64,000 nt of DNA, from the NCBI RefSeq assembly GCF_900099915.1, contig NZ_FNDB01000005.1, positions 186,001 to 250,000 of the forward strand. Direction: 5' to 3'. A program made the position numbers and the translations under genes. This DNA comes from Flavobacterium omnivorum (GTDB lineage: Bacteria > Bacteroidota > Bacteroidia > Flavobacteriales > Flavobacteriaceae). Below, one piece after another: positions 1 through 64,000 of this stretch. Within the stretch, counting starts at the first letter, position 1; each line of letters opens with the position of its first letter. The notes below the pieces were generated by a model. The model did no database searches, was not told where the DNA came from, and saw only the letters and a list, made by a program, of their open reading frames with translations.

Positions 1-1624
1 ATTTTCCCGATGTGTACTCCTCTTTTTCAAAAATAGAGCTCAATAACTTGTCTTTATTGAATTGTTTTGTCTTGTCATTCAATTTGAAGATCCCATCCTT
101 ATTTGCATAATAAATGACATTATTGAACTTAGTAAGGCTTGCATTCTTCCCTTTCGTAGGTGTTTTATAAGTTGTAAATCGATTCGTTTTCAGTAGTTTA
201 GGATCCAACTGCAACCTAAAAACTCCTTTGTATTCATGACTAACAAAAACTTCCAAAGTCTTTGTGATTTCAAAATATTTAGAGGAATAATCAAATCCAG
301 CTACTTTATTTCTAAAACTCCACTGATTATTGATTTTAGTAAGGACTGACATTCCGTAATAATTTCCTTGAAGTAAAAGCCCTTTGTGATTGGGGATGCT
401 TTCAAATTTCCACGTTCCTGATGCAGAAAATATATTCTTCGCAATCGCATTATCGATGATAAAGGTTCCAGAATCATGACCACAAAAAAGTGTACCTTCG
501 TATTCAAACAAGGACCAAACCTGCCCTTTGGTACCATTTACAAACTTGAATTCATCATTAGTCTGATAGTTTTTATAAAATAAACCTTGATTAGTTCCTA
601 CATACAGTTTGCCATTGTACAATTTGGACGTATATACGGTTCCTAAAATTCCGGTATCATCTACAAAACTTTGTATTGGAGATTGCAGATTAATACAATT
701 GATTCCGTTGTCTAAACCTGCCCAAAGATTTTTATCGGCATCTTCATATAAAGAAAGTACCGTATTATTACTCAAACCTTTATTTTGAGTGATGTGGTAT
801 TTGATTTTTCCATCATTTTTTACGATAAAAACCCCATTTGAAACCGTTCCCAAAGCATAGCTTCCATCTGACAGTAACTCACTACTGTACACGCTGCTTT
901 CCTCCAACTCTGAGTCAACTTCTGTAGCAAATTTAGTCAAAACAGTGCCTATAAGTTTGTAAAATCCATTGCGCTGGGTTTGGATTAAAAGGCCCTCATC
1001 GATAGCGAAAATATTTACGATTTTATTCGTTTGTAAAATTGGATTGTCAGAAACCAATCGTCCTTTTCCACTTTCAATTTCAAAAAGTCCTTCATTGATC
1101 GTTTGAAAAAAGAGCGCATTTTTTGTTCGAAACGATTTGGTTATGTTATTTTTAGGTGCAATGATTTCAAAGCCTCCTGTTTTAGAATCATAAATATAAA
1201 TGCGATTCAAGGATTGAAAAATCACCCATTGATCATAATTTAAGATATTCCAAAATTGTTCATCATCAAGAATTTTACTTTTTATTGTTTTGCTCAGTGA
1301 AACGTATTTGAGCCTCCCATTTGCCTGCCTCGTCCAGAAACCAAATTCCATATAACAACCTGTAAAAACCTTGTTTCCAATCACTTTTACCGAACGAATA
1401 ATAGTTTCGTTTGGCGATGGATATAACTCCCATGCAGCACCATTAAACTCTAACAGTCCCTCATTATTAGCAAAGAAAATATAATGGTTTTGATCTTGAG
1501 AAATCATCCAATTTTGGTTTCCTGCTCCATAGACAGAAGAGGCATATTTGACAATTGGTGGCAATTCTTGAGAAAAAACAGTAAACGATATTAAAAAAAG
1601 AAAAATGTATAGTTTTGTTTTCAA
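1..1624 (-). CDS. Beta-propeller sensor/regulator, N-terminal part (truncated by window edge)
   Basis: An open frame of about 541 codons runs off the left edge without a stop. It begins at a TTG codon at 1624-1622; an in-frame stop lies just upstream and no ATG is available there. The first residues, MKTKLYIFLFLISFTVFSQ, form a signal peptide. The rest is rich in short beta-propeller blades with W/F-G-NGI and GLSNNTV-type motifs (for example AGLDNGINCI and LYVGTNQGLFY). This matches the periplasmic sensor half of Flavobacterial propeller regulators, which normally continue into a Y_Y_Y domain, one membrane helix and a LuxR-type helix-turn-helix or a histidine kinase. That C-terminal half is outside the window, so the output domain is unknown. 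The TTG start suggests modest translation. Confidence 0.75.
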   Translation of the reverse strand, partial: MKTKLYIFLFLISFTVFSQELPPIVKYASSVYGAGNQNWMISQDQNHYIFFANNEGLLEFNGAAWELYPSPNETIIRSVKVIGNKVFTGCYMEFGFWTRQANGRLKYVSLSKTIKSKILDDEQFWNILNYDQWVIFQSLNRIYIYDSKTGGFEIIAPKNNITKSFRTKNALFFQTINEGLFEIESGKGRLVSDNPILQTNKIVNIFAIDEGLLIQTQRNGFYKLIGTVLTKFATEVDSELEESSVYSSELLSDGSYALGTVSNGVFIVKNDGKIKYHITQNKGLSNNTVLSLYEDADKNLWAGLDNGINCINLQSPIQSFVDDTGILGTVYTSKLYNGKLYVGTNQGLFYKNYQTNDEFKFVNGTKGQVWSLFEYEGTLFCGHDSGTFIIDNAIAKNIFSASGTWKFESIPNHKGLLLQGNYYGMSVLTKINNQWSFRNKVAGFDYSSKYFEITKTLEVFVSHEYKGVFRLQLDPKLLKTNRFTTYKTPTKGKNASLTKFNNVIYYANKDGIFKLNDKTKQFNKDKLLSSIFEKEEYTSGK

Positions 1625-1786
1625 TGGTGTAGCGATATTAATTATTCCAAAAATAATATTAAAAATAGTATTTATTTATTGGATAGAAAACATAAAAACT
1701 ATACAACAAGGAAAAAGTTTATTTCTACCGCTCTTTTAATCAATATTTGTGAGTTGTTCAATTCTTTTAGTCCGTTCAAAATTGAT

Positions 1787-1794
1787 TACTTTTG
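1787..1794 (+). promoter_or_regulatory. -7 box of uvrA promoter
   Basis: TACTTTTG fits the Bacteroidota -7 consensus TAnnTTTG and lies 17 nt before the ATG at 1812. No clear -33 TTG is placed at the right distance. Its position shows that in-frame ATGs upstream of 1812 would not be on the transcript. Confidence 0.55.
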
Positions 1795-1811
1795 TAAAAA
1801 TTATCATTTTT

Positions 1812-4595
1812 ATGCAAGTTGACCTTTCAAAATTAGATCCAAAGAAAAATATCATCATAAAAGGTGCACAAGTACATAACTTAAAGAATGTAGATGTCGC
1901 CATTCCCCGAAATAAATTAGTGGTTATTACCGGACTTTCAGGTTCTGGAAAATCAAGTTTGGCATTTGACACACTGTATGCCGAAGGACAGAGACGCTAT
2001 GTAGAAAGTTTGTCTTCTTACGCCCGACAATTTCTTGGAAGATTAGATAAACCAAAAGTAGAATACATTAAAGGAATCGCCCCCGCAATTGCTATCGAGC
2101 AAAAGGTAAACACGACAAATGCAAGATCTACTGTAGGAACTTCAACAGAAATCTATGATTATATAAAATTGCTTTTTGCCAGAATTGGAAGAACATATTC
2201 ACCTATTTCCGGTCGTGAAGTCAAAAAAAACACAGTTACTGACGTGGTTACTGATGTAAAAACATTTGAATTAGACAGCAAATGGTTACTTCTTGCACCC
2301 ATTCACCTTGAAGAAGGACGAAAACTGGAAGACAAATTAAAAGTCCTTTTACAACAAGGTTTTGCCCGAATATTAGTGAATAATGAAATGGTACGTTTAG
2401 ACGATTTACCGGATTCATTAGGCAAAAAAGAAATCTTTCTGATCATTGACCGAATTGTAGTCAAAGAGGAAGAAGAATTCTACAATCGATTAGCCGATGC
2501 AGTGCAAACCGCTTTTTTTGAAGGAAAAGGAATTTGTTACCTTCAAGAGCTAGGCTCCGATAAAAAGTTTTCTTATTCTAATAATTTTGAATTAGACGGC
2601 ATTACTTTCTTGGAACCAAATGTTCATTTGTTCAGTTTTAACAATCCCTATGGTGCGTGTCCCGTTTGCGAAGGGTACGGAAATATTATAGGAATTGATG
2701 CCGAATTAGTAGTTCCCAATACTACTTTATCTATTTATGAAAACGCTATTTTCCCTTGGCGTGGTGAAAGTATGAGTTGGTTTAGAGACGAATTGGTAAA
2801 TAATGCTTACAAGTTTGATTTTCCCATTCATAAACCGTTCTTTCAATTATCTGAAGACCAAAAAGAATTGATTTGGAACGGAAATGAATATTTTCAAGGT
2901 CTGAATACTTTTTTCAAAGAATTAGAAGAAAAGAATTATAAAATACAAAATCGGGTAATGCTTTCTCGCTATCGCGGGAAAACCAAATGTTATTCCTGTA
3001 AAGGTAAACGCTTGCGAATCGAGGCCTCTTATGTGAAAATTAATTCTAAGACGGTATCTGATTTAGTTGATTTACCTATTAAACATTTAGTTCGTTTCTT
3101 TGATAGCATTGAGTTAGATGTTTATGAAAAGCAAATCGCCAAACGTCTATTACTTGAAATCAACAATCGACTTGCTTTTTTAACTGAAGTTGGTTTGGAT
3201 TATCTTACGTTAAACAGAAATTCATCAACCCTTTCTGGTGGAGAATCGCAACGCATCAACTTAGCGACTTCGTTAGGGAGCAGCTTAGTGGGATCGATGT
3301 ATATTTTGGATGAACCAAGTATTGGTTTACACCCAAAAGACACAGAGCGTTTAATAAAAGTATTGCTTTCACTTAGAGATTTAGGGAACACCGTTATTGT
3401 TGTGGAACATGATGAGGATATCATGAAGGCAGCGGATATGATCATCGATATTGGTCCTGAAGCGGGTACATTAGGCGGTCATTTAGTAGCACAGGGAACA
3501 TTTGATGAAATCCTTAAATCGACATCGCTTACCGCGAAATATTTGAACGGAGATTTAGAGATTTCAGTTCCTAAAAAACGAAGATCATTTAAGAATTATA
3601 TCGAAATAAAAGGCGCCAGAGAAAATAATCTTCAAAATATAGATGTCACCTTTCCATTGGATGTTTTGACTGTGATCACAGGAGTTTCAGGAAGCGGAAA
3701 AAGCACGCTTGTCAAGAAAATATTATTCCCAGCGATGCAGAAAAAACTGGAAAATGTGGGTGAAAAAGCGGGACAATTCAGTGAAATATCTGGATCATTT
3801 TCACAAATAAAACACATTGAATATGTCGATCAGAATCCGATAGGCCGAAGTTCTCGTTCTAATCCTGTGACGTATATTAAAGCGTATGATGACATTCGGG
3901 AATTGTACGCCAAAGAAAATTTATCAAAAATAAGAGGATATCAGGCCAAACATTTCTCTTTTAATGTAGATGGTGGAAGATGTGAAACCTGCAAAGGAGA
4001 AGGTTCCATTAATGTGGAAATGGTCTTCATGGCCGATGTGCAATTGCCTTGCGAAACCTGCAATGGAAAAAGATTTAAGAAAGAAGTTCTAGAAGTAGCC
4101 GTTGAAGGCAAAAACATCCATGATATTCTCACTATGACTGTGGACGATGCTATTGCTTTCTTTACAGCAAATAAACAAGCTAAAATCATCCAAAAATTGC
4201 AACCGCTACAAGATGTTGGATTAGGATATGTACAATTAGGACAATCGTCTTCTACACTTTCAGGTGGCGAGGCACAAAGGATCAAATTAGCCTCCTTCTT
4301 AGTAAAAGGAGCTACAAAGGACAAAGCACTTTTCGTTTTTGACGAACCTACAACAGGATTGCATTTTCACGATATCAAAAAACTATTAACTTCCTTTGAT
4401 GCCTTAATCGAAAAAGGACATTCGATAATTGTGATAGAACACAATCTGGATCTGATAAAATGTGCGGATTGGATTATTGATTTAGGACCTGAGGGTGGAG
4501 AAAATGGTGGAAAACTATTAGCAGTGGGAACTCCAGAGCAAGTGGCAAAAATAAAAGCTTCAGTTACTGGACACTATTTGATAGATAAATTATGA
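1812..4595 (+). CDS. uvrA: Excinuclease ABC subunit UvrA
   Basis: UvrA is the damage-recognition ATPase of nucleotide excision repair; it loads UvrB on damaged DNA. The 927-residue product has both ABC modules. The first has Walker A GLSGSGKS at residues 41-48, a CPVC/CYSC zinc module and LSGGESQRI. The second has Walker A GVSGSGKS near residue 624, a CETC-x19-CETC zinc finger, LSGGEAQRI and DEPTTGLH. Length fits the family (about 940). An open frame continues 21 codons upstream to 1749, but the ATG at 1812 is preferred because homologues start here and the -7 box lies between the two. The gene stands alone; its stop is 5 bp from the convergent small gene. Confidence 0.97.
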
Positions 4596-4600
4596 GAGCA

Positions 4601-4900
4601 TTACCCCATATAACATTTTTCTTCAAATGGATTGCCGTCTTCATCAATTGCTATTAGGATTTTTTTAGCCTTTGATGAAACTTGTGTGATGTAAATCCAA
4701 GCAATTGACCAAAGGCCAAGAGTCGCACAAAAAATAACAAAATTAAAAAAATGGTCTACTTTTTTTTTCTTTTTAAATAAAACGGCATACGGCAACTTGT
4801 CATTTCGTTCCAATACTACAAATCCGTTGCTAGTTTTATTGGCAAGAATAGACGAAAATTTCATTAAATTCTCGTCCAAGATAATATCGTTTGTTTTCAT
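4601..4900 (-). CDS. Small membrane protein of unknown function
   Basis: I do not recognise this 99-residue protein. It starts MKTNDIILDENLMKF, has a basic run KKKKK near the middle, then one hydrophobic helix (FFNFVIFCATLGLWSIAWIYI) and a short hydrophilic tail. It looks like a single-pass inner-membrane protein. The frame stays open to an ATG at 4984, adding a hydrophobic leader-like stretch, so a longer form with an N-terminal helix is possible. It is convergent with uvrA and 5 bp away. It has no obvious partner. Confidence 0.55.
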   Translation of the reverse strand: MKTNDIILDENLMKFSSILANKTSNGFVVLERNDKLPYAVLFKKKKKVDHFFNFVIFCATLGLWSIAWIYITQVSSKAKKILIAIDEDGNPFEEKCYMG

Positions 4901-5106
4901 GTTACTTATGATCATTAATTCCCATTTTTGATTTGTTATTTCTAAAAACAACAAAGACAAAAATAAAAGCAAATTTAGAATCATACAATACCCACTTTTA
5001 GTGATATTTCAATTATTATCATACCATAGAAACTAAAATTAAATCCTAAATATCCGATAATAAAGTGTTTGTTTTACTCCATATTAATTCCACAACTACA
5101 AATCTG

Positions 5107-6567
5107 CTATCGTAGTTTCTTTAAAACCAAATCAATAGCTTCATTGATTTCAACGGAAATGACAAATTTGTAATTAATATAAATGTAAGTAACGGTAACT
5201 AAAAGTGATTTTAAACCTATAGATACTATTGGATTAAAGGGAAATTCCCAAAAATAGAACAAAAGAAATAGTATAAATGTGATTCCGAGCGAATATAGGG
5301 TTTGCTTTGTAAAGGGATACAAGTGCAATCTCTTGACCACAAAAAGTAATTTAGCTATACTGTACAACGTAATTGACACCAAAGTAGCAAAAGCTGATCC
5401 CATAATACCGTAGAGAGGAATAAATAGTGCATTCAAACCAATAGCTACAACTACTAGAAAAACGCCTAGAAATAAAACAGCACGGTAATACTTTGTATTA
5501 AAAATGATTGCATTGTTGTTTCCTAAAATCAAATCAAAATATTTTGATAATCCAATCATAAAAACAACTAATATTCCACCGCTGTATTCTTTTGGTACAA
5601 TTTCATAGAGCTGATTAATATTTACAAAAATTCCTAGCATTACAAAACCACCTACCACTTGTAAATTGATTGATGTCTTTTTGTATAACACATTCAATTC
5701 GCTAAATTTATCGTCGTGCATCAGTTTAGCGGTAATAGGATATACAATTTGATGCATCGCGCGACTTGGAACTGATATTACTAAAGCAATAAAAGTTGCT
5801 ATCGAATAATAGGCAATGTTTTCAATAACCATATATTGATTGAGCATAATTTTGTCACCATCCAAAAGCAAATTAGCCACACTTCCTGATAAAATAATGT
5901 AGAAAGTATATTCTAATAAACCTTTCGCGTTTTTTGGGACAGCTATCTGAAAACTAGGTTTTTTAATATAAAATGCATAAGCCATGGTGATCAACAGCGC
6001 CAAAAAATAAATTCCAGCGGTTATGTAGACAAAATCTACCACAGTAATCCAATTATCGTACACCCCAATCAACGCAACTAAGGAAAATAATCTCAAACCT
6101 ACTTCTTTGATAAAATTACCAAAAACCGAGTGCATGTGAACTCTGGCCCAAGCGTAAAAAATTTCGAAATAGGCCATACAGAGTCCAATAAAAGGAATAA
6201 GCCAAATAAAATCCTTAACGACTGGATTTTTCTTGGATACAAAAATTAAAATATCATCAAAAAAAATAAATCCTATAAAAATTAATGGGATGGATAGCAG
6301 TAACGGAAACAAAACAGTAAAAGACAAAAACTGAGATCGTTCTTCGTCTGTGTTGTACTGAGAATAGAATTTAACTAATGTATTTTGCATTCCTATTGCA
6401 AACAAAGGCATGATTACATTAGCAACAGAAAGTATATAATTCGTTAAAGCATAATACGTAGCACCTAAAAAAATAGGATATAAATAAAGTGTATTTATTG
6501 CTCCTATTCCAAAACCCAAGTAGGTAATTATTGTATTCTTTAAAGATTGATTTAGTACTATTCCCAT
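5107..6567 (-). CDS. Polysaccharide flippase (MOP/Wzx-like)
   Basis: An integral membrane protein of 486 residues with about 12-14 hydrophobic helices. The start MGIVLNQSLKNTIITYLGFGIGA and the overall pattern match the oligosaccharide flippase branch of the MOP exporter superfamily, which moves lipid-linked sugars across the inner membrane. The ATG at 6567 was chosen over the one three codons upstream because family members begin MGIVLNQS. It lies 41 bp downstream of a glycosyltransferase on the same strand, which supports a role in surface polysaccharide or LPS assembly. The substrate cannot be told from sequence. Confidence 0.85.
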   Translation of the reverse strand: MGIVLNQSLKNTIITYLGFGIGAINTLYLYPIFLGATYYALTNYILSVANVIMPLFAIGMQNTLVKFYSQYNTDEERSQFLSFTVLFPLLLSIPLIFIGFIFFDDILIFVSKKNPVVKDFIWLIPFIGLCMAYFEIFYAWARVHMHSVFGNFIKEVGLRLFSLVALIGVYDNWITVVDFVYITAGIYFLALLITMAYAFYIKKPSFQIAVPKNAKGLLEYTFYIILSGSVANLLLDGDKIMLNQYMVIENIAYYSIATFIALVISVPSRAMHQIVYPITAKLMHDDKFSELNVLYKKTSINLQVVGGFVMLGIFVNINQLYEIVPKEYSGGILVVFMIGLSKYFDLILGNNNAIIFNTKYYRAVLFLGVFLVVVAIGLNALFIPLYGIMGSAFATLVSITLYSIAKLLFVVKRLHLYPFTKQTLYSLGITFILFLLFYFWEFPFNPIVSIGLKSLLVTVTYIYINYKFVISVEINEAIDLVLKKLR

Positions 6568-6608
6568 TATTATCATTTTGTGAAGTTATAATCAACCTCA
6601 CTTCTAAT

Positions 6609-7904
6609 TTACATTTTGTTTAGCAACGAAACCAATTGTTTGGTTAAGTTCTTTCGTGAATAGTGCTGTAATCCCACTCCATTTGATTGTAACTTCCCCT
6701 CTAAAAATTGATTATAAAATTCCAAAATTACACTTTTTAATTTCATTTTTTCGGAATACTTGAGGAAGACGCCGGTGTTCGTGTTGCTGATAATTTCGGC
6801 AAAATCAGAATCCTTTGGGCCAATGGCAATTATAGGTCTGTTCGAAACCATATATTCGAACAATTTACCAGGAATAATACTCTTTGTGTCTTCAGAATCA
6901 ATTTCAATAAGCAATAAAACCTGCGACTTTCGCTGATGTGCAATCGCTTCTGCATGTGAAACATAACCCATGTTATTCAAATACGGATTTAATCGGAATT
7001 GAGAAATAGTCTCTAAAACCTCCTGACTGACTGCTCCAATAAGTTTTATTTCTAAATGCAATTTGAAATCTGGAATCTTTTGTGTCAGCTCAAACAAACT
7101 TTCCCATAAAATCAGAGGATTTCTCTCAGACAGAAAGGAACCAATATGTGCTAAACTAAATTTAGCATCTAAAGTTTGATTTTCGACTTGCTCTGTATCA
7201 TAACCATTCGTTATTACCGCAATTGGCTTACAGGTAATCGCCTCAAATTCAGTTTTGGTAGTTTTACTCGTTACGATAATGGTATCCGCTGTATTCAAAA
7301 CCTGATGTTCCAATGCTTTGTGTTTTTTAGCAGCAAAACTAGACAATCGTAAGGATTTATGATAGCCAATTGTGGTCCACGGATCACGGAAATCAGCAAA
7401 CCATTTCAGATTTAATTTTTGTTTTAATTCTAATCCAATAAGATGCAAACTGTGCGGCGGTCCAGATGTAATAATGGTGTCAATATTATTTTCGATAATG
7501 TATTGTTCCAAAAAAGCAACCGAGGGTTTAACCCAAAAAACACGCGCATCTGGAATAAAAAGATTTCCTCGAATCCAAAGAAACGTTATATCTAAAAAAG
7601 ATTGCTTTTTCTGATTTGGAATAATTCCAGAATTCATCTTTTTAGTTTTATTCTTCGAAAGAAAAGATGCTAGTTGATATGGTTCAAAAATTTTCTGTTT
7701 CAGAATAATCGCTTTTTCTGAAACTTCTTGAACTAAATTTTCATCAATAATAGGATATGTTGGATTTTCTGGAATATAAACAATTGGCTGAACGCCAAAG
7801 TCTGGCAAGTATTTAACAAACTTAAGCCAACGCTGCACGCCTGGACCGCCAGCTGGTGGCCAATAATAGGTGATTATTAAAATTTTCTTGGGTTCTGGTT
7901 TCAA
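6609..7904 (-). CDS. Glycosyltransferase, GT4-like (GT-B fold)
   Basis: The 431-residue protein starts KKILIITYYWPPAGGPGVQR, the typical glycine-rich N-terminal loop of GT-B glycosyltransferases. It carries ITSGPPHSLHLIG and DFRDPWTT in the N-terminal acceptor domain. In the C-terminal donor domain it has GKLFEYMVSNRPIIAIG, equivalent to the E-x7-E region that binds the nucleotide sugar. It probably adds a sugar to a cell-surface glycan in the cytoplasm. The flippase follows on the same strand and YfhO precedes it, so the three form a probable envelope-glycan operon interrupted only by a palindrome at 7933-7960. Confidence 0.85.
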   Translation of the reverse strand: MKPEPKKILIITYYWPPAGGPGVQRWLKFVKYLPDFGVQPIVYIPENPTYPIIDENLVQEVSEKAIILKQKIFEPYQLASFLSKNKTKKMNSGIIPNQKKQSFLDITFLWIRGNLFIPDARVFWVKPSVAFLEQYIIENNIDTIITSGPPHSLHLIGLELKQKLNLKWFADFRDPWTTIGYHKSLRLSSFAAKKHKALEHQVLNTADTIIVTSKTTKTEFEAITCKPIAVITNGYDTEQVENQTLDAKFSLAHIGSFLSERNPLILWESLFELTQKIPDFKLHLEIKLIGAVSQEVLETISQFRLNPYLNNMGYVSHAEAIAHQRKSQVLLLIEIDSEDTKSIIPGKLFEYMVSNRPIIAIGPKDSDFAEIISNTNTGVFLKYSEKMKLKSVILEFYNQFLEGKLQSNGVGLQHYSRKNLTKQLVSLLNKM

Positions 7905-7932
7905 TTTAATTGTTTTATGTTAGAGACGAACT

Positions 7933-7960
7933 GTAGAGACGCACTGCAGTGCGTCTCTAC
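7933..7960. repeat. Perfect 28-bp palindrome, REP-like
   Basis: The left half GTAGAGACGCACTG is followed directly by its exact reverse complement. It fills most of the 60-bp gap between the glycosyltransferase and YfhO and is preceded by a partial copy TAGAGACGAACT at 7921-7932. It can fold into a stem in RNA of either strand. It is not followed by a T-run, so it is not a standard terminator. Similar TAGAGACG palindromes are, to my recollection, scattered through other bacterial genomes as intergenic repeats. Confidence 0.7.
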
Positions 7961-7964
7961 CGAA

Positions 7965-10373
7965 TTACACGGATTTCTTTCTTTCGAAGTAAATCACGCC
8001 AACTAAAAGCAACAGCATTCCTATGGAGCTAATCAACGTTATGGTGCTTCCAGTTTTTACGACTTGTGGTTCAAACTTAAATTCAATCTTGTGTTTTCCT
8101 GCAGGAATTTGTAATCCTCTTAAAACATAATTCACTCTTACATGATCCACGATTTTTCCGTTAATGTAAGCATTCCAACCTTTTCCATAATACATTTCGG
8201 AGAAAACGGACAAACCTTCATTTGCGTTATTCGAAGTATATTCTAAATGATTGGGTTTATAGGAATCTAACATAATCGTTGCGAGCGTATCTTTGGCGAA
8301 AGCCACTTTTTTAAGTTGAAAATCTTTACTGTTTACAATCGCCACATTTTTAGAATCCAAATTTTCTAATGCCTTCATTTCTTGGTCGGCAGAATTCACT
8401 ACTTTGACTTGGCTAACAAACCAAGCATTTCCGTTAGCATCTGGATTTGATGTTGGGAATTCTTTTCCTGTTTTATCGGTTTGAATCACATATTTTACAT
8501 CAAGCATATTCAATATTTCCATATTGTTATTGGCAATTTGATAATCAAATAACTGCTGCATTCTTCTGGGTTTCACGGCACTATATCCACCAATAGATTT
8601 ATGAAAATAAGAAGCTCTGGCGCTGGACAAATTCCCCGAAACCTCAAAAACGCGGTAATGGGACGTGTCTTTTAGAATCTCAACATCCGAGGGAGATTCC
8701 TGAAAAGGAACTTCAACTTGACTTCCGCTAACAAAATCCTTTCCTGAAACGTAATTTTTATCAACAAAAAACAAATCAGAAACCATCACGATTCCTATAA
8801 TAATGATTGCTGTTTTTTGGGCAAGTCGATCTTTAATGGCAAGCCACAAAACACCTGCAGTGATTAAAATAAAAAAACTAGAACGCAATAAATCGGCACT
8901 ATACAAACTCATTCGGTCCTGCTTTAATGCCTCTACAAATGGAGGACCATAGCTTTCTAGAAAATAGGCGTCGTTACCTCCTGAAAAACTAAACAGACTT
9001 TTACTTAAAAATAAAATTACAATAATTCCCAAACCTAAAATTACTGTTTCGTACAAAGTCTTCCATTGTATTTTTTTATCTAATGTAAAGAAGGACTGCA
9101 ACCCCATAATCGCCAAAACAGGAAAACACAATTCAAGAATAACTTGGATTGATGAAACTGCTCTAAATTTATTATACATTGGGACAAAATCGATAAAAAA
9201 GTCGGTCAGTACTGGAAAATTCTTACCCCATGAAAGTAGTAATGCTACAACAGCTCCAGAGAGAAAAACATATTTAATTTTACGTTTATCAATGAATAGA
9301 GCTAAAACTCCTAAAAAGAAAACGACCACACCTATGTAAGCTGGAGCAGCAACAATAGGTTGATCTCCCCAATAGGTAGGCATTCCAGAAACAAAATCAG
9401 TTGCCTGATCTTCCGGCACTCCTTGACCGATCATGAATTCAAACATGTGACTGTCTTTCCCAACTGCCTCATTGTTTGAACCACCAAAAAGTCGGGGAGC
9501 AATCAAATTGAAACTTTCAGTAATTCCATAGCTATATTCGGTAATGTAATCGTGACTTAATGCACTACTACTTGTATTTTTAGAACCATCTGGATTGTAA
9601 GTCAATTCACTTTTTCCACGAGTACTGAAATCTGCATATTCGGCTGTAGCCAATAAATTAGTAGCATTTGCCCCAAGGGCTAAAATTCCAGCTATCGCGA
9701 GTATTCCAAGAGAGTACCACAACGCTTTATATTCCTTCACTTTCACTAACTGATAGATAAAATATCCCGAAAGAATCAACAAGAAAATTAGCAGATAATA
9801 GGTCATCTGGAAATGATTCGCATTGATTTCTAATGCAGTAGCAAACATAGTAAGCAATCCTCCTAAAATATATCTTTTTTGAAAAACTAGAATGAATCCT
9901 GCAATAACTAGCGGCATATAAGCGATCGCATGAGCTTTGGCATTATGACCAACGCCAAGAATAATAATTAAATAGGTCGATAGTCCAAAGGCTAATGCAC
10001 CAAAAAAAGCTTTCAAAGGATCAATTTTTAAGACTAGCATGAGGCCGTAAAATCCAAGAAAATATAAAAATAAATAGTCCGCAGGACGTGGCAAAAAACG
10101 CAGTGCATCATCAATAGCGCCAATATAATCATGCGGATATTTTGCGCCTAACTGATAGGTTGGCATGCCGCCGAAGGCTGAATTAGTCCAATACGGTTCT
10201 ATATTATTTGTAGCTCTAAAGTCATTTTGCTCTTTAGCCATTCCCGTATATTGAACAATATCCGATTGAAATATTTGTTTGCCCTGCAAAACAGGATAAA
10301 AGTAAAGAACAGAAATGATAATAAAACCAAGGATGGCAAGGGCGTGCGGATAGAACTTATTTATTATTTTCAA
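7965..10373 (-). CDS. YfhO family membrane protein
   Basis: An 802-residue protein with about 13 hydrophobic helices, a large central and C-terminal soluble region, and a final helix before the tail ERKKSV. The order FYPVLQGKQIFQSDIVQY near the N-terminus, then polytopic helices, then SEMYYGKGWNAYINGK and GLQIPAGKHKIEFKFEP near the C-terminus is characteristic of YfhO. YfhO proteins are GT-C-fold-like and linked in Firmicutes to glycosylation of lipoteichoic acid; their substrate in Bacteroidota is not established. Its place upstream of a GT-B transferase and a flippase supports a role in envelope glycans. Confidence 0.9.
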   Translation of the reverse strand: MKIINKFYPHALAILGFIIISVLYFYPVLQGKQIFQSDIVQYTGMAKEQNDFRATNNIEPYWTNSAFGGMPTYQLGAKYPHDYIGAIDDALRFLPRPADYLFLYFLGFYGLMLVLKIDPLKAFFGALAFGLSTYLIIILGVGHNAKAHAIAYMPLVIAGFILVFQKRYILGGLLTMFATALEINANHFQMTYYLLIFLLILSGYFIYQLVKVKEYKALWYSLGILAIAGILALGANATNLLATAEYADFSTRGKSELTYNPDGSKNTSSSALSHDYITEYSYGITESFNLIAPRLFGGSNNEAVGKDSHMFEFMIGQGVPEDQATDFVSGMPTYWGDQPIVAAPAYIGVVVFFLGVLALFIDKRKIKYVFLSGAVVALLLSWGKNFPVLTDFFIDFVPMYNKFRAVSSIQVILELCFPVLAIMGLQSFFTLDKKIQWKTLYETVILGLGIIVILFLSKSLFSFSGGNDAYFLESYGPPFVEALKQDRMSLYSADLLRSSFFILITAGVLWLAIKDRLAQKTAIIIIGIVMVSDLFFVDKNYVSGKDFVSGSQVEVPFQESPSDVEILKDTSHYRVFEVSGNLSSARASYFHKSIGGYSAVKPRRMQQLFDYQIANNNMEILNMLDVKYVIQTDKTGKEFPTSNPDANGNAWFVSQVKVVNSADQEMKALENLDSKNVAIVNSKDFQLKKVAFAKDTLATIMLDSYKPNHLEYTSNNANEGLSVFSEMYYGKGWNAYINGKIVDHVRVNYVLRGLQIPAGKHKIEFKFEPQVVKTGSTITLISSIGMLLLLVGVIYFERKKSV

Positions 10374-10422
10374 TTTAAAAAAGTTAGGATTACAGTAAAA
10401 AAGAGTGTCAATAACGGCAAAT

Positions 10423-10692
10423 TTAATCTATTTCTTCGTAATCAACATAATCCCCCACTTTTTTGGTTTCACGTGGTTTTTTGACATTTTCCGAATTGTA
10501 TATTATTTCATCTTTACTTTGATTATTATTCCACGTATTCTGTTGTTGTTGTTGCATGTTTTGCCCTGCTTTTTCTACAACTTTTTTTACAATTAGTGGC
10601 AAAAACAATTTTGCCAAAAACCTAAAAATATAGTAAAAAGCGATCATATAAAAAAGCGCTTTTATAAAACCAGTAAACGAAGCTGTTTGCAT
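10423..10692 (-). CDS. DUF4834 family small membrane protein
   Basis: The 89-residue product starts MQTASFTGFIKALFYMIAFYYIFRFLAKLF, one N-terminal membrane helix. A glutamine-rich linker (QQQQQ) follows, then the acidic C-terminus GDYVDYEEID seen in Flavobacterial DUF4834 proteins. The ATG at 10692 was chosen over the open frame reaching 10794. A TAATTTTG -7 box (CAAAATTA on the plus strand, 10710-10717) lies 17 nt before 10692, and the upstream extension has no family character. It is 49 bp from the YfhO start on the same strand. Function is unknown. Confidence 0.8.
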   Translation of the reverse strand: MQTASFTGFIKALFYMIAFYYIFRFLAKLFLPLIVKKVVEKAGQNMQQQQQNTWNNNQSKDEIIYNSENVKKPRETKKVGDYVDYEEID

Positions 10693-10772
10693 AAATGTAT
10701 AATTTTTTTCAAAATTAATAAATCCAACGTTCAAAATTAAAATATCATTCTTAAATAAATAATAAAATATAG

Positions 10773-10780
10773 TACATTTG
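10773..10780 (+). promoter_or_regulatory. -7 box of the promoter for the gene at 10815
   Basis: TACATTTG matches TAnnTTTG and lies 34 nt before the ATG. A second -7 box at 10710-10717 on the opposite strand serves DUF4834, so 10693-10814 is a divergent promoter region. Confidence 0.5.
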
Positions 10781-10814
10781 AAAAGCGTTGTCAATTTTTA
10801 ATTAAAAAACTACT

Positions 10815-11750
10815 ATGCAAAAAATAAAAATCTTGCTTGCAACAGTCCTATTAACAATATCAAGCATTCATTATGGACAACATACTGATCAAATCAACTC
10901 TAATAGACCAGGCGAAACTATGTCTGCTTACTCCGTGGGAAAATCAGTTATTCAAATAGAAACAGGCCTATATGGAATCAAACAAAAACATAATCTACTA
11001 AATTATGATGCTATTGGTTTTGGAATTGATGCTACACTGCGCTGGGGATTGTTCATGGAAAGGCTCGAATTGATAGCAGACATACAATACCAAAACGAGA
11101 AATACAATTCGTTATTTAACAACTCCAATATTGCAGACTTCAAACAGACAATTTTAGGAGCTAAGTTTTTAATTTACGATCCTTTTAAAAACTATGAGAA
11201 AAAAGTTAACATTTATAGCTGGAAAGCCAACAGAAAATTCAATTGGCGCCAATTAATGCCTGCCGTTTCATTATTTGCTGGGGCTAATTTCACGATGACA
11301 GATAATCCTTATGCTTTCTCTCCAGCATCCAGTATATCGCCAAAAATCATGTTGATCACCCAAAATCACTTAGGTGATGGCAAATGGGTTTTTGTGACTA
11401 ACATCATTGCAGATTATGTAACGACCGATTTTCCAAGTTATGGCTATGTAGTAACGTTAACAAGAGGATTTAATGACAAATGGTCTGGATTTGTGGAAAA
11501 CCAAGGATTTAAAAGTGATTTTTACAGCGATGCCATCGTTCGTGGAGGTGCTGCTTATTTAATAAATAAAGACCTTCAAATTGATGCGTCCATAAGCTCA
11601 AGCCTGAAAGACACACCGTCTATCGTTTATGGAGGAATTGGATTTTCATGGCGTTATGATGCTAATTATAAAGAAGTACGCGTAAATATTGACTCCGGTG
11701 ATTCAGGAGAAAAAGCAGAGAAAAGAGCCAAAAAGACAAAAAAAGGATAA
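10815..11750 (+). CDS. Outer-membrane transporter-like protein (phenol MetA-type barrel)
   Basis: A 311-residue secreted protein with signal peptide MQKIKILLATVLLTISSIHYGQ. It then has DQINSNRPGETMSAYSVGKSVIQIETG, the usual opening of the Phenol_MetA_deg-like transporter family in Bacteroidota. Alternating hydrophobic strands suggest an outer-membrane beta-barrel. The C-terminus is a highly charged tail (EKAEKRAKKTKKG) after the last strand, which is unusual for a barrel. The annotated link to phenol degradation is only a domain name; no degradation genes lie nearby. The next gene starts 21 bp downstream. Confidence 0.65.
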   Translation: MQKIKILLATVLLTISSIHYGQHTDQINSNRPGETMSAYSVGKSVIQIETGLYGIKQKHNLLNYDAIGFGIDATLRWGLFMERLELIADIQYQNEKYNSLFNNSNIADFKQTILGAKFLIYDPFKNYEKKVNIYSWKANRKFNWRQLMPAVSLFAGANFTMTDNPYAFSPASSISPKIMLITQNHLGDGKWVFVTNIIADYVTTDFPSYGYVVTLTRGFNDKWSGFVENQGFKSDFYSDAIVRGGAAYLINKDLQIDASISSSLKDTPSIVYGGIGFSWRYDANYKEVRVNIDSGDSGEKAEKRAKKTKKG

Positions 11751-11771
11751 TATAGAATTTTAAGAAATACC

Positions 11772-12893
11772 ATGATTACAATAAAAGAAGCGATTACGAA
11801 AAGTGAATTAACAGCGTATATAAAATTTCCTTTTTCTTTATATAAAGACAACAAATATTGGATTCCCCCTATTATTGCTGACGAATTAGAAACCTTTGAT
11901 AAAACAAAAAATCCTGCTTTTGAAGATGCCGAAGCCTATTTTTTCCTAGCCTATATAGACAATTCAATCGTAGGGCGAATTGCAGCAATAATAAATTGGA
12001 AAGAAGTAAAAAATCAACAAAAAATGAAAGTCCGCTTTGGTTGGTTTGATACCATTGACGATATTGAGGTAACAAAAGCATTACTCGAAAAAGTGTATGA
12101 ATTGGGGCGAAAAAACAACTTAGAATATGTTGAAGGCCCAATGGGGTTTTCAAACTTAGACAAAGTTGGTGTGCTAACTGAAGGGTTTGACGAAATTGGA
12201 ACCATGATCACGTGGTATAATCATCCGTATTATGCAGATCATTTTGAAAAGCTGGGTTACATCAAAGAGAAAGAATATATTGAAAGTAAATTTCCTTTCG
12301 CGAATGTAAAACCGGAATTTTTCAAGAAAGCCAATGATCTAGTGAAGAAAAGATATCAATTGGCGCCGTTAAATTTTAAAACCACTAAAGAAATAATGCC
12401 TCATGTGGATAAAATGTTTGATTTATTCAATGAATCTTATGCTTCGTTATCCTCTTTTGTAGCAATTTCAGATACCCAAAAAGAATATTTCAAGAAAAAC
12501 TATATCAGCTTTATCAATCCCGAATATGTCAAATTCGTGGAGGATAAAGATCATAATATTGTAGCTTTTAGTATTGTGATGCCTGATTTTGCGGAAGCTT
12601 TAAAAAAATCGAAAGGAAAATTATTCCCTTTTGGATTTTTGCATTTGCTAAGGGCTAAAAAGCAAAGTAAAAGTGTTATTTTTTATTTAATAGGCGTCCA
12701 TCCTGACTATCAAAACAAGGCGGTAACTGCAATAATTTTCAATGAATACTATGAGACCTTCACTGAAAAGGGAATTATAAACTGCTTCAGAACTCCTGAG
12801 CTAGCTGATAATGCAGCTAGTATTAACTTATGGAAGCATTTTTATCCCGTTATTCACAAACGAAGATGTACTTTTCGGAAAGAATTATCATAG
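11772..12893 (+). CDS. GNAT-fold-like protein of unknown function
   Basis: A cytoplasmic protein of 373 residues starting MITIKEAITKSELTAYIKFPFSLYKDNKYWIPPI. This is a conserved opening of a widespread Bacteroidota family with two N-acetyltransferase-like halves. GPMGFSNLDKVGVLTEGFDE in the middle and YLIGVHPDYQNKAVTAII near the C-terminus resemble acyl-CoA loop segments. Some databases label relatives as GTP cyclohydrolase, which nothing in the sequence supports. It is probably co-transcribed with the barrel gene 21 bp upstream and is followed by a terminator. The acyl acceptor is unknown. Confidence 0.65.
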   Translation: MITIKEAITKSELTAYIKFPFSLYKDNKYWIPPIIADELETFDKTKNPAFEDAEAYFFLAYIDNSIVGRIAAIINWKEVKNQQKMKVRFGWFDTIDDIEVTKALLEKVYELGRKNNLEYVEGPMGFSNLDKVGVLTEGFDEIGTMITWYNHPYYADHFEKLGYIKEKEYIESKFPFANVKPEFFKKANDLVKKRYQLAPLNFKTTKEIMPHVDKMFDLFNESYASLSSFVAISDTQKEYFKKNYISFINPEYVKFVEDKDHNIVAFSIVMPDFAEALKKSKGKLFPFGFLHLLRAKKQSKSVIFYLIGVHPDYQNKAVTAIIFNEYYETFTEKGIINCFRTPELADNAASINLWKHFYPVIHKRRCTFRKELS

Positions 12894-12906
12894 AGTCTAG
12901 AGAGGA

Positions 12907-12932
12907 AATCCCATTTACCAATGGGGTTTTTT
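12907..12932 (+). terminator. Intrinsic terminator after the GNAT-like gene
   Basis: Stem CCCATT/AATGGG with loop TACC, followed by G and TTTTTT, 17 bp after the stop at 12893. Confidence 0.7.
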
Positions 12933-12963
12933 GATTCTATCTCCGATTTTGGCTTGCTTTACT

Positions 12964-13437
12964 CTATAAAGGTTTCGAGTGAAATTTCTCTCTATACAAA
13001 ATGCTTTTTCCATCGAATTTTAATTGTTTTCTATCTTTGAAAATTACTTTTCCGGAAGCCTTTTCGACAACATCTCCATAACCTTCTACGTACGTATTTC
13101 CTTTTTTCAAGAAAACAACCTGTCGAACGGATGAAATACCTTCAGACATAAAGGTATATTCGGCAAGAAGCGTATCGCCTTTTAGTTCTCCAATAAGTGT
13201 TCCTTCATTTTTATCTTTTTCGTAAAAATTGTAAATTAATTTTCCCGATAGTATCTGATTTCCTTTTATTGTCAGATTCATTAAAATAGTATCTTTTTTA
13301 ATGTTACCACTATAAAACTGCTGAGAAATAGGCTCTTCAATATCATTTTTTTCTGGAGTTACATCAGTTCCTTTTTGTTTTTTACAAGAAACGAGAACAC
13401 TCACCAAAGCGAGAATCAACACACGTATTTTTGTCAT
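12964..13437 (-). CDS. Small lipoprotein of unknown function
   Basis: The 157-residue product starts MTKIRVLILALVSVLVSCKKQKG. It has a lipoprotein signal peptide with lipobox LVSC and a lysine-rich region after the cysteine, so it is probably anchored in the membrane facing the periplasm. The mature part is rich in short beta strands with repeated YxG and KGDTLLAEYTF patterns, suggesting a small beta domain. The ATG at 13437 was chosen because the frame upstream (to 13491) encodes no signal peptide. I do not recognise a family. It lies downstream of the acyltransferase gene but a terminator separates them. Confidence 0.65.
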   Translation of the reverse strand: MTKIRVLILALVSVLVSCKKQKGTDVTPEKNDIEEPISQQFYSGNIKKDTILMNLTIKGNQILSGKLIYNFYEKDKNEGTLIGELKGDTLLAEYTFMSEGISSVRQVVFLKKGNTYVEGYGDVVEKASGKVIFKDRKQLKFDGKSILYREKFHSKPL

Positions 13438-13490
13438 ATCCCTTTGTTTAATTTTAATAAATATAGGGTATTTCCATTGGATTGGAACCA

Positions 13491-13527
13491 AAAAAAATCT
13501 CAGTCACCGTGGTGAATGAGATTTTTT
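13491..13527 (-). terminator. Bidirectional-looking terminator after the acyltransferase gene
   Basis: Stem ATCTCA-G-TCACC / GGTGA-A-TGAGAT with a 2-nt loop, flanked by A7 and T6. On the minus strand it lies 60 bp after the stop of the gene ending at 13588. Confidence 0.8.
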
Positions 13528-13587
13528 ACTTTTTAATTTTCAGTTTTATTGCCTCATTTTCTTATAACGAAAAGAGTGGCTGTGGAA

Positions 13588-14850
13588 CTATGCGTCTAAA
13601 TCTACTGTTGTTCTAGATGCAATTTCTTTGTACGTTCCATTTTCTAATTTTTCACGAATCGCTTCAAAGGCAGTAAGTGTTTCCTCTACATCTGATAACG
13701 TATGAGACGTGGTCGGAATCATTCTCAACAAGATAATTCCTTTTGGAATCACCGGATAGATTACAATAGACAAGAAAATACCGTAATTCTCTCTTAAATC
13801 ATTTACCATAATCATTGCTTCTGGTACACTTCCTTCAAGATATACAGGAGTCACACAAGTATTTGTATCTCCAATATTAAAGTTACGTTCTCTCAATCCG
13901 TTTTGTAATGCATTTACATTTTCCCACAATTTATCTTTTAATTCTGGGTGATTGCGCAACAATTCTAAACGCTTCAACGAACCAATTGTTTGAATCATTG
14001 GTAATGCCTTAGCAAACATTTGGGAACGCAAATTATATTTCAAATAGTCAATAATATCTTTATCTGCAGCTATAAAAGCACCAATATTAGCCATCGATTT
14101 TGCAAAAGTAGAGAAATAAACATCTATACCATCTTGACAACCTTGCTCCTCACCTGCTCCGGCTCCTGTTTTTCCAAGTGTCCCAAAACCATGTGCATCA
14201 TCAACCAATAAACGGAAATTATATTTTTCCTTCATGGCAACAATTTCTTTCAATTTCCCTTGTTGTCCGCGCATTCCAAAAACACCTTCTGTAATAAAAA
14301 GAATTCCTCCTCCTGTTACCTCAGCTAATTTTGTAGCACGTTGCAAGTTTTTTTCCATACTCGCTAGGTCATTGTGTCGGTATGTAAAACGTTTCCCCAT
14401 GTGCAAACGAACTCCATCAATAATACAAGCATGAGCATCAACGTCATATACAATTACATCATTTTTTGTAGCCAAAGCATCAATTGTAGACATGATTCCT
14501 TGGTATCCAAAATTCAATAAATATGCCGACTCTTTCTTTACAAAAGCTGCCAATTCATTCTCTAATTGCTCATGATATTTAGTGTGACCGCTCATCATAC
14601 GCGCTCCCATTGGGTAAGCCGCACCGTATTGTACAGCTGCTTCTGTATCAGCCTTACGTACTTCAGGGTGATTAGCAAGCCCTAAATAGTCATTCAAACT
14701 CCAATTTAAAATATCTTTTCCACCAAACTGCATTCTTGGACCCAACTCACCTTCTAATTTAGGAAAAACAAAATATCCTTCTGCTTGTGATGCCCATTTT
14801 CCTAACGGTCCTTTATTGTTTTGAATCCTTTCGAATAAATCTTTTACCAT
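13588..14850 (-). CDS. PLP-dependent alpha-oxoamine synthase: cysteate/serine fatty acyltransferase
   Basis: A 420-residue fold-type I PLP enzyme of the AONS family. It has WSLNDYLGLANHPEV, the glycine-rich GARMMSGHTKYHEQLE, the PLP-contacting LLVDDAHGFGTLG, and the Schiff-base lysine in STFAKSMANIG. These are close to serine palmitoyltransferase. In Flavobacterium the AONS enzyme of this type condenses cysteate with a fatty acyl thioester as the first step of capnine (sulfonolipid) synthesis, a lipid linked to gliding. In Sphingobacteria and Bacteroides close relatives use serine. Substrate choice cannot be read from the sequence alone. It is transcribed alone from a TATTTTTG box at 14887. 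Confidence 0.88.
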   Translation of the reverse strand: MVKDLFERIQNNKGPLGKWASQAEGYFVFPKLEGELGPRMQFGGKDILNWSLNDYLGLANHPEVRKADTEAAVQYGAAYPMGARMMSGHTKYHEQLENELAAFVKKESAYLLNFGYQGIMSTIDALATKNDVIVYDVDAHACIIDGVRLHMGKRFTYRHNDLASMEKNLQRATKLAEVTGGGILFITEGVFGMRGQQGKLKEIVAMKEKYNFRLLVDDAHGFGTLGKTGAGAGEEQGCQDGIDVYFSTFAKSMANIGAFIAADKDIIDYLKYNLRSQMFAKALPMIQTIGSLKRLELLRNHPELKDKLWENVNALQNGLRERNFNIGDTNTCVTPVYLEGSVPEAMIMVNDLRENYGIFLSIVIYPVIPKGIILLRMIPTTSHTLSDVEETLTAFEAIREKLENGTYKEIASRTTVDLDA

Positions 14851-14886
14851 AATATATCAAGTAATAATTTTAATTTTAAGAAGTTG

Positions 14887-14894
14887 CAAAAATA
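14887..14894 (-). promoter_or_regulatory. -7 box of the acyltransferase promoter
   Basis: TATTTTTG on the minus strand, 36 nt before the ATG at 14850; no well-placed TTG at -33. Confidence 0.45.
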
Positions 14895-15111
14895 ATTATT
14901 TAAATTTTATAAAGGACTTGAAAGTAAATTTATTTTTCAGGCTTTATGTTATTGTCTCTTTAGAACTAGTTTCTGTTGTATAATATACGATTTAAGAGAT
15001 TATGAAATAATGCGTGATTTCTTAGTATGACAATACAAAATGAACTAATGTTACCTAATAAAGGATTATATTAAACCGGAAGCCTCGTGCCATTTTCAAT
15101 GATAAACATTG

Positions 15112-15119
15112 TATATTTG
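15112..15119 (+). promoter_or_regulatory. -7 box for the DUF2157 operon
   Basis: TATATTTG matches TAnnTTTG and lies 19 nt before the ATG at 15139. Confidence 0.5.
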
Positions 15120-15138
15120 ATTCATAGAAACATAGTTT

Positions 15139-16422
15139 ATGTCTGACAAAATAATAAATGAACTGGAAGAACTACTCCATGCGAACGTAGTGACTACAGA
15201 AACCGCCGAAAATATACGCGAATATTTCCACCAAAAAAAGGAAGAAAGCCACAACAGACTCTCTTCTATTTTTGGAATTTTGGGAGCTATCCTTGTTGGA
15301 CTTGGAATTATTCTTGTTTTCGCTCACAATTGGGACAATCTTTCCCGATTAACTAAAATAATCTTGTCGTTCCTTCCCCTTATTGTTGGTCAATTATTAT
15401 GTGGTTATTCTATTTTAAAAAAATCTGAAAGCACTGTTTGGAAAGAAACATCGTCCGTTTTTTTATTCTTTGCCATTGGCGCAAACATTTCATTAGTTGC
15501 TCAAGTGTATAACATTCCTGGAGATTTAGATTCTTTTATAATTACTTGGATGCTATTGAGTTTGCCTTTGGTTTATCTACTTCAATCCTCTATAGTTTCA
15601 CTTTTATATATTGTAGGAATTACATATTATTGCTGTAATTCTAATTACTTTACCTATCCAAGTACTCAATCTTTTTTATATTGGTTATTGCTTTTAGGAA
15701 TCGTTCCACATTATTATCAGCTGGTAAAAACCAAAGCATTAAGCAACTTTACACTGTTTCACAACTGGTTTATTTCTATATCAATTGTAATTTGTCTCGA
15801 TACAATTTCTCATAAAAATGGATATTTACTGTATTTGAGTTACATGAGTTTGTTCACTATTTTTTATTTCATTGGTAAAACATCATTCTTTGACAAACAA
15901 AAATTAAAAAATAACAGCTTTCTCATCGTTGGAAAATTAGGAATACTTTATCTGTTATTACTGTATAGTTTTAAATGGTTTTGGAATAAATCTTTTTACA
16001 AAACGGATTCAATTTCAGAAACACTGCTATCGATAGAATTCATAATTGCTTGTGCACTCACATTGATTGCCGCTCTCTTATTTTACAAAAAAAACAGTCG
16101 AACGAATTTTAAGGAAGTTTCTCTTTTAGAACTTGTATTCTTGATGAATATATTTCCTCTTATTAGTGCCTATGAGTTTTCAATAGTGGCCAATGTAATC
16201 GTTTTATTCATTGGTATCTTCGAGGTTAAACGTGGTATTAAATTAAATCATCTGGGACTATTGAATTTTGGATTACTCCTAATTACTATTCTTATTATAT
16301 GTCGTTTTTTTGATACGGATTTAAGTTTCGTCCTTCGAGGGATTCTATTTATAACGATTGGTTTAGGATTCTTCTTAGCTAATTATTTCATCCTTAAAAA
16401 AAGAAATAGAAATGAAAAATAA
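15139..16422 (+). CDS. DUF2157 membrane protein
   Basis: A 427-residue protein with a short soluble helix at the N-terminus, then about 11 hydrophobic helices. The segment GILGAILVGLGIILVFAHNWDNLSRLTKII is the DUF2157 signature, in which a conserved AHNWD follows the first membrane helix. Molecular function is unknown. The stop overlaps the start of the next gene by 11 bp, so the two are translationally coupled; DUF2157 and GDYXXLXY proteins are commonly found side by side. Confidence 0.85.
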   Translation: MSDKIINELEELLHANVVTTETAENIREYFHQKKEESHNRLSSIFGILGAILVGLGIILVFAHNWDNLSRLTKIILSFLPLIVGQLLCGYSILKKSESTVWKETSSVFLFFAIGANISLVAQVYNIPGDLDSFIITWMLLSLPLVYLLQSSIVSLLYIVGITYYCCNSNYFTYPSTQSFLYWLLLLGIVPHYYQLVKTKALSNFTLFHNWFISISIVICLDTISHKNGYLLYLSYMSLFTIFYFIGKTSFFDKQKLKNNSFLIVGKLGILYLLLLYSFKWFWNKSFYKTDSISETLLSIEFIIACALTLIAALLFYKKNSRTNFKEVSLLELVFLMNIFPLISAYEFSIVANVIVLFIGIFEVKRGIKLNHLGLLNFGLLLITILIICRFFDTDLSFVLRGILFITIGLGFFLANYFILKKRNRNEK

Positions 16423-16972
16423 GAAAATCACACTCCTAATTTTCATCTTGGTTATTGTCGCGCAATTTTACGTTCCATTGCAAATGATGTTCAATCAGGA
16501 AGATATTATGAAAACTGGAACCGAATTCAAATTCCAGACGGCTCCAATAGATCCCTATGATCCGTTGAGAGGGAAATACATTACTTTATTCTTTAAAGAA
16601 AGAGAAATCACGGTGCAAAACAATATTAAATGGCGTAGCAGTGAAACGGTTTTTGCAACACTCACTACCGACAAAAATGGGTTCGCCAAAATCAGTTCTA
16701 TTTCTAAAATGAAACCAAAAAATAGCGAATCATATATTAAAACAAAAATTAGTTTGGGGTATATGAACTCCAAAATAATAATTGATTTTCCTTTCAATCG
16801 GTATTATATGAATGAAGATATAGCGCAAAAAGCCGAGAAAATCTATCAGGAATTCTCTATCAAAAAGAAAAACGAAACGTACGCTTTAGTGGCTGTAAAA
16901 AATGGAGAAGCGGTACTCATAGATGTTCGTATCAATGAAGTTTCAATTAAAGATTTGGCATCCAAAAAATAA
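16412..16972 (+). CDS. GDYXXLXY domain protein
   Basis: A 186-residue protein with an N-terminal membrane anchor (KITLLIFILVIVAQFYVPLQMM). It carries the family motif as PIDPYDPLRGKYITLFF, where the usual GDYxxLxY reads GKYITLFF. The rest is a predicted periplasmic beta domain. It starts inside the end of the DUF2157 gene, in keeping with a two-gene unit whose products probably act together in the membrane. The D to K and Y to F changes in the name-giving motif are noted but do not affect the assignment. Function is unknown. Confidence 0.8.
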   Translation: MKNKKITLLIFILVIVAQFYVPLQMMFNQEDIMKTGTEFKFQTAPIDPYDPLRGKYITLFFKEREITVQNNIKWRSSETVFATLTTDKNGFAKISSISKMKPKNSESYIKTKISLGYMNSKIIIDFPFNRYYMNEDIAQKAEKIYQEFSIKKKNETYALVAVKNGEAVLIDVRINEVSIKDLASKK

Positions 16973-17035
16973 AAAAAATACAATTCAAAAGAATAATCTG
17001 TACCTTTCAAGTACGAAAATTAACAACATTACAAA

Positions 17036-17833
17036 ATGTCACAAGATACTAAGGAATTAAAATTGGCTGTTCTCATTGATGCTGATAATGTTCCATACAG
17101 CAATGTAAAAGGAATGATGGAAGAAATTGCTAAATTTGGTACGCCAACCACCAAACGCATTTACGCCGATTGGACTAAACCAAATGCTGGCGGCTGGAAA
17201 AGTGTTTTATTAGAACATGCCATTACACCTATTCAACAATACAGCTACACCGTGGGTAAAAATTCGTCGGATTCAGCGATGATTATTGACGCTATGGATT
17301 TGTTATATTCGGATAAAGTCGATGGTTTTTGTATTGTTTCTAGCGATTCTGATTTTACGCGTCTAGCCATTCGTTTGAGAGAATCTGGAATGAAAGTTAT
17401 TGGAATTGGAGAGAAAAAAACACCCAATTCTTTTATTGTTGCTTGTGACCGATTTATTTATATCGAGGTTTTAGATGGCGCTATCCAGAAAAAAGCTAAA
17501 AAACGTTCCGCAGATACTATAAAACCTGCTGGAAAACCTGCTGGAAAAACAGTTGAAAAACCGATAGAGAAATCATTGAGCAAAATCGACACAGAAACCA
17601 TTGAATTGATTGAAACCACCATAGAAGATATTTGCGATGATGATGGATGGGCATTTCTAGGTGATGTGGGAAACCTAATCGTAAAAAGAAAACCGGAATT
17701 TGATCCTAGAAATTATGGTTTTGTAAAATTAACTCCTATGCTAAAATCATTAACTGATATCTTGGAAATAGACGAACGAGAATCTGAAAAAAAAGGAATC
17801 AAACATGTATATGTACGATTGCGTTTCAGCTAA
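17036..17833 (+). CDS. NYN-domain putative RNase with C-terminal OST-HTH/LOTUS domain
   Basis: A cytoplasmic protein of 265 residues. The N-terminal 145 residues are a PIN-like NYN domain. Acidic metal-site residues are visible in VLIDADNVPY, NSSDSAMIIDAMDLLY and CIVSSDSDFTRLAIRLRESG. A lysine-rich linker (residues about 150-180) leads to a C-terminal winged helix (about 185-265) of the OST-HTH/LOTUS type that binds RNA. The pair is known in putative bacterial RNA-processing nucleases. The stop overlaps the convergent histidine kinase gene by 4 bp. RNA target unknown. Confidence 0.85.
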   Translation: MSQDTKELKLAVLIDADNVPYSNVKGMMEEIAKFGTPTTKRIYADWTKPNAGGWKSVLLEHAITPIQQYSYTVGKNSSDSAMIIDAMDLLYSDKVDGFCIVSSDSDFTRLAIRLRESGMKVIGIGEKKTPNSFIVACDRFIYIEVLDGAIQKKAKKRSADTIKPAGKPAGKTVEKPIEKSLSKIDTETIELIETTIEDICDDDGWAFLGDVGNLIVKRKPEFDPRNYGFVKLTPMLKSLTDILEIDERESEKKGIKHVYVRLRFS

Positions 17834-20211
17834 ACTAATTTTTTTACTGTTTCATATAAGGTTTCTTTCTTTATAGGTTTGGATAAATAATGATTCATCC
17901 CAATGTCCTTAACCCGCTGCTTTGTGGTTTCCATCACATCAGCGGTTATGGCAATAATAGGTATATTTACATTCTCTGCTCCTGCTTCTCCATTTCTAAT
18001 TGCAATTGTCGCTTCGTATCCATCCATAACTGGCATTTGAAGATCCATTAAGACAATATCAAATTGATTTATTTTGAATGCCTCGAGTGCTTCTTGTCCA
18101 TTATTGACATAAATAACGGTGGTGTTCAACCATTTTTTAGTTATCATTTTAACAACCATTTGATTAATGGGGTTGTCTTCCACTACCAAAATAGTTTTAC
18201 CGCCTAAATCGCAAACTACGGGCTCAATTCCTGTTACTTCCTTTTTTTCCTGTATTATTACATCAAAATCTAATTCAATTATGCACGTTGTTCCTTGGTT
18301 GACTGTACTATTCATTTCGATAGTTCCATTTTGCATATTGACCAATGTTTTCACGATATAAAGACCCAATCCAAGTCCACCAAATTGGCGCTTATCATTA
18401 CTATTATTTTGAAAAAAAGAAGCAAAAATACGGTCCATTTTTTCTTTTGGAACTCCTACACCTGAATCAGAAATAGTCAAAATTAAACGAGCTCTATTGT
18501 TCGCTTTCAGTTCACTATCAATAATAAATTTAATAAAACCTGTGGATGTAAATTTTAAAGCATTATTTAGAACATTATTAACAATCTGTTGTAAACGAGT
18601 TTGATCCCCAAATAATAAATGAGGAACAATTCTTGAGGCAGAAAATTCAAACTGCAATCCTTTTTCTATGGCAATTCGATTGGCATTATCTTTTAAATGC
18701 TGCAAAACCTGCAAGGGATCAAATTGATTCATTTCCAACTTCAATTCCCCTTTTTCAATTTTAGAAAAATCTAAAATATCATTAACAGAACTTAATAAAC
18801 TATGAGATGAATATTTTATGACCTGACAGTTTTGTTTAATTTTATCATCCTGAACTTCACTAGAAATGGAATCAATCAAGTTTACAATAGCATTCAATGG
18901 CGTTCGCAATTCATGACTGATGTTGGACAAGAAGTAAGACTTCAAATCGTTCATTTCTTCAGAACGGATCAAGGCTATCCGATTGAGTTCATTTTTTTCG
19001 TTTTTCAAATTTCTAATTAATTTGGACATCGAAAGGGATAGGAAAATAACCTCTAAACCGGTTCCCAATTTCGAACTGTTTTGAGTAAAAAAGGTATTCG
19101 GTAATAATCCGAAATTGTACAAAATAAAGATGCCAAAACCTGTGATTAAAAATAAAATACCAGCAGTAAAGAAGGCATCTACGGGCTTCCTTTTATAATA
19201 GAGATAGGCTATCGAATAAACAATTAAGATTAGAAATACGAGTGTAAGCACATTAACCAAAATGTAAGAAAACAACAAAATGGACGGGATAAAAATAACG
19301 CAGAACAATAAGGAAAACAACAAACCATAGGCAACATTAAAAAGAATGTAGATTTTTCGACTATTACTTTTAATTTTCAAAAATAACTCACTGTATTTAC
19401 CCGATAGAAAAACCGCAATAATCGCTATAAACAATAAGGCATGATTAGAAAACCAACCTGCATTTGGCGTAACGAATTTAAAGAAAAATCCATCTAAAGC
19501 AAATTGTAACAAACCCACAAAAAAAACATACAAACTATAGTATAAAAAGATCTTATCGCTCAAAGCAAAAAAGAAGAAGAAATAGATTATCGCAACAATG
19601 ACTAAAATTCCATAAAACATACCAAAGAATAATTGTTCATTTGATATCATTGTCATAAAACTTTCTGCTGAATACAGCATGACTGGAATTTTAATAGCTT
19701 CACCATCACTCTTTAAATGCAAATACAACTGCTGAGTCGATCTTGGCGCAAGGTCTATTTTGAAAATAGCTTTACGGTTCTCAAAACTTCGTTCCGAATA
19801 CGGAATGGCATCACCACTTACTAATTTTGTAATTTTCCCATTAATACTATCTACGCTATATAATTCGACTAAATCAGTAATAGGTCTGGCCGTTTCTAAG
19901 TAGTAATTCAAGCTAGAATTAGTCGGGTTTTTTAGTACTGTTTTTGACCAGAAATTATTTTGAGTAAAACCTAAATCGTCATTTTCAGTTTCTAATTGTA
20001 GTGGTTTCAAAGCATCAAAATTAGCCATAACAAATTTCACATCTAAATTTCTTTGACCTACATCAGCAATCGTGGTGTATTTGTGTAAAGAAATTTTTTG
20101 AGGAATTGCATCTCTTGGGAAGACATACTGTGCATACGTATTAGAAAAAAACAAGACGAAAAATAAAAATTTTGAAACAGCAAGTGGCTGTTTATCTATT
20201 TTTAGACTCAT
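17830..20211 (-). CDS. Hybrid sensor histidine kinase (7TMR-DISM, HisKA, HATPase, REC)
   Basis: The 793-residue product begins MSLKIDKQPLAVSKFLFFVLFFSNTYAQ (signal peptide). It has a periplasmic 7TMR-DISM extracellular domain, seven hydrophobic helices, then a HisKA domain with FLSNISHELRTP (His433). The HATPase domain has DSGVGVPKEK and GGLGLGLYIVK. The C-terminal receiver has VLMDLQMP (Asp723) and a conserved SKPI lysine. It is probably a sensor of carbohydrate-type or envelope signals passing phosphate to an HPt partner not seen here. The ATG at 20211 was preferred over the upstream frame to 20271, which reads through a leader hairpin. Confidence 0.9.
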   Translation of the reverse strand: MSLKIDKQPLAVSKFLFFVLFFSNTYAQYVFPRDAIPQKISLHKYTTIADVGQRNLDVKFVMANFDALKPLQLETENDDLGFTQNNFWSKTVLKNPTNSSLNYYLETARPITDLVELYSVDSINGKITKLVSGDAIPYSERSFENRKAIFKIDLAPRSTQQLYLHLKSDGEAIKIPVMLYSAESFMTMISNEQLFFGMFYGILVIVAIIYFFFFFALSDKIFLYYSLYVFFVGLLQFALDGFFFKFVTPNAGWFSNHALLFIAIIAVFLSGKYSELFLKIKSNSRKIYILFNVAYGLLFSLLFCVIFIPSILLFSYILVNVLTLVFLILIVYSIAYLYYKRKPVDAFFTAGILFLITGFGIFILYNFGLLPNTFFTQNSSKLGTGLEVIFLSLSMSKLIRNLKNEKNELNRIALIRSEEMNDLKSYFLSNISHELRTPLNAIVNLIDSISSEVQDDKIKQNCQVIKYSSHSLLSSVNDILDFSKIEKGELKLEMNQFDPLQVLQHLKDNANRIAIEKGLQFEFSASRIVPHLLFGDQTRLQQIVNNVLNNALKFTSTGFIKFIIDSELKANNRARLILTISDSGVGVPKEKMDRIFASFFQNNSNDKRQFGGLGLGLYIVKTLVNMQNGTIEMNSTVNQGTTCIIELDFDVIIQEKKEVTGIEPVVCDLGGKTILVVEDNPINQMVVKMITKKWLNTTVIYVNNGQEALEAFKINQFDIVLMDLQMPVMDGYEATIAIRNGEAGAENVNIPIIAITADVMETTKQRVKDIGMNHYLSKPIKKETLYETVKKLV

Positions 20212-20251
20212 AGTTTGTGAATTGTTATTAATTAAAAACAGATACGTTAAA

Positions 20252-20282
20252 AAGGACCTTCTGGTTTTCAAACCACGTCCTT
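20252..20282 (-). promoter_or_regulatory. Leader hairpin with T-run upstream of the hybrid kinase (possible attenuator)
   Basis: On the minus strand AAGGAC-G-TGGTTT-GA-AAACCA-GAAG-GTCCTT is followed by TTT. This is a two-part stem with a small loop, about 40 nt before the ATG at 20211. It has the form of an intrinsic terminator located in the leader. No plausible gene end lies on this strand just upstream, so it is either an attenuator or the end of an unseen small transcript. Confidence 0.5.
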
Positions 20283-20476
20283 AATCAGGAACGCGAATGC
20301 GAATTAAAAAAATCCTCTATAATTAAAAGCTTTAAAAGTAAGAAATATTTAACGTTCTTAGTATTTTAGGGGCTTAAACAAATCTGAGAATGAGACAAAA
20401 GTTGTTCATTTAAGTACTATCCGCATTAATTTGAAACGGTATTATTTATTTTTATTTCAATATAGGCCTGCTATTT

Positions 20477-21894
20477 ATGATTCTCTTGACCATTATATTA
20501 TTAATTGGTTTGGCTAACAGCATCCAACACAAACATGCTATTTTAAGAAATTTTCCGGTTTTGGGTTATTTCAGATATTTATTCAAAATGATAGCTCCAG
20601 AAATACAACAATATTTTATAGAACGTTCCACTGATGGAAAACCTTTTTCAAGAAATGAGCGTTCCCTCATATATCAGAGAGCCAAAAATATCGATTCTAC
20701 TACTCCTTTTGGAACACAACTCAATTTAAACGATACCCATTATGAAGGCATTAAACATTCCATTTTTCCTCCGGTTGTCAATGAGGAACTTCTTCGAATA
20801 ACAATTGGAGGAAAAAACTGTTTACAGCCTTATTCAGCTTCTTTATTGAATATTTCTGCAATGAGTTTTGGTTCTTTGAGTGAGAATGCTATCATGGCTC
20901 TAAATAAAGGAGCATTAAAAGGAAACTTCTATCACAATACAGGTGAAGGCGGCTTAACCGAATTCCATCAGCAAGGAGGTGATGTTACTTGGCAAATAGG
21001 AACGGGTTATTTTGGTTGTCGCGATGATAGAGGTGGATTTGACGGTGTAAATTTGCTAAAAAAGCAAATTTACCAGAAGTAAAGATGATTGAGATTAAAT
21101 TATCACAAGGAGCTAAACCAGGCCATGGAGGAGTTTTACCGGCAGCAAAAAACACGGTACAAATTGCTAAAATAAGAGGTATTTCACTAGATACAACGAT
21201 TCTTTCACCACACAATCATTCTGCTTTTGAAGATTTTAAAGGTTTGATTGCTTTCATATCAAAATTACGAGCACTTTCAAATGGAAAACTAATAGGCTTG
21301 AAACTTTGCATCGGGGACACTACAGAATTTGAGATGATTTGCCAAGAAATGATTAATCAAAACTGCTTCCCCGATTTTATCACTGTTGACAGTGCCGAAG
21401 GTGGAACGGGAGCTGCACCATTAGAATTTGCAGATTGTGCGGGAATGCCATTTGAACCTGCACTTATATTTGTCAATAAAACTTTAGTAAGTTTTGAAAT
21501 TAGAAACAGCATACGTATTATTTGCAGTGGGAAAATGATATCGGGCTATTCAATATTGAGCGCAGTTGCACTTGGTGCACATATTTGCAATAGCGCTCGA
21601 AGCTTTATGTTTTCAATAGGCTGTATTCAAGCATTACGTTGCAATACCAATACATTCCCTGCAGGAGTGGCTACACAAGACAAAATTTTAATAAAAGGAT
21701 TAGTTGTAACAGACAAATCAGAACGTGTTTTTCATTTTCATAAAAACACATTGCATTCGGCAAATGAACTACTCGCTGCCGCAGGAAAAAAAGCTACAAA
21801 GATAGATATAAACATTTTCATGCGTGGTGATGAATTTGCTCATTTAACCGATTTGTACTTTCCCGATAATTTAAAAAGCGTAATCAGAAATTAA
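20477..21894 (+). pseudogene. FMN-binding glutamate-synthase-like protein, split by a -1 frameshift
   Basis: Two reading frames (20477-21082 and 21085-21894) together encode one membrane-anchored protein of the glutamate synthase alpha-subunit-like family. The first has an N-terminal helix, NFPVLGYFRYLFKM and the FMN-site segment MSFGSLSENAIMALNKGA. The second has KLSQGAKPGHGGVLP, VDSAEGGTGAAPLEF and the C-terminal CNTNTFPAGVATQ. The shift lies at 21047-21064. Homologues read about NFAKKANLPEVKMIEIK here, so one base is missing in the short T run at 21052-21054. The zero frame also contains A-AAA-AAG (21058-21064), a classical -1 slippery heptamer that would restore the frame. It is either a pseudogene, a sequencing error or, less likely, recoded. 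Confidence 0.85.
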
Positions 21895-21912
21895 AATTGA
21901 AAATTATACCAA

Positions 21913-22052
21913 TAAAAAGGAGGACCTTTTGAGTCCTCCAGTTGTTGATTTTGATTTACCATTATCAACTCATACTGTATATCGTATAGCTGATTATTGA
22001 ATTGTCAATAATCTTCTGGTGAAGATAAACACTCAAGTAATTAATCAAAACC
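21913..22052 (-). ncRNA. Small RNA copy 1 of a five-copy tandem family
   Basis: Transcription should start near 22052, just after TATCTTTG at 22058-22065, and end in the terminator GGAGGAC/GTCCTCC (21919-21939) with a T-run. The 5' segment GGTTTTGATT pairs with 3' AATCAAAATC to close the molecule. A perfect internal 9-bp hairpin GATTATTGA/TCAATAATC and a 6-bp hairpin ATCTTC/GAAGAT lie inside. No reading frame is shared by the copies. The ends are predicted, not measured. Confidence 0.8.
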
Positions 22053-22057
22053 ACACT

Positions 22058-22118
22058 CAAAGATACCATTTACTTTCAGTAAAAAAGACATCAATCATGG
22101 TCTTAACTAATCATTAAC
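22058..22118 (-). promoter_or_regulatory. Promoter and upstream element of sRNA copy 1
   Basis: Minus-strand -7 box TATCTTTG at 22058-22065. Two TTAAC half-sites (plus strand 22103-22107 and 22114-22118) sit 11 bp apart and start exactly 38 bp from the -7 box. No TTG lies at the usual -33 distance. Confidence 0.7.
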
Positions 22119-22222
22119 TATCTGAATATAAACCATTAAAACAGCATTATTCATTAGCCTCTTTTTTGAAAAATATGTTTTAAAATGAATTGACAAATAA
22201 ATATTAATTTTCAGTGAAGACA

Positions 22223-22356
22223 TAAAAAAGGAGGTCTTTTTACAGACCTCCAATTCAGATTTTGATTTGTTATTATCAGCTTATATCTTTCGATACAACT
22301 AACTCTTAGATATGCTACTCTTTGCAGATGGCCGTATTCAAGAACAAAGCGAAATC
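22223..22356 (-). ncRNA. Small RNA copy 2 of a five-copy tandem family
   Basis: Nearly the same sequence as copy 4. Starts near 22356 and ends in GGAGGTCT/AGACCTCC (22230-22251) plus T6. The closing helix pairs GATTTCGCTTTGTT at the 5' side with AACAAATCAAAATC at the 3' side (12 of 14 positions). Inside is a GAAA tetraloop hairpin GTATC-GAAA-GATAT (22283-22296). It has the shared block CATCTGCAAAGAGTAGC, found also in copy 4 and, with one change, in copy 5. Confidence 0.85.
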
Positions 22357-22361
22357 ATACT

Positions 22362-22422
22362 CAAAGATACCGCAAATTTCATTTTAAACAATTTTAAAAA
22401 AGCACTTTAACTAATTATTAAC
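22362..22422 (-). promoter_or_regulatory. Promoter and upstream element of sRNA copy 2
   Basis: TATCTTTG at 22362-22369 with TTG at 22389-22391 on the minus strand, spacer 19 bp: a full Bacteroidota consensus promoter. TTAAC half-sites at 22407-22411 and 22418-22422 begin 38 bp from the -7 box. Confidence 0.85.
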
Positions 22423-22479
22423 TATATGATATTCAATATATTAATTAAGAACGGTAAAATACATTTTAACATAAGCCAC

Positions 22480-22616
22480 AAAAAAGGAGGCCTTTTTAAA
22501 GGGCCTCCTATGTGATTCTGAATTACCGATATTAACTCTTACCGTTGCTGGTATAGTCTATTGTGAGTTATCAATCTCATTATAAGATTGACATTCCCAA
22601 GTATTCAATCAGAATC
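22480..22616 (-). ncRNA. Small RNA copy 3 of a five-copy tandem family
   Basis: The most divergent copy. Starts near 22616 and ends in GGAGGCC/GGCCTCC (22486-22508) plus a T-run. Its closing helix GTGATTCTGA/TCAGAATCAC keeps full pairing although both strands differ from the other copies (T to C opposite A to G). An internal perfect 7-bp hairpin TCAATCT/AGATTGA is present. Conserved structure with changed sequence is the main evidence for a functional RNA. Confidence 0.8.
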
Positions 22617-22621
22617 ACTCC

Positions 22622-22682
22622 CAAAGATATAATTTGTTTCTACAACAATCAACTGTTAATCAGCATTTAACCAATATTTAAC
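22622..22682 (-). promoter_or_regulatory. Promoter and upstream element of sRNA copy 3
   Basis: TATCTTTG at 22622-22629, with a TTG at 22650-22652 giving a 20-bp spacer. TTAAC half-sites at 22667-22671 and 22678-22682, again 38 bp from the -7 box and 11 bp apart. Confidence 0.8.
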
Positions 22683-22827
22683 GCAATTAATTTGTGGTCT
22701 ACAAATTGTCTTCAATTACACATTATACCGTTAAATTAGTTTAGGAAATTTTAATAAAAAATTAATTCAACAAAAATTGGATCAAAAAAATAGACCAGGT
22801 CAAAAATCCTATTTTGGCATAAGGCCA

Positions 22828-22962
22828 TAAAAAAAGGAGGTCTTGTTACAGACCTCCAATTCAGATTTTGATTTGTTATTATCAGATTACATCTTTCGAT
22901 GCACCTAACTATCAAATACGCTACTCTTTGCAGATGGCCATATTCAAGAACAAAGCAAAATC
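22828..22962 (-). ncRNA. Small RNA copy 4 of a five-copy tandem family
   Basis: Sister of copy 2, with about ten substitutions. Starts near 22962 and ends in GGAGGTCT/AGACCTCC (22836-22857) plus T7. The closing helix is GATTTTGCTTTGTT with AACAAATCAAAATC (13 of 14). The tetraloop hairpin is TGCATC-GAAA-GATGTA (22888-22903); relative to copy 2 an A-U pair has become G-C, a compensatory double change. Confidence 0.85.
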
Positions 22963-22967
22963 ATACT

Positions 22968-23028
22968 CAAAGATAAGGCATATTATAATTTAAAATACTC
23001 AAAAAAAGCACTTTAACTAATTATTAAC
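22968..23028 (-). promoter_or_regulatory. Promoter and upstream element of sRNA copy 4
   Basis: TATCTTTG at 22968-22975. The nearest TTG gives a 24-bp spacer, slightly long. TTAAC half-sites at 23013-23017 and 23024-23028 keep the 38-bp and 11-bp spacings. Confidence 0.75.
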
Positions 23029-23089
23029 TTAATGATTTTAAGCATTTTAAGCCCGAATCAATAAAAGCAATGAACGACTGCATCAATAA

Positions 23090-23230
23090 TAAAAAAAGGA
23101 GGCCTTTTGAAGGGCCTCCGATTGTAGATTTTGATTTACCATTTATCAACTCATACCTTTCAGTATGAAATGACTATTTGAATAAGCTTCTCTTTGCAGA
23201 TGGTTTTACTCAAGTGATTAATCAAAACCA
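23090..23230 (-). ncRNA. Small RNA copy 5 of a five-copy tandem family
   Basis: Starts near 23230 and ends in GGAGGCC/GGCCTCC (23098-23119) plus T7. The 5' end GGTTTTGATTAATCACTTGA resembles copy 1, while the middle carries CCATCTGCAAAGAGAAGC like copies 2 and 4. The copy therefore looks like a mosaic. The closing helix is GGTTTTGATT/AATCAAAATC; an internal hairpin TCATAC/GTATGA is present. Confidence 0.8.
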
Positions 23231-23235
23231 CATAT

Positions 23236-23296
23236 CAAAGATACAACTTATGTTAGTTAAAAAAATTAAAAATAAAGATTTTAACTATTCATTAAA
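23236..23296 (-). promoter_or_regulatory. Promoter and upstream element of sRNA copy 5
   Basis: TATCTTTG at 23236-23243. Upstream half-sites TTAAC (23281-23285) and degenerate TTAAA (23292-23296) have the same 38-bp and 11-bp spacing. No clear -33 TTG. This is the outermost copy. Confidence 0.65.
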
Positions 23297-23395
23297 ATAC
23301 TAATTTACAATTAGTTACAAATGATTTCTGTTAAAACAAAAGCAGCAGATTATAATACTGAAAAAGTGCCTCGGCAATGGTATTGATGACATATA

Positions 23396-23424
23396 TTGTA
23401 GAATATTTAAAAAATGTATCTTTG
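23396..23424 (+). promoter_or_regulatory. rdgB promoter
   Basis: TTG (23396-23398), 18-bp spacer and TATCTTTG (23417-23424): a full consensus. It lies 24 nt before the ATG at 23449 and excludes the upstream in-frame ATG at 23377 as the normal start. Confidence 0.75.
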
Positions 23425-23448
23425 GAGAATCAAATTAAATCAAAAAAA

Positions 23449-24027
23449 ATGCAACTCGTTTTCGCTTCTAATAACAAAAACAAAATCCTAGAATTACAAA
23501 GCATGCTTCCTGATACAATACTTATATTGAGTCTTGAAAGTATTAGATGCTTTGAAGACATTCCAGAAACAGCTGGAACTATTGAAGGGAATGCAATTCA
23601 AAAAGCAAATTATGTGACTGAAAAATTTGGCTACAATTGCTTTGCCGATGATACTGGACTAGAAGTAGACGCTTTGAATGGTGATCCTGGCGTTTACTCC
23701 GCTCGCTATGCGGGGGAACAGCGCAACGCAGATGATAATATGAATAAATTATTGGCTATGCTTGGCAGCAAAAATAACAGAGCTGCACAGTTTAAAACCG
23801 TTATGGCATTAAATCTAAATGGCAACCAGCATCTTTTTACTGGAATAGCACGAGGATTGATCACTTCAAAAAAAATTGGAGATCAGGGTTTTGGATACGA
23901 TCCCATTTTTCAGCCAGACGGATATGACGAAACATTCGCCCAATTATCATTAGAGATAAAAAATAAAATCAGTCATAGGGGAAAGGCAACTAAAAAACTA
24001 ATTGATTTTTTGAAAACATCCGAATAG
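23449..24027 (+). CDS. rdgB: XTP/dITP diphosphatase (RdgB/HAM1)
   Basis: A 192-residue house-cleaning pyrophosphatase that hydrolyses dITP, XTP and related non-canonical purine nucleotides to monophosphates. It starts MQLVFASNNKNK, the substrate loop SNNxxK. It carries FADDTGLEVDALNGDPGVYSARYAG with the metal-binding acidic residues, GYDPIFQPDG, and the C-terminal SHRGKA. Length is usual (about 190-200). The consensus promoter immediately upstream fixes the start. It is monocistronic, between the sRNA cluster and the helicase gene. Confidence 0.95.
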   Translation: MQLVFASNNKNKILELQSMLPDTILILSLESIRCFEDIPETAGTIEGNAIQKANYVTEKFGYNCFADDTGLEVDALNGDPGVYSARYAGEQRNADDNMNKLLAMLGSKNNRAAQFKTVMALNLNGNQHLFTGIARGLITSKKIGDQGFGYDPIFQPDGYDETFAQLSLEIKNKISHRGKATKKLIDFLKTSE

Positions 24028-24202
24028 AGCACTGCAAACACACTCTTTCGAGCAAATTATTAAATTCTAAAGGGTATAATCCCACTAAAATAGCTGTGAC
24101 TGCATAGTATAATTTACAATTGAAAATATAACAATCTGATAATCAAATTGTAATAAATCATTAATTCTTAAAATAGCATTAGTTTATATGGATTATAAAC
24201 AG

Positions 24203-24210
24203 TAATTTTG
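24203..24210 (+). promoter_or_regulatory. -7 box of the DEAD-box helicase gene
   Basis: TAATTTTG, 21 nt before the ATG at 24232. Its location favours 24232 over the frame start at 24208, which would overlap it. Confidence 0.5.
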
Positions 24211-24231
24211 CACCCTATTTTAAAAATACAT

Positions 24232-26187
24232 ATGAATAAATTTGAACAATTAGGATTGAGTGAATCGTTACTGAAGGCGATTTTAGATCTAGGATTTGAA
24301 AATCCGACCGAAGTACAGGAGAAAGCGATTCCCCTATTATTGGAAAAAGACACAGATATGGTTGCGTTGGCTCAGACAGGGACAGGGAAAACGGCAGCAT
24401 TTGGATTTCCAGTTATTCAGAAAATTGATGCCAACAACAGAAACACACAAGCATTAATTTTATCTCCAACACGTGAACTTTGTTTGCAGATTACCAACGA
24501 AATTAAAAACTACTCGAAATACGAAAAAGGTATTAATGTGGTAGCAGTTTACGGTGGAGCTAGCATTACAGAACAAGCGAGAGACATAAAGAGAGGAGCA
24601 CAAATTATTGTAGCAACTCCAGGAAGAATGCAAGACATGATTAATAGAGGATTGGTAAACATTTCTCAAATCAACTACTGCATTCTTGACGAAGCTGACG
24701 AAATGTTAAACATGGGTTTCTACGAAGATATCGTAAACATCCTGTCTACCACGCCAGACGAAAAAAACACATGGTTATTCTCTGCAACAATGCCTGCTGA
24801 AGTAGCACGTATTGGAAAACAGTTCATGACTGATCCAATTGAAATTACTGTTGGAGCTAAAAATTCAGGTTCAGCTACCGTTTCTCACGAATTTTACCTT
24901 GTAAATGCACGTGACCGTTACGAAGCTTTGAAACGTTTAGCTGATGCTAATCCAGACATCTTCTCAGTAGTATTTTGTCGTACCAAAAGAGATACACAAG
25001 CTGTTGCTGAAAAATTAGTCGAAGATGGATACAGCGCTGCTGCCTTGCACGGAGATTTATCTCAAGCGCAACGTGATGGTGTAATGAAATCTTTTAGAGG
25101 TCGCCAAATCCAAATGCTTGTTGCGACAGATGTCGCTGCTCGTGGAATTGACGTTGATAATATTACTCACGTAGTAAATTACCAACTTCCTGACGAAATT
25201 GAAACGTACAACCACCGTTCAGGTCGTACGGGTCGTGCTGGTAAATTGGGTACTTCTATTGTAATTGTAACTAAAAGCGAATTGCGTAAAATTTCTTCTA
25301 TTGAAAGAATCATCAAACAAAAATTCGAAGAAAAAACTATTCCATCTGGGATTGAAATCTGCGAAATCCAATTATTGCACTTAGCTAATAAAATTAAAGA
25401 TGTAGAGGTTGATCACGAAATTGACAACTATTTACCTGCAATAAACAGCGTTCTTGAAGATCTTTCGAAAGAAGAATTAATCAAGAAAATGGTATCGGTT
25501 GAATTTAATCGTTTTATCAATTACTACAAGAAAACGAGAGACCTTTCTAATCAAGCTTCAGGTTCCGAACGAAGAGAACGTGATGACAGAGATGGTGCTC
25601 CAAGAGAAAACAACAATGGTGGTGCAACGAGATATTTTGTGAACATAGGTTCTAGAGATAACTTTGATTGGATGTCATTGAAAGATTACTTGAAAGAAAC
25701 ATTAGACTTAGGTCGTGATGACGTTTTCAAAGTTGATGTAAAAGAAGGTTTCTCTTTCTTTAACACTGATCCGGAACATACTGATAAAGTAATGGAAGTA
25801 TTGAACAACGTACAATTAGAAGGACGTAGAATCAATGTTGAAATTTCTAAAAATGAAGGTGGCGGAAGACGTGACCATAATGGAAGAAGCTCTGGTGGTG
25901 GTTTTGGCGGAGGTCGCTCTGGTGGCGAAAGAAGTTCTGCTCCAAGAAGAGAAGGTAGTTTTGCACCAAGAAGAGAAGGTTCAGGCGGTGGCTTTAGAAG
26001 CGATAGAAATTCAGCTCCAAGAGAAGGTGGATTTGGCGGAAGAAGCGATTCTAGAAGTGCTGCTCCAAGAAGAGAAGGTGGTTTTTCATCTGACAGACCT
26101 AGAACTGAAGGTTCATCAGATAGAGCACCTAGACGCTCTGAAAGCTTTGGTGACGCACCAAGACCAAGAAGACCAAGAAGAGACTAA
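24232..26187 (+). CDS. DEAD-box ATP-dependent RNA helicase with RNA-binding tail (DeaD/CsdA-like)
   Basis: The 651-residue protein has a Q motif (FEQLGLSESLLKAI), motif I AQTGTGKT near residue 47, PTRELCLQI, TPGRM, DEAD near residue 153, SAT, and RSGRTGRAG in the second RecA domain. Residues about 465-540 form a DbpA-type RRM-like domain (RYFVNIGSRDNFDWMSLKDYL). A Gly/Arg/Ser-rich tail from about residue 541 has repeats like SAPRREG and is probably disordered and RNA-binding. This layout is typical of cold-shock and ribosome-assembly helicases. The repetitive tail opens a second long frame (25835-26200) that is not a gene. Confidence 0.95.
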   Translation: MNKFEQLGLSESLLKAILDLGFENPTEVQEKAIPLLLEKDTDMVALAQTGTGKTAAFGFPVIQKIDANNRNTQALILSPTRELCLQITNEIKNYSKYEKGINVVAVYGGASITEQARDIKRGAQIIVATPGRMQDMINRGLVNISQINYCILDEADEMLNMGFYEDIVNILSTTPDEKNTWLFSATMPAEVARIGKQFMTDPIEITVGAKNSGSATVSHEFYLVNARDRYEALKRLADANPDIFSVVFCRTKRDTQAVAEKLVEDGYSAAALHGDLSQAQRDGVMKSFRGRQIQMLVATDVAARGIDVDNITHVVNYQLPDEIETYNHRSGRTGRAGKLGTSIVIVTKSELRKISSIERIIKQKFEEKTIPSGIEICEIQLLHLANKIKDVEVDHEIDNYLPAINSVLEDLSKEELIKKMVSVEFNRFINYYKKTRDLSNQASGSERRERDDRDGAPRENNNGGATRYFVNIGSRDNFDWMSLKDYLKETLDLGRDDVFKVDVKEGFSFFNTDPEHTDKVMEVLNNVQLEGRRINVEISKNEGGGRRDHNGRSSGGGFGGGRSGGERSSAPRREGSFAPRREGSGGGFRSDRNSAPREGGFGGRSDSRSAAPRREGGFSSDRPRTEGSSDRAPRRSESFGDAPRPRRPRRD

Positions 26188-26275
26188 CATTCATTGTTAA
26201 TTTTCTTGTAATTATATACTGGAACTACAAAATATTTAATCTTGATTTATTACTTTTAAAGTCTTAAATCAGTGT

Positions 26276-27043
26276 ATGAAATATTTTGTAGTTTTTTTGT
26301 TTACAATCCTCTCTGCGATTGCTGTTGCACAAGTTAAAGAACCTTCCCAAAAAGTTGATGGCATCATCATCAGTAACACAACTAGACAGTCTTTACCTAA
26401 TGTGAATATCATAAATATCAATAAAGTAAGAGGTGCAACTACTGACTCAAGAGGATATTTTGAAATCGATGTGCAGCTCAACGACACACTTCACATTACT
26501 AGCTTAGGTTTTCAATCGCTCCGCGTGCGCGTTACCAATGACTGGATCAAAAATAAAAGCACAAAAATACAACTTACTGAAAAAGCCATTGCACTTGAAG
26601 AAATAGTAATACGTCCCTTTAATTTAACAGGATATCTAGAAGTTGACACTAAAATTATTCCCGTTAAAGAAAACTACAGGTACAGCATTTCAGGGTTAAC
26701 CCAAGGATATGAAGCAGGCGCTTATTCTCCAAATGCCTTTGGAAGAGTACTTGGATCCATCTTTAATCCAGCAGATGTGCTCTATAATTTTTTTGGTAAA
26801 AACCCAAAAGAGCTTAAGAAACTTAAAGAGATGAAAAAAGATGACACGGTTCGAAATCTACTAGAATCTAAATTTGACAGAGAAATGATTTCCGTACTTT
26901 TAGGCGTTGAAAAAAATGAAATAGCTGAAATTCTCCAGCGTTGCAACTATTCCGAATCTTTTATACAATCCGCAAACGACTTACAAATCATGGATGCTAT
27001 AAGTGGTTGTTATGAGGAATATAAGGTTTTGAAAAAGAAATAA
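26276..27043 (+). CDS. Secreted protein with CarboxypepD_reg-like domain
   Basis: A 255-residue exported protein with signal peptide MKYFVVFLFTILSAIAVAQ. A carboxypeptidase-regulatory-like beta-sandwich covers about residues 25-105 (DGIIISNTTRQSLPNVNIININK, TTDSRGYFEI, LHITSLGFQSLRV), the same fold found at the N-terminus of TonB-dependent receptors. The C-terminal 150 residues are helical, charged and not recognised. There is no barrel, so this is a stand-alone periplasmic or outer-membrane-associated protein. A possible terminator follows at 27070. Confidence 0.75.
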   Translation: MKYFVVFLFTILSAIAVAQVKEPSQKVDGIIISNTTRQSLPNVNIININKVRGATTDSRGYFEIDVQLNDTLHITSLGFQSLRVRVTNDWIKNKSTKIQLTEKAIALEEIVIRPFNLTGYLEVDTKIIPVKENYRYSISGLTQGYEAGAYSPNAFGRVLGSIFNPADVLYNFFGKNPKELKKLKEMKKDDTVRNLLESKFDREMISVLLGVEKNEIAEILQRCNYSESFIQSANDLQIMDAISGCYEEYKVLKKK

Positions 27044-27069
27044 ATACAATGAAAATCCAGTCGGTTTAA

Positions 27070-27116
27070 TTTCTAATTCTACAATTCCTCGCTAGCAGTA
27101 GCGATTAGAAATTTTT
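27070..27116 (+). terminator. Possible terminator after the CarboxypepD_reg-like gene
   Basis: Outer stem TTTCTAAT/ATTAGAAA with inner stem CGCTA-GCAG-TAGCG and then TTTTT. The left arm is interrupted by 12 unpaired bases, so strength is uncertain. Confidence 0.45.
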
Positions 27117-27551
27117 ACTTTAATCCGATACATTTATGTCAGAATTAAAATTCCAATAAAATTTAATCGATTGATAGGATTGCATTTCAAAGTATACACT
27201 ACAACAATAACGATAATACAATTATAGGAATTTACAGGTGTCAATGCCGTAAACTTTAAACTTGGTAGTATTTTTTATCAGGGTCTATCGCGACAATTGT
27301 TAGTTTCAAAATAATTATTACTGCGGTAAAGATTCTATATGTTAATTAAAATCTAGAACAGAACTTCTTATTTACGAAGAGAGACTCCTCCATCTTTTCA
27401 ATATGTCAATTACATCTCACTCTTTGTATGCCATGGGAGTATTGATAATTAATCATTGAAGGAACGTTTTAAAAATATTTTTTGATTCCAAATCAAAAAA
27501 ATTATATACTTTTACTTACATCATAAAAAACTAATCTTAAAAATCTATATC
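27117..27551. other. Gene-free stretch
   Basis: About 430 bp with no supported reading frame on either strand and no repeat that I can match elsewhere in the window. The last 50 bp hold the presumed promoter of the small basic protein, including TTTACTTACA at 27511-27520. Confidence 0.5.
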
Positions 27552-27662
27552 ATGGCAAAAAGTCAAGACGCAAAGAAAACAGCTAAAAAAGAGCCATTGA
27601 AAACGGCTAAGGAAAAGAAAGAAGAAAAGAGAGACAAGAAAAACACTCCAAAAAGAGATTAA
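27552..27662 (+). CDS. Very small lysine-rich basic protein (36 aa)
   Basis: ATG to TAA encodes a 36-residue peptide beginning MAKSQDAKKTAKKEP and ending TPKRD; 15 residues are lysine and the rest mostly Ala, Glu, Asp and Thr. It is followed 8 bp later by a strong terminator. An upstream TATACTTTTACTTACA region resembles that of the larger lysine-rich protein at 38234. It may bind nucleic acid by charge or be intrinsically disordered. Function is unknown and the call rests on frame, context and composition. Confidence 0.6.
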   Translation: MAKSQDAKKTAKKEPLKTAKEKKEEKRDKKNTPKRD

Positions 27663-27670
27663 CTACTATT

Positions 27671-27714
27671 AAAAAAGGCTGCCTAAAGTTTCAACACTCT
27701 AGGCAGCCTTTTTT
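27671..27714. terminator. Bidirectional terminator between the basic peptide and guaB
   Basis: AAAAAA-GGCTGCCTA / TAGGCAGCC-TTTTTT with a 14-nt loop. The A and T runs on both sides serve the plus-strand small gene and minus-strand guaB. Confidence 0.9.
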
Positions 27715-27732
27715 ATGCTTTTAGCTTAAAAT

Positions 27733-29205
27733 TTATCTTGAATAATTTGGAGCTTCTTTTGTAATAGTTACATTATGAGGATGACTCTCATTGATTCCAC
27801 TAGCAGTTATACGAACAAAGCGCCCAGTTTCTTGTAGTGCAGGAATATCTTTCGAACCACAATAACCCATTCCGGCTCTAAGACCCCCAATGAATTGCTG
27901 CATACTTTCATTCAATTCCCCTTTATAAGGTACACGACCCACAATTCCTTCTGGAACTAATTTCTTTACATCATCTTCCACATCTTGAAAATAACGGTCT
28001 TTTGAACCTTCCTGCATCGCTTCAACAGAACCCATTCCGCGGTACGATTTAAATTTTCTTCCTTCAAAGATAATAGTTTCACCAGGAGATTCCATGGTAC
28101 CTGCTAATAAAGAACCTAACATTACACAGTCAGCACCAGCAGCAATAGCCTTAGGAATATCACCTGTATACCGAATTCCACCATCAGCAATAACTGGAAC
28201 TCCAGTTCCTTTGATAGCTGCAGCCACTTCAAGAACAGCAGAAAATTGAGGAAAACCAACACCCGCAACAATGCGCGTGGTGCAAATTGAACCAGGTCCA
28301 ATTCCTACTTTTACGCCATCAGCTCCATTTTCAACTAAAAACTTAGCCGCTTCAGGCGTTGCAATATTACCTACAATAACATCAATTTGAGGAAATTTAC
28401 TCTTTACTTCTTTCAGTACATTCACTACGCCTTGTGTGTGACCATGAGCCGTATCAATAATGATTGCATCAACACCTGCATTAACTAATGCCTCAGCTCT
28501 TTGCACCGCATCTCCAGTTACACCTATGGCAGCTGCTACACGCAAACGACCGTACACATCTTTATTTGCTATCGGTTTTTGAGTTAATTTAGTGATATCT
28601 CTAAATGTTATCAAGCCTACTAATTTGTAATCTTTGTTAACAACTGGTAATTTTTCGATTTTGTGTCCCTGTAAAACTACTTCTGCTTGTTCTAGCGAAG
28701 TACCTTCAGCAACAGTAACCAAATTTTCGCTGGTCATCACCTCAATAATAGGTCTGGCACTATTTTTTTCAAAACGCAAATCTCTATTAGTGACGATTCC
28801 TTTTAAAATTTGATTATCATCTACAATTGGAATTCCTCCAATTCCATATTCTTTCATCGCATTTTTAGCATCAGCTACAGTGGAAGTCAACGGCAAAGTA
28901 ACTGGATCGATAATCATTCCAGACTCAGCACGCTTTACTTTTCGTACTTTAGCAGCTTGCTGCTCGATTGTCATATTTTTATGTAAAACACCTATTCCAC
29001 CCTCTTGAGCCATAGCAATTGCCATTGCACTTTCGGTTACCGTATCCATTGCAGCGGATACAATTGGAACATTTAGTGTTATATTTCTTGAAAATTTTGA
29101 TTGAATACTCACTTCGCGCGGAAGCACATTAGAGTAGTTGGGTATTAATAGAACATCATCGTAAGTTAATCCTTCACCGATAATCTTAGAGTTGTGTGCG
29201 ATCAT
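27733..29205 (-). CDS. guaB: IMP dehydrogenase GuaB
   Basis: The 490-residue enzyme oxidises IMP to XMP with NAD, the committed step of GMP synthesis. It starts [25 protein letters not shown] and has [13 protein letters not shown]. Two CBS domains (about residues 95-210) are inserted in the TIM barrel. The catalytic-cysteine loop is [17 protein letters not shown], followed by the flap GMGSVEAMQ. Length is usual. It is monocistronic, with a -7 box at 29235 and a terminator at 27671. Confidence 0.97.
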
Positions 29206-29234
29206 TGCAATTGTAGTTGGAGTTTAATTGCGTG

Positions 29235-29242
29235 CAAATATA
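29235..29242 (-). promoter_or_regulatory. -7 box of guaB promoter
   Basis: TATATTTG on the minus strand, 29 nt before the ATG at 29205. A TTG lies only 12 bp upstream, too near to be a proper -33. Confidence 0.5.
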
Positions 29243-29369
29243 GACAATTTTAAGCAAAAAAAACAGCTTCTTTCTACAATAAATAATTAAATTGCATTTC
29301 GAAGGCAATCCTTGTTCCTGATTTACGCTATGGTTTCCAATCTATTGAATCTGATTAATTTATTTTGTT

Positions 29370-31871
29370 ATGACAGAAACCCAACAACCGCTGAAAGGAC
29401 TTTCAAATGAAGAAGTAGTACTTTCGAGAACAATGTTTGGATCAAACGCTATAATTCAACAGAAAAAAAATCTTTTTCTGAATTCGGTATTTGAAATGGT
29501 CAAAGAACCCATGTTCCTGCTTTTACTTACTGCAACTAGTATTTATTTCATTACAGGCGATTTTGGAAATGGAATTTTCATGACCGTAGCAATACTATTA
29601 GTTTCTACTATTTCACTTTATCAGGAATCAAAAAGCAGGTCAGCAATTGAAGCTTTAAAAAAATTATCCCAGCCCAAAAGTAAAGTCATTCGCAACAATG
29701 AAATAATAGAAATTCCAAGCGAGGAAATTGTCATAGGTGATCTGCTCCAAGCGGAAGAAGGCACTTTTATTCCTGCGGACGGCATCATCCTGCAATCCAA
29801 TGATTTCTCTGTTAATGAATCTATTCTTACTGGAGAATCGCTGGCTGTTTTTAAAAATGAAACAACAAAAAATAATACTGTATTTCTTGGAACAATTGTC
29901 ACAGGTGGTTTGGCGATTTGTGAAGTAACCGCTACAGGCAACAAAACTCAATTGGGAATAATAGGCAAAAGTCTAGAATCTATTGTGGAAGAAAAAACAC
30001 CTTTGCAAATTCAGATCGGAAATTTTGTCAAAAAAATGTCTCTTGTTGGTTTGGTGATTTTTGGCTTTGTCTGGTTTATAAATTATTACAATTCAAAAGA
30101 GGTTCTAGACAGCCTATTGAAAGCGCTAACTTTGGCGATGAGTATTATTCCAGAGGAGATTCCAGTTGCTTTTACCACCTTTATGGCTCTTGGTTCTTGG
30201 CGCTTGATGAAAATGGGGATTATCGTCAAACAAACAAAAACCGTAGAAACTTTAGGAAGTGCAAACGTAATTTGTACAGATAAAACAGGAACCATTACAG
30301 AAAATAAGATGAGTCTGGCCCAATGCTATACGCTGTCGAATGATACTATTAACGAACCTTGTTCGGACAATAATACTGAATTATTAACTATAGCGATGTG
30401 GGCCAGCGAACCCATTCCTTTTGACCCAATGGAAATCGCGTTGCATGAAGCCTATTCCAAATTAAAAACAGCAGACGAACGGCCTAATTTTAAACTTGTA
30501 CATGAATATCCATTGGATGGAAAACCACCTATGATGACTCATGTTTTCGAGAATCAAAATGGGAACAGAATTATCGCTGCCAAAGGTGCTACTGAAGCAT
30601 TAATAGCAACTTCAAATTTGTCCGAAAATGAAAAACAAAAAATTATAGCCGCAATGAGCAAAATGGCTTTAGAAGGTTATCGGGTTTTAGGTGTTGGACT
30701 TGCAGCATTTTCAGGCTCTGATTATCCTGAAAAACAACAGAATTTTTCTTTTAAATTTAAAGGATTAGTTGCTTTTTACGATCCTCCAAAAGCAAATATA
30801 AAAGCTGTATTCGAAACCCTATACAAAGCTGGAATCCAAGTAAAAATAGTTACAGGCGACAATGCGGAAACAACAGCGACAATTGCTAAACAAATTGGTT
30901 TTAGAAATGCCGAAAAAACAATAAATGGAGATGAATTAATGGCAATGGACGACGCAACACTTAGAGAAAAGGTTATGGAAACTGCCATTTTCACAAGAAT
31001 GTTTCCCGAAGCTAAACTAAAAATTATAAAAGCGCTAAAAGACAACAATCAAATTATAGCTATGACTGGTGATGGTGTAAACGATGGCCCCGCATTAAAA
31101 TCAGCCCATATAGGAATTGCTATGGGAAAAAAGGGAACAGAAATTGCAAAACAAGCTGCCAATCTGATCCTGATTGAGGATGATTTCTCCAAAATGATTG
31201 ATGCGGTTGCCATGGGTAGGAAAATATACAACAATCTAAAAAAAGCCATCCAATATATCATTTCAATACACATCCCTATCATCTTGATTGTCTTTATCCC
31301 TTTGGCATTAGGATGGATTTATCCTAATATTTTCTCCCCAGTTCACGTTATTTTTCTAGAAATAATAATGGGACCAACTTGCTCAATAATATATGAGAAC
31401 GAACCTATGGAACGCAACTTAATGCTATTACAACCCAGACCTTTTACGAGTACATTTTTTAAACTTAAAGAAATAACAATCAGTATCATTCAAGGTCTAG
31501 TCATTACAATAGGGCTGTTATTCATGTACCAGTATTGCGTAGCTACGAATTGTTCTGAGAATACTACAAGAACCGTAGTATTCCTAACCTTAATATCGTC
31601 CAATATTTTTCTAACACTTACCAATCGTTCTTTTTATTACTCCATTTTTACAACATTACAGTATAAGAATAATTTGGTCTTATGGATCATCGGTACTACC
31701 ATTTTAGTAACAGCTTCCTTGTTGTTTGTCCCTTTATTCGCCTCTTTTTTCCACTTTGAAAGGGTTTCTGGAATCCAAATGGGATTGAGTATTTTAGTAG
31801 GGATTGCGTCCGTACTTTGGATAGAAATTTACAAAGGATTTAAACGGCGGAAGGCCTCCGATTTACAATAA
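29370..31871 (+). CDS. Cation-transporting P-type ATPase (P2-like)
   Basis: An 833-residue inner-membrane pump. It has an N-terminal cation-ATPase segment (GLSNEEVVLSRTMFGSNAI), the actuator motif LTGES, the phosphorylation site CTDKTGTITENKM (Asp304), the nucleotide-domain KGATEA, TGDNAETT, and the hinge MTGDGVNDGPALKSAHIGIAMG. About ten membrane helices are present. The M4 motif is PEEIP, in place of the PEGLP or PEALP usual in Ca2+ and Mn2+ pumps, so the ion is uncertain. It is convergent with the next gene and 3 bp apart. Confidence 0.9.
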   Translation: MTETQQPLKGLSNEEVVLSRTMFGSNAIIQQKKNLFLNSVFEMVKEPMFLLLLTATSIYFITGDFGNGIFMTVAILLVSTISLYQESKSRSAIEALKKLSQPKSKVIRNNEIIEIPSEEIVIGDLLQAEEGTFIPADGIILQSNDFSVNESILTGESLAVFKNETTKNNTVFLGTIVTGGLAICEVTATGNKTQLGIIGKSLESIVEEKTPLQIQIGNFVKKMSLVGLVIFGFVWFINYYNSKEVLDSLLKALTLAMSIIPEEIPVAFTTFMALGSWRLMKMGIIVKQTKTVETLGSANVICTDKTGTITENKMSLAQCYTLSNDTINEPCSDNNTELLTIAMWASEPIPFDPMEIALHEAYSKLKTADERPNFKLVHEYPLDGKPPMMTHVFENQNGNRIIAAKGATEALIATSNLSENEKQKIIAAMSKMALEGYRVLGVGLAAFSGSDYPEKQQNFSFKFKGLVAFYDPPKANIKAVFETLYKAGIQVKIVTGDNAETTATIAKQIGFRNAEKTINGDELMAMDDATLREKVMETAIFTRMFPEAKLKIIKALKDNNQIIAMTGDGVNDGPALKSAHIGIAMGKKGTEIAKQAANLILIEDDFSKMIDAVAMGRKIYNNLKKAIQYIISIHIPIILIVFIPLALGWIYPNIFSPVHVIFLEIIMGPTCSIIYENEPMERNLMLLQPRPFTSTFFKLKEITISIIQGLVITIGLLFMYQYCVATNCSENTTRTVVFLTLISSNIFLTLTNRSFYYSIFTTLQYKNNLVLWIIGTTILVTASLLFVPLFASFFHFERVSGIQMGLSILVGIASVLWIEIYKGFKRRKASDLQ

Positions 31872-31874
31872 CAT

Positions 31875-33269
31875 TTATTTTTTTCTATTCTTAAAGATGA
31901 CATTTAGTCCCAGTTGAAAAGAAAGACTGTTCGCCTTGGAAACATCTCTGTATTCCAAAAGATTGTCAACAAGAACATAGAAATTTACGGGTCCAAAGTT
32001 GCTGGATAATCCCAAACCTATGTTCTTGTAGGAATACGAATCTAAAGTATATGTTGCCTTCATTTGCAATGACTTGAAAATCTTTCTTCGGTAAAAGGTA
32101 GTAAAGGCAACCAACGGTGTTCTAGGTGTAGACATCACAAATAACTGAGCTCCAACCGCACTTTTATAGATCGTTTCGGGATTATAATCCAAACAATTAC
32201 AGTCCTCTGGTCTTTCTTCATCAAATGAAAACTGAACGGAAGAATTGAATTTGGCCGGGCGCCAAGTAGTATAATCTGCATATAAAGTGTCCAAAGGAAT
32301 AGCGTCTTTAAAATCTTGAAATCCGTTCTCAACAGATTCACCTGAACCGAATTTCGGAATTACACCCTTATATTCATACGTTCCTTTATAGGTTAAGCTT
32401 TCCACTTCTTTGCTGTGCTTAATAAATCCAACATCTATGATACTTGCAGTAAGCTGTACATTTTTCTTTGGATAATAAGTAAAACCAGCATCAAATCCCA
32501 AACCTAAATTACCACCTAGAAAAGCCCTTTTTGTGATGTCTTTCACTATATTAGGTTCATAATTATCGTCGTCATATTTTGCAATGCCCGATGTATTAAG
32601 TTGCAATTGAGAATAAATCATCTGTTCGTACACGCCGGTTGAGGATGGATTAGTGTAAATATAACCGGAGTTATTTGTAGAACTGACATTATAAATACTA
32701 GAATAAATCTTTCCCCGTACACCTAAAATAAAGTTTTTATTAATGTTCTTATGGAATCCTATATGAAAAACGGATAGCATTTCAGCTTTTACATTTAAAT
32801 CCCCTAAATCAAAAACTTTACCCAAATAGTCTCTGTTTCCGTCTAGAGCTAAAATGGCTAAATCTTTAGGAACATAACTCAATGCATCAAATTCCTGATA
32901 CATACCAAACGAAATGTAGGAATCACTTTGTTCTCCAGCAATTTTAAAACCACCGTTAAAAACTTCTATTTGCTCATTTATCGCCAGCCTGTCTTTTCTT
33001 GAAGTAGAAAACACAACATTCCGCAGTTTTACATTAAAATCGATACCATTATCCGCAAATAAATCATATGCTGAAAACCCACTGGAACCTACATTTGCAG
33101 AAATTCCAGACAAGAGAGGAATCCCAAAATAAAAATTATATTTGAAATCAGCACCAGGATTAGTCAGCAATGACTGTGGAACCGAAGTAAAATTATATAA
33201 TATTTGTTTGTTTTGTGAAAAGCAATTTATCGTTAGCATTAGAACTAAAACCCACGCTATTTTTTTCAT
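31875..33269 (-). CDS. DUF5723 family outer-membrane-like protein
   Basis: A 464-residue exported protein with signal peptide MKKIAWVLVLMLTINCFSQ. The mature start NKQILYNFTSVPQSLLTNPGADFKYNFYFGIPLLSGIS and the strand-rich body match DUF5723 proteins of Bacteroidota, probable outer-membrane beta-barrels. The start overlaps the stop of the upstream lipoprotein-like gene by 4 bp (ATGA), so the two are translationally coupled. Function is unknown. Confidence 0.75.
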   Translation of the reverse strand: MKKIAWVLVLMLTINCFSQNKQILYNFTSVPQSLLTNPGADFKYNFYFGIPLLSGISANVGSSGFSAYDLFADNGIDFNVKLRNVVFSTSRKDRLAINEQIEVFNGGFKIAGEQSDSYISFGMYQEFDALSYVPKDLAILALDGNRDYLGKVFDLGDLNVKAEMLSVFHIGFHKNINKNFILGVRGKIYSSIYNVSSTNNSGYIYTNPSSTGVYEQMIYSQLQLNTSGIAKYDDDNYEPNIVKDITKRAFLGGNLGLGFDAGFTYYPKKNVQLTASIIDVGFIKHSKEVESLTYKGTYEYKGVIPKFGSGESVENGFQDFKDAIPLDTLYADYTTWRPAKFNSSVQFSFDEERPEDCNCLDYNPETIYKSAVGAQLFVMSTPRTPLVAFTTFYRRKIFKSLQMKATYTLDSYSYKNIGLGLSSNFGPVNFYVLVDNLLEYRDVSKANSLSFQLGLNVIFKNRKK

Positions 33270-33814
33270 TCTACTACTAAATAAGCGGTTACACCTGAAC
33301 GCAATTTCAAACTACCTGTACTACTTTGGCTTAATGCAGCACCTGGCAACATGGTCATTGTAAAGGCAATTCTTGTAGTTCTTTTTAAAAGATCAAGTTT
33401 CGTATTTTCAAACACTTCCGTTTTGGTCACTTTATTTTCTACACCTGAGTACGGCGGAATAGCCAGATTAATAGCGTGAACAGGTTGATTATTTCTATCT
33501 AAAAATACTAAATCTACTGCATACCCTCTATTTATTGTATTTTCCATTTCAAAGAAAAGTTCGACTTTTTTTAATCGCTGTCTAAAGAAAGAGCCGTTGA
33601 ATATATCAACCGTTGGGGCATCAAAAATTATATTTTGTTCTACTCCATTGGTGACAAATTGTTTTGCAAGTACATCAAAATACGCTAAATTAGTCACCAC
33701 TACCGGTTCTATTTTTACATCATTCACCTGATTGAAATCCAAATCACTTGCGCAGGAAAATGAAAGAAACAACAGTAGTATTCCTAAAACTTTATGGAGA
33801 GTCCGAAATTTCAT
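33266..33814 (-). CDS. Exported lipoprotein-like protein coupled to DUF5723
   Basis: A 182-residue protein starting MKFRTLHKVLGILLLFLSFSCASD, a lipoprotein signal with lipobox LSFSC. The mature part is beta-rich with an immunoglobulin-like strand pattern (KKVELFFEMENT, YAVDLVFLDRNN). No catalytic motif is visible and I do not recognise the family. The 4-bp overlap with the DUF5723 gene suggests a two-protein outer-membrane unit. Confidence 0.7.
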   Translation of the reverse strand: MKFRTLHKVLGILLLFLSFSCASDLDFNQVNDVKIEPVVVTNLAYFDVLAKQFVTNGVEQNIIFDAPTVDIFNGSFFRQRLKKVELFFEMENTINRGYAVDLVFLDRNNQPVHAINLAIPPYSGVENKVTKTEVFENTKLDLLKRTTRIAFTMTMLPGAALSQSSTGSLKLRSGVTAYLVVE

Positions 33815-33922
33815 AATTATGTAATTTAATGGTAAAATTTAGAGAACAGTATAACTAACGAACCAATCCTAAATTTATTATTTTTGAAGTACTTGATGTT
33901 TGTAAATAACAGGATGTTATTT

Positions 33923-34786
33923 TTAATGATATTCTCCAAACAATTTAGAAGCTTCATTGTAAGCACTTTCAAAACTCATTGGACTCAAATTGGTAAATTC
34001 CTTTTGAGCAGTAAAATAGGACAACAATTTCTCCGTAGGCATATTACCCGTGAGATTATCAGTCGCCATTGGACAGCCGCCAAAACCCTGGATAGCGCCA
34101 TCAAAACGGCGGCATCCCGCTTTATAAGCTGCATCAATTTTTTCAAACCATTTATCTGGAGTGGTATGTAAATGAGCTCCAAATTCTATTTCAGGATACT
34201 TGGTAATTAAATTGGAAAACAAATACGAGATTACCTCAGGTGTAGAACTTCCCACTGTATCCGAGAGCGACAGAATCTTAACACCCATAGCAGCTAATCT
34301 CCGCGTCCACTCCCCAACAATTTCCATGTTCCATGGATCTCCATACGGATTACCAAAACCCATGGATAAATAGGCCACTACTTCTTTGTCACTTTTATCT
34401 GCAATCTCAAGGATCTCCTGAAGTGTGATTAAGGATTCGGCTATAGTTTTGTGCGTATTTCGCATTTGGAAATTTTCAGAAATCGAAAATGGAAAACCTA
34501 GATATTGTATTTCGGGATGAACAGAAGCTAGCGTCGCGCCTTGTGTATTTGCAATAATTGCTAGTAATTTGCTTTGGGTTTGAGACAAATCAAGTTGTGC
34601 CAAAACTTCGGCTGTATCTTGCATTTGCGGAATCGCTTTCGGCGAAACAAAACTCCCAAAATCAATACTGTCAAAACCTACACGCAACAAAGACTGAATA
34701 TAAGCCACTTTTTTTTTCGTAGGAATAAATGGTTTGATACCTTGCATGGCATCACGTGGGCATTCTATAATTTTTATTGCTTCCAT
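33923..34786 (-). CDS. Hydroxymethylglutaryl-CoA lyase-type protein
   Basis: The 287-residue TIM-barrel enzyme starts MEAIKIIECPRDAMQGIKPFIPT, with the catalytic ECPRD segment near the N-terminus. It has LSLSDTVGSSTP, the metal-site histidines EFGAHLHTTP, and the active-site cysteine loop GGCPMATDNLTGNMPTE. It cleaves HMG-CoA to acetoacetate and acetyl-CoA, the last step of leucine breakdown. The ATG at 34786 was chosen over 34810 because the extension is not conserved in style. No other leucine-degradation genes are adjacent, though an amino-acid dehydrogenase lies at 40.2 kb. Confidence 0.88.
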   Translation of the reverse strand: MEAIKIIECPRDAMQGIKPFIPTKKKVAYIQSLLRVGFDSIDFGSFVSPKAIPQMQDTAEVLAQLDLSQTQSKLLAIIANTQGATLASVHPEIQYLGFPFSISENFQMRNTHKTIAESLITLQEILEIADKSDKEVVAYLSMGFGNPYGDPWNMEIVGEWTRRLAAMGVKILSLSDTVGSSTPEVISYLFSNLITKYPEIEFGAHLHTTPDKWFEKIDAAYKAGCRRFDGAIQGFGGCPMATDNLTGNMPTEKLLSYFTAQKEFTNLSPMSFESAYNEASKLFGEYH

Positions 34787-34884
34787 AGACAGCCAAAGAT
34801 AGAAAAACAATTAGGAATTTAAAATTATGGTTTTCAAATTTCATTAAAATTGATATTGAACTGTCTTTCACTACAATTTAAAAA

Positions 34885-35904
34885 CTACAATCTTTTTAAA
34901 ATTTCTTTATTTATGGCTCTTACCAATGCGGGTCCTTCGTAAATAAAACCAGTATACAATTGTACCAAACTTGCTCCCGCTTCTAATTTCTCTAGGGCGT
35001 CAGCCGCAGAATGAATTCCCCCTACTCCAATGATTGGAAAAGATTGATTACTTTTTTGGGATAAAAACCGAATCACTTCAGTAGAACGTTTTGCTAACGG
35101 CTTCCCTGACAATCCGCCCATTTCATTTTTATTTTCGGACTGTAAACCTTCTCTGGAAATAGTAGTATTGGTAGCAATAACGCCTGCTATTTTAGTTTCG
35201 TTTACGATATCAATAATATCTAGTAACTGCTCATCGGTTAAATCAGGTGCGATTTTTAATAAAATTGGCTTTTGTTTTGGCTTTGCCAAATTCTTGTTTT
35301 GCAGTGTTTGCAACAACTGGGTCAGCGGTTCCTTATCCTGCAAAGCACGAAGATTAGGTGTATTAGGCGAACTCACATTAACCACAAAATAATCAACATA
35401 ATCATACAACGCCTCAAAACAGATTTCATAATCTGAGGTAGCTTCCTCATTTGGCGTCAGTTTGTTTTTCCCAATATTACCACCTATTAAAACGTTTGTA
35501 TTTTTCTTTAAAAGTGCCACTGCTTCATGAACACCTCCATTATTAAAGCCCATTCTATTAATGATCGCATTATCTTCCCTTAGACGGAACAAGCGTTTCT
35601 TAGGATTTCCATCCTGTCCTTTTGGCGTGAGTGTTCCTATTTCAATAAAACCAAAACCAAAATTCGATAGTTCTTTATACAATTTTGCATCTTTATCAAA
35701 ACCTGCTGCTAATCCAACTGGATTTTTAAATTTTAATCCAAAAACTTCCGTCTCTAATCTAGAATCCTTTACCTCATAAAGGGATTTAAAAAGTGCTGGA
35801 AAACCTGGTATTTTTGACACAAAGCGAATCAATGAAAAAGTAAAATAGTGCACTTTTTCAGGATCAAAGCTAAAAAGTATGGGGCGAATAAGTAATTTAT
35901 ACAT
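34885..35904 (-). CDS. pyrD: Dihydroorotate dehydrogenase (quinone), class 2
   Basis: The 339-residue membrane-associated flavoenzyme oxidises dihydroorotate to orotate, passing electrons to quinone. It has the N-terminal helix typical of class 2 ([22 protein letters not shown]). It has the FMN-binding [13 protein letters not shown], the [12 protein letters not shown] segment with the catalytic serine, [14 protein letters not shown], and [25 protein letters not shown]. Length is usual. Transcribed alone. Confidence 0.96.
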
Positions 35905-35961
35905 GGGTACATAGTTGTGTGGTGCAAAAATAGAAAATAGTTGCTATTTCGCTACATACAT

Positions 35962-35994
35962 TTGAACAATTAGTTACAATAAAAGCTATTTTTG
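35962..35994 (+). promoter_or_regulatory. Promoter of the lipoprotein gene at 36020
   Basis: TTG at 35962-35964, 22-bp spacer, TATTTTTG at 35987-35994; 25 nt before the TTG start codon at 36020. Confidence 0.6.
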
Positions 35995-36019
35995 TACAAT
36001 CACCACTAAAATAAATTAC

Positions 36020-36496
36020 TTGAAAAAAATAATTTTGCTTGCGCTAATTCTGTTAACTATTTCTTGCTCAAATGACGACGAAGAGGTAAGTTCAATTGAC
36101 CAACCTACATTCAATGTCAATTTACTATTAAAAGGGTGGCGTTATGACGTTTTAAAAATAAACGGAATCTATTATAATTACGAGCATAATCCAAATTGTA
36201 ATAATGATTTTTTTGGTTTTCTAAATAGACCTGGACAAGCTTATCAATTTATTGAAACCACTTTTACAAATGATTATTGCACGAACAACAGTGCTACATT
36301 AGACTGGAAAATAAAAAAGGATACACTATATTTCTACATTGGAAATCAAGTTGTTTTGACTTACAAAGTGATTGCATTAACAGCTACTAATTTTACTTTT
36401 TCCTTTGAAAATGACATCGATCAAAATGGCACGATTGATACTATAGAAGTGAGCGCCTCACCCTACGATCCCTATAATATGTTTGGAAACAATTAA
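36020..36496 (+). CDS. Small lipoprotein of unknown function, TTG start
   Basis: A 158-residue product starting at TTG (read as Met): MKKIILLALILLTISCSNDDEEVSS. It is a lipoprotein signal with lipobox TISC and an acidic stretch after the cysteine, a pattern typical of surface-exposed Bacteroidota lipoproteins. The mature domain is about 120 residues with four cysteines in all and a lipocalin-like strand pattern (LDWKIKKDTLYFYIGNQVVLTYKV). No nearer ATG keeps the signal peptide. A promoter 25 nt upstream supports the start. Confidence 0.7.
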   Translation: MKKIILLALILLTISCSNDDEEVSSIDQPTFNVNLLLKGWRYDVLKINGIYYNYEHNPNCNNDFFGFLNRPGQAYQFIETTFTNDYCTNNSATLDWKIKKDTLYFYIGNQVVLTYKVIALTATNFTFSFENDIDQNGTIDTIEVSASPYDPYNMFGNN

Positions 36497-36570
36497 TAAA
36501 TTATACTTTTTTAAACATTCTTATCCTTTCCATTTTTATATATTTGCTTGAATTAAACATTTAAAAATCC

Positions 36571-37824
36571 ATGCAACATATCATCGATCGTTTCATCAGC
36601 TACGTAATTATAGATACAGAATCCGATGCGAATTCAGAAACAACTCCCAGTACCAAAAAACAATGGAATTTAGCTCATAAACTAGTTGAGGAATTGAAAA
36701 ACATTGGAATGCAGGACGTTACAATAGACGATAAATCTTACATTATGGCTACACTACCAAGTAATGTGAAACATAAGGTACCAACCATTGGATTTATTTC
36801 GCATTTCGATACTTCACCTGATTTTTGTGGAGCCAATATAAAACCACAAATTGTACCAAATTACGATGGCAAAGACATCCTCTTAAATGCCGATAAAAAT
36901 ATTGTTTTATCGCCTAGTTATTTCAAAGATTTATTGCTTTACAAAGGACAAACGTTGATTACCACTGACGGAACTACATTATTAGGTGCCGATGATAAAG
37001 CCGGTATTACAGAGATTGTAACGGCAATGGAATTTCTTATCAATAATCCTGAAATCAAACACGGAAAAATAAGAGTAGGTTTTACACCAGATGAAGAAAT
37101 TGGCCGTGGTGCCCATCATTTTGATGTAGATAAATTTGGAGCTGATTGGGCCTATACTATGGATGGTAGCCAAGTTGGGGAACTAGAATATGAAAATTTT
37201 AATGCAGCGGGAGCCAAAATAACTTTCAAAGGAAAAAGCGTGCATCCTGGCTATGCCAAAGGTAAAATGATCAATTCCATGCTGATCGCTAATAATTTCA
37301 TTAATGAACTTCCTCATGGAGAGACTCCACAAGAAACAAAAGGATATGAAGGTTTTTTTCACGTTCATCACTTATCAGGAAGTATCGAAGAAACCGTTTT
37401 GGAATTAATCATTCGCGATCACAACAAGAAAAAATTTGAAAAGCGTAAAGAGCTAATAGAAAAAATAACAAAAAAAATAAATAAGAAATTTGCTAAACAG
37501 TTTGGTGAAGATATCGTTAATGCCGAAATAAAGGATCAATATTACAACATGAAGGAAAAGGTCTTACCGGTGAAGCATATTGTGGATATTGCAGAACAAG
37601 CAATGAAAGAAATTGGAATAAAACCATTAATTAAACCTATTCGTGGTGGAACAGACGGCTCTCAATTATCATACAAAGGATTGCCATGCCCTAATATTTT
37701 TGCAGGTGGCCATAATTTTCACGGAAAATACGAATATGTTCCTGCAGAAAGCATGCAAAAAGCAGTCGAAGTAATCGTTAAAATAGCTGAATTGACCGCT
37801 ATAGAAAATAGTGCAAGAAAATAA
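36571..37824 (+). CDS. pepT: Peptidase T (tripeptide aminopeptidase)
   Basis: The 417-residue M20 metallopeptidase removes N-terminal residues from tripeptides in the cytosol. It starts [19 protein letters not shown]. It has the metal ligands in [22 protein letters not shown] and [14 protein letters not shown], the dimer-domain segment, and [32 protein letters not shown] with the C-terminal metal histidine. Length and order fit PepT throughout. It has its own terminator at 37927. Confidence 0.96.
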
Positions 37825-37926
37825 AATATTGGAATATAACTAGTTAACCTGTTGATAGTATAAAATTAATACTTCTTTATCTCCAGTGTTATTAAAAAAC
37901 ATAGGTTTAAATAATTGTTACTGTAA

Positions 37927-37967
37927 AATAAAGCCCCATTTCTGAAATTCACAGTTGGGGCTTTATT
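37927..37967 (+). terminator. Terminator after pepT
   Basis: AATAAAGCCCCA / TGGGGCTTTATT, a 12-bp perfect stem with a 17-nt loop, about 100 bp after the stop. Confidence 0.8.
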
Positions 37968-38233
37968 GTTTTAATAAGCCAACGTACATCCATAAGTTTG
38001 ATCGATTTTTATTTGAAAAACAAAATTAAAACCTTGTTTTACACTTCTAATTCAGATGTCATCGTTTCTAAAATAATTGATTTACTGAAATAAAAAAAAG
38101 CTATTCTATGAAAAGCTTAACATTGCATTATGTTTTAAATCACTATATTTACTTACAATAACACAACAATTTAATAACATTATTCAGAATATAGAATGTA
38201 ATTAAAATAATTGGTAAACTAACAATATAAACT
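37968..38233. other. Gene-free stretch upstream of the lysine-rich protein
   Basis: No reading frame is supported. It contains TATATTTACTTACA (38144-38157), which shares the exact 10-mer TTTACTTACA with the region before the 36-residue basic peptide at 27552. Confidence 0.5.
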
Positions 38234-38686
38234 ATGACACAACAAAACGAAGAGGAAACAACAAAGCCGTCTGAATCAAAACCAGAGATTAAAAAGTCGG
38301 TTAGAGCCAAAAGAACACCCGTAATCAAAGTTAAAGACGAGCCTGTAGCGATTATAGAACCTCAAGACGAGAACATCACAACAGAAATTATTGAAGAAAC
38401 AATAACTATCGCGATTGAAAGCGACACTAGTACTCCTGTTGTAGCAGAAAAAAAAGACAAGAAAAAAACCACTAAAAAGACAGTGAAAATGAAAGACAAA
38501 GACAAGAAAAAGGCTAAAAAAGCCGATGCAAAAGAAAAAGCGAAAGCGAAAGCTAAAAAGGCAAAAAAAGCTAAAAAAGCTAAAAAAGATAAAGCGAAGA
38601 AAGCAAAAGTTAAAACCAAGATAAAAGCAAAAAAAGCCAAGGCAAAATCTAAAAAAGCAAAGAAGAATAAAAAGAATAAGAAATAA
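38234..38686 (+). CDS. Histone H1-like Lys/Ala-rich protein
   Basis: A 150-residue protein in two parts. Residues 1-75 are acidic and mixed (EEETTKPSESKPEIKKS, IIEETITIAIESD). Residues about 76-150 are almost only Lys and Ala with repeated AKKAKK units, ending KKNKKNKK. The tail resembles eukaryotic H1 tails and bacterial H1-like proteins, which bind and compact DNA through charge; it is expected to be disordered. No folded domain is visible. The opposite-strand frame here is a composition artefact. It is followed by a strong shared terminator. Confidence 0.75.
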   Translation: MTQQNEEETTKPSESKPEIKKSVRAKRTPVIKVKDEPVAIIEPQDENITTEIIEETITIAIESDTSTPVVAEKKDKKKTTKKTVKMKDKDKKKAKKADAKEKAKAKAKKAKKAKKAKKDKAKKAKVKTKIKAKKAKAKSKKAKKNKKNKK

Positions 38687-38704
38687 TAGGATTGTTTTTT
38701 ACAT

Positions 38705-38743
38705 AAAAAAAGTCCCAAACCGAAAATCGGATTGGGACTTTTA
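38705..38743. terminator. Bidirectional terminator between the H1-like gene and yajC
   Basis: AAAAGTCCCAA / TTGGGACTTTT with an inner stem CCGA-AAA-TCGG. A and T runs on both sides serve both convergent genes. Confidence 0.9.
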
Positions 38744-38763
38744 TACTAATAAGAAGGAGTGAA

Positions 38764-39036
38764 TTATTTTTTGTTCAATGCAGCACTCATTTCCATAGAG
38801 ATTGCAGAACGCTCCATTTTTAATTTTCCTGACATCGTTTCTACAACAACAGTTGTATCCGCTAATTCTGAAACTTTTCCGTGAAGACCGCTTTTTGTGA
38901 TGATTTTGTCACCTACTTTTAACGTACTTTCAAATTCTTTTTCGTTTTTAGCTCTTTTTTGTTGTGGTCTAATCATAAAGAAATAGATCACCACAAACAT
39001 TAATATAAACGGTGCAAATTGAGTTAATTGTTCCAT
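38764..39036 (-). CDS. yajC: Preprotein translocase subunit YajC
   Basis: A 90-residue single-pass inner-membrane protein that associates with SecDF. Its start MEQLTQFAPFILMFVVIYFFMIRPQQKRAKNEKEF has the family helix followed by the signature FFMIRPQQKR. The soluble part GDKIITKSGLHGKVSELADTTVVVE is typical. It lies 30 bp downstream of nusB on the same strand. In many relatives a DUF1573 gene stands between nusB and yajC; here there is none. Confidence 0.95.
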   Translation of the reverse strand: MEQLTQFAPFILMFVVIYFFMIRPQQKRAKNEKEFESTLKVGDKIITKSGLHGKVSELADTTVVVETMSGKLKMERSAISMEMSAALNKK

Positions 39037-39066
39037 AATTTTAATTCTCTTTTTATTTGTTAATTA

Positions 39067-40011
39067 TTACATTAAACCACGACCAGCTTTGATGATTCTT
39101 TTATTGGTTTGCAGCTCTTTTACTAAATTATCTAAAATTCCATTGATAAAAATACTACTTTTTGGTGTAGAATATTCCTTAGCGACTTCTAAATATTCAT
39201 TAAGAGTAACTTTTATTGGAATGGACGGGAATTTCAAGAATTCACAAATTGCCATTTTAAGGATAATCGTATCAATTTCAGCAATTCTATCGCTGTCCCA
39301 GTTGGGCGTTTTATCTAGATATTCCTTTGCCAATTCAGTTTCATTTAAAACTGTTTTTCGAAACAAGTCTTTTACAAAATCCTTGTCTTCATTGTCTTTA
39401 TACAATTTTGGAACTCTAAAATTGTCATCTTCACCTGGTTTAATCGCTTTCAATTGCTTAATGATATGAGTATTGACTAATGGAATATCATCAACCCAAG
39501 TCAACTTATCATCTTCTAAATAATCATACAATTTTTCATTAGGAACAATAACCTCCATAAACAAATCAACAATAAATTGTCGGTCTTCTTCAAAGGTATT
39601 TACTGCATTACTCATGTAATCGGAATACAAACTACTTGCTTTTATAGCATTCAAAAGCAATAAAATATAATCGTCGTTTAAAGTCCAATTATTAATTTTA
39701 CGATTTTCCAGCGCAATACTTAATGAGTTATTTTCGGAAAGAATTTGAAAAATCCTGTTTTTGATGAATTTCTCGTTGGGCTTACGTTCCTCTGCGGTTG
39801 CAAGATGCTTTAAACTTGACTTATGCAAAAAGATTGTTTCTGTTTTACAAATCTCAATCAGCGAAGAAAGCATGATTAGGTATAAATCTTGAATATTGTC
39901 GATACTGTAAAAAAGAAATTTCTCTTCTTTTTCTAAATTATCTGAACCGCTTTGATGCATCGCATAAATGGATTGCATGACTTTAACGCGAATGTGTCTT
40001 CTATTTACCAC
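39067..40011 (-). CDS. nusB: Transcription antitermination protein NusB (long Bacteroidota form)
   Basis: NusB with S10 (NusE) binds boxA RNA in antitermination of rRNA operons. The 314-residue product starts at GTG (40011): VNRRHIRVKVMQSIYAMHQSG. It contains the C-terminal NusB core WDSDRIAEIDTIILKMAICEFLKFPSIPIKVTLNEYLEVAKEYSTPKSSIFINGILD. It is about twice the length of the enterobacterial protein owing to the N-terminal half, as in other Bacteroidota. The frame stays open to 40122 but that region holds the -7 box at 40040, so GTG 40011 is the start. Confidence 0.9.
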   Translation of the reverse strand: MVNRRHIRVKVMQSIYAMHQSGSDNLEKEEKFLFYSIDNIQDLYLIMLSSLIEICKTETIFLHKSSLKHLATAEERKPNEKFIKNRIFQILSENNSLSIALENRKINNWTLNDDYILLLLNAIKASSLYSDYMSNAVNTFEEDRQFIVDLFMEVIVPNEKLYDYLEDDKLTWVDDIPLVNTHIIKQLKAIKPGEDDNFRVPKLYKDNEDKDFVKDLFRKTVLNETELAKEYLDKTPNWDSDRIAEIDTIILKMAICEFLKFPSIPIKVTLNEYLEVAKEYSTPKSSIFINGILDNLVKELQTNKRIIKAGRGLM

Positions 40012-40039
40012 CTTGTAAGAACTTTTATTAATTAGCCTG

Positions 40040-40047
40040 CAAAAATA
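40040..40047 (-). promoter_or_regulatory. -7 box of nusB promoter
   Basis: TATTTTTG on the minus strand, 28 nt before the GTG at 40011; it decides the start codon against the longer open frame. Confidence 0.55.
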
Positions 40048-40163
40048 AGTCTTTACTTTTTTAAAATAAAATATATAATCGCTTATTTTAAAAGTATTCC
40101 ATAATCCGTATGCTTCAATCAAGACGAAATGAACACTGAATACGGATTACGGAACAGTTAAAA

Positions 40164-41270
40164 TTACTTTTTGCTATTCTCCAATTTTCTTTGATTGATT
40201 CGATTTTGAGCAATCGTCAAAGCAGCGTGGTGCGGTGTGATCTTATTAGCAAGAGCAAAATCAAATATCTCTAGCGTTGTGTTATAAATATTTTCTGTCT
40301 TACGCATAATTTCAACTTTGTCATAATGTGCTAATTCCGCATAAACATTTATAATTCCACCCGCATTAATCAAGAAATCAGGAGCATATAAAATGCCTCT
40401 TTCTTGTAGAATTGCTCCATGCACATTTTCATCTGCCAACTGATTGTTAGCTGCACCAGCAATAACTTTTGCTTTAATTTTATAAACAGTAGCGTCATTT
40501 AACGTGGCTCCCATAGCACAAGGCGCATAAATATCAACATCTGCGCTATACAAATCGTCACCTCTAAAAATTTGTGCATTGTACTTCGATCCTACTTCAT
40601 TCAATTTTTCTTCATTGATATCAGCAATAGTAACGACTGCTCCTTCTTTGGTTAAATAATCAACTAAAGTTTCACCAACGTGACCAATTCCTTGAACCAA
40701 TACTTTCTTGCCGCTTAAAACATCCGAACCAAATTGTTGTTTAGCCGCTGCTTTCATTCCTAAATACACTCCATAAGCCGTAATTGGAGATGGATTTCCA
40801 GAACCACCTCTAGATTCAGAAATTCCTGTAACATACGGCGTTACATCTCTAACGATATCCATATCTGCGGTTTCCATTCCTACATCTTCAGCAGTAATAT
40901 ATCTTCCGCTTAAAGAATGTACAAATTCACCAAATTTACGCATTAACTCTGGTGTTTTCTGTGTTTTAGCATCACCAATAATAACTGCTTTACCACCACC
41001 AATATTCAATCCTGTGATTGCTGCCTTAAAAGTCATTCCCCGTGACAGACGCAAAACATCATTTAATGCTTCCCATTCATTTGCGTAATTATACATTCGT
41101 GTTCCTCCTAAAGCAGGACCCATAACCGAATTATGAATACCAATAATTGCTTTTAAACCTGTATCTTTGTCGTTGCAAAATACAATTTGTTCGTGATCAT
41201 CAAATGATAATTGGCCAAAAACGGGATCCATTTTTTGAAGTTCCTTGCCAGTTGTGAAAGCTGCCTTCAT
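40164..41270 (-). CDS. Glu/Leu/Phe/Val dehydrogenase (leucine dehydrogenase-like)
   Basis: A 368-residue NAD-dependent amino-acid dehydrogenase. Substrate-domain motifs are GPALGGTRMYNYANE and the catalytic lysine region GLNIGGGKAVIIGD. The Rossmann domain follows with KKVLVQGIGHVGETLVDYL and ADINEEKLNE, then GAANNQLADENVHGAILQERGILYAPDFLINAGGIINVY. It reversibly deaminates branched-chain or related amino acids to keto acids; leucine/valine type is most likely by family, but specificity is not decided by eye. Transcribed alone. Confidence 0.9.
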   Translation of the reverse strand: MKAAFTTGKELQKMDPVFGQLSFDDHEQIVFCNDKDTGLKAIIGIHNSVMGPALGGTRMYNYANEWEALNDVLRLSRGMTFKAAITGLNIGGGKAVIIGDAKTQKTPELMRKFGEFVHSLSGRYITAEDVGMETADMDIVRDVTPYVTGISESRGGSGNPSPITAYGVYLGMKAAAKQQFGSDVLSGKKVLVQGIGHVGETLVDYLTKEGAVVTIADINEEKLNEVGSKYNAQIFRGDDLYSADVDIYAPCAMGATLNDATVYKIKAKVIAGAANNQLADENVHGAILQERGILYAPDFLINAGGIINVYAELAHYDKVEIMRKTENIYNTTLEIFDFALANKITPHHAALTIAQNRINQRKLENSKK

Positions 41271-41471
41271 AGTGTAAGTTTTAATAGTGATAAATTATGA
41301 ATTTGTCAAAAAGACAATCCAAATTTACACAAAATATAAACATATACGAATGCTTTGTCAAAAAATCGCCAAATTAGCAAAATTTACAATTAAAAGTTAA
41401 GCCTCTAAATTATTAAAAATGAAATTTTACCCTAAAAATAAAATCATTTCAACACAGAATATATTAAAAAA

Positions 41472-43232
41472 ATGAAAGAATTACGTTATTTAAACAAATA
41501 CTTCGTCAAATACAAATACAGTTTTCTACTCGGAATCGTTTTTACGATTATAGCTCAGATTTTTATGTTGTTCACTCCTAAGTTGATCAGCAAATCATTT
41601 ATGGTTATTGAAGCTTTCGCCAAAGACAAAACAGTTGCTAAATCAGTAATTCATCAAGAATTAATTACGAATATTTTACTGATTATAGCCACGACGATTA
41701 TTGCGGGTTTCCTTACTTTTTTAATGCGACAAACCCTAATTGTTATGTCGCGCCATATTGAATTTGACCTTAAAAATGAAGTATTCCGTCAATATGAGAA
41801 TTTATCTCAAAATTTTTACAAGCAAAGTCGGACAGGAGATTTGATGAACCGAATCAGCGAAGACGTTTCAAAAGTGAGAATGTATGTTGGTCCCGCAGTA
41901 ATGTATACCATAAACACGGTTATCCGTTTTGCTATTGTTATTGTTTACATGTATAATGTATCGCCTACATTAACATTGTACACACTCTTGCCTTTACCCC
42001 TTTTATCGTATGCGATTTTCAAGTTAAGTTCAGAAATCAATATAAGAAGCACCATTTTTCAACAATATTTATCCAAAGTTTCCAGCTTTTCACAAGAAAT
42101 ATTCTCTGGAATCCGCGTGATAAAAGCTTATTCTTTGGAGGATCAACATCAAAACAACATGGTTAATTTAGCGAATGAAAGCAAAAGTAAAAGCTTGAAT
42201 TTGGCCAAAGTACAGTCTTTATTTGGTCCATTAATGTTGGCTCTAATAGGAATCAGTAACTTAGTGGTAATTTATTTTGGTGGTTTAATGTATATCGATG
42301 GCACCATTAAAAGCATTGGAACCATTGCTGAATTTATCTTGTACGTCAATATGCTTACTTGGCCAGTAGCATCCTTAGGTTGGGTTTCATCTATGGTTCA
42401 AGAAGCAGAAGCATCGCAGAAAAGGCTTAATGAATTTCTAAAAATAGAACCAGAAATAAAAAATAAAAATGAAAACAAATCGGTAATAGAAGGAACTATT
42501 TCGTTTGAAAATGTAAGTTACACCTATAAGGACACCAATATTAAAGCGCTTCAAAACATATCTTTCACCGTACAAAAGGGAGAAACTTTAGCTATCCTAG
42601 GCAAAACAGGGTCTGGAAAATCTACCATTTTATCTCTAATTTCAAGAATGTACGATGTTTCAGAAGGAATAATAAATATTGATAAAAATGAAATAAGCAC
42701 CATCAATCTTTTTGATTTACGCAACAGTATTGGGATTGTACCGCAAGATGCCTTTTTATTTTCAGACAGTATCAAGAACAATATTATGTTCGGAAAGGAA
42801 AATGCTACAGAAGAAGAAGTGAAATCTGCTGCTAAAAGCGCTGTTGTTCATGATAATATTATGGGCTTCAGTAAACAATATGAAACAGTTTTGGGCGAAA
42901 GAGGAATTACCCTTTCAGGTGGTCAAAAGCAAAGAGTTTCTATTGCGAGAGCTATTATTAAGAATCCTCCGATTTTGCTATTTGACGATTGCTTATCCGC
43001 TGTGGACACCCAAACCGAAGAAGAGATACTAAACAACTTGCATGAAATATGCAAAGACAAAACAACTATTATTGTTAGTCATCGTGTTTCTTCGGCTAAA
43101 AACGCAGACCGAATTATTATCATTGATAAAGGCCAAATTATACAACAAGGTTCTCATAATCAATTGATAAATCAGGAAGGCTATTACGCCGCTTTGTACT
43201 TGAAACAACTTTCAGAAAAAGAAATGCTTTAA
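41472..43232 (+). CDS. ABC exporter, fused permease and ATPase (MsbA/LmrA type)
   Basis: A 586-residue half-transporter. Six membrane helices cover residues 1-320, with the coupling region SRTGDLMNRISEDVSKVRMYVGP. The ATPase domain has Walker A LGKTGSGKST, Q-loop PQDAFLFSDSI, signature LSGGQKQRVSIARA, Walker B ILLFDDCLSAVD and the H-loop IVSHR. It acts as a homodimer or heterodimer exporting lipids, drugs or peptides; no partner gene is adjacent. The Walker B is followed by Asp (DD) instead of the usual DE, which suggests a degenerate catalytic site as in one half of heterodimeric exporters. Confidence 0.9.
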   Translation: MKELRYLNKYFVKYKYSFLLGIVFTIIAQIFMLFTPKLISKSFMVIEAFAKDKTVAKSVIHQELITNILLIIATTIIAGFLTFLMRQTLIVMSRHIEFDLKNEVFRQYENLSQNFYKQSRTGDLMNRISEDVSKVRMYVGPAVMYTINTVIRFAIVIVYMYNVSPTLTLYTLLPLPLLSYAIFKLSSEINIRSTIFQQYLSKVSSFSQEIFSGIRVIKAYSLEDQHQNNMVNLANESKSKSLNLAKVQSLFGPLMLALIGISNLVVIYFGGLMYIDGTIKSIGTIAEFILYVNMLTWPVASLGWVSSMVQEAEASQKRLNEFLKIEPEIKNKNENKSVIEGTISFENVSYTYKDTNIKALQNISFTVQKGETLAILGKTGSGKSTILSLISRMYDVSEGIINIDKNEISTINLFDLRNSIGIVPQDAFLFSDSIKNNIMFGKENATEEEVKSAAKSAVVHDNIMGFSKQYETVLGERGITLSGGQKQRVSIARAIIKNPPILLFDDCLSAVDTQTEEEILNNLHEICKDKTTIIVSHRVSSAKNADRIIIIDKGQIIQQGSHNQLINQEGYYAALYLKQLSEKEML

Positions 43233-43303
43233 TTGTTGTGTAATACATATTTTTTATAGATTTTTGGAAACTAGTTAACAACCATAAATTGACAGAAAGG
43301 ATT

Positions 43304-43684
43304 ATGAGAGAACATGACATGTTAGAAAAAGAAGAGATATTTTCTAAAGTTTTACGAGCTGGACGAAGAACCTATTTCTTTGATGTGAGAGCTACAAAAG
43401 CAGATGATTATTACATTACCATTACCGAAAGCAAGAAATTTACTGAGGAAGATGGATCATTCCACTTCAAAAAACATAAAATCTATTTATACAAGGAGGA
43501 TTTTGCTGCTTTTGCTGAAATTTTAGGAGATATGACTACTTACGTTTTGAACCATAAAGGCGAAGAGGTAATTTCAGAAAGACACCAAAAAGATTTCAAA
43601 AAAGAATATGCATCTGAAAAATCAGATGATGAGATCCTACCGCAAACATCTAGTTTTACAGATATCGATTTTGATGATATTTAA
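43304..43684 (+). CDS. DUF3276 / PUR-alpha-like nucleic-acid-binding protein
   Basis: A 126-residue protein starting MREHDMLEKEEIFSKVLRAGRRTYFFDVRATKADDYYITITESKK. This is the single PUR repeat of Bacteroidota DUF3276, related to the eukaryotic Pur-alpha single-strand-binding fold. The acidic tail (FTDIDFDDI) is conserved in the family. The start at 43304 is preferred to the open frame from 43289; an internal ATG at residue 6 (MLEKEE) is also possible. A strong terminator follows at 43712. Confidence 0.85.
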   Translation: MREHDMLEKEEIFSKVLRAGRRTYFFDVRATKADDYYITITESKKFTEEDGSFHFKKHKIYLYKEDFAAFAEILGDMTTYVLNHKGEEVISERHQKDFKKEYASEKSDDEILPQTSSFTDIDFDDI

Positions 43685-43711
43685 TAGCTAAAAGACGCTT
43701 AAACGAAAGTT

Positions 43712-43747
43712 AAAAGCCTGAAATTCAAATGAGTTTCAGGCTTTTTT
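43712..43747 (+). terminator. Terminator after DUF3276
   Basis: AAAAGCCTGAAA / TTTCAGGCTTTTTT with a 10-nt loop, 28 bp after the stop. Confidence 0.9.
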
Positions 43748-43775
43748 GATTACGTTTACTATCTATATAACTCAA

Positions 43776-44696
43776 ATGACAGAAACTAAATCATTAAATA
43801 GTATTGTTTACGACAAACTTTTATCTGAAAAGACAAAGAAAATAACCGAAAAGTTTTTTATCTCTGTAGCTATAATAAGCTATTTACTTCATTTGCTTGT
43901 TATAGCATTGGTTGATCTTGAAATTATTTTGGTCAATGATTATTCGAAATTGTTGAGCAATCCAATCTCTGCCATTTATACTCCTTTTTCCTTTATATTG
44001 ATATACGAAGTATATCTTTTAGTCTATTATTTACCTAAATCAACAACAATTTACATAGGCAAACAATATGAAATTATAACATTAATTATAATTCGTAGAA
44101 TATTCAAAGACTTAACTAAGTTAGAAATTAACTCGAATTGGTTTGAAGTTAAAGCCAATATCAATTTTACGTTAGATATAATAGCAACTGTAATTTTATT
44201 TTACCTTATTTATATTTTTTATAAGCTCAACAGACAAAATGAAATAAATCAAGCCATTACTCAAAAAAATATAGAATTAACAAAATTTATCACTCTAAAA
44301 AACATTTTTGCAATTGCACTCATTCCTATATTTTTCGTGTTATCGATATACAGTTTAGGACACTGGATATATGAAAGTTTTTTTTCATTGCGAGAAATAG
44401 TAGATAATATTAAGGATATCAACAAGATTTTCTTCGAAAAGTTTTTTACAATTTTAATTCTAACAGAAGTACTTTTACTATTATTCTCTTTCTTTCTATC
44501 CGATAAATTCAATAGAGTTATTCGAAACTCAGGATTCATAATTTCAACAATCTTAATCAAACTTTCTTTCGAAACAGAAGGGATTATGAACACCGTTCTT
44601 ATTGTAACTGCCGTATTATTTGGTGTTATTGTTTTAGCAATTAATAATAAATATGAATCATTAGAAGTAAAAAAAGAAAGCACTTTGGTGCCTTAA
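43776..44696 (+). CDS. Membrane protein of unknown function
   Basis: A 306-residue protein starting MTETKSLNSIVYDKLLSEKTKKITEKFF, with about eight hydrophobic helices and a short basic C-terminus. I do not recognise the family. The ATG at 43776 was chosen over 43746 because the latter would lie inside the terminator of the preceding gene. Its stop is 1 bp from that of the convergent CsaA-like gene. Base composition is more AT-rich than its neighbours, which may point to accessory origin. Confidence 0.65.
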   Translation: MTETKSLNSIVYDKLLSEKTKKITEKFFISVAIISYLLHLLVIALVDLEIILVNDYSKLLSNPISAIYTPFSFILIYEVYLLVYYLPKSTTIYIGKQYEIITLIIIRRIFKDLTKLEINSNWFEVKANINFTLDIIATVILFYLIYIFYKLNRQNEINQAITQKNIELTKFITLKNIFAIALIPIFFVLSIYSLGHWIYESFFSLREIVDNIKDINKIFFEKFFTILILTEVLLLLFSFFLSDKFNRVIRNSGFIISTILIKLSFETEGIMNTVLIVTAVLFGVIVLAINNKYESLEVKKESTLVP

Positions 44697-44697
44697 C

Positions 44698-45036
44698 TTA
44701 CCCAATTCGCAATCCGTTCTCGATTTTAAAATCAGGTGCCAACAAAATTACATCTCCGTTTACACCTACAGCTCCAAGTACAAGACATTCACTCATAAAT
44801 TTCCCGATTTGTTTTTTAGGAAAATTAACCACGGCTACGATTTGACGATTCATTAAATCTTCTTTTTGATATCTTTTCGTAATTTGTGCAGATGTTTTTC
44901 TAATTCCAAGATCAGAACCAAAATCGATTGTAAGCTGATAAGCTTGCTTTCTGGCCTCTGGAAAATCATGTACTTCCAATATAGTTCCTACACGCATTTC
45001 TACTTTTTCAAATTCCGGCCAGCTGATGTTTTCCAT
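44698..45036 (-). CDS. tRNA-binding domain protein (CsaA-like)
   Basis: A 112-residue OB-fold protein of the EMAP/CsaA group. It starts MENISWPEFEKVEMRVGTILEVHDFPEARKQAYQLTIDFG and continues IRKTSAQITKRY, VAVVNFPKKQIGKFMSECLVLG. CsaA proteins bind tRNA and have been linked to chaperone-like or export functions in Bacillus. The ATG at 45036 fits homologue length; an ATG three codons upstream is also in frame. Convergent with the membrane protein gene. Confidence 0.88.
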   Translation of the reverse strand: MENISWPEFEKVEMRVGTILEVHDFPEARKQAYQLTIDFGSDLGIRKTSAQITKRYQKEDLMNRQIVAVVNFPKKQIGKFMSECLVLGAVGVNGDVILLAPDFKIENGLRIG

Positions 45037-45182
45037 ATTGCACATTTTTTTCTATTAAAGTATTGAATAACAAACCTATCAATTTTATAACTATTCAAAC
45101 TAATTCTGTAAAACTTTTATGCAAAATAGTTATAATTTTACAAAAGGCGAATACTAAATTCATCTTTTAAATAGTAAATATT

Positions 45183-46061
45183 ATGGAAATTAGTCAAATG
45201 AATGGTGACGAAATGCACAAAGAAAGTAATTTTGGTATAGACTTGTTTATTGAAACAGCACCAAATGTAAAATTATACGTGAAAGATTATGGTCAAGGAA
45301 AACCTGTAATTCTTATTCATGGTTGGCCGTTATCCAATGAAATGTGGGAATACCAAATTGACACTTTAGTTCAAAATAACTTTAGAGTTATTGCGTATGA
45401 CCGTCGTGGCTTTGGGAAATCTTCTCAACCTTGGGACGGTTATGATTATGATACTTTAACGGATGATTTAGCAGCCATTATCGAGCAATTGAATTTGGAA
45501 GAAGCTGCACTTGTTGGATTTTCGATGGGTGGTGGTGAAGTCGTTCGCTATTTCAGTCGTCATGGTGGAAAAGGCGTTTCGAAGGCGGTACTTATATCAT
45601 CCATTACCCCATTTCAGTTGCAAACCGACTCTAATCCCAACGGAGTTCCACAAGAGAAATACGATGGAATGGCGGAACAAATTAAAGCTGACCGAATTGG
45701 TTTTCTAGATAATTTTGGAAAAACGTTTTTTGGGGTAAGTTTTATCAGTAAACCTATTAGCACTCCTTTGTTGGATTATTATAGAATGTTGTGTTCTTTT
45801 GCTTCACCTCGTGCGACTTTAGAATGTGCCAAGTCATTTTCTTCCACTGATTTTCGTGAAGAAATGGCATCGGTAAATGTTCCTACCTTAATTATTCATG
45901 GAGATGAAGACAAAACAGTCCCTATTGAAATCAGTTCTGAGGTAGCGACAAAACTTATTCCAGATAATAAATTTATCATTTATGAAGGAGCACCTCATGG
46001 CTTGTTTTATATTGAAAAAGACAAATTAAATAGTGATTTAATTGAATTTTTAAATTCATAA
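45183..46061 (+). CDS. Alpha/beta hydrolase, non-haem chloroperoxidase-like
   Basis: A 292-residue alpha/beta hydrolase with an oxyanion segment LIHGWPLSNEMW. The nucleophile elbow is GFSMGGGEVVRYFSRHG, the acid is in IIHGDEDKTVPIE and the catalytic histidine in EGAPHGLF. The SMGGGE elbow and GWP box are typical of the cofactor-free haloperoxidase/esterase group. There is no signal peptide, so it is cytoplasmic. It is transcribed alone and ends in a very long hairpin terminator shared with the convergent immunophilin gene. Natural substrate unknown. Confidence 0.85.
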   Translation: MEISQMNGDEMHKESNFGIDLFIETAPNVKLYVKDYGQGKPVILIHGWPLSNEMWEYQIDTLVQNNFRVIAYDRRGFGKSSQPWDGYDYDTLTDDLAAIIEQLNLEEAALVGFSMGGGEVVRYFSRHGGKGVSKAVLISSITPFQLQTDSNPNGVPQEKYDGMAEQIKADRIGFLDNFGKTFFGVSFISKPISTPLLDYYRMLCSFASPRATLECAKSFSSTDFREEMASVNVPTLIIHGDEDKTVPIEISSEVATKLIPDNKFIIYEGAPHGLFYIEKDKLNSDLIEFLNS

Positions 46062-46097
46062 CCTACACCGCAACCAATTTGACAAACCACAATTTGT

Positions 46098-46147
46098 GAA
46101 TTGCAAAAAAAAACCCATTCGCAGCGGCGAATGGGTTTTTGCAATTC
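46098..46147. terminator. Long bidirectional terminator
   Basis: GAATTGCAAAAA...CCCATTCGC / GCGAATGGG...TTTTTGCAATTC around a short AGCG loop; the A run is three bases longer than the T run. It serves the hydrolase (+) and the immunophilin (-). Confidence 0.9.
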
Positions 46148-46162
46148 TATAAACAGTTTTAC

Positions 46163-47095
46163 TTATTTAACTTCCATTAATTCTACATCAAAGATCAAAG
46201 TAGCATTTGGTGGAATTGCTCCACCAGCACCACGAGATCCATATCCTAAATCCGATGGAATCACGAAACGTGCTTTGTCACCTACGCGCAATAACGCAAT
46301 TCCTTCATCCCAACCTTCGATAACCTGACCTTGACCTAATTTAAATTCGATTGGTTTTTTTCTTGGATAAGAAGAGTCAAAAACTTTACCGTTCTCCAAT
46401 GAACCTTCATAATGAACAGCCACTGTTTTTCCGCTTTCTGCTTTTTTACCTTCACCTCTTTGAATAAATTGGTAACGCAAACCGCTTTCTGTTTTTTCAA
46501 AACCAGCTGCTAATTTTTCCATTGCTGCTTCAACATCTGCTTTTAAAGCTGCATCACGTTTGTTACGAGATCCTTTGAAAGTAATGAAAGCCTCAATTGC
46601 ATTCCAGTTTTTAGCTTCTTCACCCTCTCTGATAATTTCCAAAGATTCTAAAACATCTCCTTGCTCTACAGCATCAACCACATCCTGACCTTCTACAACA
46701 TGACCAAAAACAGTATGTTTGTTATCCAACCAATCCGTTGGAATGTGCGTGATGTAGAATTGAGAACCGTTTGTTCCAGGTCCTGAGTTAGCCATTGCCA
46801 AAACGCCCGGACGGTTGTGTTTCAAACTTGGGTGAAATTCATCATCAAATTTGTATCCTGGATCTCCAGTTCCTGTTCCTTGAGGACAACCCCCTTGAAT
46901 CATAAAGTTAGGAATTACTCGGTGGAATTTTAATCCGTCATAGAATTTAACCCCTTGCGGTTTTACTTTATTTTCTAGGTTTCCTTCAGCCAATCCTACG
47001 AAGTTTCCAACTGTTCCTGGAGTCAAATCGTGAGCTAGTTTTACTAAAATAGCACCTTTTGTAGTGTTGAATTTAGCATATATTCCGTTTTCCAT
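46163..47095 (-). CDS. Dual-family peptidyl-prolyl isomerase (cyclophilin-FKBP fusion)
   Basis: A 310-residue protein without signal peptide. Residues 1-150 are a cyclophilin (FYDGLKFHRVIPNFMIQGG with the catalytic Arg, LAMANSGPGTNGSQFYIT). After a helical linker, residues about 205-310 are an FKBP domain (TVAVHYEGSLENGKVFDSSY, VIEGWDEGIALL, IPSDLGYGSRGAGGAIPPNATLIFDVEL). Cyclophilin-first fusions (CFBP) are described in Flavobacterium and a few other unicellular organisms. Both active-site sets look complete, so both isomerase activities are expected. Function is probably cytosolic protein folding. Confidence 0.93.
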   Translation of the reverse strand: MENGIYAKFNTTKGAILVKLAHDLTPGTVGNFVGLAEGNLENKVKPQGVKFYDGLKFHRVIPNFMIQGGCPQGTGTGDPGYKFDDEFHPSLKHNRPGVLAMANSGPGTNGSQFYITHIPTDWLDNKHTVFGHVVEGQDVVDAVEQGDVLESLEIIREGEEAKNWNAIEAFITFKGSRNKRDAALKADVEAAMEKLAAGFEKTESGLRYQFIQRGEGKKAESGKTVAVHYEGSLENGKVFDSSYPRKKPIEFKLGQGQVIEGWDEGIALLRVGDKARFVIPSDLGYGSRGAGGAIPPNATLIFDVELMEVK

Positions 47096-47281
47096 TTTTG
47101 TTTAATTTTTATTGAAAGGCAAATTTACGAAATTAATTTTAAAAAGGGAATTTGGAGATTCTTTGATTTGGGAATTATGGAAATTTGAATGTTTTGGAAT
47201 TTATGAATTATCGAGATATAGATTTTTATTAAGAAACCAATTTGTGCATAATAATATGACTGTTTCAAGAATTGCTATTTC

Positions 47282-47315
47282 GTTTCGTTTGAAACTAAAA
47301 TATCGTAGAAAAAAA
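47282..47315 (+). repeat. REP-like unit a
   Basis: Stem GTTTC-GTTT-GAAAC followed by TAAAATATCGTAGAAAAA. The same plan as units b and e but with a different stem sequence that still pairs. Confidence 0.65.
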
Positions 47316-47330
47316 TTAATCGTTTCATTT

Positions 47331-47363
47331 GTCCCTTTTGGGACTAAATATTGGTAGAAAAAC
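47331..47363 (+). repeat. REP-like unit b
   Basis: Stem GTCCC-TTTT-GGGAC followed by TAAATATTGGTAGAAAAA; the best match to the consensus of a 5-bp stem, 4-nt loop and TAAATrTTGGTAG. Confidence 0.75.
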
Positions 47364-47384
47364 ACATTTCACCTCTCTTTTTTT

Positions 47385-47398
47385 GTCCCGTTAGGGAC
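47385..47398 (+). repeat. Inner hairpin c at the transposase 3' end
   Basis: GTCCC-GTTA-GGGAC, 9 bp outside the stop of the transposase. It lacks the TTGGTAG tail. Confidence 0.6.
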
Positions 47399-47407
47399 TA
47401 TGCAACC

Positions 47408-47869
47408 TTAAATCAATTCTTTAAAAATAAATTTCTCATCATACTCGACTTCAAATTTCACAAGAAAATCACGATATTCCTGCGTAAATGTTTTCTTTTC
47501 ATGGTGTAATTCCTGATTTTGAATATAATTTATTACCTGACCAATTTGTGATTTACTGTATGAAAACGCACCATATCCTTCTTGCCATTCAAAATGTCCG
47601 TTTGATAATTTATTTTGATTTATCCATTTTGAAGAACTTTGTTTTACCTCCTTCATTAAATCGGAAATAGATTGTGCGGGTCTTAACCCAATCAAAATAT
47701 GAATATGGTCTGGCATTCCATTTATTGCCAAAAGCTTATGGTTATTATTTTGAATTATACCCGACATATATTTATACAAGTCTTCTTTCCATTTGGATTG
47801 TATAATTGCATCACGAAATTTAACCGCAAAAACAAAATGAATATGTATTTGTGTGTAGGTATTTGCCAT
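47408..47869 (-). CDS. REP-associated tyrosine transposase (Y1, IS200/IS605-like, TnpA_REP)
   Basis: A 153-residue single-strand transposase. It has the HUH metal site GMPDHIHILIG (His55, His57) and the catalytic Tyr115 with Gln119 in VINYIQNQELHH. The domain is complete and the frame is intact, so it may be active. It has no partner tnpB. It is enclosed by short hairpins at both ends and by REP-like units in opposite orientation outside, the arrangement of a RAYT gene with its REPs. The gene seems domesticated or mobile within an otherwise conserved region. Confidence 0.9.
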   Translation of the reverse strand: MANTYTQIHIHFVFAVKFRDAIIQSKWKEDLYKYMSGIIQNNNHKLLAINGMPDHIHILIGLRPAQSISDLMKEVKQSSSKWINQNKLSNGHFEWQEGYGAFSYSKSQIGQVINYIQNQELHHEKKTFTQEYRDFLVKFEVEYDEKFIFKELI

Positions 47870-47877
47870 AAGGTTTC

Positions 47878-47890
47878 GTCCCTATGGGAC
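47878..47890 (-). repeat. Inner hairpin d at the transposase 5' end
   Basis: GTCCC-(TAT)-GGGAC, 8 bp upstream of the transposase start; mirror of hairpin c. Confidence 0.6.
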
Positions 47891-47914
47891 TTTATTAAGG
47901 TGGGATTTCTATTC

Positions 47915-47945
47915 TTTGCTACCAACATTTAATTCCTAACGGAAT
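47915..47945 (-). repeat. REP-like unit e, inverted
   Basis: On the minus strand ATTCC-GTTA-GGAAT followed by TAAATGTTGGTAGCAAA. It is inverted relative to units a and b, on the other side of the transposase. Confidence 0.75.
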
Positions 47946-48024
47946 AATAAAAAATAAATATTCTATCGCAACAATGCACACTAAATCCACAATAACTGCC
48001 GGTGACCGGTTCCGTTCAACCCGG

Positions 48025-48057
48025 GTTTCATTGTTTGTGCTGCGCACGCAACGAAAC
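48025..48057. repeat. GC-rich hairpin in the gap after the REP region
   Basis: GTTTC-a-TTG-ttt-GTGC-tgc-GCAC-g-CAA-c-GAAAC. The surrounding 48000-48065 is clearly richer in G and C than its neighbours and includes CCGGTGACCGG. It may be a remnant of another repeat. Confidence 0.4.
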
Positions 48058-48075
48058 TCTAATTGATGGGCATAG

Positions 48076-49623
48076 TCAATTTTTATATGTTGTATTACAA
48101 TAAGGGTGAGCTAATTGTCCATTTTCTATCATGCCAAGACCACCATCTTGTTTTCTTTTTACATGGTCAATTGTTATAGAGTTTTTATGAATCAATGAAT
48201 TACAAATGTTACATTTTGTTGGATTTTTTAATGCATTTATAATAAAAACACCAGATTTGGATTCTGTAGAAAATTCTTTCCTCATATATTCTTCATAATC
48301 AATCTTTTCAGGATTGATATAATCAAATTCTTTTGAGCTTTCTAGACTATCTATAATCTCTTGTTCAGTTTTATTGTTTTGTAATTCTGAAATGATATGC
48401 AAAAATAAATTTGTAAGTTTTTTGTAACTTTTCAAACCACTACCAAATTTTGTGTTTGTTTGGTTAACAATACTTTTATATGAGAGTAAAAAGTCTTCAA
48501 ATTTACTTCTAATATCTATAAATTTGTTTAAAGCATTTGGCTTTGACTCTAATTCTTGAACTAGATTTAATATTGTATAAAATGCTGTTACTTGATACCT
48601 TCCAGTTGTACTGTAAAAATATATTGCAGGATGCAAGCCTAAAGATGAAGCGTGGATTCCAGTAATTCTACTTAATCGCTTTTTAGTTTTCTTTAATAAA
48701 TTAATTGTTTCAATTCCTGTTGTGTCGTCTGTTAATTCCGAATCATTTTTAATATCATTAGTAATATTTATTAAATCTAGAATTAAAGAAAGAGTTTGCG
48801 TTGAATAACCTTTACCAGCCAAAGGAACGTCCAATGTTTTTATTGGAGTTTCTAATTTTGGTGTAAAAAGTAAATCATTAATATCTTTTGCTAAAGTTTC
48901 AATTTCAATTTGTTTATCACTTTCAAATTTAGACCAATATTTATGTCCAGTGCCGGAACGAATAATAGCTCTTGCAGAAATTGAGTTTGGTTTTTTTCTT
49001 GACTTTAATAATTTTTTTTCAGTGTCATTAATCGGGGAAGCTTGTTCATTAATCTTAAAAAAGGAAGCTTCAGCTTTACTAGAATCTCCTCTTACCCATT
49101 GAAGTTGAATTGTTAATGTTGCTAATTTTTTAGCACGTTCTAACATTTCTGGAGTTACTTTATCTTGATTAGAGATAGCATATTTATGGTCATTATATGT
49201 ACCAAACTTTTTTTTAATTAACTTCCGTGTTTTTTCAGCAATAACAGTTTGTTCAGAAGAAATATTATATTCAAAAAATGATTGCGATATGATCCCATCT
49301 CCATAATCATCAGTTACCCAAGCGATAATTGCACTTAATCTATGTGCTCCATCAATTACAAAATTATAACCCCCAGAATTCCAAAAAATAACCGCTGGAA
49401 TTAAATCCCCATCTAAAAAACTTTGAATTAAATCACATACTTTATCGGGAGTCCATTCAGATGTTTCTCTTTGGAAATCAGGTTTTCTTAAAGTTAGATA
49501 TAAAAATGAGCCAGCTTCTAAATCTCTAACTTGAATTGCGGGTAAATTTTGTGAAGGAATTTGGTTTCCATCTTTTATTTCGAAATCTTCTCTAGGAATT
49601 AATGCGTCTAAATTTGTTGTCAT
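48076..49623 (-). CDS. DUF262 (ParB-like) and HNH nuclease domain protein, candidate defence gene
   Basis: A 515-residue protein. The N-terminal 200 residues resemble DUF262/GmrSD-N: PDFQRETSEWTPDKVCDLIQSFLDGDLIPAVIFW and the DGxHR motif as VIDGAHRLSAIIAW. The middle is helical. The C-terminal 45 residues are an HNH nuclease: CNICNSLI, SITIDHVKRKQDGGLG, N and HPYCN, with four zinc cysteine/histidine ligands visible. DUF262 nucleases include GmrSD-type restriction of modified phage DNA, so phage defence is plausible. The gene is strongly AT-rich, lies next to a transposase and has no modification partner. Assignment to a named system is not possible by eye. Confidence 0.8.
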   Translation of the reverse strand: MTTNLDALIPREDFEIKDGNQIPSQNLPAIQVRDLEAGSFLYLTLRKPDFQRETSEWTPDKVCDLIQSFLDGDLIPAVIFWNSGGYNFVIDGAHRLSAIIAWVTDDYGDGIISQSFFEYNISSEQTVIAEKTRKLIKKKFGTYNDHKYAISNQDKVTPEMLERAKKLATLTIQLQWVRGDSSKAEASFFKINEQASPINDTEKKLLKSRKKPNSISARAIIRSGTGHKYWSKFESDKQIEIETLAKDINDLLFTPKLETPIKTLDVPLAGKGYSTQTLSLILDLINITNDIKNDSELTDDTTGIETINLLKKTKKRLSRITGIHASSLGLHPAIYFYSTTGRYQVTAFYTILNLVQELESKPNALNKFIDIRSKFEDFLLSYKSIVNQTNTKFGSGLKSYKKLTNLFLHIISELQNNKTEQEIIDSLESSKEFDYINPEKIDYEEYMRKEFSTESKSGVFIINALKNPTKCNICNSLIHKNSITIDHVKRKQDGGLGMIENGQLAHPYCNTTYKN

Positions 49624-49860
49624 TTTACGTTAATTATTATTATTGTTCCTTCAACGATTTCGAGTTTAATTATGTCTACTCTATATTAGTGATATTAACC
49701 TTCAACTATACACCCAATAAAAGCTAGATTGCCGAAGTTTTATTTCGCTTTATTCATTTTCAAATATATTAAAATTTTCTTACAAATAAAGACGCATTTC
49801 TTTTTTTGAATGTTTTTCGCACTGCTTCAGTTCTACAAACCTCCTTAATTCCACAAAATC
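49624..49860. other. Gene-free stretch upstream of the DUF262-HNH gene
   Basis: AT-rich, no supported frame and no clear TAnnTTTG box for the DUF262-HNH gene. It separates the accessory patch from the repeat element at 49861. Confidence 0.4.
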
Positions 49861-49946
49861 CTAGCCCAGATGGAAGTGAAAATCCTTTTTATGCGCCTTT
49901 TCGGCGGATAAAAAGATTGCAACGAACAGCTGGAAATAGCTCCTAA
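49861..49946 (+). repeat. Conserved-ends/variable-hairpin element, copy A
   Basis: Begins CTAGCCCAGATGGAAGTGAA and ends AACAGCTGGAAATAGCTCCTAA. The same ends recur in inverted orientation at 56161-56308. The core is a hairpin AATC(C)TTTTTAT...ATAAAAA-GATT with inner CGCC/GGCG. The outer CTAGCCCAG can pair with CTGGAAATAG, so the unit can fold as one long structure. It lies upstream of the trmD promoter. Confidence 0.7.
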
Positions 49947-49982
49947 AGAAAAGTTTAATTGTTGAATTGAGCATTTGGTTAT

Positions 49983-50011
49983 TTGAAAACCTCAGCATCT
50001 TTGTACCTTTG
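49983..50011 (+). promoter_or_regulatory. trmD promoter
   Basis: TTG (49983-49985), 18-bp spacer, TACCTTTG (50004-50011). A leader hairpin CCCGA-ATCC-TCGGG follows at 50014-50027, before the ATG at 50050. Confidence 0.7.
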
Positions 50012-50049
50012 CTCCCGAATCCTCGGGATTGAAACTTATAAAAGAAATT

Positions 50050-50727
50050 ATGCGCATTGATATTGTTACTGTTCTCCCAGAATTATTGCGAAGTCCGTTT
50101 GAGGCTTCGATTATGAAACGTGCTATTGACAAAGGATTGGTGGAAGTTCATTTTCATAATCTACGGGATTATACCACCAACAGACAGAAAAGCGTGGATG
50201 ATTATCCTTATGGCGGTGGTGCCGGAATGGTGATGACGGTACAGCCTATTGATGCTTGTATTACACATTTGAAAAGTGAAAGACCCTACGACGAAATCAT
50301 TTATATGTCGCCTGATGGGGAAACCCTGAACCAAAAAATGGCGAACACCATGTCGATGTATGAAAATATCATTATCCTTTGCGGACATTATAAAGGGGTA
50401 GATCAACGCGTACGCGATCATTTTATCACGAAAGAAATCTCTATTGGTGATTATGTTTTATCTGGTGGTGAGTTAGGAGCTTTAGTATTATCAGACGCTT
50501 TAATCCGATTGATTCCGGGAGTTTTGAGCGATGAAACCTCAGCATTGACAGATAGTTTTCAGGATGGATTATTATCGGGACCTATTTACACTCGCCCAGC
50601 GGATTACAACGGATGGAAAGTTCCGGAGGTTTTGACCAGTGGGAATTTTGCCAAAATTGACAAATGGCGTGAAGATATGGCCTACGAACATACGAAGAAC
50701 AGAAGACCGGATTTGCTTGAAGATTAA
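50050..50727 (+). CDS. trmD: tRNA (guanine37-N1)-methyltransferase TrmD
   Basis: The 225-residue SPOUT methyltransferase puts m1G at position 37 of tRNAs reading CNN/GG-type codons and guards against frameshifts. It starts [25 protein letters not shown]. It has [12 protein letters not shown], the knot segment [14 protein letters not shown], and [29 protein letters not shown]. The ATG at 50050 is preferred to 50029, which would precede the family start. The promoter and a small leader hairpin lie upstream. rplS follows 170 bp later, the usual trmD-rplS order, here with its own -7 box. Confidence 0.96.
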
Positions 50728-50814
50728 AAGTTTGTTTAAAGTTTAAGGTTTAAAGTTGGTATTCAAGAACTTCTAAACTTTAAACAAGAAAAACTTTAAA
50801 CTTTAAACTTTTTT
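50727..50814 (+). terminator. Repetitive TTTAAA stem-loop terminator after trmD
   Basis: The left arm has units of GTTTAAAG and the right arm AACTTTAAACTTTAAACTT followed by TTTT. An imperfect stem with register slippage can form. It lies between trmD and the rplS promoter. Confidence 0.6.
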
Positions 50815-50817
50815 ATC

Positions 50818-50825
50818 TACTTTTG
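50818..50825 (+). promoter_or_regulatory. -7 box of rplS promoter
   Basis: TACTTTTG matching TAnnTTTG, 72 nt before the ATG at 50898. The long leader (50832-50897) could hold an autoregulatory site but I see no convincing structure. Confidence 0.55.
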
Positions 50826-50897
50826 TACTCACATTAATTTAACCTCTGGCGAGATCCGTGAATGTTGATTTAATGCAACCCATAATTAAAAAATATC

Positions 50898-51248
50898 ATG
50901 GCAGATTTGATGAAATTCGTTCAAGACGAATTTGTAACAAGAAAAGAATTCCCAGTTTTTGCAGCTGGAGACACTATCACCGTTTTCTACGAAATTAGAG
51001 AGGGTGAAAAAACTAGAACACAGTTTTTCAAAGGAGTTGTTATCCAAAGAAGAGGTTCTGCTAATACAGAAACTTTCACAATTCGTAAAATGTCAGGTGC
51101 TATTGGAGTAGAGCGTATCTTTCCAGTAAACTTGCCAGCTTTGCAAAAAATTGAAATCAACAAAAAAGGTGCAGTTCGTAGAGCTAGAATTTTCTACTTC
51201 AGAGAACTTACTGGTAAAAAAGCTAAGATTAAAGACAAAAGAAGATAG
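50898..51248 (+). CDS. rplS: Large ribosomal subunit protein bL19
   Basis: A 116-residue ribosomal protein at the 30S-50S interface. It starts MADLMKFVQDEFVTRKEFPVFAAGDTITVFYEIREGEKTRTQFFKGVVIQRRG. The family signature GVERIFPVNLP is followed by VRRARIFYFRELTGKKAKIKDKRR. Length is typical (about 115). It has its own promoter downstream of the trmD terminator and a clear terminator of its own at 51266. Confidence 0.98.
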   Translation: MADLMKFVQDEFVTRKEFPVFAAGDTITVFYEIREGEKTRTQFFKGVVIQRRGSANTETFTIRKMSGAIGVERIFPVNLPALQKIEINKKGAVRRARIFYFRELTGKKAKIKDKRR

Positions 51249-51265
51249 TCAAATATCTCTTTACT

Positions 51266-51298
51266 ATAAAAGTCTCAACACTGTTGGGACTTTTTTTT
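51266..51298 (+). terminator. Terminator after rplS
   Basis: AAAAGTCTCAAC-act-GTTGGGACTTTTTTTT, one G-U pair in the stem, 17 bp after the stop. Confidence 0.9.
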
Positions 51299-51498
51299 GG
51301 TTTAAACCCAAAGTAACAATCATTATTCAGTAGATTTTAACTGAAACAAAAGAATTTTGATAGCTCTTATTTGATAATTTATAAGGAATTTCATTTTCAT
51401 ATTCGCAATTTAGATTCGCAATAATCCTAATTCCACAATTCAATTTATACTACTAAAAACTTAATGAAAACGCATTTTCTTTTACGATATCGTTTTAT

Positions 51499-51506
51499 TA
51501 CCTTTG
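51499..51506 (+). promoter_or_regulatory. -7 box of icd promoter
   Basis: TACCTTTG, 41 nt before the ATG at 51548; no TTG at -33. The preceding 51299-51498 shows no other feature. Confidence 0.5.
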
Positions 51507-51547
51507 TAGGCACGTTTAAAAATAAGAATTACCTATAGCAATACATT

Positions 51548-52771
51548 ATGACAAAAATTAAAGTAGCCAATCCAATTGTAGAATTGGATGGAGATGAAAT
51601 GACACGAATTATTTGGTCTTTTATTAAAGAAAAATTAATTCTTCCTTATTTAGACTTAGATATTAAATATTATGATTTAGGAATGGAGAGCAGAGACGCT
51701 ACCAATGATCAAATCACAATTGATTCTGCTGAAGCAATAAAAAAATACAATGTTGGTATAAAATGTGCCACCATTACCCCAGATGAAGACCGCGTTAAAG
51801 AATTTGGTTTAAAAAAAATGTGGAAATCTCCAAACGGAACCATCCGTAATATTGTAGGTGGTACTGTTTTCCGTGAACCAATTATCATGAAAAATGTTCC
51901 TCGTCTAGTACCTGGCTGGACACAACCTATTGTTATTGGCCGTCATGCTTTTGGAGATCAATACAAAGCTACTGATACTGTTATTAAAGGAAAAGGGAAA
52001 CTAACCATGACTTTTGTTCCTGAAGAAGGAGAAACTCAAACTTGGGAAGTATACGATTATAAAGGAGACGGAGTTGCAATGGCTATGTACAATACTGATG
52101 AAAGTATTTACGGTTTTGCACATTCTTCATTTCAAATGGCATTGACAAAAAAATGGCCTTTGTATCTTTCTACAAAAAATACAATTTTGAAAGCCTATGA
52201 TGGCCGTTTCAAAGATATTTTTGAAGAAGTGTACCAATCGAGCTACAAACCACAATTTGTTGAAGCAGGTATTACTTACGAACACAGATTGATTGATGAC
52301 ATGGTTGCGTCTGCAATGAAATGGAGCGGTGGATTTGTTTGGGCTTGTAAAAACTACGATGGTGATGTACAATCCGATACTGTTGCTCAAGGTTTTGGTT
52401 CTTTAGGTCTAATGACTTCTGTTTTAGTAACTCCTGATGGAAAAACATTAGAAGCAGAAGCAGCTCATGGAACAGTAACACGTCACTTTAGACAGCACCA
52501 GCAAGGGAAAGCAACTTCAACGAACCCAATTGCGTCTATTTTTGCCTGGACAAGAGGATTGGAACACAGAGGTAAATTAGACGAAAACCAAGCCTTAATC
52601 GATTTTTGCCATGCACTAGAACAAGTTTGTATCGATACTGTTGAAAGTGGAAAAATGACAAAAGATTTAGCCATGTTAGTAAAACCAGAAGGTTTGATTG
52701 CAGCAGACTATTTGACTACGGAGGCTTTTTTGGCAGCTATCCAAGAAAATTTAGATGCTAAACTAGCCTAA
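51548..52771 (+). CDS. icd: NADP-dependent isocitrate dehydrogenase (eukaryote-like, type II)
   Basis: The 407-residue TCA-cycle enzyme decarboxylates isocitrate to 2-oxoglutarate. It starts [42 protein letters not shown], the pattern of the mitochondrial/cytosolic-type homodimeric IDHs. It has the substrate loop [19 protein letters not shown], the metal-site aspartates in [11 protein letters not shown] and [19 protein letters not shown], and [17 protein letters not shown] at the NADP site. Transcribed alone with a terminator at 52794. Confidence 0.96.
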
Positions 52772-52793
52772 TTATTTTCTGCTATATATATTT

Positions 52794-52826
52794 AAAAGAC
52801 AACCCGAAACGGTTGTCTTTTTTTTT
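52794..52826 (+). terminator. Terminator after icd
   Basis: AAAAGACAACC-cgaaac-GGTTGTCTTTTTTTTT, 9-bp perfect stem. Confidence 0.9.
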
Positions 52827-52915
52827 ACCTTAGCAATACCTTAACAGTTGTTATATGACAAATGCTATTCTATTTAATGTACTTTGCGTTTTTTCATTTC
52901 GATAAAATTTAAACA

Positions 52916-55297
52916 ATGACTCCAAAGAAAATTATTACCTTTTTAGTTGTAGTACTGCACGCGCTATCAGGTTTCGCTCAAGAAAAATTTACGCTAAGCG
53001 GAACTATTATTGACGCCAACAGCAATGAAACTTTAATAGGTGTCAACGTTATGATTCCAACGCTAAAAACTGGCGTAACAACAAACGAATACGGATTTTT
53101 CTCCATTACGATACCAAAGGGAAATTATACCGTTCAAATAAGTTATTTGGGCTATCAAACTATTGAAGAATCAATCGCCCTAAACCAAAATATAAAAAAT
53201 AACTTCAATTTATTTAGTAATGAAACAGCTTTACAAGAAGTAATCATTACAGACAATAAAACAAAAATTGACATCAAGAAACCTGAAATGAGTGTTAATA
53301 AACTTTCTATTTCAGCTATCAAAAAAATGCCTGTCGTTTTGGGAGAAGTCGATGTTTTAAAATCAATTTTATTACTTCCTGGAGTTACTAATGCAGGCGA
53401 AGGTGCCTCTGGTTTCAATGTTCGTGGTGGTGGAGCCGACCAAAATTTGATTTTATTAGACGAAGCAACTATCTTTAATTCATCGCATGTTTTTGGATTT
53501 TTCTCTGTTTTTAATCCGGATGCTATCAAAGATTTAAAGTTGTACAAAGGTGGAATTCCAGCACGTTATGGCGGACGAGCTTCTTCTGTTTTAGATATTT
53601 ATCAAAAAGACGGTAATAGTAAAGAATTCCATGTTAATGGAGGAATCGGATTAATTTCCAGCCGTATTTTGGCCGAAGGGCCGTTGGTAAAAGACAAAGG
53701 CTCGTTCCTTATTGGCGGTAGAAGTTCCTACGCACATTTATTCCTGAAGCTTTCCGAGGAACAAAAAGACAACTCGGCTTATTTTTATGATTTAAACACC
53801 AAATTGAGTTATAAATTAGACCCAAATAATAGTTTGTTTTTATCCGGTTATTTTGGGAGGGATGTTTTTAGTTTAAAAGATAGTTTTACTAACATTTATG
53901 GCAATACAACGGTCAATCTGAGATGGAATCACTTGTTTTCTGAAAAATTATTTTCGAATTTATCGCTTATTTACAGCGATTATTATTACGGTTTAGATTT
54001 GGATTTTATTGGTTTCAAATGGGATTCGGGCATCAAAAATTATAATGTCAAATACGATTTCAAGAATTATATTTCAGATAAATTTAAATTGAATTACGGG
54101 CTAAACGGAATTTATTACGAGTTCAATCCGGGAACCATTAAACCATCTGATGAGAACTCTGGAATAAATTTTGACCAATTGGATAAAAAATATGCTTTTG
54201 AACCTGCAGTTTACATCAATGCGGACCACGAAATCTCCGATAGAATAGCATTATCTTACGGATTACGTTACAGTATGTTTTACCGTTTAGGACAATCTAC
54301 TGTGAATATTTATGAAAATGATAATCCAGTGCTCTTTAATTCGGAATTACAGATTTATGAAAAAGCTACTCCAATTGGCACTAAATTTTACGATCGTAAC
54401 AAAGTGATGAAGAGCTATAATTATCTGGAACCGCGATTTTCATTGGCGTATCAAATCAACGACGACCAATCGATCAAAGCAAGTTACAACAGAATGGTGC
54501 AATATCTGCAATTGATTTCAAACACCTCATCGCCTACTCCGCTTGATGTCTGGACGCCAAGTGATCGTTTTATCAAACCACAAATTGCGGATCAAGTCGC
54601 TTTGGGTTACTTCAAAAACTTCAATGACGACATGTATTCCCTTGAAGTAGAAACTTATTACAAAGAAGTTCAAAACCGATTGGATTACATTGATGGTGCT
54701 AATTTGATTGCAAATAAAGCCATCGAGCAAATAATCCTAAACGGTCAATTAAGATCGTATGGTTTAGAAATCATGTTCCGAAAAAACGAAGGAAAATTTA
54801 ATGGATGGATTTCATATACATTATCCAAATCAGAGCAACAAACCCCAGGAAGAACCCCAATAGAAACCGGAATCAACAACGGGCAATGGTACAATTCAGT
54901 GTATGACAAACTGCATAATGTTGCGGTAACCACATCATATAATTTGAACGAAAAATGGTCTTTTGGAGCTAATTTTGCTTTGCAAACGGGACAACCAGTA
55001 ACGTATCCTGTTGGACAATATGAATACCTAGGAATCAATGTACCTAGTTACGGACTAAGAAATGAAAATCGGCTTCCAGCATACCACCATCTTGACATTG
55101 CTGCCACTTTAACCCCTAGCAAAAATAAAAATAGAGAATGGAAAGGCGAATGGGTTTTTAGCATTTACAATTTGTACAATCGAAAAAATGCAGCTTCCAT
55201 CAATTTCAGACAAAACGCTGATACTGGTAGCAATGAAGCCATAAAAACTTCTATTTTTGGTATAGTTCCAGCAGTGAGTTATAACTTTAAATTCTAA
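52916..55297 (+). CDS. TonB-dependent receptor with N-terminal CarboxypepD_reg domain
   Basis: A 793-residue outer-membrane receptor. It has signal peptide MTPKKIITFLVVVLHALSGFAQ, then the carboxypeptidase-regulatory-like domain (FTLSGTIIDANSNETLIGVNVMIP, TTNEYGFFSI). The plug follows, with GEVDVLKSILLLPGVTNAGEGASGFNVRGGGADQNLILLDEATIFN, and a 22-strand barrel ends in VPAVSYNFKF with the C-terminal aromatic. It takes up a ligand with TonB-ExbBD energy. The DUF4249 lipoprotein 41 bp downstream is its usual partner in Bacteroidota. The ligand is unknown. Confidence 0.92.
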   Translation: MTPKKIITFLVVVLHALSGFAQEKFTLSGTIIDANSNETLIGVNVMIPTLKTGVTTNEYGFFSITIPKGNYTVQISYLGYQTIEESIALNQNIKNNFNLFSNETALQEVIITDNKTKIDIKKPEMSVNKLSISAIKKMPVVLGEVDVLKSILLLPGVTNAGEGASGFNVRGGGADQNLILLDEATIFNSSHVFGFFSVFNPDAIKDLKLYKGGIPARYGGRASSVLDIYQKDGNSKEFHVNGGIGLISSRILAEGPLVKDKGSFLIGGRSSYAHLFLKLSEEQKDNSAYFYDLNTKLSYKLDPNNSLFLSGYFGRDVFSLKDSFTNIYGNTTVNLRWNHLFSEKLFSNLSLIYSDYYYGLDLDFIGFKWDSGIKNYNVKYDFKNYISDKFKLNYGLNGIYYEFNPGTIKPSDENSGINFDQLDKKYAFEPAVYINADHEISDRIALSYGLRYSMFYRLGQSTVNIYENDNPVLFNSELQIYEKATPIGTKFYDRNKVMKSYNYLEPRFSLAYQINDDQSIKASYNRMVQYLQLISNTSSPTPLDVWTPSDRFIKPQIADQVALGYFKNFNDDMYSLEVETYYKEVQNRLDYIDGANLIANKAIEQIILNGQLRSYGLEIMFRKNEGKFNGWISYTLSKSEQQTPGRTPIETGINNGQWYNSVYDKLHNVAVTTSYNLNEKWSFGANFALQTGQPVTYPVGQYEYLGINVPSYGLRNENRLPAYHHLDIAATLTPSKNKNREWKGEWVFSIYNLYNRKNAASINFRQNADTGSNEAIKTSIFGIVPAVSYNFKF

Positions 55298-55338
55298 GGA
55301 TAGCCTTTCAAAACAGAACAAAATAAAAACATGAAATC

Positions 55339-56160
55339 ATGAAAAAAATAACACCATATCTAATACTTTTAATAGCGGTTTTTTCAACCAGTTGCGAAGA
55401 GGTAATCGAAGTAGATTTAGACAATGCGCCACCAAAACTGGTTATTGAAGCAGCCATTAATTGGAAAAAAGGAACTTCCGGAAATCAACAACGAATAAAA
55501 TTGACTACTACCACCGGATTTTACAACACTGAAATTCCAAAAGTTTCTGGAGCAACAGTTTCCATAAAAAATAGCACTAATGTAGTTTTTTCTTTTTCGG
55601 AAATTGCGAATACAGGTGAATATACGTGCGCTACTTTTATTCCGGTTATAAACGAAACCTACACGCTGACGGTTATCAGCAATGGCAATAGGTACACTGC
55701 AACCGAAACCTTGAAACCTGTTACAGCCATTACTAAAATTGTTCAAAACAATCAAGGTGGTTTTACAGGCAACCAAAAAGAAATTAAAACATTTTATCAA
55801 GATCCAGCTGGTGAAGCTAATTATTATCTTTACAAATATGTATATTCCAATCAGGTAAAATCAAATTTTTATGTGGATCAGGATGAGTTTTTCAACGGAA
55901 ACGAATTTTTTAGTATTTCGCAAAATGATGAATTAAAAAAAGACGATAAAATTGAGGTAACGCACTTCGGAATTTCTAAAGCATACTATAATTACATGAG
56001 TGTCTTAGTGAGTATTGCTGGAAATAATGGCGGAGGACCCTTTCAATCACCACCTGCAACCGTAAGAGGAAATGTCATCAATACAACTGACACCGCCAAT
56101 TATCCTTTGGGCTATTTCTCTCTTAGTGAGGTGGATGTTAGAAATTATACAATTGAATAA
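55339..56160 (+). CDS. DUF4249 lipoprotein, partner of the TonB receptor
   Basis: A 273-residue protein starting MKKITPYLILLIAVFSTSCEEVIEVDLDNAPPKLVIEAAI. The lipobox is STSC and the EVIEVDLDNAPPKLVIEA opening is the DUF4249 signature. It is expected on the outer membrane, facing out or acting as a lid of the preceding TonB receptor, by analogy with SusD-like partners. Members are often longer (about 270-400). It is directly followed by an inverted copy of the conserved-ends element. Confidence 0.85.
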   Translation: MKKITPYLILLIAVFSTSCEEVIEVDLDNAPPKLVIEAAINWKKGTSGNQQRIKLTTTTGFYNTEIPKVSGATVSIKNSTNVVFSFSEIANTGEYTCATFIPVINETYTLTVISNGNRYTATETLKPVTAITKIVQNNQGGFTGNQKEIKTFYQDPAGEANYYLYKYVYSNQVKSNFYVDQDEFFNGNEFFSISQNDELKKDDKIEVTHFGISKAYYNYMSVLVSIAGNNGGGPFQSPPATVRGNVINTTDTANYPLGYFSLSEVDVRNYTIE

Positions 56161-56308
56161 TTAGGAGCTAATCCAGCTGTTCATTACAACCAAAAACAGG
56201 TTCTAAACAGTTTTCCAGTCTGTATAAGGAGCTTCCATTGGTCGCTCTTCTACAGCCAGAAAACTAAAGTTTACAACCTGTTTTGGTTTTCATTGCCATC
56301 TGGGCTAG
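56161..56308 (-). repeat. Conserved-ends/variable-hairpin element, copy B
   Basis: On the minus strand it begins CTAGCCCAGATGGCAATGAA and ends AACAGCTGGATTAGCTCCTAA, nearly the same as copy A. The core is a much longer imperfect hairpin: ACCAAAACAGGTT pairs with AACCTGTTTTTGGT, then AGTTTTC with GAAAACT, GCTGTA with TACAG, and AGAGC with GCTC at the tip. It starts immediately after the stop of the DUF4249 gene. Confidence 0.75.
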
Positions 56309-56426
56309 AGTATAGTTGATTTTTCAAGTTTGCATATTTTAACTAACTTTACAGTCTACGATCCAATCTATTATCGATTGCCAAAATCTAAAATCTTAAA
56401 TCACATTTCTTAAATCTACAATCCTC

Positions 56427-57089
56427 ATGTCTTCACACCATATCGTTCGGGACGACCAAGAACCAGCTTTAATCATTGCCAACGGCGCTTCCTGTAATCC
56501 AGAATTATTAGGTCAATTACTGGAATGGTCACCGCTTGTGGTGGTATTGGATTCGGCTATGGTTCGCGTAATGGAATTAGACATCAAAGTCGATGTGCTT
56601 TTAGGCGATTTCGACCGAGGATTTGATCCTGAAATTTATAAAACGACTCAATATCCAATTGAAATTATACATACGCCAGATCAAAATAAAACCGATTTAG
56701 AAAAGGCTTTTGACTATTTAATCGAACGAAAAATTCCAGCTGTAAACGTAGTTTGGGCCACTGGACGAAGAGCTGATCATACGATTACGAATCTGACCAA
56801 TATTACCAGATACAGAAATCTATTGAAAATTGTCATTCTCGACGATCATTCAAAAGTCTTTTTATTGCCCAAGAAATTCGAAAAATGGTATACAGCGAAT
56901 ACGCCAATTTCATTAATTCCTATCGGTCACGTTACAGGAATACATTCGGATAATTTATTTTATCCTTTGAAAGATGACAGTTTGACCATTGGTTACAGAA
57001 CCGGAAGCAGCAATCATGTTATCAAAGATGGCATCGTAACAATAGAACATAATGAAGGTGATTTATTAATGATGGAATGCATGGACTAA
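56427..57089 (+). CDS. thiN: Thiamine pyrophosphokinase
   Basis: A 220-residue enzyme that transfers pyrophosphate from ATP to thiamine to make thiamine diphosphate. The N-terminal Rossmann-like domain has ALIIANGASC, VVVLDSAMVRV and the catalytic acidic motif LLGDFDRGFDPE. TPDQNKTDLEKAFDYL follows, then WATGRRADHTITNL. The C-terminal thiamine-binding beta domain ends with GSSNHVIKDGIVTIEHNEGDLLMM. The usual GDFDS appears here as GDFDR. No thiamine riboswitch was seen upstream. Confidence 0.9.
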   Translation: MSSHHIVRDDQEPALIIANGASCNPELLGQLLEWSPLVVVLDSAMVRVMELDIKVDVLLGDFDRGFDPEIYKTTQYPIEIIHTPDQNKTDLEKAFDYLIERKIPAVNVVWATGRRADHTITNLTNITRYRNLLKIVILDDHSKVFLLPKKFEKWYTANTPISLIPIGHVTGIHSDNLFYPLKDDSLTIGYRTGSSNHVIKDGIVTIEHNEGDLLMMECMD

Positions 57090-57094
57090 AACAT

Positions 57095-57952
57095 TTATTG
57101 TATATCCAACAATGCATTTCTCACAATCTCATAATGACTCCACGGAATAAAATGATTCGCTTTCTCTATCGTTACCGTATCGATTGATTTAGCATTGGTA
57201 AACTTTTTTTGCATAAAGGCAACATTACTATATGGTACCAAAGCATCTTTTGTTCCATGAATAATGGTGACGTCACAAGTGATTTTTTTCAGCTCTGGTT
57301 CTAAATAGACTAAATCCTTTTTCAACCACCACAACTCATCATTGGACGGGCGTAATGCTCCAGGAATTAGATAACGCAAAGGCGATGCTTTGATAACCGT
57401 TCTCCATTTTTCTGGGTTCTCCGCTTTCGGATCTAATGACCCAGCCAATATCACCAATCGTTTGTACCAAGACGGATTATCCACGGCTAACTGAGCCACA
57501 ACTGGTCCGCCAACGGAATGCCCTACTAAAATTAGCGGCTTTTTATTCTCGATTTTTTTGATGAATTCAGATATTCTTTGAGATTGTACCTTTAAATTTT
57601 GAGCTTCACCAAAATCACTGTATCCAAAACCCGGACGGTCAATAGCAATCATTCGGTATTTTTTGAGCAGTAAAGTATCCTGAAGATATTCTTTGAAAGC
57701 ATTCCAACTTCCAGGCGATCCATGAATAAAAAACAAGGTCGGGTTTTGCGCGCTTCCCGTCGCAACATAATGGATTTTATAACCTTCAAAAGCAACTGTT
57801 TTATCCTGGAATTCTATTTTAGAGGTTGCGAAAAATTTTGTTGTTTCCTTATCTGAATATCGCATCGACATATAGGATTGACATATTACGATATACAAAA
57901 ACATCAAACTGTAAACAATATATCTCTTTTTGAAATGAAATGAAGCGGTCAT
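57095..57952 (-). CDS. Alpha/beta hydrolase with N-terminal membrane anchor
   Basis: A 285-residue hydrolase starting MTASFHFKKRYIVYSLMFLYIVICQSYMSMRYSD, an uncleaved anchor or signal helix. The fold shows FFIHGSPGSWNAF (oxyanion), DRPGFGYSD, the nucleophile elbow VGHSVGGPVVAQLA, the acid in IHGTKDALVPYS and the histidine in KANHFIPW. It is likely periplasmic and membrane-tethered. An ATG three codons upstream (57961) is equally possible. Substrate unknown. Confidence 0.85.
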   Translation of the reverse strand: MTASFHFKKRYIVYSLMFLYIVICQSYMSMRYSDKETTKFFATSKIEFQDKTVAFEGYKIHYVATGSAQNPTLFFIHGSPGSWNAFKEYLQDTLLLKKYRMIAIDRPGFGYSDFGEAQNLKVQSQRISEFIKKIENKKPLILVGHSVGGPVVAQLAVDNPSWYKRLVILAGSLDPKAENPEKWRTVIKASPLRYLIPGALRPSNDELWWLKKDLVYLEPELKKITCDVTIIHGTKDALVPYSNVAFMQKKFTNAKSIDTVTIEKANHFIPWSHYEIVRNALLDIQ

Positions 57953-58090
57953 AAAAGTCATTCTAGCTGTATTTTTTATAAAAGTAACCGTTATTAGTTT
58001 TCAAAAAATACGTAAGGTTCTGATTTTATGATTTATTTTTCATCTGTTTAATGGGTCAAAGTCTTTATGCTTTTACAAAATAGTTATGCC

Positions 58091-58098
58091 TATCTTTG
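58091..58098 (+). promoter_or_regulatory. -7 box of rlmF promoter
   Basis: TATCTTTG, 16 nt before the ATG at 58115, giving a very short leader. Confidence 0.55.
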
Positions 58099-58114
58099 CA
58101 CCGAAATATAGAAA

Positions 58115-59074
58115 ATGAAAGCAAAAACGATTACCGAAAAAACTAATTTACATCCGAGAAATCTGGATAGATTTGGATATAATTTTGAGCAATTAATAGA
58201 AAAATCTCCTGAATTGCAGCATTTTGTTTCTATAAATGAGCATAATATTGAGACTATTGATTTTAGTAATCCTGATGCAGTAAAATCGCTTAACAAAGCA
58301 TTATTGTTATCTCATTACGACATTCAAAACTGGGATATTCCTAAAAATTATCTTTGTCCACCGATTCCAGGAAGAGCGGATTACATTCATTATATAGCAG
58401 ATTTATTAGCTTCCAGCAACAACGGAATCATTCCTGAAGGAGAAACCGTTCAAGGTTTAGACATTGGTGTAGGTGCCAATTGCATTTATCCTATAATTGG
58501 TAATTCAGCATACGGATGGAGTTTTGTAGGAACCGATATCGATTTAAAAGCAATTGAAAATTGCAGCGCCATCATTGAAGAAAATCCAAAACTGATTGAT
58601 GCCATTAGTTTACAACAGCAAACGGAATCTCGTTTTATTTTTAAAAATATAATCACTCCCGAAGACCGATTTACGTTTACCATTTGCAATCCTCCTTTTC
58701 ATGCCTCACAGGAGGAAGCTACGAAAAGTACGGTAAGAAAAATCAATAATTTAGAATCTCGAAGCGCCACAAGCAAAGTAACTAAACCTGTTTTAAATTT
58801 TGGTGGTCACAATGCAGAACTATGGTGTGAAGGCGGAGAATTAGGTTTTGTTACCCAAATGATTTACGAAAGTGCTAAATATCCAATGCAGTGTTTATGG
58901 TTTACTACTTTGGTATCCAAAAAAGAAAATCTTTCCAGTCTTTACAAAACACTAAACAAAGTAAGTGCAGTCGAAATTAAAACAATTGATATGGCTCAAG
59001 GACAAAAAACAAGCCGAATAATAGCTTGGACTTTCCTGAGTGAAGCACAACAAAAAGCCTGGAAATTCGAATAA
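58115..59074 (+). CDS. rlmF: 23S rRNA (adenine1618-N6)-methyltransferase RlmF
   Basis: A 319-residue class I SAM-dependent methyltransferase. It starts with LHPRNLDRFGYNFEQLIEKSPEL and has NWDIPKNYLCPPIPGRADYIHYIADLL and the SAM-binding GLDIGVGANCIYPIIG. The N6-adenine motif is FTICNPPFHAS (NPPF), followed by RKINNLES and FGGHNAELWCEGGE. All match RlmF/YbiN. It methylates A1618 of 23S rRNA. Transcribed alone from a -7 box 16 nt upstream. Confidence 0.95.
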   Translation: MKAKTITEKTNLHPRNLDRFGYNFEQLIEKSPELQHFVSINEHNIETIDFSNPDAVKSLNKALLLSHYDIQNWDIPKNYLCPPIPGRADYIHYIADLLASSNNGIIPEGETVQGLDIGVGANCIYPIIGNSAYGWSFVGTDIDLKAIENCSAIIEENPKLIDAISLQQQTESRFIFKNIITPEDRFTFTICNPPFHASQEEATKSTVRKINNLESRSATSKVTKPVLNFGGHNAELWCEGGELGFVTQMIYESAKYPMQCLWFTTLVSKKENLSSLYKTLNKVSAVEIKTIDMAQGQKTSRIIAWTFLSEAQQKAWKFE

Positions 59075-59466
59075 AAACTCCTATTAAGTTTATACATTCA
59101 ATCCCAACAATCATTCTTGATAGTCGGGAAAATTAATCTGTACCTATACTTTTTCTTATTATGCATTTAAAATAAAGTCCTTAAAAACTTCCATTATTAA
59201 ATCCATAATTAAACTTCTCTAAATTTACTTTACCGAAAAAAAAGAACTGTTATTCATAAATAATTGAATTTCTTGCTACTTTCAAGAGTAAAAGATCATT
59301 TTAACATAATTTTACGTAGATTTGGTGAAGAAATCATTAATTAATTATAAAGAAATTTCTTTTACAACGCATCAAAAAGGCACCTGAAAACTGAACTTTT
59401 TAAACTAAAAAAGCCAAATTAATTATTATTTTTTGTGTTTAAAGTCAATAATACAATTTAAACTAA
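59075..59466. other. Gene-free stretch before the sigma-factor cassette
   Basis: No frame is supported. A weak hairpin TCCC-a-AC-a-ATCA/TGAT-a-GT-c-GGGA lies at 59102-59129 after rlmF. TAGATTTG at 59317-59324 fits a -7 box for the sigma factor, with a leader of about 140 nt. Confidence 0.5.
59317..59324 (+). promoter_or_regulatory. Possible -7 box of the sigma-factor gene
   Basis: TAGATTTG fits TAnnTTTG; no TTG at -33 and the distance to the ATG is long. Confidence 0.35.
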
Positions 59467-60078
59467 ATGGTAAAAAAGCAACTGTCACAAACCGAAATAC
59501 CTGATGATTCCACACTTTGGAACAGTCTAAAAGAAGGGAATGAAAATGCTTTTTCCATAATTTTCAAAAGACATTATTCTCATTTAGTACGTTATGGAAA
59601 TTCATTTCTTCCTTTTCCTGAAAAAGTGCAAGACTGCGTTCAAGATGTTTTTACTGACATTTGGATTTACAGAGACAAATTGAGTGATAAAGTGGTTGTA
59701 AAAGCCTATTTATTAGCCTGTGTTCGCAAGCGTATAACTAGATCACAAGAAAGGGATCGGATTTTTCGCCTAAGCAGCTCTATAGATACGGTAGAATTTT
59801 TATTTGATTTTTCAATTGAACATGATCTTATCTCAGAGGAAACGACAGCTTCTAAAGTGTCACATCTCAATCATTTTATAAACGGCTTGCCTTCTCGACA
59901 AAAAGAAGCCTTATATCTTCGTTACACACAAGAACTTACCGTAGACCAAATTGCCGATACATTGGATATGAATTATCAATCGGCAAACAATCTTTTGCAC
60001 CGCGCTTTGTTGAGTTTACGCAAAAATTGGAAAGGAAACATCTGCTGCATTTTAATGCTTGTTTTGCTCGCATTATAA
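59467..60078 (+). CDS. ECF RNA polymerase sigma factor (FecI-like)
   Basis: A 203-residue sigma-70 family member. Region 2 is visible as NAFSIIFKRHYSHLVRYGNSFLP and CVQDVFTDIWIYRDKL. Region 4 has INGLPSRQKEALYLRYTQELTVDQIADTLDMNYQSANNLLHRALLSLRK, a complete helix-turn-helix. The last 15 residues (GNICCILMLVLLAL) are hydrophobic, a common tail in Bacteroidota ECF factors. It heads a sigma / FecR / TonB receptor cassette and should drive transcription of the receptor when the ligand is bound. Confidence 0.93.
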   Translation: MVKKQLSQTEIPDDSTLWNSLKEGNENAFSIIFKRHYSHLVRYGNSFLPFPEKVQDCVQDVFTDIWIYRDKLSDKVVVKAYLLACVRKRITRSQERDRIFRLSSSIDTVEFLFDFSIEHDLISEETTASKVSHLNHFINGLPSRQKEALYLRYTQELTVDQIADTLDMNYQSANNLLHRALLSLRKNWKGNICCILMLVLLAL

Positions 60079-60167
60079 TCTTCGGAAAAATAATTTAAAA
60101 AAATAAACTATTTAGTGAGTATCAATTAAAAAAATGGTCCTCTCTATAATTGTAACCCCTTTTTTTG

Positions 60168-61277
60168 ATGCAACACCGTACTAATTATACCGAAATAGAA
60201 CACTTTTTAGCCGATGAATCATTCCGATTATGGGTGTATTTCAATGATGATCAACACCAATGGGAAGAATGGACTTTGGAAAATTCCAATCGTGCTAAAT
60301 TAGTTGAAGAGGCTAGATTATGGTTGTTAGCAATGAAAGCGCCTAATGATAATTTAACTAAGGATGAAGTGCAAAATGCATTGGAAGCTACTTGGAAAAA
60401 AATTGAAAGAGTAGAAGAAAATAAAAAGGGAAAACCAGTTCTTAAGCTTTTGAGAAAAAGATGGTTTAACGGAGTTGCGGCTGTTTTGATTTTAAGCCTT
60501 TTAACCGGATGGCTATATAATCAAACCAACAGTGATAATGATTCCGCACTAACTTATAGCGAACTTATCAATGAAAATGAAGAAGGCTTAGTGGAGGAAA
60601 CGAATAATTCAGACAAACCACAAAGCATAACATTATCTGACGGAAGTTCGGTTTTATTGCAACCCAACAGTAAATTAAGTTATCCTAAAATATTTGTGGG
60701 TAATGAACGAAAAGTGTACCTGTCCGGTGAAGGCTTTTTCGAAATCAGCAAAGATCCTAAAAAGCCATTTTTTGTGTTTGCGAATGAAATCGTTACAAAA
60801 GTAGTAGGAACCAGTTTCAAAATAAAAGCATACGCTAATCAACCAAATGTGGAAGTTGTGGTTCGGACTGGAAAAGTAAAAGTGAGATCGAATGAATTAA
60901 TCTCAAATTCAAAAGACGAGCTGATTGTTTTATTACCCAATCAAGCCCTGCGATTCTTTCGAAAAAACTTAAGTTTTAAAAAGATTACTGATATTACACA
61001 AGATGAGTTATTAATTAATTCTAAGAGTAATATTGAGCAATTAGGATTTGAATTCACCGATATTCCTGTGGCACAAATTTTTAAAACAATTGAACAGGCG
61101 TATTTAGTGAAAATTGATTTTCCTCAATCCAAATTAAAAGACTGTTATCTAACAACATCTTTAACAGATCAACCTTTACCTGAAAAGCTTAAAATTATTT
61201 GCAAAAGCCTTGGAAACAATACGAGTTATGAAATGAATGGTAACCAAATTAGTATTATATCCGATGGATGTAATTAA
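60168..61277 (+). CDS. FecR-type anti-sigma factor
   Basis: A 369-residue inner-membrane protein starting MQHRTNYTEIEHFLADESFRLWV. The N-terminal cytoplasmic sigma-binding part is followed by one membrane helix at about residues 104-120 (WFNGVAAVLILSLLTGWLY). Next come a FecR domain (ITLSDGSSVLLQPNSKLSYPK, FFEISKDPKKPFFVFANEIVTKVVGTSFKIKAY) and a C-terminal DUF4974/STN-like domain (FTDIPVAQIFKTIEQAYLVKIDF). It relays receptor occupancy to the sigma factor. The ATG at 60168 is preferred to the TTG just before it. The gene is 89 bp after the sigma gene. Confidence 0.93.
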   Translation: MQHRTNYTEIEHFLADESFRLWVYFNDDQHQWEEWTLENSNRAKLVEEARLWLLAMKAPNDNLTKDEVQNALEATWKKIERVEENKKGKPVLKLLRKRWFNGVAAVLILSLLTGWLYNQTNSDNDSALTYSELINENEEGLVEETNNSDKPQSITLSDGSSVLLQPNSKLSYPKIFVGNERKVYLSGEGFFEISKDPKKPFFVFANEIVTKVVGTSFKIKAYANQPNVEVVVRTGKVKVRSNELISNSKDELIVLLPNQALRFFRKNLSFKKITDITQDELLINSKSNIEQLGFEFTDIPVAQIFKTIEQAYLVKIDFPQSKLKDCYLTTSLTDQPLPEKLKIICKSLGNNTSYEMNGNQISIISDGCN

Positions 61278-61316
61278 TAGTAACTTGCCTATGAATAGAA
61301 ATATATAATACAAAAA

Positions 61317-61346
61317 GCGCCGAAAATGCTGTAACATTCTCGACGC
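61317..61346 (+). other. Hairpin between the anti-sigma and receptor genes
   Basis: GCG-c-CGA-a-AATG / CATT-c-TCG-a-CGC with a 6-nt loop and no T-run. It may be an RNA-processing or stabilising structure separating fecR from receptor expression. Confidence 0.4.
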
Positions 61347-61439
61347 CTTGACTAAAATCAATTCACTCTCTGTAAAGAGTAATTGCTGTGTTCTACCAAT
61401 AACCTAACTAACGAATATTAATAAAAACAGACCAAAATT

Positions 61440-64000
61440 ATGAAAAAAACCGTCTTCAAACAACGACTACTAATTCGAATTATGAAAATAACCTTATTTC
61501 AATTTGTTTTAGCCCTTGTATTTTCAAGTATAACATTTGCGAATACTATCAGAGGTCAAAAAAAACTGGACACAAAAGTAACTATTACCGTGACCGATTT
61601 GAACTTAGATACTGCGCTGACTAAACTTGAAAAATTGGCACATGTAAAATTTTCGTACAATTCGAGAATGTCACAATTGAATCAAAAAGTGAGTGTTTAT
61701 GCTAACAACGAAGCATTATCAAGTGTATTGACACGCATTTTGAAACCATTAAAAATGAATTATACCGAAGTAAGTAATCAAATTATTTTACAAAAAGAAG
61801 GTATTGCCAACAGCGTAATGAATGGTGAATTTTTCTCTAATTTAAATCAAAACACAACTGCAGAGATTATCAAAGGTCGCGTTGTAGATGAAAAAGGAGA
61901 ATCGTTACCTGGCGTAACAATTATCGTAAAAGGAACAACAAAAGGAACAACAACAGATATTGATGGAACGTATACCATCAGCGCTGAAATTGGAGACGTT
62001 TTACAATTTTCCTATGTAGGATTAGAAACTAAATCGCTGAAGGTAACCGGAACTACATTAAACGTTACTTTAATGGGAAGTGGCGAAACACTGCAAGATG
62101 TTGTCGTAATCGGATCCAGAAATCCAACCAGAACAGTCACTGAATCTGCAGTACCTATTGATGTAATTAGCATGAAAGAAATTGCTTCACAGGGAGCTCA
62201 AACAAATTTGAATCAGATTTTGAACATGGTTGCGCCGTCATTTACCTCAAATACAACAACAGTAGCTGATGGAACAGATCACATTGACCCTGCACAATTA
62301 AGAGGTTTAGGACCAGACCAAGTATTGGTTTTGATCAATGGAAAACGACGTCATACGTCATCTTTAGTAAACATCAATGGATCACCTGGCAGAGGAGCTG
62401 TAGGTACCGACTTGAATTCCATTCCCGCTTTTGCTATCGAAAAAATTGAGGTATTAAGAGATGGAGCTTCAGCTCAATATGGCTCAGATGCTATTGCTGG
62501 TGTAATCAACATCAACATGAAAAAAGACACTAAAAAATTAGAAATAAACCTTTTTGGAGGAAGTCATTTTTCTAAAAATGCTAACGACCATACCGGCGGA
62601 AATGATGGAAACAACATTCAAATTGACTTGAACTACGGAACAAATTTAGGAAAGGAAAAAAGTTTCATTAATGTTACGGCAAGTGCTCAATTGAGAGGTC
62701 AAACAAGTCGTGCTAAAGAAGTTACAGGAAATCTATTTAACCGATACAATGCTGTTGAAGAAAGAGCTAGAATAGCAGGTATTAACATTAATAGTTTGTA
62801 TGCGAATACGTTAAACACAACCCCTGGTTTTTACAACGGTTTACTGAACACAATTAATACGTATGCGCAACAAGTAAGTTATTTTGATGCAACAACAAAA
62901 GCTAATATTCAAACTGCCGCATCGAATGGAAATTTACCGGGGATGAGAACTTTATTAGGAATTGATGCCACAACTGACGAACTAGCCTTTAGAGGTTTAG
63001 GTCGAAATGATTTTAATATGCGAGTAGGTCAATCATCACTTCAAAGCTCACAATTCTTTGTAAATGCTGCCTATCCTTTAACTGATAAATTAGAATTGTA
63101 TGCTTTTGGAGGGAACAGCCACAGAACTGGTGAAGCTGCTGGATTTTACAGAAGACCAAATCAATCTAGATCGTATACTGGTTTGTATCCAAATGGTTTT
63201 TTACCTGAAATCCATTCGACAATTAACGATATTTCAGCAGCAGCAGGATTGCGAGGTACTATTTTTGGTAATTGGAATTTTGACTTGAGTAATACTTTTG
63301 GTAGAAACAGTTTTGATTATGGTGTTGAAAATACCGTCAATTCTTCCATGAGAGAGAACTCTCCAACTACTTTTGATGCAGGTGGATTAGCATTTAGCCA
63401 AAACACAACTAATTTTGACATGAATCAAAAATTTGGTGATTTGAACGTTGCTTTTGGAGCTGAATACAGAAATGAAAAATATAGCATCAATGCTGGACAA
63501 CCAGAATCATATAATTTATATGATATAAACGGTAATGTCGCTTTACCTGGAGTAACCCCTGCTAATCTGATCGTAACCGATTTCTTTGGATCTATTAGAG
63601 GAAATGGCTCCCAAGTATTTCCAGGTTTCAGGCCAGCAAATGCTGTTGACAAAGGTCGTAACAGTGCCGCTATTTATGGAGATCTTGAATATGATGTTAC
63701 AGAAAAATGGTTAGTGAACGGAGCCGTTCGTTTTGAAAACTATTCTGATTTTGGAAACACTACTAATTTTAAAGTTGCCAGTCGTTATAAACTAACAGAC
63801 AACATTAATTTGCGTGGTGCCGTTTCCACAGGTTTCCGTGCGCCATCGTTACACCAAATCAATTTTAAAGCTACCGCGACTCAATTTGTTGGTGGTGTAC
63901 CATTTGAAGTAAGTACATTTAGTAATGATTCCCCAGCAGCTAAAGCCCTTGGAATTCCGCAATTGAAACAAGAAGAATCTAAAAGTGCTAGTATTGGTTT
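61440..64000 (+). CDS. TonB-dependent receptor with STN and CarboxypepD_reg domains (truncated by window edge)
   Basis: The frame is open from ATG 61440 to the right edge: 853 full codons and no stop. After a signal segment (ITLFQFVLALVFSSITFANTIRG) come an STN signalling domain at about residues 45-120 (VTDLNLDTALTKLEKLAHVKFSYN) and a carboxypeptidase-regulatory domain at about 142-220 (IKGRVVDEKGESLPGVTIIVKG). The plug has AQLRGLGPDQVLVLINGKRRH and VLRDGASAQYGSDAIAGVINI, then barrel strands. The STN domain contacts the FecR protein encoded upstream, so this is the transducer of the sigma/anti-sigma system. The ligand is unknown. Confidence 0.92.
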   Translation, partial: MKKTVFKQRLLIRIMKITLFQFVLALVFSSITFANTIRGQKKLDTKVTITVTDLNLDTALTKLEKLAHVKFSYNSRMSQLNQKVSVYANNEALSSVLTRILKPLKMNYTEVSNQIILQKEGIANSVMNGEFFSNLNQNTTAEIIKGRVVDEKGESLPGVTIIVKGTTKGTTTDIDGTYTISAEIGDVLQFSYVGLETKSLKVTGTTLNVTLMGSGETLQDVVVIGSRNPTRTVTESAVPIDVISMKEIASQGAQTNLNQILNMVAPSFTSNTTTVADGTDHIDPAQLRGLGPDQVLVLINGKRRHTSSLVNINGSPGRGAVGTDLNSIPAFAIEKIEVLRDGASAQYGSDAIAGVININMKKDTKKLEINLFGGSHFSKNANDHTGGNDGNNIQIDLNYGTNLGKEKSFINVTASAQLRGQTSRAKEVTGNLFNRYNAVEERARIAGININSLYANTLNTTPGFYNGLLNTINTYAQQVSYFDATTKANIQTAASNGNLPGMRTLLGIDATTDELAFRGLGRNDFNMRVGQSSLQSSQFFVNAAYPLTDKLELYAFGGNSHRTGEAAGFYRRPNQSRSYTGLYPNGFLPEIHSTINDISAAAGLRGTIFGNWNFDLSNTFGRNSFDYGVENTVNSSMRENSPTTFDAGGLAFSQNTTNFDMNQKFGDLNVAFGAEYRNEKYSINAGQPESYNLYDINGNVALPGVTPANLIVTDFFGSIRGNGSQVFPGFRPANAVDKGRNSAAIYGDLEYDVTEKWLVNGAVRFENYSDFGNTTNFKVASRYKLTDNINLRGAVSTGFRAPSLHQINFKATATQFVGGVPFEVSTFSNDSPAAKALGIPQLKQEESKSASIG

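Follow-up and report, generated by a model that had tools for sequence, protein, structure and literature searches.

A tandem array of five predicted small RNA genes in Flavobacterium omnivorum, and the structured RNA family of the genus to which they appear to belong

The stretch of Flavobacterium omnivorum DNA analyzed here (64,000 nucleotides; contig NZ_FNDB01000005.1, positions 186,001 to 250,000; hereafter the window) carries five units on its minus strand at 21.9-23.3 kb, in the space between a glutamate-synthase-like gene and the housekeeping gene rdgB. The former gene (20435-21891, plus strand) is split between two frames, both with PF01645 matches, and the latter (23449..24027, plus strand) encodes a Ham1-like NTP pyrophosphatase (Ham1p_like, E=6e-64), whose start we put at the conserved MQLVFASNN and which has a -7 box of its own at 23417-23424 (plus strand). 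The glutamate-synthase-like gene is convergent with the array and rdgB divergent from it, so that no same-strand gene follows the array in the window, and this layout recurs in other genomes. On the far side of the glutamate-synthase-like gene lie the genes for a 7TMR-DISM hybrid histidine kinase with a receiver domain (17830-20271, minus strand) and for a protein with NYN and OST-HTH/LOTUS domains (17024-17830, plus strand). The original prediction, made from the letters of this DNA, saw no coding frame in the 1.4-kb gap, and we agree: the largest frames there measure 41-54 aa, and none of them is conserved. A conserved small ORF was likewise not found in our compiled set of 83 unit sequences (one unit is counted twice in it), as no ATG follows the start in 10 of these rows and frame lengths vary; a small-ORF coding reading was rejected on these grounds.

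Every unit has the same -7 box, TATCTTTG, followed by a transcribed region that ends in a G-rich stem and a T-run. Successive copies of TATCTTTG in the array are 304, 260, 346, and 268 bp apart; in the window as a whole, there are 15 copies, against 4.7 expected. All coordinates that follow refer to the minus strand, the boxes being sequence matches and the transcripts predictions. Unit 1 has a direct-repeat box, GTTAATGATTAGTTAA, at 22103..22118, its -7 box at 22058..22065, and a transcript at 21914..22053 with a three-way junction and a terminator stem (21939-21919) plus T-run; its +1 was derived from the placement of TAnnTTTG at -12..-5 in F. psychrophilum (PMC9723704). Unit 2 follows with the direct-repeat box GTTAATAATTAGTTAA (22407..22422), the -7 box at 22362..22369, and a transcript at 22224..22357 (terminator stem 22251-22230). 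In unit 3, the direct-repeat box reads GTTAAATATTGGTTAA (22667..22682), the -7 box lies at 22622..22629, and the transcript spans 22480..22617, with its terminator stem at about 22509-22486. Unit 4 again possesses GTTAATAATTAGTTAA (23013..23028), together with a -7 box at 22968..22975 and a transcript at 22829..22963 (terminator stem 22857-22836). Unit 5, finally, comprises the direct-repeat box TTTAATGAATAGTTAA (23281..23296), in which the first half-site is degenerate, the -7 box at 23236..23243, and a transcript at 23091..23231 (terminator stem 23119-23098).

A terminator scan returned five sites where 0.4 were expected; four of these are the minus-strand terminators of units, and the remaining site is one of the four read in reverse. 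Unit 3 has a terminator with a 9-nt loop, which is just beyond the limit of the scan, but it is plain in sequence and fold. A repeat scan gave 87% identity between units 2 and 4 over 221 nt; the 5' ends of units 1 and 5 agree at 24 of 25 nt, these two units have 3' sequences in common as well, and unit 3 is divergent. Collectively, these data bear out the layout originally predicted, namely five minus-strand units at spacings of 260-346 bp, each with a -7 box and a G-rich stem with T-run, and with just these relations between the copies. The short, separate transcripts that were part of the same prediction would be nearer to 135-140 nt than to 130 nt in length. The genome thus contains five homologous short non-coding RNA genes (81-107 bits), at least two being what defines a multicopy sRNA, and each copy has, judged by its sequence only, its own promoter and terminator.

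The direct-repeat box has the form GTTAA-N6-GTTAA with an 11-bp period and, in every unit, begins exactly 53 nt upstream of the -7 box; in unit 5, its first half is TTTAA instead of GTTAA. On its own, the box occurs at chance level when one mismatch is allowed (seven occurrences in the window vs. 5.8 expected), and its significance stems from the fixed spacing to the -7 box: the two elements at this spacing have four exact matches in the 3.8-Mb genome, all of them in the array, and the control gave 0. In the window and in about 160 kb from 14 loci, the box-to-promoter pattern matched solely at units, and a looser version of it yielded two apparent false matches in 20 further loci (L077 at 1835 and L081 at 7822). 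No exact match to the pattern was present in 2.9 million viral contigs. Nearly every matched unit carries both box and terminator. The box in its tested form occurs in 66 of the 83 compiled rows, in 64 of which it lies 51-54 nt before the -7 box, and a T-run is found in 82; as both the GTTAA box and the terminator lie outside the covariance models described below, they validate the matches independently. The two most divergent sub-families have one half-site at most. Divergent sub-families located near rmuC (L088, L090, L171, and L166-L170) carry a single GTTAA half-site, and the unit bodies of L166-L170 are nearly identical across five species.

A consistent -33 TTG is found at none of the five unit promoters, and this property, in combination with the upstream box, suggests that the promoters depend on an activator. 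Response regulators of the OmpR/PhoB type, which are winged-helix proteins, typically have direct repeats with an 11-bp period as their sites, and the binding site of CiaR is a direct repeat of similar period. From the period of the repeat, an OmpR/PhoB-type response regulator would be the likeliest activator.

Ahead of its terminator, each RNA is predicted to form a three-way junction that is closed by a stem between its 5' and 3' ends (P1, in which GATTTTGATT pairs with AATCAAAATC) and that bears the arms P2 and P3. All five units have this architecture in common despite their large sequence differences, and RNAalifold applied to the five recovers all three helices. The z-scores of the folding MFE amount to -5.3, -4.35, -6.7, -5.2, and -6.1 for units 1-5, and 0 of 200 shuffles were as good. 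In an alignment of 77 distinct sequences, 88.6% of the cells pair and 27 of the 36 pairs show two-sided changes, values that are raised by the fit of this alignment to a model derived partly from the window units. Not one of 500 shuffles reached any of the five covariation measures, and sliding the partners by one column lets the pairing fall to 38-48%. Free RNAalifold on a gappy 30-row alignment recovered P3 only. The excess of G-U cells over A-C cells (442 vs. 59) speaks for the minus strand as the transcribed one, and the model scores are 107-116 bits for the sense but about 16 bits for the antisense orientation. The most conserved unpaired bases are located mainly in the junction, the loops of P2 and P3 vary, and in P1 both the sequence and the pairing are conserved; this distribution fits recognition by a protein or a ligand at least as well as it fits a common seed for mRNAs.

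To build a covariance model from the five copies and to search it across Flavobacteriaceae genomes was a proposal of the original prediction. Our first model (R1), which comprised the -7 box and the RNA body and was built from the five window units only, had matches in 13 of 36 other species of Flavobacterium but no match in 23 genomes of other families. A second model (R2), built from 30 units, found related units in at least 78 of 300 Flavobacterium species, that is, at least a quarter of the genus, with one to seven copies each, the count being a lower bound owing to strict filters; it had no match in any of 300 Flavobacteriaceae genomes of other genera. Twenty species negative with R2 were still negative under looser filters. 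A scan with named species yielded matches in about 60 Flavobacterium stretches, among them stretches of F. fryxellicola, F. caseinilyticum, F. xinjiangense, F. frigoris, F. ranwuense, and F. limicola, and furthermore of F. granuli, F. flevense, and F. suncheonense. The best reading of this distribution is that the family is probably specific to the genus Flavobacterium. Three contigs from metagenome-assembled genomes labelled Klebsiella pneumoniae or Sphingobacterium thalpophilum (L132, L147, and L154) also contain typical Flavobacterium units, and the corresponding bins are, for this reason, probably mislabelled or mixed.

The promoter box, the covarying structure, the terminator, and the spread in the genus strongly support the central claim of the original prediction, and the array should accordingly comprise five paralogous, independently transcribed genes for one structured sRNA family. 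That the units might instead be decaying or mobile repeats devoid of function is hardly tenable: their copy number does vary between one and seven, and there are species in which the array has been lost or copies lie at other sites, but the covariation, the conserved spacing of the box, the terminators, and the orthologous classes considered below show selection, and we saw no mobile gene in the array of the window. Only slightly better is the case for cis elements, i.e., attenuators or riboswitch-like leaders of the neighboring genes. In each unit, a complex fold does lead directly to a terminator, as it does in transcription-attenuating leaders; however, each unit has its own promoter, and the absence of a same-strand gene downstream in the window, in a layout that other genomes repeat, makes this explanation very improbable. 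The riboswitch/attenuator assignment was rejected because of this missing downstream gene.

As to known RNA families, the possible match to the Flavo-1 RNA raised in the original prediction proved wrong. Rfam detected no family at gathering score in the array interval and no Flavo-1 in 21700-23500 even at E values up to 10, and the units of 15 related loci gave neither Flavo-1 nor 6S. No meaningful match to a Bacteroides sRNA model turned up in the array or in these loci, and every other Rfam family was rejected as well. Lacking a match to RF01705, the units were rejected as Flavo-1 RNAs, and no 6S model was among the Rfam matches in the array or the related loci. Flavo-1 resembles the present family in being a small structured RNA that is common in Flavobacteriaceae, but differs from it by its 76-nt model. 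True Flavo-1 RNAs (RF01705) occur elsewhere in the window, at 49859-49940 (plus strand, 75.6 bits) and at 56166-56310 (minus strand, 42.8 bits), as does an L19-Flavobacteria ribosomal protein leader (RF03130; 50840-50867, plus strand, 42.3 bits). Flavo-1 was also seen near units in the relatives L010, L011, L018, and L164.

The neighborhood of the array is partly constant. In most species in which it can be recognized, the array adjoins rdgB and is divergent from it; its other flank varies and holds a glutamate-synthase-like gene, a 7TMR-DISM hybrid kinase (which is beside the array in some species and absent in others), or the NYN-LOTUS protein. Copies at other sites are found in some species, in the vicinity of rmuC or of a maleate-isomerase-like gene; these gene names were assigned by inspection. 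Species free of the array have a short rdgB flank, such as the interval of about 300 bp between the kinase gene and rdgB in G029, so that the loss is a clean one. The glutamate-synthase-like gene forms one frame in F. granuli (L042) and is fragmented in F. ranwuense (L085), F. fryxellicola (L089), and L043; split or fragmented in several species, it is probably decaying. In L185 (G156), the tblastn match to rdgB contains one in-frame TAA.

This neighborhood bears on the serious rival to action by pairing, according to which the RNAs would serve as sponge or scaffold for a protein, like CsrB/RsmZ or 6S RNA, with the conserved junction as the docking site for an RNA-binding protein or an enzyme, and with tandem copies to raise the titrating dose. 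The conserved junction nucleotides and P1 sequence next to variable loops speak for it, as do the amplification with identical copies, the RNA-type NYN-LOTUS protein encoded next to many arrays, and, on the far side of rdgB, a DEAD-box helicase. However, several relatives that lack the array still have the NYN-LOTUS gene close to rdgB, and where the RNA lies at another site, this gene is not close to rdgB. The rdgB-helicase neighborhood, in turn, extends to other genera; hence, the synteny may be mere background. As an obligate partner, the NYN-LOTUS protein was rejected in view of its position near rdgB in array-free species. Moreover, a sponge would have no need of paralogue classes that stay separate over long times and differ in their P2 arms. 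On balance, we consider protein titration rather unlikely, yet worth keeping in mind.

Such classes do exist. In a tree of unit bodies, which relies on few columns and has many weak forks, four classes (A, B, C, and D) recur across species. Class A is rdgB-proximal (unit 5 in the window), class C is rdgB-distal (unit 1), class B comprises units 2 and 4, and class D unites unit 3 with sequences from F. xinjiangense, F. caseinilyticum, and F. ranwuense (support 100/98). Class B has repeatedly been amplified, and both F. fryxellicola and F. caseinilyticum possess identical copies of it. Array length therefore grows by this class, with A, C, and D being kept. The redundancy often ascribed to multicopy sRNAs, which the original prediction had brought up, is only part of the picture. 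It fits class B, whose copies seem to be amplified and redundant; the four classes, however, remain separate from species to species, which points to roles that differ in part.

Our preferred reading, to which we assign a probability of roughly 0.58, is that the array encodes sibling small regulatory RNAs that share an activator at the GTTAA repeat and act in trans on mRNAs, most likely by pairing. In this model, GTTAA-N6-GTTAA would be the candidate site of one shared activator, most likely a response regulator of the OmpR/PhoB type, and the sigma-A -7 box at a fixed distance from it, with no clear -33 TTG, would constitute an activator-dependent promoter. An RNA of about 105 nt would then adopt the three-way junction, with P1 as its closing stem and P2 and P3 as its arms, and the intrinsic terminator would follow. 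A single signal would turn on the whole set, and copy number would thereby set the dose. The sibling RNAs could pair class-specific segments, mainly the P2 arm with its loop and the single strand ahead of the terminator, with target mRNAs in trans, possibly helped by an Hfq-independent chaperone, for instance the single RRM protein of the genome. An Hfq encoded in the genome, by which Hfq-dependent sRNAs would be recognized, was not found: PF17209 had no match there, and the controls E. coli and B. subtilis were positive. The genome encodes one RRM_1 protein of about 120 aa. A target scan with the complement of the class A and class B loops gave, beyond the units themselves, one match with one mismatch, on the antisense strand of a coding gene, and was no better than the control. 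The analysis shows the units, their box, the covarying structure, the distribution, the synteny, and the paralogue classes, whereas transcription, the type of activator, action in trans, the pairing mechanism, and the targets are points that we infer; pairing is our first choice for the mechanism, ahead of protein binding via the conserved junction. A more far-reaching proposal, which we regard as doubtful, envisages a new class of compactly folded bacterial RNA in which the conserved junction recognizes a protein or a ligand, tandem arrays stand under one regulator with array length tuning the dose, and stable sub-classes are specialized via the P2 arm, a class that would be genus-wide and lack a relative among the described RNA families.

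To our knowledge, the sRNA biology of Bacteroidota has been little explored outside Bacteroides. The family described here is well delimited and supported by covariation, comes with a covariance model and a sharp promoter signature, and deserves an Rfam entry. Its natural copy-number variation, from 0 to 7 between close species, makes the question of dose directly testable; so are the questions which regulator reads the GTTAA repeat, and what use a flavobacterium free of Hfq makes of up to seven sibling RNAs.

The one candidate that has been studied by experiment is Rfp18 of F. psychrophilum, a strongly structured sRNA that is conserved in Flavobacterium and also expressed in F. columnare, and whose deletion lowers the mRNA levels of the metalloprotease genes fpp1 and THC0290_0300 (PMC9723704). 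An identity of the two, which would be compatible with our preferred reading and would mean that the function is partly known, is possible, since both are structured and widely conserved in the genus (PMC9723704). We nevertheless view it as tentative: neither F. psychrophilum nor F. columnare is among the named matches, other conserved structured sRNAs of F. psychrophilum have been named (Rfp11, Rfp13, and Rfp15; PMC9723704), and phage 6H DNA pointed to no F. psychrophilum genome in our set, with matches of only about 70-76% in other species. The description of Rfp18 places the pairing site in the third stem-loop and makes no mention of tandem copies. As far as we searched the literature, the family, its fold, its tandem layout, and its promoter signature appear undescribed, Rfp18 having been set beside them by description only.

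Multicopy sibling sRNAs are already known as a kind (PMC4507080; PMC11697453). The Bacteroides sRNA GibS differs from the present family by its near-palindromic PM2 promoter at -10/-30 (PMC7366714), which takes the place of a GTTAA repeat, and PM2 was rejected as an identity for our box, being such a near-palindrome. Closer are the FopS RNAs of Bacteroides thetaiotaomicron, 14 RbpB-associated siblings with sigma-ABfr promoters that work with an RRM protein and independently of Hfq (PMC11697453). They share with our family the multicopy paralogous sRNAs of a Bacteroidota member and the Hfq-free setting with an RRM protein, but they are about 65-70 nt long, scattered, and present in 14 copies. 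The five CiaR-controlled csRNAs of Streptococcus pneumoniae, which are related short sRNAs with own promoters and additive action (PMC4507080), do not form a three-way junction, and it is by description, not by sequence relation, that we liken them to our family. They nevertheless offer the same arrangement of several short sibling sRNAs, each with its own promoter and under one response regulator, in our case a candidate one, and the direct-repeat site at a fixed promoter distance that we found in all five units of F. omnivorum is csRNA-like.
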